Of a stretch of DNA of 40,993 nucleotides, positions 1-40,993 are shown in pieces; position 1 is the first letter of the stretch, and each line of letters opens with the position of its first letter. The DNA comes from Cryomorphaceae bacterium. GTDB taxonomy: Bacteria; Bacteroidota; Bacteroidia; Flavobacteriales; Schleiferiaceae. The position numbers and the translations under genes are program-made. The DNA lies in NCBI GenBank assembly GCA_002682945.1, contig NYSL01000036.1, forward strand, positions 1 to 40,993, in the 5' to 3' direction. The notes below the pieces were generated by a model. That model worked only from the letters and a program-made list of their open reading frames with translations. It was not told the origin of the DNA and did no database searches.

Positions 1-451
1 AATTTCTGAATTTGATGAAGTCATTATCGACTACCTAAATGGCGAAGCAATAAAAACAGTTTTTAAAAATAGTCAGATAGCTATGTCCCCTAATATTATT
101 TCCAATGGGATGATTCAGTGGAATTATAACATGAACAAAAATTTTCAAGGGCATTTACAGCTACGCGCAAAATATATTGGTCGTCAATATTTAGATAATA
201 CGGAAAATGAAAGCAGAAGCCTGAATCCTTATCAAACCGTCGATTTCCAATGGCTAATTTCATCAAGGTTAGGAGATTTAAGGTTAGACGTAATGAATTT
301 ATTTGATGCAAATTATGCTCCTAATGGATACACATGGGGCTATCTGTATGGTGGAGAAAGAACCGATGAAAATTTTGTTTTCCCGATGGCCGGAATAAAT
401 TTCTTTCTAACCTACAGTATCAAATTAGATGGTAAAAAAGAAAATATATGA
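1..451 (+). CDS. TonB-dependent receptor, C-terminal fragment (5' end outside window)
   Basis: The reading frame is open from base 2 without a start codon, so this is the 3' part of a longer gene; the ATG at 83 is internal. The visible ~150 residues read as the last strands of an outer-membrane beta-barrel: alternating polar/aromatic segments, a LRLDVMNLFDANYAPNGYTW stretch (the 'NLF/N.. Y' signature seen near the end of TonB receptors) and a YSIKL-type final strand. The substrate cannot be told. The gene converges on ribF with only 13 bases between them. The assignment to the receptor class is secure enough from the NLFD motif, but no plug domain is in view. Confidence 0.75.
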   Translation, partial: ISEFDEVIIDYLNGEAIKTVFKNSQIAMSPNIISNGMIQWNYNMNKNFQGHLQLRAKYIGRQYLDNTENESRSLNPYQTVDFQWLISSRLGDLRLDVMNLFDANYAPNGYTWGYLYGGERTDENFVFPMAGINFFLTYSIKLDGKKENI

Positions 452-464
452 TTTAAATTAATTC

Positions 465-1397
465 TCAAAGTTGTGACTTTGCGATTTCAACATCTTTGAT
501 TATTTGAGATCGCAGATCATCTTTTGAATTAAATTTCTTTTCATCTCGAATTCGATCTATAAAATGCACGCGAATAGGTCGGTCATAAAGGTCTTGTCCC
601 CCCTGAAGTAAATGAACTTCAAGTAAAGGTTTTTCATTTGCAATAGACGGTCTTTTACCATAGTTAGCTACGCCCATAATTTGACGAAGCGTTGGATCGT
701 CTAAAATGTCTATACGAACTGAATAAACGCCTTCAGCAGGGAAAATTTTATCAGGGTGGACCTCTCCTACATTAGCAGTTGGGAAACCCAAACCCCGACC
801 GATTTTTTTCCCTTGAATCACTTTCCCGGAGATAAAATGGGGTCGGGTCAAAGCATAGGAAGCCGCTTTCACATTTCCTGAAGTTATTGCTTTTCTGATT
901 TGTGTCGAGGAAATATTATTTTCTTCTATCTGTACTGCTGAGATTTCCTCTAAGTCAAATCCATAAACAGGTGCATATTCTTCCAAGTTTTTAAATGAGC
1001 CCTCTCTATTTTTACCAAATCGGTGATCATGACCAATCACTAGATGCTTCACTCCAATTTTTTCTATTAAAAAATTTCGGACAAAATCAATTGACTCAAT
1101 TTTAGCAAAATCCTCATTAAAATTTTGAACGATTAAATAATCAAGACCCATTTTAGAAAGTAACTCAGATCGCTCATCTATTGTCGTTAAAAGTTGCAAT
1201 GGATACTCAGGGTGAACCAGTCTTCTTGGGTGTGGGTCAAAAGAGAGTAAAACAGAACGACCATTAATTTCTTTAGCTCTATTTTTTATGCGCTCTAAAA
1301 TCGTTTGATGCCCAGCGTGTAACCCGTCAAAAGTACCAACAGTAGCAACAGTCGATGTGCGATTTGGGAAATCATTAATAGATTTAAAAATCTTCAA
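465..1397 (-). CDS. ribF: Bifunctional riboflavin kinase / FAD synthetase
   Basis: RibF phosphorylates riboflavin to FMN and adenylylates FMN to FAD in the cytoplasm. The 310-aa length is normal. The N-terminal nucleotidyltransferase domain shows GTFDGLHAGH at residues 21-30, including the HxGH nucleotide-binding motif, and ISSTQIR at 162-168. The C-terminal kinase domain starts with GKKIGRGLGFPTAN at about 196-209, containing the PTAN motif that binds Mg-ATP. The gene is divergent from atpD. A -7 element lies 25 bases upstream of its ATG. It stands alone on its strand, with a TonB receptor gene converging on its 3' end. Known family role, high confidence. Confidence 0.96.
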   Translation of the reverse strand: MKIFKSINDFPNRTSTVATVGTFDGLHAGHQTILERIKNRAKEINGRSVLLSFDPHPRRLVHPEYPLQLLTTIDERSELLSKMGLDYLIVQNFNEDFAKIESIDFVRNFLIEKIGVKHLVIGHDHRFGKNREGSFKNLEEYAPVYGFDLEEISAVQIEENNISSTQIRKAITSGNVKAASYALTRPHFISGKVIQGKKIGRGLGFPTANVGEVHPDKIFPAEGVYSVRIDILDDPTLRQIMGVANYGKRPSIANEKPLLEVHLLQGGQDLYDRPIRVHFIDRIRDEKKFNSKDDLRSQIIKDVEIAKSQL

Positions 1398-1421
1398 TTA
1401 GGTGTCTTTAAATTTTATTGG

Positions 1422-1429
1422 CAAAGATA
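1422..1429 (-). promoter_or_regulatory. ribF promoter, -7 element TATCTTTG
   Basis: On the - strand this reads TATCTTTG, an exact match to the Bacteroidota -7 consensus TAnnTTTG, 25 bases upstream of the ribF ATG. No TTG is visible at the expected -33 spacing, so the call rests on the -7 element and position. Confidence 0.5.
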
Positions 1430-1454
1430 TCTATCCATGCTTTTGATTGTTATT

Positions 1455-1474
1455 TTTTCTTGATATCAAGAAAA
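1455..1474. promoter_or_regulatory. Perfect 20-bp palindrome between ribF and atpD
   Basis: The two half-sites TTTTCTTGAT and ATCAAGAAAA are exact reverse complements with no spacer. The site sits 26 bases upstream of the ribF -7 element and about 130 bases before the atpD -7 element. Perfect dyads of this length are typical of sites for dimeric regulators; no regulator can be assigned from the sequence. A second, shorter perfect palindrome, ATTTAGCTAAAT, lies at 1505-1516. Confidence 0.5.
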
Positions 1475-1600
1475 GTTTAAAGAATTCAGAATTTTAGTAT
1501 CAAAATTTAGCTAAATCACCATTAAAATTATTCTTAATTCGTTCGAAATAAATCATTATTATTTCTTCCAAAATTATAGATAAATTCAACTTTTGATTTG

Positions 1601-1608
1601 TAGCTTTG
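1601..1608 (+). promoter_or_regulatory. atpD promoter, -7 element TAGCTTTG
   Basis: TAGCTTTG matches the Bacteroidota -7 consensus exactly and lies 36 bases before the atpD ATG, giving a leader of about 30 bases. No TTG lies at a 17-23 base spacing upstream, so the -33 half is missing or degenerate. Confidence 0.55.
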
Positions 1609-1641
1609 CTAGCCAGAATATAGAAAGTTTTTATTGAATAA

Positions 1642-3144
<1,503 letters not shown>

Positions 3145-3147
3145 AAT

Positions 3148-3387
3148 ATGAGTCTAAAACTACATATTTTGTCGCCCGAAAAAACTCTTTTTGAAGGAAC
3201 TTCTGAATCCATTCTATTTCCCGGGAAAGACGGAGTATTTCAAGTTTTAAAAGATCATGCTCCACTGATGGCATCCTTAACTCAAGGAAATATCATTGTC
3301 AATACGGGTAAGGGGAATCAAGATATATCTGTAGAGGGCGGAGTTGTAGAAGTATCAAAAAATAAAGTTACGGTCTTAGCGCTTTAA
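3148..3387 (+). CDS. atpC: ATP synthase F1 subunit epsilon, short form
   Basis: Epsilon connects the rotor stalk of ATP synthase. The 79 residues cover only the N-terminal beta-sandwich, with the recognisable LHILSPEKTLFEG start, the FPGKDGVFQVLKDHAPLMASL core and the GGVVEVSKNKVTVLA end. The C-terminal two-helix domain that inhibits ATP hydrolysis in E. coli-type epsilon (about 135-140 aa) is absent. The gene ends in a normal stop and shares a transcript with atpD, so this is the native short form rather than a truncation; short epsilons are common in Bacteroidota. Confidence 0.95.
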   Translation: MSLKLHILSPEKTLFEGTSESILFPGKDGVFQVLKDHAPLMASLTQGNIIVNTGKGNQDISVEGGVVEVSKNKVTVLAL

Positions 3388-3409
3388 AACTAAAAAATTA
3401 ATAGCTTTT

Positions 3410-3434
3410 ACCCAGCTCACGTGGCTAGGTTTTT
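3410..3434 (+). terminator. Probable Rho-independent terminator of atpD-atpC
   Basis: Bases 3410-3416 (ACCCAGC) pair with 3424-3430 (GCTAGGT) except for one C/A mismatch, around a loop containing CACGTG. A run of T follows the stem. It lies 22 bases after the atpC stop and 12 bases before the next gene, so it may separate the ATP synthase transcript from the receptor gene. Confidence 0.5.
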
Positions 3435-3445
3435 AAAAGATTATT

Positions 3446-5401
3446 ATGCGAAAAGTGATATTTGTTTCTTTTTTATGCTTGCCATTCATTTTTGTTTCTG
3501 GGCAAAGCAGCAAAAGTGTTTTGCTTGATTCCATTGATGTGCTGAGCTCCACATTGCCCTCAGAAGATGGTCATCTCGTTTATTCAAAAAATGAATTTGA
3601 TATTTTAAATTCACCTTATGCGAATGTTGGAGAAATATTGGAAGTATTTCCGAGTCTAGAAATAAGAAGTCGAAGTCTAAATGATGTCCAAGCAGATATT
3701 TCTTTGAGAGGCTCAACTTTTGATCAAGTATTGATGCTGGTAAATGGAATCCCTTATTCTGATCCTCAGACTGGACATCACAATATGAATCTCCCCGTCC
3801 CTGCTGGATCTATCGAGTCTATCCATATTATGCCCAGTGGAGGATCATACAGATATGGTCCATTCGCCTTTGCGGGAGTGATAGATATCATTACAAAAAA
3901 AGGAAGTGATCAAGGAGGTTATGCTTCTGCTAGCATTGGAGAATATGGCTTTCAAAATGGAGCTGCTGGAGTTTCTTTGGGTAAAATAATGGGATTCTAC
4001 TCGCGCATTGATTTAGAGTATAAAGCTGCTGATGGAGAATTATTAAATAGAGATTTCGCTCAATGGCAAGCATTTATTTCAGCAGAAAGAGAAATTAAAC
4101 GCTTTGGGAAAATTATTTTAAACGCAGGGTATCTAGCTAAAAATTTTGGTGCCTTTAATTTTTATTCATTTAATTTCCCGAACCAATTTGAAGCTATTCA
4201 ATCCCTATCAGCAAATGCAAAAATACATATGGGAATGGGTACTATTAAAGCTTATGTGCGCCAACACAAAGATCATTTTGAACTTTTTCGTGAGGAGATA
4301 GGATATTATGAATATGCTGGTGCGAATCAATTTATAAACACAATAGATTCAAGCTATGCGCCAACTTGGTATCGAGAACATAATAACCATAAGAGTAATA
4401 CCTATGGTGTTGATTTTGAGTCTAGAGAAAAAAAACTAAAAATTGGAAGCTTAAATGCGTCTTATAAATATGGCTTAGACTTCAGGAGAGATGAAATTAT
4501 TAGTAATATTTTGGGAACGGATTTGTTGAATCCTGTGCTTGCTGATCAGAGAGCATATTACCTTAAAGGAGACGAGCGTAATAATTCAGGAGTTTTTGCT
4601 CAATTCCAATTGGGCAAATTAAATTCGGCTATTCGGCTAAACGCAAACGATAATTTTGGCATTGACTGGCTCCCAAATCTTGATTATTCTTATACTTTAA
4701 ATTCTAACTTTATAATTAAAGCAAGTATCAACCGAAGTTTTAGATTACCATCATTCACTGATCTCTATTATACTTTAGGGGGAGCACAAGGCTCTGAAAG
4801 CCTACGTCCCGAGCATGCATGGAATAGCGAGGTTTCGTTAACAAAGTTATTTAAAAACAAAAAAATAATGTTTCCTCAAAAGTTTGTAATTACTGGATAC
4901 CATAGGTACGGTCAAAACCTGATTGATTGGATATATCGAACAGTAAATAACGAAGAAGTTTTACAAGCAGATAATTTAACACAGGTCAGTATTTTTGGTA
5001 CTGAAATTCATACAAAAGGGAATTTAAATAAACGATTATTTTATTCTCTAAATGCGCAAATTGCGTCTCACCGGACGGGAGATATCGATGGCCAATCCAT
5101 TTATGTTTTAGATTATTTAGCAAATAGAATTCAAGCAGAAATACATAGTAAATCATTTAATGGATATAAAATTGGACTTGTGGGCACACGGCAAGAAAGA
5201 GCGGGAAGCTACATTTCTTCTGTTGGAGAAAAAATAAAGTATCCGGCATTCTCAACCATGGACATGCAATTATCATATGATAATGATGGTTTATGCATAT
5301 TTATGAATGCTCAAAATTTATTTAATTCAGAAATCTACGACAGAGGAAATGTTCCTTTACCTGGACGTTGGGCTAAATTGGGGATACGTTTTCATTGGTA
5401 A
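3446..5401 (+). CDS. TonB-dependent outer-membrane receptor, BtuB-like
   Basis: A 651-aa TonB-dependent transporter. A signal peptide (residues 1-20, ending VSGQ) is followed by a TonB-box-like DSIDVLSST. The plug domain covers about 45-155, with ILEVFPSLEIRSRS, DISLRGSTFDQVLMLVNGIP and the GPFAFAGVIDIITKKG end of the plug. The rest is a beta-barrel with RSFRLPSFTDLYY, a C-terminal 'NLFNSEIYDRG' motif and a terminal aromatic residue (W). The overall size and plug resemble BtuB/siderophore-type receptors rather than SusC, because there is no carboxypeptidase-like N-terminal domain. The position before hemD suggests, but does not show, a tetrapyrrole or metal substrate. Substrate unknown. Confidence 0.88.
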   Translation: MRKVIFVSFLCLPFIFVSGQSSKSVLLDSIDVLSSTLPSEDGHLVYSKNEFDILNSPYANVGEILEVFPSLEIRSRSLNDVQADISLRGSTFDQVLMLVNGIPYSDPQTGHHNMNLPVPAGSIESIHIMPSGGSYRYGPFAFAGVIDIITKKGSDQGGYASASIGEYGFQNGAAGVSLGKIMGFYSRIDLEYKAADGELLNRDFAQWQAFISAEREIKRFGKIILNAGYLAKNFGAFNFYSFNFPNQFEAIQSLSANAKIHMGMGTIKAYVRQHKDHFELFREEIGYYEYAGANQFINTIDSSYAPTWYREHNNHKSNTYGVDFESREKKLKIGSLNASYKYGLDFRRDEIISNILGTDLLNPVLADQRAYYLKGDERNNSGVFAQFQLGKLNSAIRLNANDNFGIDWLPNLDYSYTLNSNFIIKASINRSFRLPSFTDLYYTLGGAQGSESLRPEHAWNSEVSLTKLFKNKKIMFPQKFVITGYHRYGQNLIDWIYRTVNNEEVLQADNLTQVSIFGTEIHTKGNLNKRLFYSLNAQIASHRTGDIDGQSIYVLDYLANRIQAEIHSKSFNGYKIGLVGTRQERAGSYISSVGEKIKYPAFSTMDMQLSYDNDGLCIFMNAQNLFNSEIYDRGNVPLPGRWAKLGIRFHW

Positions 5402-5415
5402 TATGTAAAAAAGAA

Positions 5416-6060
5416 ATGCTGCTATTGAATAAATTAATTGGGACCCCAATAAACCAACAAAATGATATTTTATTTTGGTGTGCAATTGCCTTCACTTTTT
5501 TATCAGCCTTCCTTTATCAAAATAGCAATAATCAGGGTATTCCGAGATATATGTTTATTAAAAGCTTTTTGGAATTAAAAATTGAGAAAAAAGGATTTTG
5601 GATCCCTCACCTTTTCACATTGACTATTGGAGGCTTTTTGTACTTGAACTCTCTATCAATTTTAAAATTGAATTCACTTAATGAGGTATATGAAGCATTT
5701 GGGCTCATTTTGATTCCCATTTGCGTAATATCATATCAACTTATTTTAAACATCGTAAGTGGCAAGATATGGGGCACAGAAGTTCTTCATTATGAATGTT
5801 GGAGGATTCGATTTAAATATTTACCCATTATTCTTTTTGGAATCCCTTTTTTACTTTGGTTAATGGTCTGGGGTCAAAGCCTTGAGGGATTTATCAAGAA
5901 TCTATTTGATGTGACTACAATAATTTATTTGATATTATATTGCTTTGGTATACTAAGTTCTGTAATAAATTTCTTAAGGAAAAGCACCTCACCGTGGTAT
6001 TTAGGGTTTTCATACCTTTGCGCCTTAGAAATAGCACCAATTTTTTGGGCTTTATTTTAA
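5416..6060 (+). CDS. DUF4271 integral membrane protein
   Basis: An uncharacterised multi-pass membrane protein of about 214 aa. Hydrophobic segments appear near residues 20-35, 50-70, 80-105, 130-150, 165-185 and at the C-terminus. The pattern and position immediately before hemD match the Bacteroidota family DUF4271, which is usually found beside uroporphyrinogen-III synthase. The ATG at 5416 is preferred; an in-frame TTG at 5395 would overlap the end of the receptor gene and add only seven residues. hemD starts 6 bases after the stop, so the two are co-transcribed. Function is unknown. The conserved link with hemD invites a role in envelope or haem biology, which is inference. Confidence 0.75.
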   Translation: MLLLNKLIGTPINQQNDILFWCAIAFTFLSAFLYQNSNNQGIPRYMFIKSFLELKIEKKGFWIPHLFTLTIGGFLYLNSLSILKLNSLNEVYEAFGLILIPICVISYQLILNIVSGKIWGTEVLHYECWRIRFKYLPIILFGIPFLLWLMVWGQSLEGFIKNLFDVTTIIYLILYCFGILSSVINFLRKSTSPWYLGFSYLCALEIAPIFWALF

Positions 6061-6066
6061 GGACTT

Positions 6067-6813
6067 ATGAAAGTTAAAAGTATTTTGGTCTCACAGCCTG
6101 AGCCTCAAGTTGCAAACAGCCCGTATTCTGCTCTTGCGGATAAGCACAAAGTTAAAATTGATTTTCAACCTTTTATCGAGGTCATAGGTATACCTGGTAA
6201 AGAATTTAGAAAAGATAAAATCTCCGTTAGAGATTTTAAATCTTTCATATTTACGAGCCGCATAGCAATTGATCATTTCTTCCGAATGTGTAAAGAAATG
6301 CGTGTTCCTGTAAGCCCTGAATGGAAATATTTCTGCACTTCAGAAGCCGTTGCATTTTATCTTCAAAAATTCGTTCCATATCGAAAAAGAAAAATTTATC
6401 CGGGTAAAGGGTCTCTTGCAGACCTGATACCGATGCTAAAAAAACAACGTGGAGAACATTTCATGATGCCCACATCCGATATTCTAAATCCAGATATTCC
6501 TAATCTTTTAGAAAAGTCTAACATTGAGTGGACACGAGCTAAAATGTACCAAACTGTTATTTGCGATTTAAGTCATTTAAGTGATGTCAAATACGATATT
6601 TTGGTATTCTTCAGCCCTGAAGGAATACGATCTTTATTAAGAAATTTTCCAAAATTTGAGCAAGGAGAAACACTTATTGCCGGGTTTGGAAATACGACTA
6701 AAGCCGCCATTGAAGAGAATGACTTACGACTTGATATTGCTGTTCCTACTGCCAAATTCACATCGATGACTCAAGCTCTCGATTCGTTTATTGAGAAATC
6801 AAAAAATAAGTGA
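6067..6813 (+). CDS. hemD: Uroporphyrinogen-III synthase
   Basis: HemD closes and inverts ring D of hydroxymethylbilane to give uroporphyrinogen III, the branch point to haem, sirohaem and cobalamin. The family is poorly conserved, but the 248-aa protein shows the right layout. It has an N-terminal VSQPEP...SPYSALADKHKVKIDFQPFI region, then FIFTSRIAIDHFF, a central FMMPTSDILNPDIPNLL segment and a late VFFSPEGIRSLLRNF plus IAGFGNTTKAAIEEN. The last motif corresponds to the conserved 'IG.TTA.A' of HemD. It overlaps rnpA by 4 bases (GTGA) and follows the DUF4271 gene, the arrangement expected in Bacteroidota. Confidence 0.88.
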   Translation: MKVKSILVSQPEPQVANSPYSALADKHKVKIDFQPFIEVIGIPGKEFRKDKISVRDFKSFIFTSRIAIDHFFRMCKEMRVPVSPEWKYFCTSEAVAFYLQKFVPYRKRKIYPGKGSLADLIPMLKKQRGEHFMMPTSDILNPDIPNLLEKSNIEWTRAKMYQTVICDLSHLSDVKYDILVFFSPEGIRSLLRNFPKFEQGETLIAGFGNTTKAAIEENDLRLDIAVPTAKFTSMTQALDSFIEKSKNK

Positions 6814-7184
6814 GTGACAATTGCTTCCCAAAAGAAGAAAAATTAATATCCCGAAAGCAAATCAGGTATCTTTTTTCAGAAGGGAAAAGATTTTATAAAC
6901 ATCCCATTAATATTATTTATTGTAACTCTGAAGTAAAATTAGAAAGAGGAGTTCAAATACTTATTGGTGCCTCAAAAAAACGTTTTAAAAAAGCTTATCA
7001 AAGAAATAAAATAAAGAGGCTTTTAAGAGAAGCATATCGTTTAGAGCGAAAAAAATTTCATGAAAAATCTCCACCTCTCTATATTGGTTTTTTATATGCT
7101 AATAATAAAATAGAAAGTCTTGACTTTTTACGAATTGTCATTAAAGAGGCCCTGAATATAATTAGTCAGGAAATAAAATCCTGA
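6810..7184 (+). CDS. rnpA: Ribonuclease P protein component
   Basis: RnpA is the small basic protein that helps the RNase P RNA cleave 5' leaders from pre-tRNA. The 124 aa are strongly basic and carry the family signature KKRFKKAYQRNKIKRLLREAYR (the RNR motif, about residues 54-75) and an early LISRKQIRYLFSEGKRF. The start is GTG at 6810, overlapping the hemD stop by 4 bases, which implies translational coupling. The gene is not beside rpmH or dnaA, as expected in this phylum. Its last 19 bases overlap the 3' end of the convergent O-antigen-ligase-like gene. Confidence 0.93.
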   Translation: MSDNCFPKEEKLISRKQIRYLFSEGKRFYKHPINIIYCNSEVKLERGVQILIGASKKRFKKAYQRNKIKRLLREAYRLERKKFHEKSPPLYIGFLYANNKIESLDFLRIVIKEALNIISQEIKS

Positions 7185-8305
7185 TCCATACAAGCAACCC
7201 ACATCCACCCTAGGACGGCGCTAGAAATCCCAAGGGATCTCTCCAGAAAACTTTCAGTAATAAACAAACATCCAAAGAATATTATACAGACGATCGCTTT
7301 TCTCTTTTGCAAAGAATCAAAGTGTAAAAAATTAATACGGTATGATAAGAAAAAGCCTAGAGAGATCCATATTAATCCAAGCAATCCATAGGTTGCCGCG
7401 TATTGAAGTATTTGATTATGAACATTAGATTTGCGTTTTAGCCCAAATCGATAATTTTCATTTTGATACTCAATCATAAGCTCGTCTTGAATTTTAGTTT
7501 GGCCAACACCAAATAAAAAGTTCTCACCCCAAATATTAATAGCTGCAGTGTTTTGAACAATTCGGGTATCAACGGATCCTGTGGCCCAATATGCTGAAAT
7601 GGGTCTAAAAACATGACCTAAACTCCTTCCATCCGAAAATTTTTGGGATAAAGAGAATATTCCTAAAATAAAAAACAAAAATACCAGATGTATTCGGTGG
7701 AAATTGGAAACAATATTTTTTAGATAAAAAATTCCAGCGCTCAAAAGCGCAAACAAACCAATTTTTGATCCTAGTAAGCTTATTGTGGTTAAAACAATCG
7801 AAAAAAAAATAATTTGAAAAATTCTTCTTAAACGAATCTCATAAATAGAAACTACCCCCAATGATAAATAGGAAATTAAATATATATGTTGATGCAAAGA
7901 GCCCGTGAGCTCCCGGTAAAATATCAGTGATAAATCTCCATTCTCCCAAAACGAGAAAAGCGAATTAGAAAGAAGATATAAACAAAGAATTAAACCACCT
8001 ATTGGCAAAGATGACCTTACCCAGCGCCAATGTCCAGAAACTGCAATGGGTATTAAAAAAAAGGGAAGTAACCGATATAAGTATTTTAAATCCAAAGAAA
8101 ATGTCCAAAATCCTCCAAATATTGCCAAAAAAAAGAAACTCCAAGGTAGAAGTGAGAGATTCAATAGTTTGAGAACAGGTGTCTTAGAGAAACAACCCAA
8201 AATAAATGCCATCCCAAGAAATAGCCCAGCACCAAAATCCCAAAAGGGTAATAAAATAATCCAAATACAAAGAATTAAGCCGCGATATTGATTCAAAGAC
8301 TTCAT
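7166..8305 (-). CDS. O-antigen ligase / polymerase family (Wzy_C) membrane protein
   Basis: A 379-aa polytopic membrane protein with about ten hydrophobic segments. A long periplasmic loop after about residue 215 contains GSVDTRIVQNTAAINIWGENFLFGVGQTKIQDEL, and later RKSNVHNQILQYAATYGLLGLIW. This is the Wzy_C pattern of O-antigen ligases and polymerases: an Arg and W...P/FGVG before the loop, then an H-N-Q-hydrophobic motif followed by a GLLGL helix. Such proteins join or polymerise lipid-linked glycans at the cell surface. The ATG overlaps the alr stop by 4 bases (ATGA), so it is the last gene of the tdk-alr operon. It is not in a polysaccharide cluster, so the acceptor is unknown. Confidence 0.8.
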   Translation of the reverse strand: MKSLNQYRGLILCIWIILLPFWDFGAGLFLGMAFILGCFSKTPVLKLLNLSLLPWSFFFLAIFGGFWTFSLDLKYLYRLLPFFLIPIAVSGHWRWVRSSLPIGGLILCLYLLSNSLFSFWENGDLSLIFYRELTGSLHQHIYLISYLSLGVVSIYEIRLRRIFQIIFFSIVLTTISLLGSKIGLFALLSAGIFYLKNIVSNFHRIHLVFLFFILGIFSLSQKFSDGRSLGHVFRPISAYWATGSVDTRIVQNTAAINIWGENFLFGVGQTKIQDELMIEYQNENYRFGLKRKSNVHNQILQYAATYGLLGLIWISLGFFLSYRINFLHFDSLQKRKAIVCIIFFGCLFITESFLERSLGISSAVLGWMWVACMDQDFIS

Positions 8306-9429
8306 TCTTGATTATAAATTGGGATCCTATCTATCCTTGATGATAATCGAGTTAAAACCTCATAACATGTGGTTTTACAATTCTTTGCAAAATCTATTAT
8401 CTTAATATTACTGCCAAATATTTCAACGGGATCACCAACTTTAATAGCTGAATCCGTAATGTCAAGCATAGTCATATCCATACAAACCTTTCCGACTACT
8501 GGATATAGTTTACCATTGATAAACATTTTACCCACTCCATTACTTAATATTCTTGGAAATCCATCTGCATAACCTATTGGAATTGTTGCAATTTTCCTAT
8601 CCTCTTTGGCTATGTAATCTCTCCCGTAAGAAACTCCTTCACCTTCACGAATCAAGTGTATATGTGATACTTTCGAATGTAAGTGCGCTACAGGTGAAAG
8701 GCTTAATTCAGTATTATTTATCGGGGTGTGCCCGTATAAACCTATACCTATTCTTACCATATCTGCATTAAAAGCAGTATGCCTTTCTGTGGCTGATGTA
8801 TTTGATATATGTCGAGTGCATTTATATCCAAGCTCACTCTCTATTTTTTCACAGAAAAAATTAAAATCCGTATTTTGTTTTCGAGTAAAAGCATCCTCTT
8901 TCGAGATATCTGCCGAAGCAAAATGACTCATTATTGATAATACTTTTACAGAAGGATTATTCTTTAACGATTCAATAACCATAGGCAAATCCTTTATTTT
9001 GAAACCAAGACGATTCATACCAGTATCCACTTTAATGTGAATTTTACCGTCTGAAATATTTTTTTGTTGAATAAATTCCATATATCTGTGCAACGAGTCC
9101 TCCGAGAAAATTTCCGGTTCTAAATTTTGAGAAATCATCAAATCAATATTTTTTTCTCCTGGGTTCATCACCATAATTGGTGTTTTAATTCCATTGATAC
9201 GAAGTTCATTCCCCTCGTCTGCATAAGCTACTCCGAAATAATCAATATTTTTTTTCTCTAATGCTTTAGCTATTATTACTGCCCCTGTTCCATACGCATT
9301 GGCTTTTATCATAGCCATTATTTTTACATTTTTTGCGACTAACCTCTGAAAAACCTCCAAATTTTTTAACAACGAATCCATATCTAAGTATAGAATGGTA
9401 TCACTAAATGCTTTTTGAGGAAGTATCAT
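8302..9429 (-). CDS. alr: Alanine racemase
   Basis: Alr is a PLP enzyme that interconverts L- and D-alanine for peptidoglycan. The PLP-binding lysine is K42 in MAMIKANAYGTGA, and the second catalytic base is Y268 in GVSYGRDYIA. RIGIGLYG (226-233) and GKVCMDMTMLDIT (about 313-325) are the other family motifs. The 375-aa length is that of a stand-alone racemase; in many Bacteroidota the racemase is fused to MurF, and no fusion is seen here. The gene starts 1 base after tdk and overlaps the next gene by 4, so it is transcribed from the tdk promoter. Confidence 0.97.
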   Translation of the reverse strand: MILPQKAFSDTILYLDMDSLLKNLEVFQRLVAKNVKIMAMIKANAYGTGAVIIAKALEKKNIDYFGVAYADEGNELRINGIKTPIMVMNPGEKNIDLMISQNLEPEIFSEDSLHRYMEFIQQKNISDGKIHIKVDTGMNRLGFKIKDLPMVIESLKNNPSVKVLSIMSHFASADISKEDAFTRKQNTDFNFFCEKIESELGYKCTRHISNTSATERHTAFNADMVRIGIGLYGHTPINNTELSLSPVAHLHSKVSHIHLIREGEGVSYGRDYIAKEDRKIATIPIGYADGFPRILSNGVGKMFINGKLYPVVGKVCMDMTMLDITDSAIKVGDPVEIFGSNIKIIDFAKNCKTTCYEVLTRLSSRIDRIPIYNQE

Positions 9430-9430
9430 A

Positions 9431-10009
9431 TTATTTATCTAATATTTCCTTAAATATAAAACGTGAAACCGCCTCATATGCCGCTTTACCACCAACCTGA
9501 ATAGTTTTCCCGTCCGGATTTAGCCGGTGAGAAAAGTTAGCCAGTTCGCCTGTCTTGGAACACTCTGCATGGACTTTGGTAACAAACTCCGCTACCGCCA
9601 TCAAGTTAGGCATTGGGCCAAAGGGATTACCTAAAAAATCCATATCTAACCCTGCTACTATAACTCTAATACCCATATTTGCTAAATCATTACAAACTTT
9701 AATAATTCCGTCATCAAAGAACTGGGCTTCATCAATTCCGACAATTTTTGAATTTCTGGCCATTCGAAATAACTCCTTTGAGCTCTCAACCGAAACACAT
9801 TTAATAGATACTTTTGAATGCGTTACAATCTCATCTTCAGCATATCGGTTATCAACCTTCGGTTTGAATACTTTGACATTAGGTTCAGAAATTTCGGAAA
9901 TCTGAATCCGTCGAATTAACTCCTCAGTTTTGCCTGAGAACATTGATCCTGTGATAATTTCTATCCATCCAGACTTTTGGATTTCTATTTCGGAATACTC
10001 TTGGAACAT
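9431..10009 (-). CDS. tdk: Thymidine kinase (type II), zinc site degenerate
   Basis: Tdk salvages thymidine to dTMP. The P-loop GSMFSGKT is at residues 21-28, the Walker B-like DEAQFF at 93-98, and a lasso/zinc region at about 147-190. I chose the ATG at 10009 (192 aa); a TTG at 10033 in frame lies inside the -7 promoter element, so it cannot be the start of that transcript. The usual four zinc cysteines are mostly lost: C150 remains, but its partner position is T153 (CSKT) and the second pair is replaced (AVSRFIF). From memory, related Bacteroidota kinases show similar loss. It is the first gene of the tdk-alr-ligase operon. Confidence 0.95.
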   Translation of the reverse strand: MFQEYSEIEIQKSGWIEIITGSMFSGKTEELIRRIQISEISEPNVKVFKPKVDNRYAEDEIVTHSKVSIKCVSVESSKELFRMARNSKIVGIDEAQFFDDGIIKVCNDLANMGIRVIVAGLDMDFLGNPFGPMPNLMAVAEFVTKVHAECSKTGELANFSHRLNPDGKTIQVGGKAAYEAVSRFIFKEILDK

Positions 10010-10030
10010 TTTGTAAATTTCAGTTCTGCA

Positions 10031-10060
10031 CAAATCTAACGCAATAGCTTAAAATTTCAA
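10031..10060 (-). promoter_or_regulatory. tdk operon promoter, TTG-N19-TAGATTTG
   Basis: Read on the - strand, TTG (10060-10058) is followed after exactly 19 bases by TAGATTTG (10038-10031), matching both halves of the Bacteroidota housekeeping promoter. Transcription would begin near 10025, leaving a ~15-base leader before the ATG at 10009. This placement also settles the tdk start codon. Confidence 0.75.
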
Positions 10061-10063
10061 CTT

Positions 10064-10597
10064 ATGTCATTAAATGAATCGATAGAAATAGTTCGTGAAG
10101 CTCTAAAAAGTGAGACCCCCTCAGATAAGGAATTTTTGGAGCTGCACGAATTAGTTAGTTTAGCACACATTAAAATCATAAATGCCGAAATCGATAAAAT
10201 AAAATCAGATAATAAAAAAAGCATTAAATCCCTTGTAGATAGTCATTTATCGTTATTACCCACCCCCAGAAAAGAAAAGGTTAGTTCGGAAAACATAAAC
10301 TTTACACCAAAGGTGGAAAAATCCCAAGAGTCAATTGATCAAAAATCTGAAAATTCCGTTAATACTAAATATTCAAAATTAGAATTGGGCTTAAATGATC
10401 GTTTAGCATTTATTAAAATTCTTTTTAATGGTTCTACTGATGATTTTGAAATGATTATTTCAGCTCTATCGACCATGGAAACAAAAGAAGAATGCAATAC
10501 GTTTATTTTCAAAACAATTCAACCAGATTATGACTGGTCTGGAAAAGAAGAAACTGTTGAAAAATTTATTTCATTCGTTAATGCACGATTCAAATAA
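10064..10597 (+). CDS. Conserved hypothetical protein, Bacteroidota-type
   Basis: A 177-aa soluble protein with no recognised enzymatic motif. It has three parts: an N-terminal helical segment (1-65) ending KSDNKKSIKSLVDSHLSLL, a low-complexity polar linker (66-107) rich in K, S, E and N, and a compact C-terminal module (about 108-177). That module begins LELGLNDRLAFIKILFNGSTDDFEMIISALS and ends with KPDYDW-like IQPDYDWSGKEETVEKFISFVNARF. From memory, the C-terminal module is common to hypothetical proteins next to rsmI and tdk in this phylum. It diverges from tdk and is followed 2 bases later by rsmI. No function is assigned. Confidence 0.8.
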   Translation: MSLNESIEIVREALKSETPSDKEFLELHELVSLAHIKIINAEIDKIKSDNKKSIKSLVDSHLSLLPTPRKEKVSSENINFTPKVEKSQESIDQKSENSVNTKYSKLELGLNDRLAFIKILFNGSTDDFEMIISALSTMETKEECNTFIFKTIQPDYDWSGKEETVEKFISFVNARFK

Positions 10598-10599
10598 GA

Positions 10600-11271
10600 A
10601 TGGGTAAGCTTATACTTGTTCCAACTCCAATCGGTAATATTGAAGACATCAGTAATCGAGCGAAACAATGTATCTCCAGTGCGGTCAAGGTTCTTGCCGA
10701 AGATACACGAGTCACAGGAAAACTAATGAAGCTTTTAGGTTTAAAAGTAAAATTAGAATCTTTTCATATGCACAATGAACATTTAAAAGTGAACCATGTA
10801 GTAGAAAATATAAAAGACAATGATTTAGATACTGTGCTTGTTTGCGACGCAGGTACCCCCGGAATCAGTGATCCTGGATATCTACTTGTTAGAAAATGTA
10901 TTCAAGAAGAGGTTCTAGTCGAGGCGCTTCCTGGCCCAACCGCTTTGATTCCAGCTATAGTTGGAAGTGGGTTCCCAAGTGACCGATTTATTTTTGATGG
11001 CTTTTTACCTTTGAAAAAAGGTAGGAAATCAAGAATTTCAGAATGGCAACACGAAAAACGAACCATAATTTTTTATGAATCGCCACATCGGCTTATGAGG
11101 TGCCTTAAGGAAATGAAAGATATTCTTGGAGGGAATAGATCAATTTGTGTTGCTCGCGAAATAAGTAAACTATATGAGACTTATCATCGCGGGACCATCG
11201 ATGAATTAATCTTTTATTTCTCAGAGAATGAAATCAAGGGAGAACTTGTTATTCTTATTTCCCAAAAATAA
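10600..11271 (+). CDS. rsmI: 16S rRNA (cytidine1402-2'-O)-methyltransferase
   Basis: RsmI 2'-O-methylates C1402 in the decoding centre of 16S rRNA using SAM. The tetrapyrrole-methylase fold is shown by LILVPTPIGNIEDISNRA near the N-terminus, AEDTRVTGKLMKLLG, VCDAGTPGISDPGYLLVR and LPGPTALIPAIVGSGFPSDRFIFDGFLP. It ends shortly after the ICVAREISKLYETYHRGT segment at 223 aa, so it lacks the extra C-terminal domain of the longer E. coli enzyme. It starts 2 bases after the upstream hypothetical gene, in an apparent operon. Confidence 0.96.
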   Translation: MGKLILVPTPIGNIEDISNRAKQCISSAVKVLAEDTRVTGKLMKLLGLKVKLESFHMHNEHLKVNHVVENIKDNDLDTVLVCDAGTPGISDPGYLLVRKCIQEEVLVEALPGPTALIPAIVGSGFPSDRFIFDGFLPLKKGRKSRISEWQHEKRTIIFYESPHRLMRCLKEMKDILGGNRSICVAREISKLYETYHRGTIDELIFYFSENEIKGELVILISQK

Positions 11272-11302
11272 AAATCAACCAAAATGAGGATAAAAGAATA
11301 AA

Positions 11303-11310
11303 TACCTTTG
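11303..11310 (+). promoter_or_regulatory. Possible -7 element TACCTTTG directly before aroF/chorismate mutase
   Basis: TACCTTTG is an exact -7 consensus match only 7 bases before the ATG at 11318. Used as a promoter, it would give a leaderless or nearly leaderless mRNA. No TTG is visible at the -33 distance, so it may instead be a chance match. Confidence 0.4.
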
Positions 11311-11317
11311 ATTTAAT

Positions 11318-12424
11318 ATGTATTCAGACATTGAAAATTCGAGAAAATGGGGATATTGGAATATATCCAGTTCAAACCCATTAATAATTGCTGGCCCGTG
11401 CTCGGCAGAATCTGAAAATCAAGTTTTAAAAACTGCCAGAGAACTAAAAGCAAGTGGTAAAGTTCATCTTTTTAGATCTGGGATTTGGAAGCCACGCACC
11501 CGAGCTGGCCAATTTGAAGGAAAAGGTCATGTAGCTCTAGAATGGCTTAAAAATATGAGAGAGGAAGTTGATTTGCCCTTTGTTATTGAAGTCGCAAATA
11601 CTCGACATGTTGATCATGCTCTTAATGCTTCTGCTGATGCATTATGGATAGGAGCAAGAACTACTGTAAATCCATTTTATGTTCAAGAAATAGCTGAATC
11701 GCTAAAAGGAACTGATATTCCCGTATTAATTAAAAATCCTATCCATGCTGATTTAGGTTTATGGCTAGGTGCTTTTGAAAGACTAGAAAAAAGTGGCCTG
11801 CATAATCTCGCAGCTGTTCATAGAGGGTTTTTTGCGAGTAACTCTGCTCCATTTAGAAATGATCCAAGATGGGAAATTAGTTTTGATTTTAGAAGAGCTG
11901 CGCCCGCAATACCAATAATATGTGATCCCAGCCATATCGCCGGTAAAAGAGAATTAATTGAACAAATTACCCAAGTTGCAATGGACATTCAAATGGATGG
12001 TTTAATGGTTGAAGTTCACCATTCTCCAAAAGATGCATTAAGTGATTCTGATCAACAAATAACTCCCGGCAAATTAATTTCACTCTTAAAAGAATTGGAT
12101 TTAGAATCTAAAGCTGTTACTCCTCGTGAATTGCAAAAGCTAATATCAGATCAAAGGAAAATTTTAGATAATCTGGATAAAAGTATTGTTGACACTCTGA
12201 AAAAAAGAATGAAAATAGTTGATGAGCTTGGTCATATAAAAGCTAATAACAATGCCAGTGTGTTTCAAATGGAACGATGGTTTGATTTATTGAAACAAAG
12301 AGGATATCAAGCACGAGAGCTAGGATTAAGCGAGAATTTTATAAATGAACTATTTCAAATCATTCATAAATATTCAGTTGAACATCAAAATGAAATTTAT
12401 CAGCATTTTCGAGATAAAGAATGA
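11318..12424 (+). CDS. Bifunctional DAHP synthase / chorismate mutase (type II)
   Basis: A fusion protein of 368 aa for aromatic amino acid synthesis. Residues about 1-265 are a 3-deoxy-7-phosphoheptulonate synthase with IIAGPCSAES, RSGIWKPRTRAGQFEGKG, ADALWIGARTTVNPF, VLIKNPIHADLGLWLGAFER and CDPSHIAGKREL, which carry the substrate and metal ligands. Residues about 270-368 are an AroQ-type chorismate mutase (LQKLISDQRKILDNLDKSIV, LKKRMKIVDELGHIKA). In this arrangement the mutase domain often mediates feedback control by aromatic products; that is family knowledge. recJ overlaps the stop by 4 bases. Confidence 0.95.
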   Translation: MYSDIENSRKWGYWNISSSNPLIIAGPCSAESENQVLKTARELKASGKVHLFRSGIWKPRTRAGQFEGKGHVALEWLKNMREEVDLPFVIEVANTRHVDHALNASADALWIGARTTVNPFYVQEIAESLKGTDIPVLIKNPIHADLGLWLGAFERLEKSGLHNLAAVHRGFFASNSAPFRNDPRWEISFDFRRAAPAIPIICDPSHIAGKRELIEQITQVAMDIQMDGLMVEVHHSPKDALSDSDQQITPGKLISLLKELDLESKAVTPRELQKLISDQRKILDNLDKSIVDTLKKRMKIVDELGHIKANNNASVFQMERWFDLLKQRGYQARELGLSENFINELFQIIHKYSVEHQNEIYQHFRDKE

Positions 12425-14121
12425 ACAAAAAAAATGGGAGAATTTGGCGTATAAAAGCCCCTGGAGAAAATCATGAAGTTAAAGCACTTAGTGCTTCACT
12501 TGGAAATGAATTTGAGCCATTAGCGAATGTTCTTGTTCAAAGAGACTTAAAAACCTTAGAGGAAATAAAAAATTGGATTCCTGGATTCTCAATATCTAAA
12601 TGCGATCCGATGCAACTAAAGGATATGAAAGTGGCGACAAAACGATTAAAACTTGCTCTTGAGAAAAAAGAAAAAGTATTTCTGTTCGGGGATTATGACG
12701 TCGACGGAACCACAGCTGTAGCAACTTTAAGCTTGGGATTAAAAAACGCAGGGTGGGATGTTATTACATACATACCAGACCGATATACCGAAGGTTATGG
12801 ATTGTCAAAAAAGGGTATTGATAAAGCTATTGAAGAAGGAGCTGGCCTTTTAATTACTTTGGATTGCGGTATTAAAGCTCTCGAGCTTGTAAACTATGCA
12901 AATGAAAAATCTCTCGATATAATTATCACTGATCATCATAACCCTGGCGAGATCCTTCCCAACGCTCTTGCGGTAATAAATCCAAAACGGCAAGACTGCT
13001 CATTTCCATTCAAAGAACTTTCAGGTTGTGGCGTTGGATATATGCTTTGCATAGCTACTTATAAATCTATTTCTCTAGACCCTAATAAACTTAATTCCTT
13101 AATGGACCTTGTAGCTATTAGTATAGGAGCAGATATGGTCCCTTTAACAGGTGTCAATAGGTACATAGTAAGGGAGGGGTTAAAGCTTATGAATATGAAA
13201 CCGCGAGAGTCGATTGCTGAACTTTTAGGGGGAGGTAAAGGGAAGCCTATTTCTCTTCAAGAAGTATTATTTGCAATTGGACCAAAAATAAACGCTGCTG
13301 GAAGAATGGGGCATGGTCATCTTGCCGTGGAACTTTTAACGACTCCAAACCCGGAACTTTTAAAAAAATTATCTCATGAGATTGAACTATATAATATCGA
13401 AAGAAGATCAACTCAGGAAAAAGTTTATTTGGAAGCTGAAACCTTGGCAAAAGAGTCCTCAAATAATTTGGCATTGGTTATTAATGGAAAAGGTTGGCAT
13501 AAAGGGGTTTTAGGGATTGTCGCACAAAACCTTGTTGAGGCTTTTCACAAGCCGACTATTGTTCTAACTGAAAATGAAGGTGTTCTTTCTGGAAGTGCTC
13601 GGTCTGTTCCTGGATTAAATATTTATAACGCACTTGAAGATTCGTCTCAACACCTACTTCAATTTGGCGGACATCATGCCGCAGCAGGAATCAAAATCAA
13701 TATCGATAAACTTCAAAATTTTAAAAATGAATTTGAACAGTGCGTTAACAAGAATTGGCCAATGCATAAAAGAATTCCTGAGGTATTGATTGATTCCATT
13801 ATCGACCCTGAAGACCTAAATGATAACCTTTGCTCATTACTGGATAAATTGGCACCCTATGGGATTGGAAATAGTTCCCCCGTCTGGGGATTAAATCGAG
13901 TACAGATGACCAAAACTTCATTTCTGTCCTCAAATAAACATTTAAAAACATATTTAATTAACCCTGATTCAGGCAAAGGGATTTTGGCAATTGGTTTTGG
14001 GTGGGGCAGCTTTCGTCCCAAAAATAATCTTGTTGATGTAGCTCTTGAATTAGAATGGAACTACTTTCGAGGAGTGCGGACAAGACAAGCTAGAATAATT
14101 GATATAAAGGATTCTATATAA
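12421..14121 (+). CDS. recJ: Single-stranded-DNA-specific exonuclease RecJ
   Basis: RecJ degrades ssDNA 5'-3' in recombination and mismatch repair. The DHH phosphoesterase core shows DYDVDGTTA (D91, D93, D95), LDCGI (about 148-152) and DHH at 171-173. The DHHA1 region contains INAAGRMGHG and the late GGHHAAAGI motif, followed by a C-terminal OB-like domain. At 566 aa it has the usual family length. Its ATG overlaps the preceding stop (ATGA), and trmB begins immediately after its own stop with no gap, so all are in one transcript with the aromatic gene. Confidence 0.97.
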   Translation: MNKKNGRIWRIKAPGENHEVKALSASLGNEFEPLANVLVQRDLKTLEEIKNWIPGFSISKCDPMQLKDMKVATKRLKLALEKKEKVFLFGDYDVDGTTAVATLSLGLKNAGWDVITYIPDRYTEGYGLSKKGIDKAIEEGAGLLITLDCGIKALELVNYANEKSLDIIITDHHNPGEILPNALAVINPKRQDCSFPFKELSGCGVGYMLCIATYKSISLDPNKLNSLMDLVAISIGADMVPLTGVNRYIVREGLKLMNMKPRESIAELLGGGKGKPISLQEVLFAIGPKINAAGRMGHGHLAVELLTTPNPELLKKLSHEIELYNIERRSTQEKVYLEAETLAKESSNNLALVINGKGWHKGVLGIVAQNLVEAFHKPTIVLTENEGVLSGSARSVPGLNIYNALEDSSQHLLQFGGHHAAAGIKINIDKLQNFKNEFEQCVNKNWPMHKRIPEVLIDSIIDPEDLNDNLCSLLDKLAPYGIGNSSPVWGLNRVQMTKTSFLSSNKHLKTYLINPDSGKGILAIGFGWGSFRPKNNLVDVALELEWNYFRGVRTRQARIIDIKDSI

Positions 14122-14799
14122 ATGAGTGGGAAAAATAAATTAGCGCGATTCAAGGAATTAAATAATTTTCACCATGTTCTACAGCCCTCTAAAAACGAAA
14201 TTCAAGAAGGACTCAAATTAAGTGGTCAATGGAATAATGAAATTTTCAAAAATAAAAATCCAATAATTTTAGAATTGGGCTGTGGAAGAGGAGAATACTC
14301 CATAGAGATGGCTCAGAGAAATATTGACAAAAACTATATTGGGATTGACATTAAAGGAGCCAGAATATGGCATGGTGCAAAAAAAGTTGTAGAAAATAAA
14401 ATGAAGAATGTGGCTTTCATTAGAACAAGAATCGAATGGTTAAAACACTGCTTTTGCCCTGATGAAATTGACGAGATATGGCTAACTTTTCCAGACCCAC
14501 AGATGAAATTCCAAAGAGCTAAGCACAGATTAGTTAGTCCAAAATTTTTATTAATCTATGAGAGCATACTTAAACCAAGCGGTTTTATCCATTTGAAATC
14601 AGATAGTGAATTCTTGCATGGATATCTGCATGGTATTATTGAAAGCTCTGAATTTAAAGTTCATGAGTCTTATCATGACATATATAATCAACTTTTGGAT
14701 AAGCCAATGCATGAAGCTCTTTACCTGAAAACATACTATGAAAAAATTTGGATTAAAAATAACAAGCCAATTAATTATTTAAAGTTCTCATTCAAATAA
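14122..14799 (+). CDS. trmB: tRNA (guanosine(46)-N7)-methyltransferase
   Basis: TrmB makes m7G46 in the variable loop of tRNA using SAM. The SAM-binding motif I ILELGCGRGEYSIEMA is at about 49-64, followed by YIGIDIKGARIWHGAKK, and the family signature IWLTFPDPQMKFQRAKHRLVSPKFL is present with the PDP and K/H residues that contact tRNA. The 225-aa length is typical of the phylum. The start codon directly abuts the recJ stop, and the alkyltransferase-like gene follows after 3 bases. Confidence 0.96.
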   Translation: MSGKNKLARFKELNNFHHVLQPSKNEIQEGLKLSGQWNNEIFKNKNPIILELGCGRGEYSIEMAQRNIDKNYIGIDIKGARIWHGAKKVVENKMKNVAFIRTRIEWLKHCFCPDEIDEIWLTFPDPQMKFQRAKHRLVSPKFLLIYESILKPSGFIHLKSDSEFLHGYLHGIIESSEFKVHESYHDIYNQLLDKPMHEALYLKTYYEKIWIKNNKPINYLKFSFK

Positions 14800-14802
14800 T
14801 CC

Positions 14803-15147
14803 ATGGCATTACCAAAAAAATTTTACGAGAGTATTTATCAAATTGTAAGAGAGATACCATTTGGCCGTGTGACATCGTATGGTGCAATAGGTCAAGCTCT
14901 TGGGGCAAAAGGCTCAGCAAGAGTCATTGGATATGCTATGAATAAAAGTCATAGTATTAAGGGTATTCCTGCGCATAGAGTTGTAAATCGATCTGGTATT
15001 CTTACTGGAAAACATCATTTTAATAGTTTAAATCAAATGCAATACCTTCTTGAACAAGAAGGTATTGTTGTCATAGATGATAAAATTCAAAATTTTAAAA
15101 AACACTTTTGGGACCCTCTTTATGAACTTAATTTAGAGGAAGAATGA
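14803..15147 (+). CDS. Alkyltransferase-like protein (MGMT family without the active-site Cys)
   Basis: This 114-aa protein has the DNA-binding domain of O6-alkylguanine-DNA alkyltransferases: IPFGRVTSYGAIGQALG (about 19-34), GSARVIGYAM with the Arg-finger R40, and the active-site region IPAHRVVNRSG. The usual nucleophile in PCHRV is replaced by alanine (A57), so it cannot accept an alkyl group. Such ATL proteins bind alkylated bases and hand them to nucleotide excision repair; this is known for the family and inferred here. It follows trmB after 3 bases, a pairing common in Bacteroidota. Confidence 0.92.
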   Translation: MALPKKFYESIYQIVREIPFGRVTSYGAIGQALGAKGSARVIGYAMNKSHSIKGIPAHRVVNRSGILTGKHHFNSLNQMQYLLEQEGIVVIDDKIQNFKKHFWDPLYELNLEEE

Positions 15148-15171
15148 TCATTTTTAAAAGAAAAAATGATC
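15146..15171 (+). terminator. 10-bp perfect hairpin at the end of the recJ-trmB-ATL operon
   Basis: GATCATTTTT (15146-15155) and AAAAATGATC (15162-15171) are exact reverse complements around a 6-base loop, AAAAGA. The stem begins inside the TGA stop codon of the alkyltransferase-like gene. No T-run follows, so it may be an RNA-stabilising hairpin or a weak terminator rather than a classical Rho-independent one. Confidence 0.45.
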
Positions 15172-15209
15172 TAATCCATCTTATCATTAAGATTTCATAA
15201 TTTCATCAA

Positions 15210-15761
15210 ATGAAACGTTTACTTTACTACTTTATTCAAGGCTTGCTATACACTACACCCATAGCAATAACAATATACCTTTTATGGTCAACCCTTAGTT
15301 ACCTTGACGATTTAATTCCTTTAAATATTCCTGGGCTCGGCCTACTTAGCTTGATCGCAATTATAACTTTTATCGGCTTTATTGGCGGTTTTACCATAAA
15401 GTTTAGGTTGGTTAAATTTCTAGACAAACTGCTCAAAACTGTTCCGCTTGTCAAGATAATTTACTCATCGGTAAATGACATTATGAAATCTATGACAGGC
15501 AAAAAGAAAGGCTTTCAGCAACCGGTTCTTTTAAGGCTATCATTAAAAGAAGACGTAAGAAGAGTGGGGTTTGTCACCGATGAAGACTTGAAAGATCTGG
15601 GGAAAAGCAATTCTAAAATGATTACAGTTTATGTACCCCACTCGCTAGCAATTTCCGGCCAAGTTTTTGTAGTTCCTGAAAACTATATTGAACCTTTGAA
15701 TGTGAACTCTTCCGAAGTAATGAAGTATATAATTGCAGGTGGAGTAACTGGTGGCAATTAA
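15210..15761 (+). CDS. DUF502 family membrane protein
   Basis: A 183-aa inner-membrane protein with two transmembrane segments (about 8-28 and 44-64) separated by a short loop with LDDLIPLNIPGLG. The cytoplasmic remainder contains TVPLVKIIYSSVNDIMKSMTG, then a soluble beta-rich region with MITVYVPHSLAISGQVFVVP. These are the hallmarks of DUF502. The biochemical role is not established. It is preceded by the hairpin at 15146-15171 and followed 28 bases later by the M1 peptidase gene. Confidence 0.88.
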   Translation: MKRLLYYFIQGLLYTTPIAITIYLLWSTLSYLDDLIPLNIPGLGLLSLIAIITFIGFIGGFTIKFRLVKFLDKLLKTVPLVKIIYSSVNDIMKSMTGKKKGFQQPVLLRLSLKEDVRRVGFVTDEDLKDLGKSNSKMITVYVPHSLAISGQVFVVPENYIEPLNVNSSEVMKYIIAGGVTGGN

Positions 15762-15789
15762 TTCAAAATAAATTTTATTAGGTTAAATT

Positions 15790-17658
15790 ATGAAACCATA
15801 CTTATCATGTATACTTGTATTATCACTTTTTCTTACAAGCTGTCAAATTCAAGAAAAGTCTTACATGCACTCAATTTTAAATAAAACTGACCCCCATTCA
15901 TATGCCAATCCTAGAAAAGCGGAATTAAAAAGTTTAAAACTTGACCTCGAAGCAAATTTTAAAAAAAACATCCTTTTTGGGTCTGCTATTTTGACTTTAG
16001 ACTGCTTAAATGCTGATACTATTAAACTAGATACTGATAATTTAACGATAAAAAGAGTTTATTCCGAAAGCTTAAAGACTGATTTAAAGTTCGAATTTGG
16101 TAAAAAAGACAAAATTATTGGAACAGAATTATTAGTATTTCTGAGTAAAAAAATTACTGGGAATTTTACTATTCATATAGATTACGAAACAAGTTCAGAA
16201 GCAAAGGCATTGCAATGGTTAAAACCCGAGCAGACAAATGGAAAAACTAAACCATTTCTTTTTACGCAAAGTCAAGCAATCCTTGCAAGATCTTGGATAC
16301 CAATTCAAGATGGCCCGGGTATAAGGTTCTGCTACAATGCAAAAATTAAAGTTCCAAAAGGAATGATGGCCTTAATGAGCGCTTCAAATCCAAAAGAGTT
16401 ATCCCACGATGGAATCTATGAATTTGAAATGAAACAGCCTATCCCCGCTTATTTGATGGCATTAGCAATTGGTGATATATCATTTAAAGCCACTGGTCAC
16501 AGAACCGGTGTTTATGCAGAACCAAAAATTCTGGAATCTGCGGCCTGGGAATTCGGTGAAACTGAAAAAATGATAGCTGAAGCAGAGAAGCTTTACGGTC
16601 CATATAAATGGGAAAGGTATGATCTACTTGTTTTACCTCCTTCTTTTCCATTTGGTGGGATGGAGAATCCTAGATTGACATTTTTAACCCCAACTGTTAT
16701 ATCAGGAGATCGTTCTTTGGTCGCATTAATTGCCCATGAATTGGCCCATTCATGGAGTGGTAATTTGGTAACGAACGCGACCTGGAATGACTTTTGGCTC
16801 AACGAGGGCTTTACTGTTTATTTCGAGAATCGGATTATGGAGGCCGTTTACGGTAAAGACTATTCTGATATGCTTAGAAAATTATCATATTCGGAGCTGT
16901 ATTCCGAAGTTCAAGAGTTTATGATAGCCAGCCCTAATGAAACAAAATTAGGAATCAACCTAGATGGAAGAAATCCAGATGATGGAGTAACGAGTATCGC
17001 CTATGATAAAGGGTTCCATTTTTTATTGCTTTTAGAAAATCTAGTAGGTAGAAAAAAGTTCGATTGCTTTTTAAAAGAATACTTTGAATTCTTTCAGTTC
17101 GAATCCATAACCACTAAAGAATTTGTAAAATATTTACGTTCTAATCTAATCGATGACGATCAATGGAATACAACAAATATTGAAGAATGGATATTTGGAG
17201 TAGGGTTACCTTCTAATTGTCCCACAGTAAGTCCTCAAAGATTTAAAGCCGTTAATGAAGTGGTTAACAAGTTTATATTGGATGAATCCCATGAGTTTGA
17301 ATCAAAATTATGGAGCACTCATGAATGGCTTTATTTCATTGATTTGTTGAAGAAAAGTGAAGTGACAGAAATGGGGTTAAAGGAATTAGAAAAACGCTTT
17401 CATTTTACTCACATAGAAAATTCGGAAATTTTCGCTGCTTGGGCGACTTTAGTCATCCCCAGGGATTATCAAAACATTGATTTTGACGACAAAGTTTCTG
17501 AGTTTCTAAAAAGAGTTGGTCGACGAAAATTTTTAACTCCAATTTATCGAGCGCTTATTAATTCAGGCAAAAAAGCATTTGCACAAAAAATTTATTCAGA
17601 AGCAAGATCAGGTTATCACTCCGTTTCTCAGGAAACCCTCGACGATTTATTGAAATAA
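15790..17658 (+). CDS. M1 family zinc aminopeptidase, lipoprotein (leukotriene A4 hydrolase-like)
   Basis: A 622-aa metallopeptidase that removes N-terminal residues from peptides. The N-terminus MKPYLSCILVLSLFLTSC is a lipoprotein signal with C18 as the lipidated residue, so it acts outside the cytoplasm. The exopeptidase motif GGMEN is at 289-293. The zinc motif HELAH is at 316-320 with the third ligand E339 in WLNEGF, giving the HExxH-x18-E spacing of M1 enzymes. The C-terminal helical region (about 460-622) and overall length match the LTA4-hydrolase branch. It converges with dnaG, 4 bases apart. Confidence 0.95.
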   Translation: MKPYLSCILVLSLFLTSCQIQEKSYMHSILNKTDPHSYANPRKAELKSLKLDLEANFKKNILFGSAILTLDCLNADTIKLDTDNLTIKRVYSESLKTDLKFEFGKKDKIIGTELLVFLSKKITGNFTIHIDYETSSEAKALQWLKPEQTNGKTKPFLFTQSQAILARSWIPIQDGPGIRFCYNAKIKVPKGMMALMSASNPKELSHDGIYEFEMKQPIPAYLMALAIGDISFKATGHRTGVYAEPKILESAAWEFGETEKMIAEAEKLYGPYKWERYDLLVLPPSFPFGGMENPRLTFLTPTVISGDRSLVALIAHELAHSWSGNLVTNATWNDFWLNEGFTVYFENRIMEAVYGKDYSDMLRKLSYSELYSEVQEFMIASPNETKLGINLDGRNPDDGVTSIAYDKGFHFLLLLENLVGRKKFDCFLKEYFEFFQFESITTKEFVKYLRSNLIDDDQWNTTNIEEWIFGVGLPSNCPTVSPQRFKAVNEVVNKFILDESHEFESKLWSTHEWLYFIDLLKKSEVTEMGLKELEKRFHFTHIENSEIFAAWATLVIPRDYQNIDFDDKVSEFLKRVGRRKFLTPIYRALINSGKKAFAQKIYSEARSGYHSVSQETLDDLLK

Positions 17659-17662
17659 AACC

Positions 17663-19585
17663 TTAAACAACACGATTAAGTTTTTTATGAAGACTATTTT
17701 TGATTGAAATCAATTCATTGAATTCTTTAAGTTTTTCAGCTCTATCCTTTTCATCCTGGGTTTGATCGAGAATCAATTGTTTTCTTGCAATCATTTCTTT
17801 TAGTTTTATTTCTTTGAAACGAAAAACAGATTCACAAACATGATCGGAAAGCTTGTGCTGACTATCTGGTATATAAATATTTTTTCTTTCCCAATTTGCA
17901 AGTTCATAATTATCGACTACTAGCTCAGCAATAATTTGTGATAAGGTAGAATCTTGGGATCTCGCAAAATATGATGCATCTAAAAGTTCTCCCTTTTTCA
18001 AATAAGCATTCTTGTAAATCTCAAAAATTATTTTATAATAAGGATAAGAAAACTCCAATTGATCATAATCTAATTCATCGATAATGAATTGCGCTGCACT
18101 TCCAACATAATTTTCATTATCAGGTATTTCGATATTTACTTCATCAGATCCATTGAGTAGTAATATCTTAATTAATGCGACTTCAGGTGCGGGTGCCTTT
18201 GTTACATTTTCATCTTCCTGAACCTTTATTAGGTCAATGCCATTTGGCTCTTTAGGAGCCTTTTCAAGTTTTCGATTATTAGAATTTCTAATTTTATTTA
18301 ACTCCAGAAAGAGACTTTTTTCCTCAATATTCAGCCTTTTCGCAGAATCTTTTATATATACCTCGACCAAAATTGCATCAGGTATCTTGGCAATACTTTC
18401 CACAATATCTCTGACCAATTTTGCTTGTTTTATAGGGTCATTATCAGCGTCTTCAATTAAAGAATCTAACTTAAATTGGATGAAATCTTGTTCTTTTTCA
18501 TTGAAATAATCAATAGCCGATTCCTTATATTCTTTGGCTAATGAATCTGGATCCTGTCCCTCTTTTAAGGGGACTATTCGAACTGACATTTCTTCTTCAA
18601 GTAAGAGATCAATCCCTCGAAATGATGCCTTTAATCCAGCTGCATCTCCATCAAAAATTAGAGTTACATTTTTCGTTAATCTCTTTATTAGCCTTATTTG
18701 CTCTAGAGTTAGAGCTGTTCCAGATGATGAAACCACATTTTCAATGCCATGCTGAGATAATGATATAACGTCTGTATAACCTTCAACTAGAAAACATTTA
18801 TCATTTCGAACAATCGACTTTTTTGCTTGAAATAATCCATATAAAACACGACTTTTTTGATAAACCAAGGATTCTGGGCTATTCAAATATTTTGCCGCCT
18901 TTACATTAGATTTCAAGAGTCTACCGCCAAAACCTATTTCTCTTCCACTCAGGCTATGGATTGGAAACATTACTCTACCAAAAAACCTATCCATATACGA
19001 CCCATCTTTTTTCAATATTGAAAGGCCGGTTTGCTCGATAACCTCTGGTTTATAACCGGCTTTTGATGCTTCTTTATGAAATCTTGAATGCACTTCATGA
19101 TGATAGCCTAATCCAAATTTTCGAATGATTTCATCACTAAAACCTCTTTCGCGAAAGTATGATAGACCAACTGCACGTCCATGATCATCTTCCCATAACC
19201 ACTCTGAAAATTTTTGTGATGCAAATGAATTTACTGCCAAGAGACTTTCACGAATATTTTTATTTTCTTCATACTCCTCCGAAGATGCTTCCTCTTCTAT
19301 TTCGATATTATATTTTTTTGCAATCCATCGCAAAGCTTCAGGATACGACATCTGCTCATGCTCCATCAGAAACGTAATAGCTGATCCGCCCTTGCCCGAG
19401 GAAAAGTCTTTAAATATTTGCTTCGATGGAACTACGTAGAAGGACGGAGTTTTCTCATTAGAAAATGGACTAAGGCCTCTAAAAGTTGATCCACTCTTTT
19501 TTAGCTGTACAAATTCTCCGACTACCTCTTCAACTCGAGTAGCTTCGTGAATTTTCTCAATACAAGCTGATGTAATTCTACCCAT
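17663..19585 (-). CDS. dnaG: DNA primase, zinc ribbon without metal ligands
   Basis: DnaG makes RNA primers for replication. The order is N-terminal zinc-ribbon-like domain (1-98), RNA polymerase core with the TOPRIM motif CFLVEGYTDVISL and LIFDGDAAGLKASF, and a long C-terminal region for helicase contact; 640 aa is usual. The N-terminal LSPFSNEKTPSF...FKDFSSGKGG aligns without gaps to the standard CPFHNEKTPSF...CFGCG. All four zinc ligands are replaced: S39, S42, D60 and S63. From memory this is widespread in Bacteroidota, so the protein is probably functional. It lies 35 bases after ispB on the same strand. Confidence 0.97.
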   Translation of the reverse strand: MGRITSACIEKIHEATRVEEVVGEFVQLKKSGSTFRGLSPFSNEKTPSFYVVPSKQIFKDFSSGKGGSAITFLMEHEQMSYPEALRWIAKKYNIEIEEEASSEEYEENKNIRESLLAVNSFASQKFSEWLWEDDHGRAVGLSYFRERGFSDEIIRKFGLGYHHEVHSRFHKEASKAGYKPEVIEQTGLSILKKDGSYMDRFFGRVMFPIHSLSGREIGFGGRLLKSNVKAAKYLNSPESLVYQKSRVLYGLFQAKKSIVRNDKCFLVEGYTDVISLSQHGIENVVSSSGTALTLEQIRLIKRLTKNVTLIFDGDAAGLKASFRGIDLLLEEEMSVRIVPLKEGQDPDSLAKEYKESAIDYFNEKEQDFIQFKLDSLIEDADNDPIKQAKLVRDIVESIAKIPDAILVEVYIKDSAKRLNIEEKSLFLELNKIRNSNNRKLEKAPKEPNGIDLIKVQEDENVTKAPAPEVALIKILLLNGSDEVNIEIPDNENYVGSAAQFIIDELDYDQLEFSYPYYKIIFEIYKNAYLKKGELLDASYFARSQDSTLSQIIAELVVDNYELANWERKNIYIPDSQHKLSDHVCESVFRFKEIKLKEMIARKQLILDQTQDEKDRAEKLKEFNELISIKNSLHKKLNRVV

Positions 19586-19620
19586 AACTGAAAGGTACTG
19601 ATTTTCAAATTACAGACTAA

Positions 19621-20556
19621 TTAATTTGTTCGTTTTACGACAAATTTCACAAGATCAAATAATGATTTTTTACTATTTGACTCTGGAAATTTGTCTAAAT
19701 AGAACAAAGCCTCATTTTCGTATTTATGCATCGCTTTTCGGGCATATTCCATCCCTCCAAGGTTCAGAACTTTATTCATAAGCCATGAGATACTTTCAGG
19801 GTCATCTTTTTTATTCCTTATAATTTTCATCATCTTTTTCTTATCTGATTTCGATGATACTTTTAATGCGTATATGAGAGGCAACGTCATTTTTTGCTCC
19901 TTAACATCTATTCCTGTTGGTTTTCCGCTTTCTCCATAGATTTGATAATCTAAAAGATCGTCTTGAATTTGAAATGCCAATCCTAAAGCATAGCCAAATT
20001 TTAGAAACCACTGCTTTTCAATCTCTTTGGCTTTAACAGAACTAGCGCCTATCAAACAGCAAGTGGAAATTAATGATGCCGTCTTTTTAGATATAATATC
20101 ATTATAAGTCTCCTCATCGATATCTAATTTTCTGGCTTTTTCTATTTGTAAAAGTTCACCTTCAGACATAAGCTGTACAGATTTACTAATGTGCATAAGA
20201 AGATCGTGATCTCCATGATCAACAGCTAGTAATAAAACCTTTGAAAGCATATAATCACCAATTAATACCGCAATTTTATTCTTCCATAAAGCATTAATTG
20301 AAAATCGATTACGACGAATCATTGATTCATCGACAACATCGTCATGAACCAGAGTTGCCGTATGCATAAGTTCAACCAGAGTTGCTCCCCGATATGTTTT
20401 TTCAGTAACCTCACCAGCGATCGCCTTTGCGCTCAATAAAACCAATGCTGGTCTAATTCTTTTGCCTTTTTTCTTAACGGCATACCTTAAAATTAAATCT
20501 AACAGCGCGACTTTAGTGCTAAACGCTTTGGGAAAAATCTTATCAAATTTTTCCAA
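19621..20556 (-). CDS. ispB: Polyprenyl diphosphate synthase (octaprenyl-type)
   Basis: This trans-prenyltransferase extends isoprenoid diphosphates with IPP, here most likely for the menaquinone side chain. The first Asp-rich motif LVHDDVVDE (D72-D76) and the second FQIQDDLLDY (D199-D203) are both intact, with GKRIRPALVLL (31-41) upstream. The 311-aa protein starts at TTG 20556; no ATG exists in frame upstream before the TAG stop, and the N-terminus is about 15 residues shorter than usual. Chain length cannot be read reliably, so octaprenyl is a family guess. dnaG follows 35 bases downstream. Confidence 0.92.
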   Translation of the reverse strand: MEKFDKIFPKAFSTKVALLDLILRYAVKKKGKRIRPALVLLSAKAIAGEVTEKTYRGATLVELMHTATLVHDDVVDESMIRRNRFSINALWKNKIAVLIGDYMLSKVLLLAVDHGDHDLLMHISKSVQLMSEGELLQIEKARKLDIDEETYNDIISKKTASLISTCCLIGASSVKAKEIEKQWFLKFGYALGLAFQIQDDLLDYQIYGESGKPTGIDVKEQKMTLPLIYALKVSSKSDKKKMMKIIRNKKDDPESISWLMNKVLNLGGMEYARKAMHKYENEALFYLDKFPESNSKKSLFDLVKFVVKRTN

Positions 20557-20735
20557 TTCTTTTTTATCGCAGATTGAAATTTCATTCCCCTTCTATCCAA
20601 CACATATTTTACATAAACACCTCTAGTGATGGATGTTTAGCAGGTTCAAAATAATACCAATTATTAGGCCAAATAAAAAAGTTACTTTACACTACTTTAC
20701 GAAAAGTGGAATTATTTAAATTAGATATTCTATTC

Positions 20736-20915
20736 TTAAGTTGTCAAGTAGATAGCAGCACCGATAATTACGAGAATTAAGACTACAACAAAAATAGTAG
20801 TGGCCATCGAATGTGAATCATGTTCTGCGCTTTCTTGTCTTTTCTTTTCCCTGAGCTCTTTCATAGATATGCGCTGCTGAAGATTTTGATAAGCTTTAGG
20901 ATCTCGTTTTTTCAT
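20736..20915 (-). CDS. Small single-pass membrane protein, 59 aa, unrecognised
   Basis: A complete ORF on the - strand begins MKKRDPKAYQNLQQRISMKE at the ATG 20915 and ends with TAA at 20736. Residues 1-35 are very polar, rich in K, R, E and Q, and probably form an amphipathic helix. Residues about 37-57 (MATTIFVVVLILVIIGAAIY) form one clear transmembrane helix, and only two residues follow it. The strand and position between nrdA and ispB fit a real gene, and the charge and hydrophobicity pattern is not that of random AT-rich sequence. I do not recognise the family. It could be a small accessory membrane protein. Confidence 0.6.
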   Translation of the reverse strand: MKKRDPKAYQNLQQRISMKELREKKRQESAEHDSHSMATTIFVVVLILVIIGAAIYLTT

Positions 20916-21038
20916 GGTTAAGCACTGATTTATAGGTCATTACTAAAAGTAAGAATATTTACCTAAAAAAATGTGCTTGATGCAAATCAAACTACAAGGT
21001 TTTTCAACAACCCATATCTCTGATCAACCCAATGTATC

Positions 21039-23462
21039 TCACGAGCCACAAGCTTCACAATCATCAGGATTATCAATAGAGCAAGCTAAAATCTCTTCTT
21101 CAGTAAAACTCTTTACTGGTTCTGAAGACGATGGCTCTAATTTCTTGTCGGCAATTTCAGAAAAAACTTCTTTTTCAGGAATTTTTTCTTCTTTTTTCTT
21201 TACAGTGAACTTAATAGCAGACGAAGCGGCTTTGGTTCTTAAATAATACATTCCTGTCTTGAGACCTTTTTTCCATGCGTAAAAATGCATTGATGTCAAT
21301 TTACCCATATTCGGTGACTCAACAAATAAATTCAAGGATTGGGACTGATCAATAAAGGCACCTCTATCCGCAGACATATCGATAATATCTTTCATAGACA
21401 ATTCCCAGACTGTCTTGTATAAAAGTTTGATATTATCAGGAATGCCTTCAATGCTTTGAATGGAACCATTATTTGCCATAATGGCATTTTTGACGTCCTC
21501 ATTCCAGAGTCCCAAATTAACAAGATCTAATAAAAGGTGTTTATTCACCACAATAAACTCACCTGACAAAACTCGACGGGTGTATAAATTGCTAGTGTAG
21601 GGTTCAAAGCATTCATTATTTCCTAATATTTGAGAAGTTGAAGCCGTTGGCATAGGGGCTAAAAGAAGAGAATTTCTTACGCCATGCTTTTTAATTTTTT
21701 TTCTAAGCCCTGACCAATCCCAACGACCACTTAGCTCTTCATCTTTTATTCCCCACAAATTATATTGGAACTCACCCTTTGAAATGGGTGATCCTTTGAA
21801 TGTTTCATAAGGACCATCAATTTTTGCGAGATCACAAGAAGCTGATACTGCTGAAAAATAAATTGTTTCAAAAATATCTTTATTCAGTTTTCTAGCTTCT
21901 GGACTTGTAAATGGTAATCTTAAGTTTATAAATGCATCTGCTAAGCCTTGAACCCCAATCCCTATTGGACGATGTCGCAAATTCGAATTTCTGGCTTCAG
22001 GAACAGGATAATAATTTTGATCAATTACTTCGTTTAAATTCTTTGTGATTTTATATGTGACATCAAATAACATTTGATGATCAAACGCTCCATCACTCAC
22101 ATATTTTGGTAGTGCGATTGATGCAAGGTTGCAAACAGCAACTTCATCTGGGGCTGTATACTCAATGATTTCTGTGCATAAGTTTGAAGACCTAATTACA
22201 CCTAAATTCTTTTGATTAGATTTGGAATTACATGCATCTTTGTACAACATATATGGAGTTCCTGTTTCAATTTGAGCTTCCATAATTTTGGTCCATAACT
22301 CTCTTGCTGGTATAGTTTTTCGGCCTTTTTTTTCTGACTCGTATTTACAATATAAATGCTCGAAGTCATCACCATAAGAATCAAACAGCCCAGGGCATTC
22401 ATTGGGGTCCATAAGAGTCCATAATGCGTCGTCTTCTACTCTTTTCATAAATAAATCTGGAATCCAAAGGGCATAAAACAAATCTCTCGCCCTATTTTCT
22501 TCTTTTCCAGTATTTTTTCTCAAATCCAAAAAATCAAATACATCGGCATGCCAAGGCTCTAGATACATGGCAAAAGAACCTTTTCTCTTACCTCCTCCTT
22601 GATCTACATATCTTGCAGTATCATTAAAAACTCTCAGCAATGGGATTATACCATTTGAAGTTCCGTTTGTTCCCCGAATATATGATCCAGTTGCTCTTAT
22701 GTTGTGAATACTTAAACCTATTCCACCGGCGCTTTGGGAAATTTTCGCGGTTTGCTTAAGAGTGTCATAAATCCCGTCTATACTATCGTCTTGCATCTGG
22801 AGTAAAAAGCAGCTGGACATTTGAGGCTTTGGTGTTCCGGAATTAAAAAGTGTCGGAGTGGCATGAGTGTATAAGCCTTTTGACATTCCATTGTACGTGT
22901 CTATGGCATCTTCAATTTTATCTTTATGAATACCTATAGCCACTCTCAACAACATCTGTTGAGGCCTTTCAGCAATTTTACCATTGGTTCTAAGTAAATA
23001 AGACCTTTCGAGGGTTTTAAATCCAAAATAATCATAACTAAAGTCGCGATCATAAATTGGAGTTGAGTCCAATAATTCTGAATTCGCTTCTATGATCTCC
23101 ATAACGTCATCGGCGAGAAGAGGAGCTTTCTCTCCTGTTTTTGGGCTTTCAAACTGATGAAGTTCACGCATAGTGTCTGTAAAAGACTTGTTCGTATTTT
23201 TGTGCAAATTTGATACCGCAATTCGAGCGGCAAGTTTTGCATAATCCGGATGTCTAACAGTCATGGATGCTGAGGTTTCCGCAGATAAACTATCTAACTC
23301 ACTAGTGCTCACGCCATCATAAAGGCCCTCAATAACTCTCATTGCAACAGCAACAGGGTCAACATGAGAACTTAAACCATAACAGAGTTTTTGAATCCGA
23401 GAAGTGATCTTATCAAACTTTATAGCCTCTTTGCGGCCATCGCGCTTTAATACGTTCATCAT
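21039..23462 (-). CDS. nrdA: Ribonucleoside-diphosphate reductase class Ia, alpha subunit
   Basis: NrdA reduces ribonucleotides to deoxyribonucleotides. The ATP-cone starts at once ([18 protein letters not shown]), so I use the ATGATG at 23462; the frame is open upstream but overlaps nrdB and is not homologous. The catalytic core has SSCFLLQM with the first redox cysteine, SSNLCTEI with the thiyl-radical cysteine and Glu, and [11 protein letters not shown] with the second redox cysteine. The C-terminal tail ends [14 protein letters not shown], carrying the swinging-arm cysteines for thioredoxin. Length is about 807 aa. It begins 10 bases after the nrdB stop. Confidence 0.97.
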
Positions 23463-23472
23463 AAATGTTATT

Positions 23473-24465
23473 TTAAAATTCTGAATCAAATGAAAAAGAG
23501 TCTTCTTTGGTCTCTTGTTCCATCCCAACTCCAGCTTTTCGATAATCTGAGACTCGCTTTTCAAAGAAATTTGTTTTTCCTTCTAGAGAAATCATATCCA
23601 TAAAATCAAAAGGATTTTCAGAATTATAACTCTTTGGACAATTTAGCTCTGTTAACAAGCGATCCGTGACAAATTCTAAATACTGTTCCATTAATCTACT
23701 GTTCATTCCAATAAGATCGACCGGTAGCGATTCCGTTATAAATTCTCTCTCAATATCTAATGCCTCTGTAATGATTTGGATGATTCTTTCTTTCGGAACC
23801 TTATTAATTAGATGCTCATTATGCAGGTGAACTGCAAAGTCACAATGCATACCTTCATCCCTGCTAATTAATTCATTAGAAAAAGTCAGCCCCGGCAAAA
23901 GACCTCGCTTTTTCATCCAAAAAATTGAGCAAAATGCACCACTAAAAAATATACCCTCAACTGCCGCAAATGCAATTAGCCTCTCAGCAAAAGAAGGAGA
24001 GTCTATCCATTTTAGTGCCCAATCTGCTTTTTTCTTTATTGCATCAAAATTTTCAATCGCATTAAATAATTTATCTCTTTCCTTAGGGTCTTTTACGTAT
24101 GTATCAATAAGTAATGAATATGTTTCACTATGTATATTTTCCATCATGATTTGGAAACCATAAAAAAACTTTGCTTCAGTATACTGGACCTCATTAACAA
24201 AGTTCTCAGCAAGATTTTCGTTTACGATGCCATCCGAAGCGGCAAAAAAGGCAAGTATATGTTTTACGAAATACCGTTCATCATCCGTTAATTTATTTTC
24301 CCAATCTGTAATATCTTGATGCAAATCGATTTCTTCAGCTGTCCAAAAACTTGCCTCTGCTTTTTTGTATATGTCCCATATGTCATTGTGTTTGATCGGA
24401 AAAAGTACGAACCTATTTGGATTTTCCTTCAGAATCGGTTCATTTTGAGTAGTTGTTTTGCTCAT
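23473..24465 (-). CDS. nrdB: Ribonucleoside-diphosphate reductase class Ia, beta subunit
   Basis: NrdB holds the diiron centre and tyrosyl radical for NrdA. Metal ligands and the radical Tyr are visible: D78 in [10 protein letters not shown]109 and H112 in ENIHSETY, the radical Y116 in the same motif, and the later E/H pair in [10 protein letters not shown]. This conservation shows a standard class Ia subunit rather than a metal-variant form. The 330-aa length is typical. nrdB precedes nrdA, and a 293-base non-coding region lies upstream of its start, probably its control region. Confidence 0.97.
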
Positions 24466-24758
24466 TTTATATATCTAATCGCCTGACGACGAGGTTTTTA
24501 ATATGTTTAGGGTGCGTATTAGCAGAAGAAACGGATAGTGCCGAAAAAAACCTACTGCAAGTGAGCTTTACAAATCTTGGAAAGCATTCGGGTTTTTACA
24601 AGGGATAGATTTGAACATTAAGTTGGAGTTTTCAACATTTTTGTTTTGCTAAAATCTCAAAAAATCGCGAAAAATCTGGGTGTTTGAATAAAACAAATTA
24701 TTTTCCCCTAGTTCCTTAAAAATAATCCACATCAATTGTTAATAACCTTTGCATCTCT
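24466..24758 (-). promoter_or_regulatory. Long upstream region of nrdBA with DnaA-box-like motifs
   Basis: No gene is seen in these 293 bases. Read toward nrdB they contain GTTATTAACAA, TGTGGATTA (one base from a DnaA box, TGTGGATAA) and TGTTGAAAACT. No exact TAnnTTTG element and no clear NrdR palindrome was found. The length suggests a regulated leader. Confidence 0.35.
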
Positions 24759-25331
24759 TTATTGTCCTGAACGAGTTTCTTGGTATATCGATTCTAATTC
24801 CTCGTAAAATTTAATTCCAAAAGCTCTTTTTATACCATTTTTTAAAAATCTAAAAACAGGCAACTGCAATTCTTGACCCATAATACAAGCGGGCTCACAA
24901 ACCTTCCAATGGTGAACATTAACTGCACTGAAACTTTCATACCTCTTTACTCTAATAGGGTATAAATGGCATGAAAGAGGCTTTTGCCATTTAATAGCAC
25001 CATCTTCATATGCTTTTTCTATTCCGCATTTCGCAATGCCAGATTCAAAAACCACATAAGCACATTCTTTTTTATTCACCAAAGGAGTAGAATATTCTCC
25101 GTCCTCATCGAGAATAAAAGGTCCTTGTGAATCAATTTCCACCAAACTCTCAGGGCGCAAATAAGGTCTAATAATTGGTTGAATCTCCCTTAAAATTTTC
25201 TTTTCTTCTTCAAGTAAGGGGGCCCCTACATCTCCCTCAACACAGCATGCGCCTTTACATTTAGACAAATCGCAACAAAAAGCATGATCCAGGAGGACTT
25301 TTGAAACTAAGGTTTTTCCAATTTCAAACAT
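24759..25331 (-). CDS. DUF3109 family protein, cysteine-rich
   Basis: A 190-aa protein of unknown function. The ATG at 25331 gives MFEIGKTLVSKVLLDHAFCC, the usual DUF3109 beginning; a longer frame up to 25487 runs antisense through the start of marC and is rejected. The Cys-rich signature CDLSKCKGACCVEGDVGAPL is followed by CAYVVF, KCGIEKAYEDG, LSCHLYPIRV and CEPACIMG. The clustered cysteines resemble YkgJ-like zinc/iron-cluster proteins, so a metal site is likely but unproven. It is divergent from marC by 51 bases. Confidence 0.85.
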   Translation of the reverse strand: MFEIGKTLVSKVLLDHAFCCDLSKCKGACCVEGDVGAPLLEEEKKILREIQPIIRPYLRPESLVEIDSQGPFILDEDGEYSTPLVNKKECAYVVFESGIAKCGIEKAYEDGAIKWQKPLSCHLYPIRVKRYESFSAVNVHHWKVCEPACIMGQELQLPVFRFLKNGIKRAFGIKFYEELESIYQETRSGQ

Positions 25332-25336
25332 ATGGT

Positions 25337-25351
25337 AAAGGTCTACCTTTG
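25337..25351 (+). promoter_or_regulatory. marC promoter -7 TACCTTTG overlapping a dyad
   Basis: TACCTTTG at 25344-25351 matches the Bacteroidota -7 consensus and precedes the marC ATG by 31 bases. It overlaps an inverted repeat, AAAGGT (25337-25342) and ACCTTT (25345-25350) with a 2-base spacer, in the 51-base divergent gap to the DUF3109 gene. No -33 TTG is apparent. Confidence 0.5.
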
Positions 25352-25382
25352 TACCGGAAATAAATAAACTATTTTTTAAAAT

Positions 25383-25952
25383 ATGAATGTCTCTGAAATC
25401 TTTTCCGTTGCAATTATTCTGTTTGCTATTATTGATATTGTTGGTAGTATCCCTGTAATAATTTCTGTAAGAGAAAAAGTCGGGCACATTGAATCTGAAA
25501 AAGCAACTCTCGCAGCTGCATTAATCATGATTATTTTTTTGTTTATTGGAGAGGATCTACTTGCAGTTTTTGGAGTTAATGTAGCTTCATTTGCAGTTGC
25601 TGGCTCCTTAATATTATTTTTTCTTGCGCTGGAGATGATTCTCGGTGTTCGAATCTATAAAGAGATAGAGCCAGAATCTGCCAGTATCGTTCCTATAGCT
25701 TTTCCCCTTATTGCGGGCGCAGGAACTCTAACAACATTAATCTCTGTTCGAAGTGAATATGAAACTATAAATATCCTAATTGCAATAATTATAAATGCCT
25801 CTCTAGTTTATGTTGTCCTGAAAAATACCCATCATATAGAAAGAATATTGGGTAAAGGCGGAATTTCAATAATTAGGAAGATCTTTGGAATAATATTATT
25901 AGCGATCTCTGTGAAACTTTTTACCTCTAATTTTAATTCTCTTCTTATTTGA
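25383..25952 (+). CDS. MarC family integral membrane protein
   Basis: A 189-aa inner-membrane protein with about six transmembrane segments. It opens with the family pattern FSVAIILFAIIDIVGSIPVII, followed by a hydrophobic pair around ALIMIIFLFIGEDLLAVFGV, the conserved FAVAGSLILFFLALEMILG and the central PIAFPLIAGAGTLTTLI. These identify MarC/UPF0056. The E. coli member was once linked to antibiotic resistance, later withdrawn, and the substrate is unknown. It is divergent from the DUF3109 gene and ends 28 bases before glyS. Confidence 0.9.
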   Translation: MNVSEIFSVAIILFAIIDIVGSIPVIISVREKVGHIESEKATLAAALIMIIFLFIGEDLLAVFGVNVASFAVAGSLILFFLALEMILGVRIYKEIEPESASIVPIAFPLIAGAGTLTTLISVRSEYETINILIAIIINASLVYVVLKNTHHIERILGKGGISIIRKIFGIILLAISVKLFTSNFNSLLI

Positions 25953-25980
25953 AGAAATAAATTCAAACTTTAAAAATCCC

Positions 25981-27525
25981 ATGTCTCAAAATTCTGATGA
26001 AATATTTAAGAAAGTGATTTCACATTCAAAAGAATATGGATTTGTATTTCAAAGCAGTGAAATTTACGATGGCCTTAGCTCCGTTTACGATTATGGACCA
26101 AATGGATCGCTTCTAAAAAATAATCTTAAAAATTTCTGGTGGCGATCAATGGTTCAATTAAATGAAAATATAGTAGGGATTGATTCGGCAATATTTATGC
26201 ATCCAAATGTTTGGAAGGCTTCTGGACACATTCAGGCTTTTAGTGACCCATTGATTGACAATAAAGACTCAAAAAAAAGATATCGAGCTGATGTTTTAGT
26301 TGAAGATTTTACAGAAAAATTATTTCAAAAAGCAGAAAAAGAAATTAAAAAAGCTGCTGCTCGCTTCGGGGATTCTTTTGACTCAAAACTATATCGTAAA
26401 ACTAATAGTCGTGTCTTAGAATATGAATCGAAAGCAAAGTCGATCATGAAACGTTTTTCAAAAGCTTTAAAAAATGATAATCTTAAAGAGGCGCGTCAGG
26501 TAATCATCGATGAGAAAATAAAGTGTCCGATTAGTGGCAGCACGAACTGGACTGAAATACGTCATTTTAACCTCATGTTCGGGACAAAAATAGGGTCAGT
26601 TGCGGATGGGGCTAATGACTTATTTCTCAGACCGGAAACTGCCCAAGGTATTTTTACAAACTTTTTAAATGTTGTAAAAACAAGTCGTTTAAAAGTTCCC
26701 TTCGGAATTGCTCAAATAGGTAAGGCCTTTCGTAATGAAATCGTTGCGCGACAATTTATTTTCAGAATGAGAGAGTTTGAGCAAATGGAAATGCAATTTT
26801 TTGTTAAACCTGGTGATGAGAAAAAGTGGTTCGAATATTGGAAAAAATCACGGATGGATTGGCATAAATCTTTGGGCTTTAAAACGCAAAATTATAGATA
26901 TCATGATCACGAAAAACTTGCTCATTATGCCAATGCTGCTTCAGATATAGAATATAAATTCCCGTTTGGCTTCAAGGAGCTAGAGGGAATTCATAGTAGA
27001 ACTGATTTTGATTTAAAGCAGCATTCAAAAGAATCTGGGAAAAAGCTCCAAATATTTGATCCGGAAATAAATGATAATTTTACTCCTAGCGTAATCGAAA
27101 CATCAATTGGTTTAGATCGAATGTTTTTAAGCGTTATGTCTGAATGCCTCGATAATGAAATTCTTGAGGACAATACTTCTCGTGTGGTTCTCCGACTTCC
27201 TTATTCTTTAGCTCCAAATCAAGCTGCAATACTACCATTATTAAAAAAAGATGGACTTCCTGAGTATGCAAGCAAGATCTACGACAATTTGAAATTTGAT
27301 TTTCAATTAGTATTTGATGAAAAAGATGCGATTGGTAAAAGATATCGAAGACAAGATGCAATTGGCACCCCCCTTGGCATTACCATAGATCATCAAACAT
27401 TAAATGATAATACCGTTACGATTCGTGATCGAGACAGCATGCAACAAAAAAGAGTGAACTCTGATGATTTAAATAAGATTATCCGTTCAGCCACATCAAT
27501 AGAAGCCCTTTTAAAAAAAAGGTGA
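25981..27525 (+). CDS. glyS: Glycyl-tRNA synthetase, single-chain (alpha2) type
   Basis: This class II synthetase charges tRNA-Gly. The 514-aa single chain is the eukaryote/archaea-like homodimeric type rather than the alpha2beta2 GlyQ/GlyS enzyme. It begins with KKVISHSKEYGFVFQSSEIY and a DYGPNGSLLKNNLK motif 1 region. FLRPETAQGIFTNF is followed by motif 2 with FRNEIVARQFIFRMREFEQMEMQF. Motif 3 is IETSIGLDRMFLSVM, and an anticodon-binding domain starts about LRLPYSLAPNQAAILPL. An internal lysine-rich segment near residues 110-170 is family-typical. The gene stands between marC and the mini-lipoprotein. Confidence 0.96.
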   Translation: MSQNSDEIFKKVISHSKEYGFVFQSSEIYDGLSSVYDYGPNGSLLKNNLKNFWWRSMVQLNENIVGIDSAIFMHPNVWKASGHIQAFSDPLIDNKDSKKRYRADVLVEDFTEKLFQKAEKEIKKAAARFGDSFDSKLYRKTNSRVLEYESKAKSIMKRFSKALKNDNLKEARQVIIDEKIKCPISGSTNWTEIRHFNLMFGTKIGSVADGANDLFLRPETAQGIFTNFLNVVKTSRLKVPFGIAQIGKAFRNEIVARQFIFRMREFEQMEMQFFVKPGDEKKWFEYWKKSRMDWHKSLGFKTQNYRYHDHEKLAHYANAASDIEYKFPFGFKELEGIHSRTDFDLKQHSKESGKKLQIFDPEINDNFTPSVIETSIGLDRMFLSVMSECLDNEILEDNTSRVVLRLPYSLAPNQAAILPLLKKDGLPEYASKIYDNLKFDFQLVFDEKDAIGKRYRRQDAIGTPLGITIDHQTLNDNTVTIRDRDSMQQKRVNSDDLNKIIRSATSIEALLKKR

Positions 27526-27538
27526 AATAATAAACAAC

Positions 27539-27568
27539 TTGTCTAAAGTTCATATTTTTATACCTTTG
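27539..27568 (+). promoter_or_regulatory. Promoter of the mini-lipoprotein, TTG-N19-TACCTTTG
   Basis: TTG at 27539-27541 is followed after exactly 19 bases by TACCTTTG (27561-27568), the same arrangement as the tdk promoter. The leader to the ATG at 27601 is about 25-30 bases. Together with the terminator downstream it defines a single-gene transcript. Confidence 0.75.
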
Positions 27569-27600
27569 GCAGAGCCTTAAACAATATAAATCAAAGAATT

Positions 27601-27807
27601 ATGAAAAAAGTAAGTCTATTTTTGAGCGCATTGGCAATGTTTGCCCTTGTTGCTTGCAACAATTCTTCAGAAGCAACTGAAGAGGTAACTGAAGAGGTAA
27701 CCGAAGAAGTAACCGAAGAAGTAACCGAAGAAGTAACCGAAGAAGCTGCAGAAGAAGCTACAGAAGAAGCTACAGAAGAAGCTACAGAAGAAGCTACAGA
27801 AGAGTAA
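27601..27807 (+). CDS. Small acidic repeat lipoprotein, 68 aa
   Basis: A short exported lipoprotein with signal MKKVSLFLSALAMFALVAC and lipid cysteine C19. After NNSSEAT the whole mature chain is a tetrapeptide repeat: EEVT five times, EEAA once, EEAT four times, then EE. The repeat part has no basic residue and about half of it is glutamate. It has its own promoter and terminator, which indicates a real and probably well-expressed transcript. No family is recognised, and a polyanionic tail may act as a spacer or cation binder at the envelope. Low-complexity acidic lipoproteins of this kind are often annotated as hypothetical in Bacteroidota. Confidence 0.75.
   Translation: MKKVSLFLSALAMFALVACNNSSEATEEVTEEVTEEVTEEVTEEVTEEAAEEATEEATEEATEEATEE
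27679..27804 (+). repeat. 12-bp tandem repeat in the mini-lipoprotein gene
   Basis: Ten in-frame 12-base units followed by a half unit. Units 3-5 (27703-27738) are identical GAAGAAGTAACC, and units 7-10 (27751-27798) are identical GAAGAAGCTACA. The exact runs suggest recent expansion by slippage or unequal exchange; the unit length keeps the frame. Confidence 0.9.
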
Positions 27808-27812
27808 TTAAA

Positions 27813-27831
27813 GATTCTTCTTGTAAGAATC
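27813..27831 (+). other. Stem-loop before the terminator
   Basis: GATTCTT (27813-27819) and AAGAATC (27825-27831) pair perfectly around CTTGT, 5 bases after the lipoprotein stop and just upstream of the main terminator. It probably belongs to the 3' untranslated region. Confidence 0.5.
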
Positions 27832-27833
27832 AG

Positions 27834-27865
27834 AAAGCCGTATCAAAAAATGATACGGCTTTTTT
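27834..27865 (+). terminator. Rho-independent terminator of the mini-lipoprotein
   Basis: A perfect 12-bp stem, AAAGCCGTATCA with TGATACGGCTTT, and a 5-A loop, ending in a run of six T. Because the stem is flanked by A and T runs it can also serve the convergent dCMP deaminase transcript. Confidence 0.9.
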
Positions 27866-27879
27866 ATAATATTTTATAA

Positions 27880-28299
27880 TCAGCATATCGGCTTTAATTC
27901 TGTTTTTACACCGGCTTTATTTAAAAATTCTATTCCGGATAAATCTTTATACTCATTCGCATAAACAACTCGCGCAATTCCAGCTTGATGAATTAGTTTA
28001 CTGCAGTTCGAACAAGGAGACATTGTAAGGTATAGTGTTGAACCAGTACAACTTTGAGTTGAGTTAGCGACCTTTAAAATTGCATTTGCCTCAGCGTGCA
28101 AAACATACCATTTAGTATAACCATTATCATCTTCACAAAAATTTTCAAAACCCGAAGGAGTACCATTATAACCGTCCGAAATTATCATTCTATCCTTAAC
28201 AATTAAGGCTCCAACCTTTCGACGATTACAATAAGAAAGTTTAGCCCATTCCATTGCCATTTTCAAATAAGCCAAATCATATCTCTCTTGCTTGTTCAT
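27880..28299 (-). CDS. Deoxycytidylate (dCMP) deaminase
   Basis: Zinc enzyme converting dCMP to dUMP for dTTP synthesis (ComEB/Dcd family). The start is the ATG at 28299, giving 139 aa and MNKQERYDLAYLKMAMEWAKLS; the open frame continues to 28380 but its extra residues only translate the 3' half of the tRNA-Leu gene. Zinc ligands are H68 with catalytic E70 in HAE, and C96/C99 in SPCSNC. The GYNGTPSG substrate loop is at 43-50. A tRNA-Leu gene lies 52 bases upstream on the same strand, and no promoter is seen between them. Confidence 0.93.
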   Translation of the reverse strand: MNKQERYDLAYLKMAMEWAKLSYCNRRKVGALIVKDRMIISDGYNGTPSGFENFCEDDNGYTKWYVLHAEANAILKVANSTQSCTGSTLYLTMSPCSNCSKLIHQAGIARVVYANEYKDLSGIEFLNKAGVKTELKPIC

Positions 28300-28351
28300 T
28301 CGAGTCCGAAACCTTTCTTCATAATAGTTTTTCCCTATTCTATTTAAGCTG

Positions 28352-28432
28352 TGCCCAGGGCGGGAATCGAACCCGCACACCAGAGGTACACGAGTTTGAG
28401 TCGTGCGCGTCTACCAGTTCCGCCACCTGGGC
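28352..28432 (-). tRNA. tRNA-Leu (anticodon CAA)
   Basis: Read on the - strand, GCCCAGG pairs with CCTGGGC to form a 7-bp acceptor stem with discriminator A. A GCG/CGC D-stem encloses a GG-containing loop. The anticodon stem CACGA/TCGTG encloses the loop CTCAAAC with anticodon CAA. A class II variable arm with ACC/GGT pairing and a T-arm GCGGG-TTCGATT-CCCGC follow. The long variable arm and anticodon identify leucine (UUG). CCA is not encoded. Confidence 0.96.
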
Positions 28433-28444
28433 TATTTTAGAAGG

Positions 28445-28473
28445 CAAACATACTGTAAAAATGTTTACATTTG
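28445..28473. promoter_or_regulatory. Divergent promoters of tRNA-Leu (-) and prs (+) around a dyad
   Basis: On the - strand TATGTTTG (28452-28445) lies 12 bases before the tRNA. On the + strand TACATTTG (28466-28473) lies 21 bases before the prs ATG. Both match TAnnTTTG. Between them is the inverted repeat TGTAAA (28454-28459) and TTTACA (28464-28469) with a 4-base spacer. No -33 TTG was found for either. Confidence 0.6.
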
Positions 28474-28494
28474 CAGGCCAAATAATTCAAAAGA

Positions 28495-29427
28495 ATGCAA
28501 CCCAAAGCAAAAATTTTTGCTGGAAGAGCAACAGAAGCCCTGGCTGATAAAATAGCCTCGTCCTACGGAATCCCTTTGGGAGAGGTTAAAATATCGGAAT
28601 TTTCAGATGGTGAATTTTTACCTTCATTCACTGATTCTTTCCGAGGCAGTCGGGTATTTTTTATTCAGAGCACAATGCCAAGTTCAGATAATTTATTTGA
28701 GCTTCTTCAGATGATCGATGCCGCCAAAAGAGCTTCAGCTAGACATATAACAGCGGTAATCCCTTATTTTGGATATGCTCGTCAAGACAGAAAAGATAAG
28801 CCCAGAGTCCCGATAACTTCTAAATTAGTCGCAAACCTTATAGAAGCAGCGGGAGCGACAAGGGTAATGACAATGGATCTACATGCTGATCAAATTCAAG
28901 GGTTTTTTGAAATTCCAGTAGATCATTTATATTCAAGCTCTTTATTTATTCCAGATATTGAAAAATTAAATCTGGATAATTTGACAATTGCATCTCCAGA
29001 TATGGGAGGGTCAAAAAGAGCAACAGCATATAGCAAACAACTAAATACAGAAGTAGTAATTTGCTACAAGCAAAGGAAAAAAGCCAATGAAGTTCACCAA
29101 ATGACTGTAATTGGAGATGTTAAAGACCGGAATGTCGTTCTTATTGATGATATGGTTGATACTGGAGGAACTCTTGTTAAAGCAGCCGAAATGCTTCTAG
29201 AAAAGGGGGCTCTCAGTGTTCGGGCATACTGTACTCATGGAGTATTGTCAGGAAATTCAATTGAAAAAATTGAAAAATCAAAACTGGAGGAATTAGTTAT
29301 AACCAACACGATACCTAAAAAAAATATAAATTCTAAAATTCGGACATTAGATGTCGCGGATCTTTTTGCATCTGTAATGCAGAAGGTAAATTCAAATGAG
29401 TCCATAAGTGGACACTTCTTAATGTAA
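28495..29427 (+). CDS. prs: Ribose-phosphate pyrophosphokinase
   Basis: Prs makes PRPP from ribose 5-phosphate and ATP for purine, pyrimidine, NAD, His and Trp synthesis. The ATP-loop FGYARQDRK is at 92-100, the metal/regulatory flag MDLHADQIQGFF at 127-138, ASPDMGGSKRA at 166-176 and the PRPP-binding loop VVLIDDMVDTGGT at 214-226. At 310 aa it has standard class I length. It heads a likely operon with rplY (21-base gap) and pth. Confidence 0.97.
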   Translation: MQPKAKIFAGRATEALADKIASSYGIPLGEVKISEFSDGEFLPSFTDSFRGSRVFFIQSTMPSSDNLFELLQMIDAAKRASARHITAVIPYFGYARQDRKDKPRVPITSKLVANLIEAAGATRVMTMDLHADQIQGFFEIPVDHLYSSSLFIPDIEKLNLDNLTIASPDMGGSKRATAYSKQLNTEVVICYKQRKKANEVHQMTVIGDVKDRNVVLIDDMVDTGGTLVKAAEMLLEKGALSVRAYCTHGVLSGNSIEKIEKSKLEELVITNTIPKKNINSKIRTLDVADLFASVMQKVNSNESISGHFLM

Positions 29428-29448
29428 ACTCTGAAAACCAATATTTAA

Positions 29449-30111
29449 ATGCAATCTATCTCTATAAAAGGAACAGTTCGAAAAGAACTCGGCACAACAG
29501 CATCAAAATCATTGCGCGCATCCGGTGAAGTTCCATGCGTGATATACGGTGGTAAGGAAACCATTCATTTTAGTGCACCCATTTTAGCTTTTAGAGATTT
29601 AGTATATACCTCGGAAGCACGAGTAGCTAGCATAGAGCTCGATTCAAAATCATTTGTTGCTGTTATCCAAGACATGCAGTTTGATGTAATCTCCGATGTA
29701 TTGACCCACATGGATTTTATTGAAGTAACTCCAGGTAAAGCAGTTACAATAAATATCCCCGTAGTATGTACAGGAAATGCGCGTGGAATCCGGAACGGCG
29801 GAACTTTAAAATCGATTCTGCGATCATTAAGGGTAAAAGGAGATATAAAAAATCTTCCATCCATTATTGAGCATGATATAACTGAACTAAAAATTGGCGA
29901 AGCTATTCGTGTTGCAGATTTAAAATCTAACAAACCATTTGAAATTCTTAATGCTGATGCTGCCGTTGTAGCTACCATTAAGATGTCAAGAAAAGCTGTC
30001 TTGGATGAAGATGAAGAAAGTGAAGAAGGTGCTGAGGGCGAAGAAAGTGCTGAAGGTGCTGAAGGTGCTGAAGGTGCGAAGAGTGCGCCTGAAGGCGAAG
30101 CTACTGAATGA
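29449..30111 (+). CDS. rplY: 50S ribosomal protein L25 / CTC family
   Basis: L25 binds 5S rRNA in the large subunit. The 220-aa protein is the long CTC/TL5 form. The N-terminal L25 domain (about 1-90) has IKGTVRKELGTTASKSLR, GEVPCVIYGG and a VLTHMDFIEV end. The C-terminal beta domain follows (about 95-185), with VTINIPVVCTGNARGIRNGGTL and LKIGEAIRVADL. Residues about 187-220 are an acidic tail rich in E, G and A that contains a 9-base nucleotide repeat. pth overlaps its stop by 4 bases (ATGA). Confidence 0.94.
   Translation: MQSISIKGTVRKELGTTASKSLRASGEVPCVIYGGKETIHFSAPILAFRDLVYTSEARVASIELDSKSFVAVIQDMQFDVISDVLTHMDFIEVTPGKAVTINIPVVCTGNARGIRNGGTLKSILRSLRVKGDIKNLPSIIEHDITELKIGEAIRVADLKSNKPFEILNADAAVVATIKMSRKAVLDEDEESEEGAEGEESAEGAEGAEGAKSAPEGEATE
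30049..30075 (+). repeat. 9-bp tandem repeat in the rplY tail
   Basis: Three exact copies of GCTGAAGGT in frame, encoding the AEG units in the acidic C-terminal tail of L25, flanked by degenerate copies. Confidence 0.8.
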
Positions 30112-30671
30112 AAAAATACTTGATTGTTGGACTCGGAAATCCTGGGGAAGAATACTCACAAACCCGTCATAATATAGGCTTTAGTATACTTGACTCTTGG
30201 GCACACGACGTGGAAAAAATATTTTCTTCATCCCGCTATGGAGAAATCGTAAAATTTAAAATTAAAGGCAAAATAGTTATTCTACTAAAGCCAAATACAT
30301 TTATGAATTTAAGCGGAAAATCAATCCGATACTGGGTTCAAGAAGAAAAAATACCTTTCGAGAATCTCGTTGTAGTCCTCGATGACTTAGCTTTACCAGA
30401 GGGAGAAATTCGTTTAAAGTTAAAAGGTTCCGATGGTGGACATAATGGTCTTAAAAGTGTCCAAGAAATTTTTGGCCGAAACGACTATGCTCGACTTCGC
30501 TTTGGAATTGGAAATAATTACTCGAAGGGGAAACAAGTCGACTTTGTTCTCGGGAAATGGGAAAAGGAAAGTTTGGAACGAGTAAATCATGGGATTACAA
30601 ACTCGAAAAAACTTCTCGAAACTTTTGTATTGTCAGGGGCAGCTAGTGCTATGAATAAATACAACCAATAG
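30108..30671 (+). CDS. pth: Peptidyl-tRNA hydrolase
   Basis: Pth recycles tRNA by hydrolysing peptidyl-tRNA released from stalled ribosomes. GLGNPGEEYSQTRHNIGF near the N-terminus contains the conserved Asn and the catalytic His. The KPNTFMNLSGKSI motif, VVLDDLALPEG with the catalytic Asp, and KGSDGGHNGLKSV complete the family set. The 187-aa length is standard. It overlaps rplY by 4 bases; the rplY-pth pairing is widespread in bacteria. Confidence 0.96.
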   Translation: MKKYLIVGLGNPGEEYSQTRHNIGFSILDSWAHDVEKIFSSSRYGEIVKFKIKGKIVILLKPNTFMNLSGKSIRYWVQEEKIPFENLVVVLDDLALPEGEIRLKLKGSDGGHNGLKSVQEIFGRNDYARLRFGIGNNYSKGKQVDFVLGKWEKESLERVNHGITNSKKLLETFVLSGAASAMNKYNQ

Positions 30672-30746
30672 CCAATTAATAATAAATTAGGTAATTCTAA
30701 TTTTTTGAGGGCATTTTTCATCTGTTTCCAAGCATAAATTCGCATT

Positions 30747-33149
30747 GTGAAAAACTACAGTAATTTAATTCCAGCTTGTATTTGCCTTTTATTTATCTTT
30801 TTAATTCAAGGTTATTCGCAGGCCCAAACTTCAATTTTAGAAGGAAGAATAGTTTTAAGCAAAAGCGATAGCCTTATCACCACATGTCAAATTACTTTGA
30901 AAGGTGATGGGTGGGAAAAAACTACTAAAAGCGATTCAAGTTATAATTTTAAATTCAATGGCTTACCGCGAGGTCTTTGTAATTTAACGATTTCCAACGA
31001 TCGTGATGAATCTAGTATGGTTATTCATGAATTGTATCTTTCCCCTGTAAAGCCCTTACTGCTTGTGGTTCCACTAGAATCGTCATTTTTTTTAGACGAA
31101 GCTACAGTTACAGCAGATGCATTTAAAACCACTTCAGAAACTCCCCTTTCTCTAAAATCGATTAATTGGGCAGAGATGCAAAGAATGCCCGGAGCTACTT
31201 TAGACTTATCAAAGGCAATTCAAAGCTTCCCAGGGGTCTTGCCAAAATCCAGCTTCGGCTATAATATTTCTATTCGGGGAGGCAGTTCAAGCGAAAATGT
31301 ATATCGTATGGATGGAATCGATATCCCAACAATAAACCACTTTAGCATTCAAGGTGCTTCTGGGGGAGCGGTAAGTCTCATTAATATGGACTTTATTGAA
31401 AATGTAGAATTATACTCCGGAGCTTTCCCGTCATCTATGAGCAATGTTCTCTCAGGAGCTTTAAATATTGAATTAAGAACCTCAAGAACTGATCGTTTTG
31501 GCTCAAGAGTCACATTAGGAGCGACAGATTATGGGGCAAGCTTAGAGATCCCAATGGGAAAAAAAACAAACTTGATGATCTCCGGAAGAAACAGTTTTTC
31601 TCAACATTATTTTAAATTATTCAGTATTCCTGTACTTCCCACATATCAGGACGCACAATTACGTCTTCATCATCAAATATCAAAAAGTCAAGACCTAACC
31701 ATCATTGGCATTGGAGGCTGGGACAAATATGAACTTTTTATTAAACCACTTGATAAAAGTAGCGAGAGTTTGTTATATAACGTAGGGTATATACCTGAAG
31801 GTAACCAAAGTACACGAGTCCTCGGAGGGCGTTATCGAAAATATCTTAAAAATGGTTTGAAAACCCTGACTTTGAGCACAGATTTTATTACTAATAATGC
31901 TGATAAATTTATCGGAAACGATAGTGAAGGCGATCGTCAATTAAGGTATGAGTCTTCTGAGCAAAAAATACGTATGAGGCATGAAAGGCTCTGGAATTTT
32001 GATAAGAATCGTAATTTATCAATTGGCTTAAATATTGACGGTATTCAATGGGAATTCGATTCGTGGTCGCTAAAAGGTCAACCAAGCGGAATAGACACAG
32101 CAATATTAAAGAGTAATGATTTTATAATTCAAACAGGTGTTTTTATCACATACAATCAACGAGTATTAAATAATCGCGGAGACTTAAATATTGGTTTAAG
32201 AACAGACTTATCCAATTACAATTTAGACATGATAAACCCATTGGCCCAGCTTGCCCCAAGAGCTTCATTTAAATATCAACTAAGCTCAAAATGGACATGG
32301 AATACTCATATCGGCAGATATGCTAAACTCCCCCCGTCGATACTAATGGCTGCAAATAGATCTAATAATCGCTCCAACTTTACCCATTTCACTCTGGCAG
32401 ATCACTTAGGCACGGGGATAGAGTTTCAAAGTGGTAAAACATACCGAGTTTCAATGGAATTATATCGGAAAAATTACAGGCGAGCACCGTTTTTAGAAAA
32501 TGATCAAATAGCTTTCGCGAATTCGATTGGGACATATGTTGCCATTGGAGATCAGCCCTCAAGCTCAAATGCTTTAGGCCGCAGTTATGGCTTTGAGATT
32601 TTTTTACAACAAAAATTAAAAAGAAACTATTGGTGGATGGCTGCTTATAATTTTGGGAGAAGTGAATACCTATCTGAAAATAACAATTGGGCTCCGTCTA
32701 TCTGGGATAGTCGTCATACCGTTAGTATAACAAATGGCTACACTTGGGGTAAAGGCTGGCAAATAGGAGCGAAATGGCGTTTCTCGTCTGGGACACCTTA
32801 TACACCTTTTGATAGATCTTCCTCGTCTCTTGTAAGCAACTGGGATATCCTACAGCGAGGTGTTTTTGATTATTCAATAGTTAATAGTGAACGATTAGCC
32901 CCATTTACTCAACTTGATTTGAGGTTGGATAAAACTTATGCAAATAAAAAATGGAGCTTTTCTTGGTTTTTAGACCTTTCTAACATTGCAAGTGGAAATA
33001 TCCCACTAATGCCCTATTTAACAGTTGAAAGAGATCCAAATTCTCAACCTATTTTACAATCAGGTGACCCTTCTCGTTATAGAATGCAATTACTCGAAAG
33101 TGATACTGGACGAGTATTACCGACAATAGGGATGATTTTTGACTTTTAA
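30747..33149 (+). CDS. TonB-dependent receptor with carboxypeptidase-like N-terminal domain
   Basis: An 800-aa outer-membrane transporter. It starts at GTG 30747 with a signal peptide (about 1-27, ending SQA). Residues about 30-115 form the carboxypeptidase regulatory-like beta-sandwich (SILEGRIVLSKSDSLITTCQITLKG) seen in SusC-type and related receptors. The plug follows at about 140-245, with IQSFPGVLPKSSFGYNISIRGGSSSENVYRMDGIDIP. The barrel contains many aromatic girdle residues and ends with TIGMIFDF, a final F. No susD neighbour is present. It precedes the GH20-GH2 pair on the same strand with 81 bases between, so it may import their products or substrate; the ligand is not shown. Confidence 0.9.
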   Translation: MKNYSNLIPACICLLFIFLIQGYSQAQTSILEGRIVLSKSDSLITTCQITLKGDGWEKTTKSDSSYNFKFNGLPRGLCNLTISNDRDESSMVIHELYLSPVKPLLLVVPLESSFFLDEATVTADAFKTTSETPLSLKSINWAEMQRMPGATLDLSKAIQSFPGVLPKSSFGYNISIRGGSSSENVYRMDGIDIPTINHFSIQGASGGAVSLINMDFIENVELYSGAFPSSMSNVLSGALNIELRTSRTDRFGSRVTLGATDYGASLEIPMGKKTNLMISGRNSFSQHYFKLFSIPVLPTYQDAQLRLHHQISKSQDLTIIGIGGWDKYELFIKPLDKSSESLLYNVGYIPEGNQSTRVLGGRYRKYLKNGLKTLTLSTDFITNNADKFIGNDSEGDRQLRYESSEQKIRMRHERLWNFDKNRNLSIGLNIDGIQWEFDSWSLKGQPSGIDTAILKSNDFIIQTGVFITYNQRVLNNRGDLNIGLRTDLSNYNLDMINPLAQLAPRASFKYQLSSKWTWNTHIGRYAKLPPSILMAANRSNNRSNFTHFTLADHLGTGIEFQSGKTYRVSMELYRKNYRRAPFLENDQIAFANSIGTYVAIGDQPSSSNALGRSYGFEIFLQQKLKRNYWWMAAYNFGRSEYLSENNNWAPSIWDSRHTVSITNGYTWGKGWQIGAKWRFSSGTPYTPFDRSSSSLVSNWDILQRGVFDYSIVNSERLAPFTQLDLRLDKTYANKKWSFSWFLDLSNIASGNIPLMPYLTVERDPNSQPILQSGDPSRYRMQLLESDTGRVLPTIGMIFDF

Positions 33150-33230
33150 AAGTTCTTACTGTTTTTTGATCTAGTATCTAATTCTTTTTAGAGGATTTAA
33201 AAGTAAATTGGTCTTTGGTAAGGATATAAA

Positions 33231-35471
33231 ATGAGCTTAAAAAAAATTCTAAAAATTATTTTCCTCTTATTTATTTCAATTTATTCAGCGGAAGCCCAAG
33301 TTGAAAAATTAAGAAGTGTAAATCTTGGGATTATTCCAAAACCTCAAAATATTGTCAACGTCGGCGAATTATTAAGCTGGGATCCCCAAATACATGTTTC
33401 TTTTGAAAAAGAGCTAAGTGATCAAGGGGAATGGTTAATAATATTTCTAAAAGAGAGGGGTATACAAGTTTCTTCTAAAGCAAAAAAAACATTATTCTTA
33501 TCTAAGAAGAAAATAAAGCAAAACAATGAATCCTATGAAATCAAAATAAATGAGGATTCTGTTTGGATACATGGAAATTCAATCGCAGGAGTATCTCGAG
33601 GTATCGCAACTTTTCAGCAGCTTCTATTATTAAATAGAAAAGATGAAAAAATAAGTCTGCCTGTAACTAAGATAATTGATGAGCCAAAATTTAGTCACCG
33701 TGGATTATTGTTAGACTGTGCTCGTCATTATTTTGATAAAAAAACAATTTTAAAATATATTGATCTATTGGCATTTTATAAAATGAACACTCTTCACTGG
33801 CATTTGACTGAGGACCAAGGCTGGCGAATAGAAATAGATAAATACCCAAAATTAAACTCTATAGCTTCGTCTAGAATTGAACCAAATGGAGATATTTATA
33901 AAGGGATTTATACCAAAGAAGATATCCGAGAAATAGTAGAATATGCCCTAAAAAAAAATATAACAATTATACCAGAAATTGAACTCCCTGGGCATTCACA
34001 AGCAGTAATCGCGGCATACCCTGCACTTTCATGCAAAAAAGAAAAAATTCCAGTAGCAAATGATTGGGGTGTTTTCAAAGAAATTTATTGTGCAGGCAAT
34101 GAGGACGTATTCATGTTTTTAGAAGACGTTTTTACAGAAGTAATTGAACTGTTTCCATCAAAGTATATACATATTGGTGGAGATGAGGTCCCAAAAATCA
34201 GATGGGAAAATTGTCAAAAATGTCAAAAAAGAATTCACGATAATGGCCTTCTTGATGAGCATCAATTACAGAACTATTTTATAAAAAGAATACAAAAGTT
34301 TCTTAACTCAAAAGGAAGAGAAATAATTGGGTGGGATGAAATTATAGAAGATGGTGAGATTTCAGGGGCTTTGATTCAATCATGGCGTGGAGTTGAACAT
34401 GCCATTAAAGGGTTAGAAGCTGGAAATTCTGTTATAATGTCACCGACATCTCATTCTTACCTAGATTATGACTTAAAATCTATCGATTTAAAGAAGATAT
34501 ACTTATTTGACCCAATCCCATCAGAATCAAAATCTAGATTCCATGATCAAATTTTAGGTGGAGAATGCAATATTTGGACTGAGCATGTTCCAAATGTCAA
34601 AGTACTTGATAATAAAGTCTTCCCTCGTATGATCGGAATGGCTGAAGCTTTATGGAGCCATGGAATGAGAAATTTTGAGGAATTCAATTTTAGACTCCAA
34701 CCCCACTATGAAATTCTTGAATCCCTCGACGTTAAGTATGGAGAGAGTATGATTCCTATATCTTATAATACAGTATTTATAAAAAATCAATTATTTCTTC
34801 AGCTATTTTCTAAAGAAAAAAATATTAATATAAAATATAAAAAAGGTGAGTCTAGACTAATGAATTATAATCATCCTATTCTGATAAAAAATAATTCTAT
34901 AATCAAAGTTCAAGCCTACAAAAACTTAAAACCATACGGTGATATTATCAAAATACCATTAACCATCCATGATGGACTTTTTAAGGACGTAGAGTACTCG
35001 TGTGAACTTAATAAATTTTATCCAGCCAATAAAGAGATGGCTTTAGTGGATGGGAAAATTGGCAGTCTTGATTTCAGAGATGGAAATTGGCAAGGTTTTT
35101 TTGGAAAAGATGTTGAAGTCGTAATAGACTTAGGCCACCCAAGTGAGAATCTTTATGAGCTAGTTATGAATTGTTATCAATATGTCAATTCATGGATTTT
35201 TATTCCAAAATCAATATCTGTAGAAACTTCAATGGATAAAAAACTTTGGGTGAAGAATAATTTTATCAAATTTTTTCCAAAAAACAACGAGAAAAATAGA
35301 AATAGAAGGATTCAAGAAATTAAAATAAATCCAGTGAAAAAATTTAAAGCGCAATACTTGAAAATAATTATAGAAAATTATGGCAAAGTACCTCAATGGC
35401 ATGAAGCTGCAGGTTCAGACTCATGGACATTTTTAGATGAAGTTCAAGTAAATTTTAACTTTCGAAAATGA
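33231..35471 (+). CDS. Beta-N-acetylhexosaminidase (GH20) with C-terminal F5/8-type domain
   Basis: GH20 enzymes remove terminal beta-GlcNAc/GalNAc by substrate-assisted catalysis. The signal peptide is MSLKKILKIIFLLFISIYSA with cleavage near AEA-Q. A GH20b-like domain (about 30-150) is followed by the TIM barrel with HRGLLLDCARHYF, HWHLTEDQGWRIEI and the catalytic pair D318-E319 in HIGGDEVP. EIIGWDEI and MAEALWSHG come later. Residues about 600-746 look like a discoidin/CBM32 domain (VVIDLGHPSENLYELVMNCY, ending WTFLDEVQVN). It overlaps the beta-mannosidase gene by 4 bases, so both act in one pathway outside the cytoplasm. Confidence 0.95.
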   Translation: MSLKKILKIIFLLFISIYSAEAQVEKLRSVNLGIIPKPQNIVNVGELLSWDPQIHVSFEKELSDQGEWLIIFLKERGIQVSSKAKKTLFLSKKKIKQNNESYEIKINEDSVWIHGNSIAGVSRGIATFQQLLLLNRKDEKISLPVTKIIDEPKFSHRGLLLDCARHYFDKKTILKYIDLLAFYKMNTLHWHLTEDQGWRIEIDKYPKLNSIASSRIEPNGDIYKGIYTKEDIREIVEYALKKNITIIPEIELPGHSQAVIAAYPALSCKKEKIPVANDWGVFKEIYCAGNEDVFMFLEDVFTEVIELFPSKYIHIGGDEVPKIRWENCQKCQKRIHDNGLLDEHQLQNYFIKRIQKFLNSKGREIIGWDEIIEDGEISGALIQSWRGVEHAIKGLEAGNSVIMSPTSHSYLDYDLKSIDLKKIYLFDPIPSESKSRFHDQILGGECNIWTEHVPNVKVLDNKVFPRMIGMAEALWSHGMRNFEEFNFRLQPHYEILESLDVKYGESMIPISYNTVFIKNQLFLQLFSKEKNINIKYKKGESRLMNYNHPILIKNNSIIKVQAYKNLKPYGDIIKIPLTIHDGLFKDVEYSCELNKFYPANKEMALVDGKIGSLDFRDGNWQGFFGKDVEVVIDLGHPSENLYELVMNCYQYVNSWIFIPKSISVETSMDKKLWVKNNFIKFFPKNNEKNRNRRIQEIKINPVKKFKAQYLKIIIENYGKVPQWHEAAGSDSWTFLDEVQVNFNFRK

Positions 35472-37468
35472 AACCGATATTTCTAGGCTTTTTCATCATA
35501 GTATTTTGCTCTTGTAGTCGAAATGATTACGATCAATCTTATGAAGTAATAGCGCTAAATGAAGGGTGGTCTTTTTCGGAGTTGGGAGAAAATGATTTCA
35601 GGCCGGCCACTGTGCCAGGGTCGGTACACATGGATTTACTGGCAAATGCAATTATTGATAATCCTTTTTTTGAACGAAACGAATTAAATCTTCAATGGAT
35701 TGAAAAAAAAAATTGGACATACAAGACAAAAATTTTAATTGACGATTCACATCTTTTAAAAAAGAATTTAATGTTACGTTTCAATGGACTTGATACATAT
35801 GCTAAGGTCTATTTAAATAATTCTTTAATCTTATCTACAAATAATATGTTTCGCTCTTGGGAAATAGAAATTCAAGACTTAATTCAATTAGGAGAAAATG
35901 AATTAAAACTTGTATTCACCTCACCCCTTAACGAAAATGAACAACTCGTGAATGAGTACCCCTACGCACTCCCCTCTGGCAATGAACCTAGCTATATAGC
36001 TACGAAAACTGCTAATTTTACCCGAAAGGCCGCATATCAATTTGGTTGGGATTGGGGGCCAAGATTTGTAACTATGGGCATATGGAAACCCATCGAGTTA
36101 ATTAGTTGGAGCGATGCTAAAATTGAAGATGCCTACACTATTACTAAGGATATTAATAAAGGAGTTGCGTCTCTTGAGACGAACATAACCTTAGAAGTAA
36201 AAACTCCAGGGAATTATCGAATAAGAATAGACACTTTTGAGATTTTAAAGCACTATGATAAAGGTATTCATAATTTGAAACATCAATTCAAGATATTTTA
36301 TCCGAAATTATGGTGGGCTAATAATATGGGTGAGCCATATTTATATGAAGAAAATATTTCTTTAATCCTAAAAGGAGAAAAAATCCATGAGAAAAAAAAT
36401 TCTTTTGGTGTTCGAACCATCGAGTTTATTAATGAGCCTGATTCAATTGGTACGTCTTTTTACTTTAAGTTAAATGATACCACTATTTTTATAAAAGGGG
36501 CAAATTATATTCCTCAAGACGTTTTCTTATCACGGGTCTCAATAGAAAAATATCAACAATTAATTATTGCTGCAAAAGAGGCAAACTTCAACATGCTCAG
36601 AGTTTGGGGTGGAGGGATATATGAAAGAGATATATTTTATGAACTGTGTGATAAGTTTGGCATTATGGTATGGCAGGATTTCATGTTTTCAGGCAGCCTA
36701 TATCCTAATGAACTTGAATTTAAAAAAAATATAAAAGAAGAAGTAAGAGAAAATATTATAAGGCTAAGGCGCCACCCTTGCATTGCAATTTGGTGCGGAA
36801 ATAACGAAATTGAAGTGGCATGGAAAAATTGGGGCTGGCAAAAGCAATTTGAGTATAGCAGCTCAGACTCTATAATCATATGGAAAAACTATTTCGATAT
36901 TTTTAGAAAACTCATACCTGAGCAAATATCAGAACTTGATCCATTGAGAAGTTATACCCCAACTTCACCTTTAAGGAATTGGGGAGAAAAAGAAAATTTT
37001 AATCATTCTTCCATGCATTATTGGGGAGTCTGGCATGGCAAAGAGCCTTTTGAAAATTTCGAAAATAATATTGGACGGTTTATGGTAGAATATGGATTTC
37101 AATCATTCCCAAAATTATCAAGTCTAAAGATGATCATGAACGATTCCAGTTTATACTTGGAATCTTTGGCAATGAAACATCGGCAAAAAAGCTATGTTGG
37201 GAATCAATTGATTCAAAGTCACATAAATCAGTATTTCCCGAATCCAAAAAATTTCAATGAATTTATTAGTATGAGTCAAAAAACCCAGGCAATTGGATTA
37301 GAAATGGCCATAAATTCGCACATGAATAAAACCCCACATTGCATGGGCACATTATTTTGGCAATTCAATGACTGTTGGCCAGGGCCAAGCTGGAGTGTCA
37401 TAGATTATTACGGAAACAAAAAAGATGCATACTTCTCAGTAAAAAATGCTTTTAAATCAATAAAATAA
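35468..37468 (+). CDS. Beta-mannosidase (GH2), probable lipoprotein, short C-terminus
   Basis: A GH2 enzyme cleaving terminal beta-mannose. The N-terminus MKPIFLGFFIIVFCSC is a lipoprotein-like signal with C16. The jelly-roll domain has SVHMDLLANAIIDNPFFERNE, LRFNGLDTYAKVYLN and FGWDWGPRFV, which are beta-mannosidase signatures. The acid/base is E447 in WCGNNEIEVAW and the nucleophile E541 in FMVEYGFQSFP. The 666-aa chain stops soon after LFWQFNDCWPGPSWSVIDYYG, so it lacks the C-terminal Ig-like domains of the usual 800-880-aa enzymes. The active site is complete, so it is probably functional. Its ATG overlaps the GH20 stop. Confidence 0.93.
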   Translation: MKPIFLGFFIIVFCSCSRNDYDQSYEVIALNEGWSFSELGENDFRPATVPGSVHMDLLANAIIDNPFFERNELNLQWIEKKNWTYKTKILIDDSHLLKKNLMLRFNGLDTYAKVYLNNSLILSTNNMFRSWEIEIQDLIQLGENELKLVFTSPLNENEQLVNEYPYALPSGNEPSYIATKTANFTRKAAYQFGWDWGPRFVTMGIWKPIELISWSDAKIEDAYTITKDINKGVASLETNITLEVKTPGNYRIRIDTFEILKHYDKGIHNLKHQFKIFYPKLWWANNMGEPYLYEENISLILKGEKIHEKKNSFGVRTIEFINEPDSIGTSFYFKLNDTTIFIKGANYIPQDVFLSRVSIEKYQQLIIAAKEANFNMLRVWGGGIYERDIFYELCDKFGIMVWQDFMFSGSLYPNELEFKKNIKEEVRENIIRLRRHPCIAIWCGNNEIEVAWKNWGWQKQFEYSSSDSIIIWKNYFDIFRKLIPEQISELDPLRSYTPTSPLRNWGEKENFNHSSMHYWGVWHGKEPFENFENNIGRFMVEYGFQSFPKLSSLKMIMNDSSLYLESLAMKHRQKSYVGNQLIQSHINQYFPNPKNFNEFISMSQKTQAIGLEMAINSHMNKTPHCMGTLFWQFNDCWPGPSWSVIDYYGNKKDAYFSVKNAFKSIK

Positions 37469-37470
37469 TC

Positions 37471-37489
37471 TGTTAATCAATGATTAACA
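37471..37489. other. 19-bp inverted repeat after the beta-mannosidase gene
   Basis: TGTTAATCA (37471-37479) and TGATTAACA (37481-37489) are perfect 9-base arms with a single central A, 2 bases after the stop codon. The sequence TTTTAG follows. It could be an A/T-rich terminator stem or a regulator site for the downstream gene. Confidence 0.45.
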
Positions 37490-37565
37490 TTTTAGTTAAA
37501 GATTATCGGGTTCGTGAGTTTTATAAGGATCAAAGAACGCTCGCAAAAGATTTGAATAAGATATG

Positions 37566-37620
37566 TATTTTTGAAACTAACATTTTTGTTTCTAACTTAA
37601 TAACCTGCAATAATGCAGGT
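37566..37620 (+). promoter_or_regulatory. Putative promoter and leader hairpin of the SPFH gene
   Basis: TATTTTTG (37566-37573) matches the -7 consensus. Downstream, ACCTGCA (37603-37609) and TGCAGGT (37614-37620) form a perfect 7-bp hairpin with an ATAA loop, ending 15 bases before the ATG at 37636. No -33 TTG at correct spacing. Confidence 0.45.
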
Positions 37621-37635
37621 ATTTATATTTAAAAA

Positions 37636-38418
37636 ATGAATCATTTAAAAACATTTACAATAACATTAATTTTTTCAATAATTTTTTCATCTTGCGCAGT
37701 TGTTAAACCTGGAGAGGTTGGAGTGAAACAAACATTTGGAAAACTAAAAAGAGGTGTTATAACCCCTGGGCTTACAGGTATAAACCCCCTAATAACCAAA
37801 TTAGTTAAAATCCCGACAAGGACAGTAAATCAAGAAGTAAGACTGAACCTACCCTCAAAAGAGGGGCTGAATGTAAGAGCCGAAATATCAATTTTATACC
37901 ATTGTGAAAAAGAGAAGTCTATTGATATTATTAATGATGTAGGTATAAACTTTGAAGAAGTCCTCATACTTAGTACATTCCGCTCTGCTTCAGCAGATGT
38001 TTGTGCCCAATTTTTTGCCAAAGACATGCATTCTGGAAAGAGATCATTTATTGAGAGGGAAATTAAAGATTTGATGAGCAAACTGTTGGAAAATCGTGGT
38101 TTCGTTATAGAAGCTGTTTTGCTAAAAAGCATAACATTACCTCCAGGGCTTTATGCCGCAATAGAATCTAAGTTAAGGGCTGAACAAGAAGCTCAGCAGA
38201 TGGAATTTGTTTTGCAACGGGAAAATAAAGAAGCTGATAGAAAAAGAATTGAAGCCAAAGGGATAAGAGATGCTCAAAAAATAATCAAAGAAGGAATAAC
38301 TGACGACAATATAGAGTGGCGAAGTTTAGAAGTCTTAAAGGAGTTGGCGTCCTCACCAAATGCCAAGCTTATAATTACTGATGGCAAAACTCCTGTCCTA
38401 ATAAATGGGGACAAATAA
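37636..38418 (+). CDS. SPFH/prohibitin-like lipoprotein
   Basis: A 260-aa SPFH-domain protein. The N-terminus MNHLKTFTITLIFSIIFSSC gives a lipobox with C20. The SPFH domain (about 25-190) shows VVKPGEVGVKQTFGKLKRGVITPGL, then PTRTVNQEVRLNLPSKEGLNVRAEISILY and VLILSTFRSASADVCAQF, as in prohibitins. A charged coiled-coil follows (LRAEQEAQQMEFVLQRENKEADRKRIEAKGI, described in parts) and a short C-terminal segment LEVLKELASSPNAKLIITDG. Such proteins form ring scaffolds at membranes. The lipoprotein form is common in Bacteroidota. No partner protease is adjacent and the role is unknown. Confidence 0.88.
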   Translation: MNHLKTFTITLIFSIIFSSCAVVKPGEVGVKQTFGKLKRGVITPGLTGINPLITKLVKIPTRTVNQEVRLNLPSKEGLNVRAEISILYHCEKEKSIDIINDVGINFEEVLILSTFRSASADVCAQFFAKDMHSGKRSFIEREIKDLMSKLLENRGFVIEAVLLKSITLPPGLYAAIESKLRAEQEAQQMEFVLQRENKEADRKRIEAKGIRDAQKIIKEGITDDNIEWRSLEVLKELASSPNAKLIITDGKTPVLINGDK

Positions 38419-38535
38419 ACGCACTAAGCAAAAAGTCTGAATCTTTATATGTTGACATAAACGAATTCAACACTTTTATAAAACACTTGGACCAGAAACC
38501 ATCCAAAAAAGCTAAAACCTTATAAGATTTTTTAA

Positions 38536-39453
38536 ATGGAGCTTAATGTAAATAACGAAACATCAAAGCTTTTATCGGTTGTTCTTGGGATAGCTAAAAG
38601 TACAGGCCCTGTCCCAAAAATTGAAGAATGCTATGATCCAAAAAGCAGACAGCATATCTTAAATGAAACTTATCCCAAAGAAATAGATATGCATTGTGAA
38701 ATGGAGGGCTTCGCAACTATTTTGATGAAGCATAATGTTAAAGTTTTTCGACCCGATGTTCTTGAGAACTACAATCAAATTTTTTCAAGAGACATTGGGT
38801 TTGTAATTGAGGATAAATTTATCATTTCAAATATTCTTCCTGAAAGATCAAGAGAAATTGAGGCTTTGAGTTTTATTCTTGATGCTATTGATAACAAAAA
38901 AATCATTAATCTGCCGGAAAACTGTCATCTCGAAGGTGGTGATGTTATCGTACATAACGAATATTTATTTGTTGGAACATATACAGGACGAGACTATTCC
39001 CAAATTCAAACAGCAAGGACAAATATCAATGCCATTGAATACCTCAAGTCTCTATTTCCGGAAAAACAAATAATTTCATTTCATTTAATAAAATCGAATA
39101 CAGATCCTGAAAAAAATGCATTGCATTTAGATTGCTGTTTACAAACTGTTGGGAAAAATAAAGTCGTAGTCTGTCCGGAAGCATTCTCTAATAAAAATGA
39201 ATATTCATGGATAATTGAGCACTTCGGGGATAATAATATTTTAGAAATTTCCTTAAAAGAAATGAGTAATATGCAATGTAATTTCTTTTCTATTTCTGAG
39301 GATATAGTTGTTAGCGAAAAAGGATTTTCAAAAGTAAACCAATGGTTGAGGAGCTTTGATATTACCGTTGAAGAAATAGACTATAAAGAAATATCAAAAC
39401 AGGGAGGGCTTCTTAGATGCTCAACATTACCATTGGAAAGAGTTAATAAATAA
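38536..39453 (+). CDS. Arginine deiminase-fold hydrolase (DDAH/amidinotransferase-like)
   Basis: A 305-aa guanidine-modifying enzyme of the arginine deiminase superfamily. The catalytic set is visible: R85-D86 in IFSRDIGFV, E133 and D136 in HLEGGDVIV, H197 and D199 in ALHLDCC, and the nucleophile C295 in GLLRCSTLPL. The N-terminal region SVVLGIAKSTGPVPKIEECYDPKS is also family-typical. The family hydrolyses or transfers amidino groups from arginine or methylarginine; the exact substrate cannot be read. ctlX follows after 2 bases. From memory this pair is recurrent in Bacteroidota, so joint arginine/citrulline use is a reasonable inference. Confidence 0.87.
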   Translation: MELNVNNETSKLLSVVLGIAKSTGPVPKIEECYDPKSRQHILNETYPKEIDMHCEMEGFATILMKHNVKVFRPDVLENYNQIFSRDIGFVIEDKFIISNILPERSREIEALSFILDAIDNKKIINLPENCHLEGGDVIVHNEYLFVGTYTGRDYSQIQTARTNINAIEYLKSLFPEKQIISFHLIKSNTDPEKNALHLDCCLQTVGKNKVVVCPEAFSNKNEYSWIIEHFGDNNILEISLKEMSNMQCNFFSISEDIVVSEKGFSKVNQWLRSFDITVEEIDYKEISKQGGLLRCSTLPLERVNK

Positions 39454-39455
39454 CG

Positions 39456-40388
39456 ATGAAGAAAACAAATTCAATTTTAATGATTCGCCCGTTTAATTTT
39501 CACTTCAATAATCAAACAGCTACTGATAATCATTATCAAAATCAAAATGATTCTTTAAAAGATGCTCATAAAAAAGCTAAAAAAGAATTTGACAAAATGG
39601 TTTTTGAATTGAAAAAAAATGGTATTTCAGTATTTGTTTTTAATGATGACGGAAAGTTCAATACCCCAGATTCAATTTTTCCTAATAACTGGATCTCATT
39701 TCATGAAAACGGGAATATTGGACTATATCCAATGTTTGCAGAAAACAGAAGATTAGAAAGGCGACCTGAAATATTAAAATATCTAAATGCTCAAGGATTT
39801 TTAACCAAAGAAATTATAGATTATACTCCCGCTGAAAAATCGGGAAAATATCTGGAGGGAACAGGAAGTATGGTTTTAGATCGAGAAAATAGGATTGCTT
39901 ATTGTTCACTCTCAAAAAGATCAAATGAAGACTTGTTTTATACTTTTTGTGAAGATTTCAAATTCAAACCCTTAGTTTTTAAATCCTATCAGTCAATAAA
40001 TGGGAAAAGACTTTCTATATATCATACAAATGTAATGATGTGTATAGCTGGTGAGTATGCAGTTATTTGTGTGGATTCCATTGATAATATTCATGAGAAA
40101 AAACGGCTTATTGAGACCATTACCCAATCAGGGAAAGAGGTTATAGAGATAAAAGAAAATCAAGTTGAGAAGTTTGCAGGAAATATGCTTGAATTAAAAA
40201 ACAGTAACGGAGAAAGTGTTTTGGTTATGAGTAGCACTGCGAGAAACTGTCTTAATACTGAACAAATTGAAAGCATATTAAAATATTCAAAGATTATAAA
40301 TTCTGATCTTGATACAATTGAAAGCCTTGGAGGGGGCAGTGCAAGATGTATGATGGCAGAAATATTTTTACCTCAGGTATTGACTTGA
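39456..40388 (+). CDS. ctlX: CtlX-type arginine deiminase-related protein
   Basis: A second arginine-deiminase-fold protein of 310 aa, unlike its neighbour in motifs. PDSIFPNNWISFH is at 71-83, E134 in YLEGTGSMVL (with GTGS instead of GGD), H190 in IYHTNVMM (with N in place of the usual Asp two residues on) and the nucleophile C298 in GGGSARCMMAEIF. This is the pattern of the citrulline-utilisation hydrolase CtlX group. The name follows the family; activity in this organism is not shown. It starts 3 bases after the neighbouring gene, in one operon. Confidence 0.85.
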   Translation: MKKTNSILMIRPFNFHFNNQTATDNHYQNQNDSLKDAHKKAKKEFDKMVFELKKNGISVFVFNDDGKFNTPDSIFPNNWISFHENGNIGLYPMFAENRRLERRPEILKYLNAQGFLTKEIIDYTPAEKSGKYLEGTGSMVLDRENRIAYCSLSKRSNEDLFYTFCEDFKFKPLVFKSYQSINGKRLSIYHTNVMMCIAGEYAVICVDSIDNIHEKKRLIETITQSGKEVIEIKENQVEKFAGNMLELKNSNGESVLVMSSTARNCLNTEQIESILKYSKIINSDLDTIESLGGGSARCMMAEIFLPQVLT

Positions 40389-40449
40389 ACAAGAGCCTGA
40401 TTTCTTATTAGTACAAATTTTATTTTCAATAGATTACTCAATTCAAGGC

Positions 40450-40993
40450 TTAAATTTCTACTTCGTTTTTTTGTTGTTCTAGATGTTTCTTTATATTCTT
40501 TAAATTCTTTCTAAAAATATAAGCGGTAGGGTAAGAAGCTAAATAAATTTTAAATTCTTTCCATAGACCATATTCATTTTTAGGAGAAAATAACGTGAAT
40601 TTTAATAAGCAATCTCCGTTTTTATCTTCATAAATTTGTTCAGCATGTAGAAATCCTGGACTAATAATTAGATCCCGGAAATTAAAACAACTAAGCCTTC
40701 TTAACTTGTTTTTTTCAATAAATAGGATTTCTTCATCCCATGTCCCATCCTTTTCATTATTATTTTTAAAACACCTTCTTATTGATCCAAGATGACCGTC
40801 AGCCACTTTGTCTTCATTAATCGGACTAATATGGTCGACATATACTGACCAATCTTTAGTATTATGAGAATTTCCAAGATATTTATATGCTACTTCACAA
40901 GATGTATTTATTAAGATGCTTTCATTAATTAGTTTGTAGCTTAAAAATTTGTCTTTTTTATAAGGGCTAAATGCAATAATTGCAAAAATCAAA
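40450..40993 (-). CDS. SRPBCC/START-like domain protein, 5' end outside window
   Basis: At least 180 aa, open to the right edge. The first visible residues (IFAIIAFSPYKKDKF) look like the end of an N-terminal transmembrane helix, so the true start is beyond the window and the TTG at 40992 is not accepted. The rest fits an SRPBCC ligand-binding fold: ESILINTSCEVAYKYLGNSHNTKDWSVYVDH as the first strand and helix, a beta-rich centre, and a C-terminal long helix (AYIFRKNLKNIKKHLEQQK). Members bind hydrophobic ligands or act in cell-surface processes; function unknown here. It converges with ctlX. Confidence 0.7.
   Translation of the reverse strand, partial: LIFAIIAFSPYKKDKFLSYKLINESILINTSCEVAYKYLGNSHNTKDWSVYVDHISPINEDKVADGHLGSIRRCFKNNNEKDGTWDEEILFIEKNKLRRLSCFNFRDLIISPGFLHAEQIYEDKNGDCLLKFTLFSPKNEYGLWKEFKIYLASYPTAYIFRKNLKNIKKHLEQQKNEVEI

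Follow-up and report, generated by a model that had tools for sequence, protein, structure and literature searches.

A glutamate-rich lipoprotein encoded next to glyS in a member of the Schleiferiaceae, with a tail built by in-frame duplication of a 12-bp unit

Lipoproteins of the Lpp/OprI type carry a C-terminal Lys for linkage to peptidoglycan, the H.8 lipoproteins of Neisseria have short Ala/Glu repeats in which the unit, AAEAP, is five residues long and contains Pro, and the Arp protein of Treponema pallidum is built on a repeat unit of 60 bp. Arp is an acidic tandem-repeat protein whose repeats are described as used or studied for strain differences. Ag473 of Neisseria meningitidis is described as an alanine-rich lipoprotein of about 10 kDa, located at the surface, with short tandem repeats of seven residues and no aromatic residue (PMC3402496), and one passage of a further report lists Laz as 'H.8 outer membrane protein' of Neisseria (PMC11130364). 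Judged by sequence likeness, the nearest curated family to the protein considered here is PG1828 (NF050142), small lipoproteins with a low-complexity tail of Ala, Glu, Asp, Val and Thr that often forms short tandem repeats. In the limited sample of print that was searched, there was nothing on glutamate-rich repeat lipoproteins of the outer membrane, on small glutamate-repeat lipoproteins of Bacteroidetes, on acidic repeat lipoproteins of Flavobacteriales or on lipoproteins of Schleiferiaceae.

The gene lies on contig NYSL01000036.1 of a Cryomorphaceae bacterium, in the 40,993-nt stretch of DNA that was analysed as a whole and that we call the window (Table 1). Its product is in kind a small low-complexity repeat lipoprotein which, going by profile matches and tail residues, stands outside the PG1828, Ag473 and Lpp/OprI families. 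The PG1828 model is matched by 17 of 18 aligned orthologues at E <= 1e-3, and the window protein reaches 27.4 bits (E 4.2e-6), short of the curated cut-off of 50 bits. PG1828-type proteins differ in that all 11 inspected, of which four pass the cut-off, contain Lys downstream of the Cys, and VDSAAA-type repeats occur in several. Thirty NF050142 loci (L176-L205; matches at E <= 1e-6, eight over the family cut-off) had no glyS, deaminase, prs, marC or L25 gene in flanks of up to 1500 bases. The Ag473 model (NF047840) is matched by one of the 18 orthologues (5.6e-6) and not, at 1e-3, by the window protein; Ag473 also differs in its repeat length and surface location. The Lpp/OprI alanine-zipper model (NF040598) again finds one of the 18 (E 1.8e-4), the window protein not being among the matches, and the window protein, unlike Lpp and OprI, has no Lys in its tail. 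H.8 and Arp are likened to it by description only, the former belonging to another phylum and the latter to an unrelated organism, with a unit longer than 12 bp. Small lipoproteins of low complexity are readily dismissed as annotation noise. The more interesting point here is a conserved gene beside glyS whose tail seems to vary freely apart from its charge.

The initial annotation had proposed a polyglutamate-rich lipoprotein, and the translation bears this out. Read by eye, the N-terminus has the features of a type II signal peptide (MKK...ALVAC, with a charged start, a hydrophobic stretch and the lipobox Cys), and the 50-residue mature part, the tail after Cys19, contains 23 Glu, no Lys and no Arg, for a computed charge of -23. 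From the Cys the protein reads C-N-N-S-S-E, and it ends in ...EEATEE. Residues M1, K2, K3, F7, A10, A18 and C19 are invariant in the alignment of 18 orthologues. The window protein has no Pfam match at 1e-3; at 0.01 four families appear, each matched by one of the 18 orthologues, the window protein's match being to DUF4972 (0.0055, below the cut-off). A search of solved structures at E 0.1 gave no match.

Table 1. Positions of the lipoprotein gene, its repeat array, its predicted signals and its upstream neighbour in the window
Feature	Position	Strand	Basis or detail
Glycyl-tRNA synthetase gene glyS (presumed), conserved upstream neighbour	25981..27525	+	Pfam HGTP_anticodon, tRNA-synt_2b
Promoter-like TTG-N19-TACCTTTG	27539..27568	+	Box ends 32 nt before ATG; match to TTG-N19-TAnnTTTG
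Gene for 68-aa polyacidic lipoprotein	27601..27807	+	ORF and translation; orthologues in relatives
Predicted lipoprotein signal peptide and lipobox	27601..27657	+	Cys codon 27655-27657 (Cys19)
12-bp array, 10.5 units: five EEVT, one EEAA, four EEAT, then EE	27679..27804	+	In-register reading, TRF
Exact run, 3 x GAAGAAGTAACC	27703..27738	+	Sequence, unit counts
Exact run, 4 x GAAGAAGCTACA	27751..27798	+	Sequence, unit counts
Predicted intrinsic terminator, 14-bp stem	27832..27864	+	Fold z -6.7; 0/200 shuffles as stable

How did the tail arise? Read in register, the array consists of 10 full units and GAAGAG, followed by TAA. TRF places it at 27669-27793 (period 12, 10.4 copies, 92% match), and its overlapping 12-, 24- and 36-bp readings extend to 27807 with scores of 124-138, the highest in the window, where the next is 80. 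The exact runs of three and four units remarked on earlier are both there. In the window gene, same-residue codons one unit apart are identical in 33 of 37 cases against 17.9 expected, a level reached in 0 of 5000 simulations that drew synonymous codons from the usage of 18 window genes. Because neighbouring units share codons far beyond the expectation from codon usage, the array must have grown by duplication of DNA. Units with the same peptide are identical as DNA in 18 of 32 comparisons within the window genome (G000; each pair counted twice), against 3/43, 3/47 and 2/30 when its units are set against those of G010, G012 and G016. G012 gives a like picture, with 39 of 43 codons shared (0/5000 simulations) and 48 of 62 same-peptide comparisons identical (each pair again counted twice). 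The codon test is weaker in G010 (177/5000), whose units are no more alike internally (14/50) than they are to those of G012 (17/68), and there was no excess in G002, G003, G013 and G024.

Under one loose unit pattern, G000 has 10 units, G010 15 and G012 13, and in G016 eight units are followed by a contig end inside the array; these are draft genomes, one per species, and short-read assembly can miscount repeats. G012 and G016, which are 95.6% identical over the 1400 bases preceding the gene, differ in the comparable part of the array by one exact 12-bp unit (3 versus 2 copies of GAAGAGGTAACT). The in-frame expansion that had been proposed is thus upheld: the array was built by in-frame duplication of DNA, and unit number differs between species. 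The purity of the repeat is unusual; the mechanism is ordinary. A 12-bp unit keeps the frame, so the repeat is not of the phase-variable, frame-shifting kind. It had also been suggested that the repeat be sought in other lipoproteins of the genome. A degenerate DNA pattern for EE[V/A]T-EE[V/A]T has seven matches in the 1.65-Mb assembly, all of them in the lipoprotein gene (the reversed control has 0), and a search of the genome for paralogues returned none that is convincing: apart from the gene and its reverse strand there is one match, at 37% identity (E 0.004), inside a 381-codon frame. Elsewhere the array runs into a contig end at loci L145 (G016) and L248 (G229) and into an N gap at L153 (G018), as is expected if such arrays break short-read assembly.

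The gene is widespread in its family and mostly keeps one place. The profile of the 18 aligned orthologues matched 76 of 88 family genomes, and orthologues are counted in 75, the window's own included. The match in G044 was rejected as an unrelated 166-residue lipoprotein. There is a single match in 62 of the 76 genomes and there are two or three in the other 14; most of these extras are weak and sit in longer frames, the strongest (E 2.3e-10) in a 175-codon frame of G022. Twelve family genomes have no match, five of them in the window's genus; three of the five have no full glyS match and in the other two glyS is cut before its 3' end, so all 17 genus genomes that hold the 3' end of glyS have the lipoprotein. 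The upstream gene, which from its two Pfam domains we take to encode the glycyl enzyme, directly precedes 69 of the 75 orthologues: tblastn places it on the same strand, 73-352 bp away, in 68, and G011 is the sixty-ninth, where glyS ends 94 bp before the gene on the same contig. The locus in G091 stops at a contig edge, and five orthologues lie away from glyS, those of G022, G075 and G076 at one common site and those of G023 and G050 at two others. Outside the family the glyS-adjacent locus is rare. Among 296 genomes of the order, 15 from other families give a match at E <= 1e-6. Of these, G111 alone carries glyS, at a distance of 88 bp, within the flank that was fetched, and G037, of the same genus as G111, has no such gene after glyS. 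At the best 80 of at least 590 named glyS loci, our filter for acidic lipoproteins picked out three (L031, L032 and L099, named Cryomorphaceae, Schleiferiaceae and Owenweeksia), which are the same sequences as family members G002, G096 and G061.

The promoter and strong terminator attributed to the gene are likewise present as predicted signals, and both are conserved in relatives. The element TTG-N19-TACCTTTG has what we take to be the Bacteroidota -33/-7 promoter form, by the sigma-factor consensus; no E. coli-type promoter was found upstream of the gene. A TTG-N17-21-TAnnTTTG match lies in the 110 nt upstream of 36 of 75 family members, against 0.46 expected from dinucleotide shuffles, and of 16 of 17 genus members. 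In the 110 nt that follow the gene, 66 of 72 family members have a terminator-like hairpin, against 3.2 expected. In stems read by eye, the sequence of the hairpin varies between species and the pairing is kept. A gene that a whole family retains, in most cases at the same site and together with its transcription signals, very likely has a function. A 5'-UTR stem-loop was considered and rejected, as folding stability shows no excess in 17 genus members (z -0.8 to +1.2). Two subclades have short palindromes close to where transcription presumably starts. Searched at gathering threshold, the window contains one known RNA element, a tRNA-Leu (CAA) at 28351-28432, which lies on the minus strand with the deaminase gene and prs on either side.

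What property of the tail is kept? The tails of 73 complete orthologues (the 75 minus G016, which is cut, and G018, which has a gap) comprise 4448 residues, with 1414 Glu, 345 Asp, 17 Lys and 2 Arg. Sixty of the 73 have no Lys or Arg at all and 13 have one to four; in the 15 complete genus members, tails with 271 Glu codons between them contain neither. GAA and GAG are each one transition from a Lys codon, and that Lys lies so close to Glu and is yet nearly absent argues, as far as composition can, for selection on charge. Since the tail sequence changes while the strong negative charge stays, the comparison suggests that charge is what matters. One could instead suppose that the tail has little or no function, the lipobox alone being kept while low-complexity sequence drifts by slippage. 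Tail turnover is indeed fast, and TRF arrays (score >= 30) occur in 77 of 87 genes examined. Drift, however, would be expected to admit Lys, and Lys plus Arg make up 19 of 4448 residues; nor does it sit well with a hairpin kept in 66 of 72 members and a gene present in 75 of 88 genomes, and we consider it very improbable. All 225 arrays listed have a period divisible by 3, an observation that was dropped as proof of selection because codon structure alone favours such periods.

Our preferred reading, held tentatively and at somewhat less than an even chance, is that of an envelope lipoprotein which works by the bulk negative charge of its Lys/Arg-free polyanionic tail and which most likely sits in the outer membrane with the tail towards the periplasm. 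The lipid-anchored tail would form a polyanion in the envelope, both the membrane and the side being our inference. Bulk charge and not specific sequence would do the work, perhaps by holding divalent or other cations near the membrane, perhaps by electrostatic spacing of layers. Charge would be the selected property, and 12-bp duplications and losses in frame would be tolerated because charge, not sequence, is under constraint. In the window's clade such duplications and losses would have built the EEVT/EEAT array.

The window protein and its relatives have the lipobox and the acidity in common. Beyond these, an amphipathic-helix periodicity, a His end or O-glycosylation motifs can be seen in at least some of the tails of 14 of the 15 other genera. 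Periodicity was measured on the small and hydrophobic residues A, V, I, L, M, F and G at 100 degrees, the alpha-helical angle. Power at this angle, for which shuffles give about 0.25, is 4.56 in genus g3, 3.79 in g30, 3.55 in g25, 3.53 in g24, 3.40 in g4, 3.25 in g21, 2.62 in g31, 2.45 in g22, 1.59 in g27, 1.09 in g26 and 0.81 in g23; it is weak in g33 (0.47) and g1 (0.35) and shows no excess in g2, g29 and g32. It exceeds shuffles (at most 3/500) in 12 of the 15 other genera. Many of the best arrays have periods of 33 and 54 bp, that is, 11 and 18 residues, and AlphaFold predicts one long helix in both models, though at low confidence (mean pLDDT 61.6 and 56.8). Is the protein, then, an envelope spacer like Lpp, an amphipathic helix standing off the membrane in relatives and degenerate in the window's clade? 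The periodicity, the array periods and the modelled helix all favour this. On the other hand, protein length across the family runs from 61 to 111 aa, which is no fixed ruler, the Lpp/OprI model finds a single one of the 18 orthologues at E 1e-3, and the window protein, besides having no C-terminal Lys, peaks at 90 and not at 100 degrees. We judge a spacer of this kind to be quite unlikely.

Histidines offer a further possibility, that the family consists of metal-binding lipoproteins with an acidic and His-containing tail of which the window protein would retain a generic polyanion. In 35 of 73 tails, from 7 of 16 genera, the last 20 residues include two or more His, which is compatible with cation binding, under the preferred reading too, and a Cys/His-rich second copy occurs beside similar lipoproteins in another family, f11. 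Such His ends are absent from the other 9 of 16 genera, however, and none of the 15 complete genus members, the window protein included, has any His; the neighbours at 13 loci, read by eye, say little. A metal-binding family of this sort seems decidedly unlikely.

On which side of the membrane does the tail lie? The lipoprotein export signal of Capnocytophaga, Bacteroides and Flavobacterium is described as K-(D/E)2, Q-A-(D/E)2 or a polar residue with acids (SDDDD, SDDFE) at +2 to +6 (PMC5080379). Four rules were applied: K-(D/E)2 starting at +2 to +4; Q-A-(D/E)2 at +2/+3; a polar residue then two acids at +2/+3; and two acids within +2 to +5. None of the 73 complete orthologues fits any of them. 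The first acid stands at +6 in 41 of 73 tails, and five have Glu-Glu at +5/+6, a form outside the four rules. The surface location claimed in the initial annotation is therefore not supported. A surface-exposed polyanionic coat or antigen, its tail flipped to the outside and its length varied by repeat number, would nevertheless accord with acidic residues coming soon after the Cys. Close relatives G010 and G012, two of the five with Glu-Glu at +5/+6, read C-N-N-A-E-E, which resembles Q-A-(D/E)2 with Asn for Gln, and Ag473, with its 7-aa tandem repeats, is described as a lipoprotein of the surface (PMC3402496). Besides the misfit to all four rules and the late first acid, two SusD-like proteins of the same genome start otherwise (CSRDFLD and CSDNLNL, against CNNSSE). 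Glycosylation in relatives may point inward as well. The Bacteroidota O-glycosylation motif D(S/T)(A/I/L/V/M/T) (PMC8550257) occurs in 51 of 73 tails, with 73 motifs against 15.6 in shuffles and 11 for the motif reversed, counts that are uncorrected for relatedness. In P. gingivalis, such glycosylation is described as showing a strong bias away from the abundant proteins of the surface and as being typical of proteins that are periplasmic or belong to, or associate with, the inner membrane (PMC8729774). The motif is not found in the window protein or in G010, G012, G003, G004, G009, G013 and G015, so the argument from glycosylation rests on relatives. Taken together, the export-signal misfit and the relatives' motifs favour, by analogy, the inner side, and we regard a surface coat as unlikely.

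How far does the preferred reading of a tail selected for charge reach beyond the window's genus? The strong helical periodicity in g3 and g24 means that sequence pattern matters there too, so that charge alone fits the genus better than the family; and evidence from relatives may not hold for the window protein, which has no His tail, no O-glycosylation motif and no 100-degree periodicity. A possible though doubtful account that covers both would have a family-wide envelope lipoprotein beside glyS which, in the window's genus, is selected for net charge and not for sequence; in the window's clade the helix, His and glycosylation traits of other genera are absent, and 12-bp slippage would have built a plain polyanion. 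If true, this would be a natural 'sequence-free' envelope component whose length changes in four-residue steps. With tails that in nature range from helical, His-ended and glycosylatable to plain polyanion, it becomes possible to test whether charge alone is sufficient for function in the envelope.

Acidic, repetitive sequence turns up in other places as well. In the window, the gene for ribosomal protein L25/Ctc (29449-30111) encodes an acidic tail rich in Glu, Gly and Ala, with 9- and 27-bp repeats of its own. In the Flavobacteriales family f11 an acidic lipoprotein of similar kind is encoded at another site, one that members of f11 share (L247 and L251, with L244, L246, L249, L250 and L252). 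In f11 genomes G186 and G264 the second copy begins 302 and 286 bp downstream of the first copy's start; rich in Cys and His, it looks metal-binding. Separate EEAT arrays are present in G244 and G229, and for these the codon test gave 0/5000.
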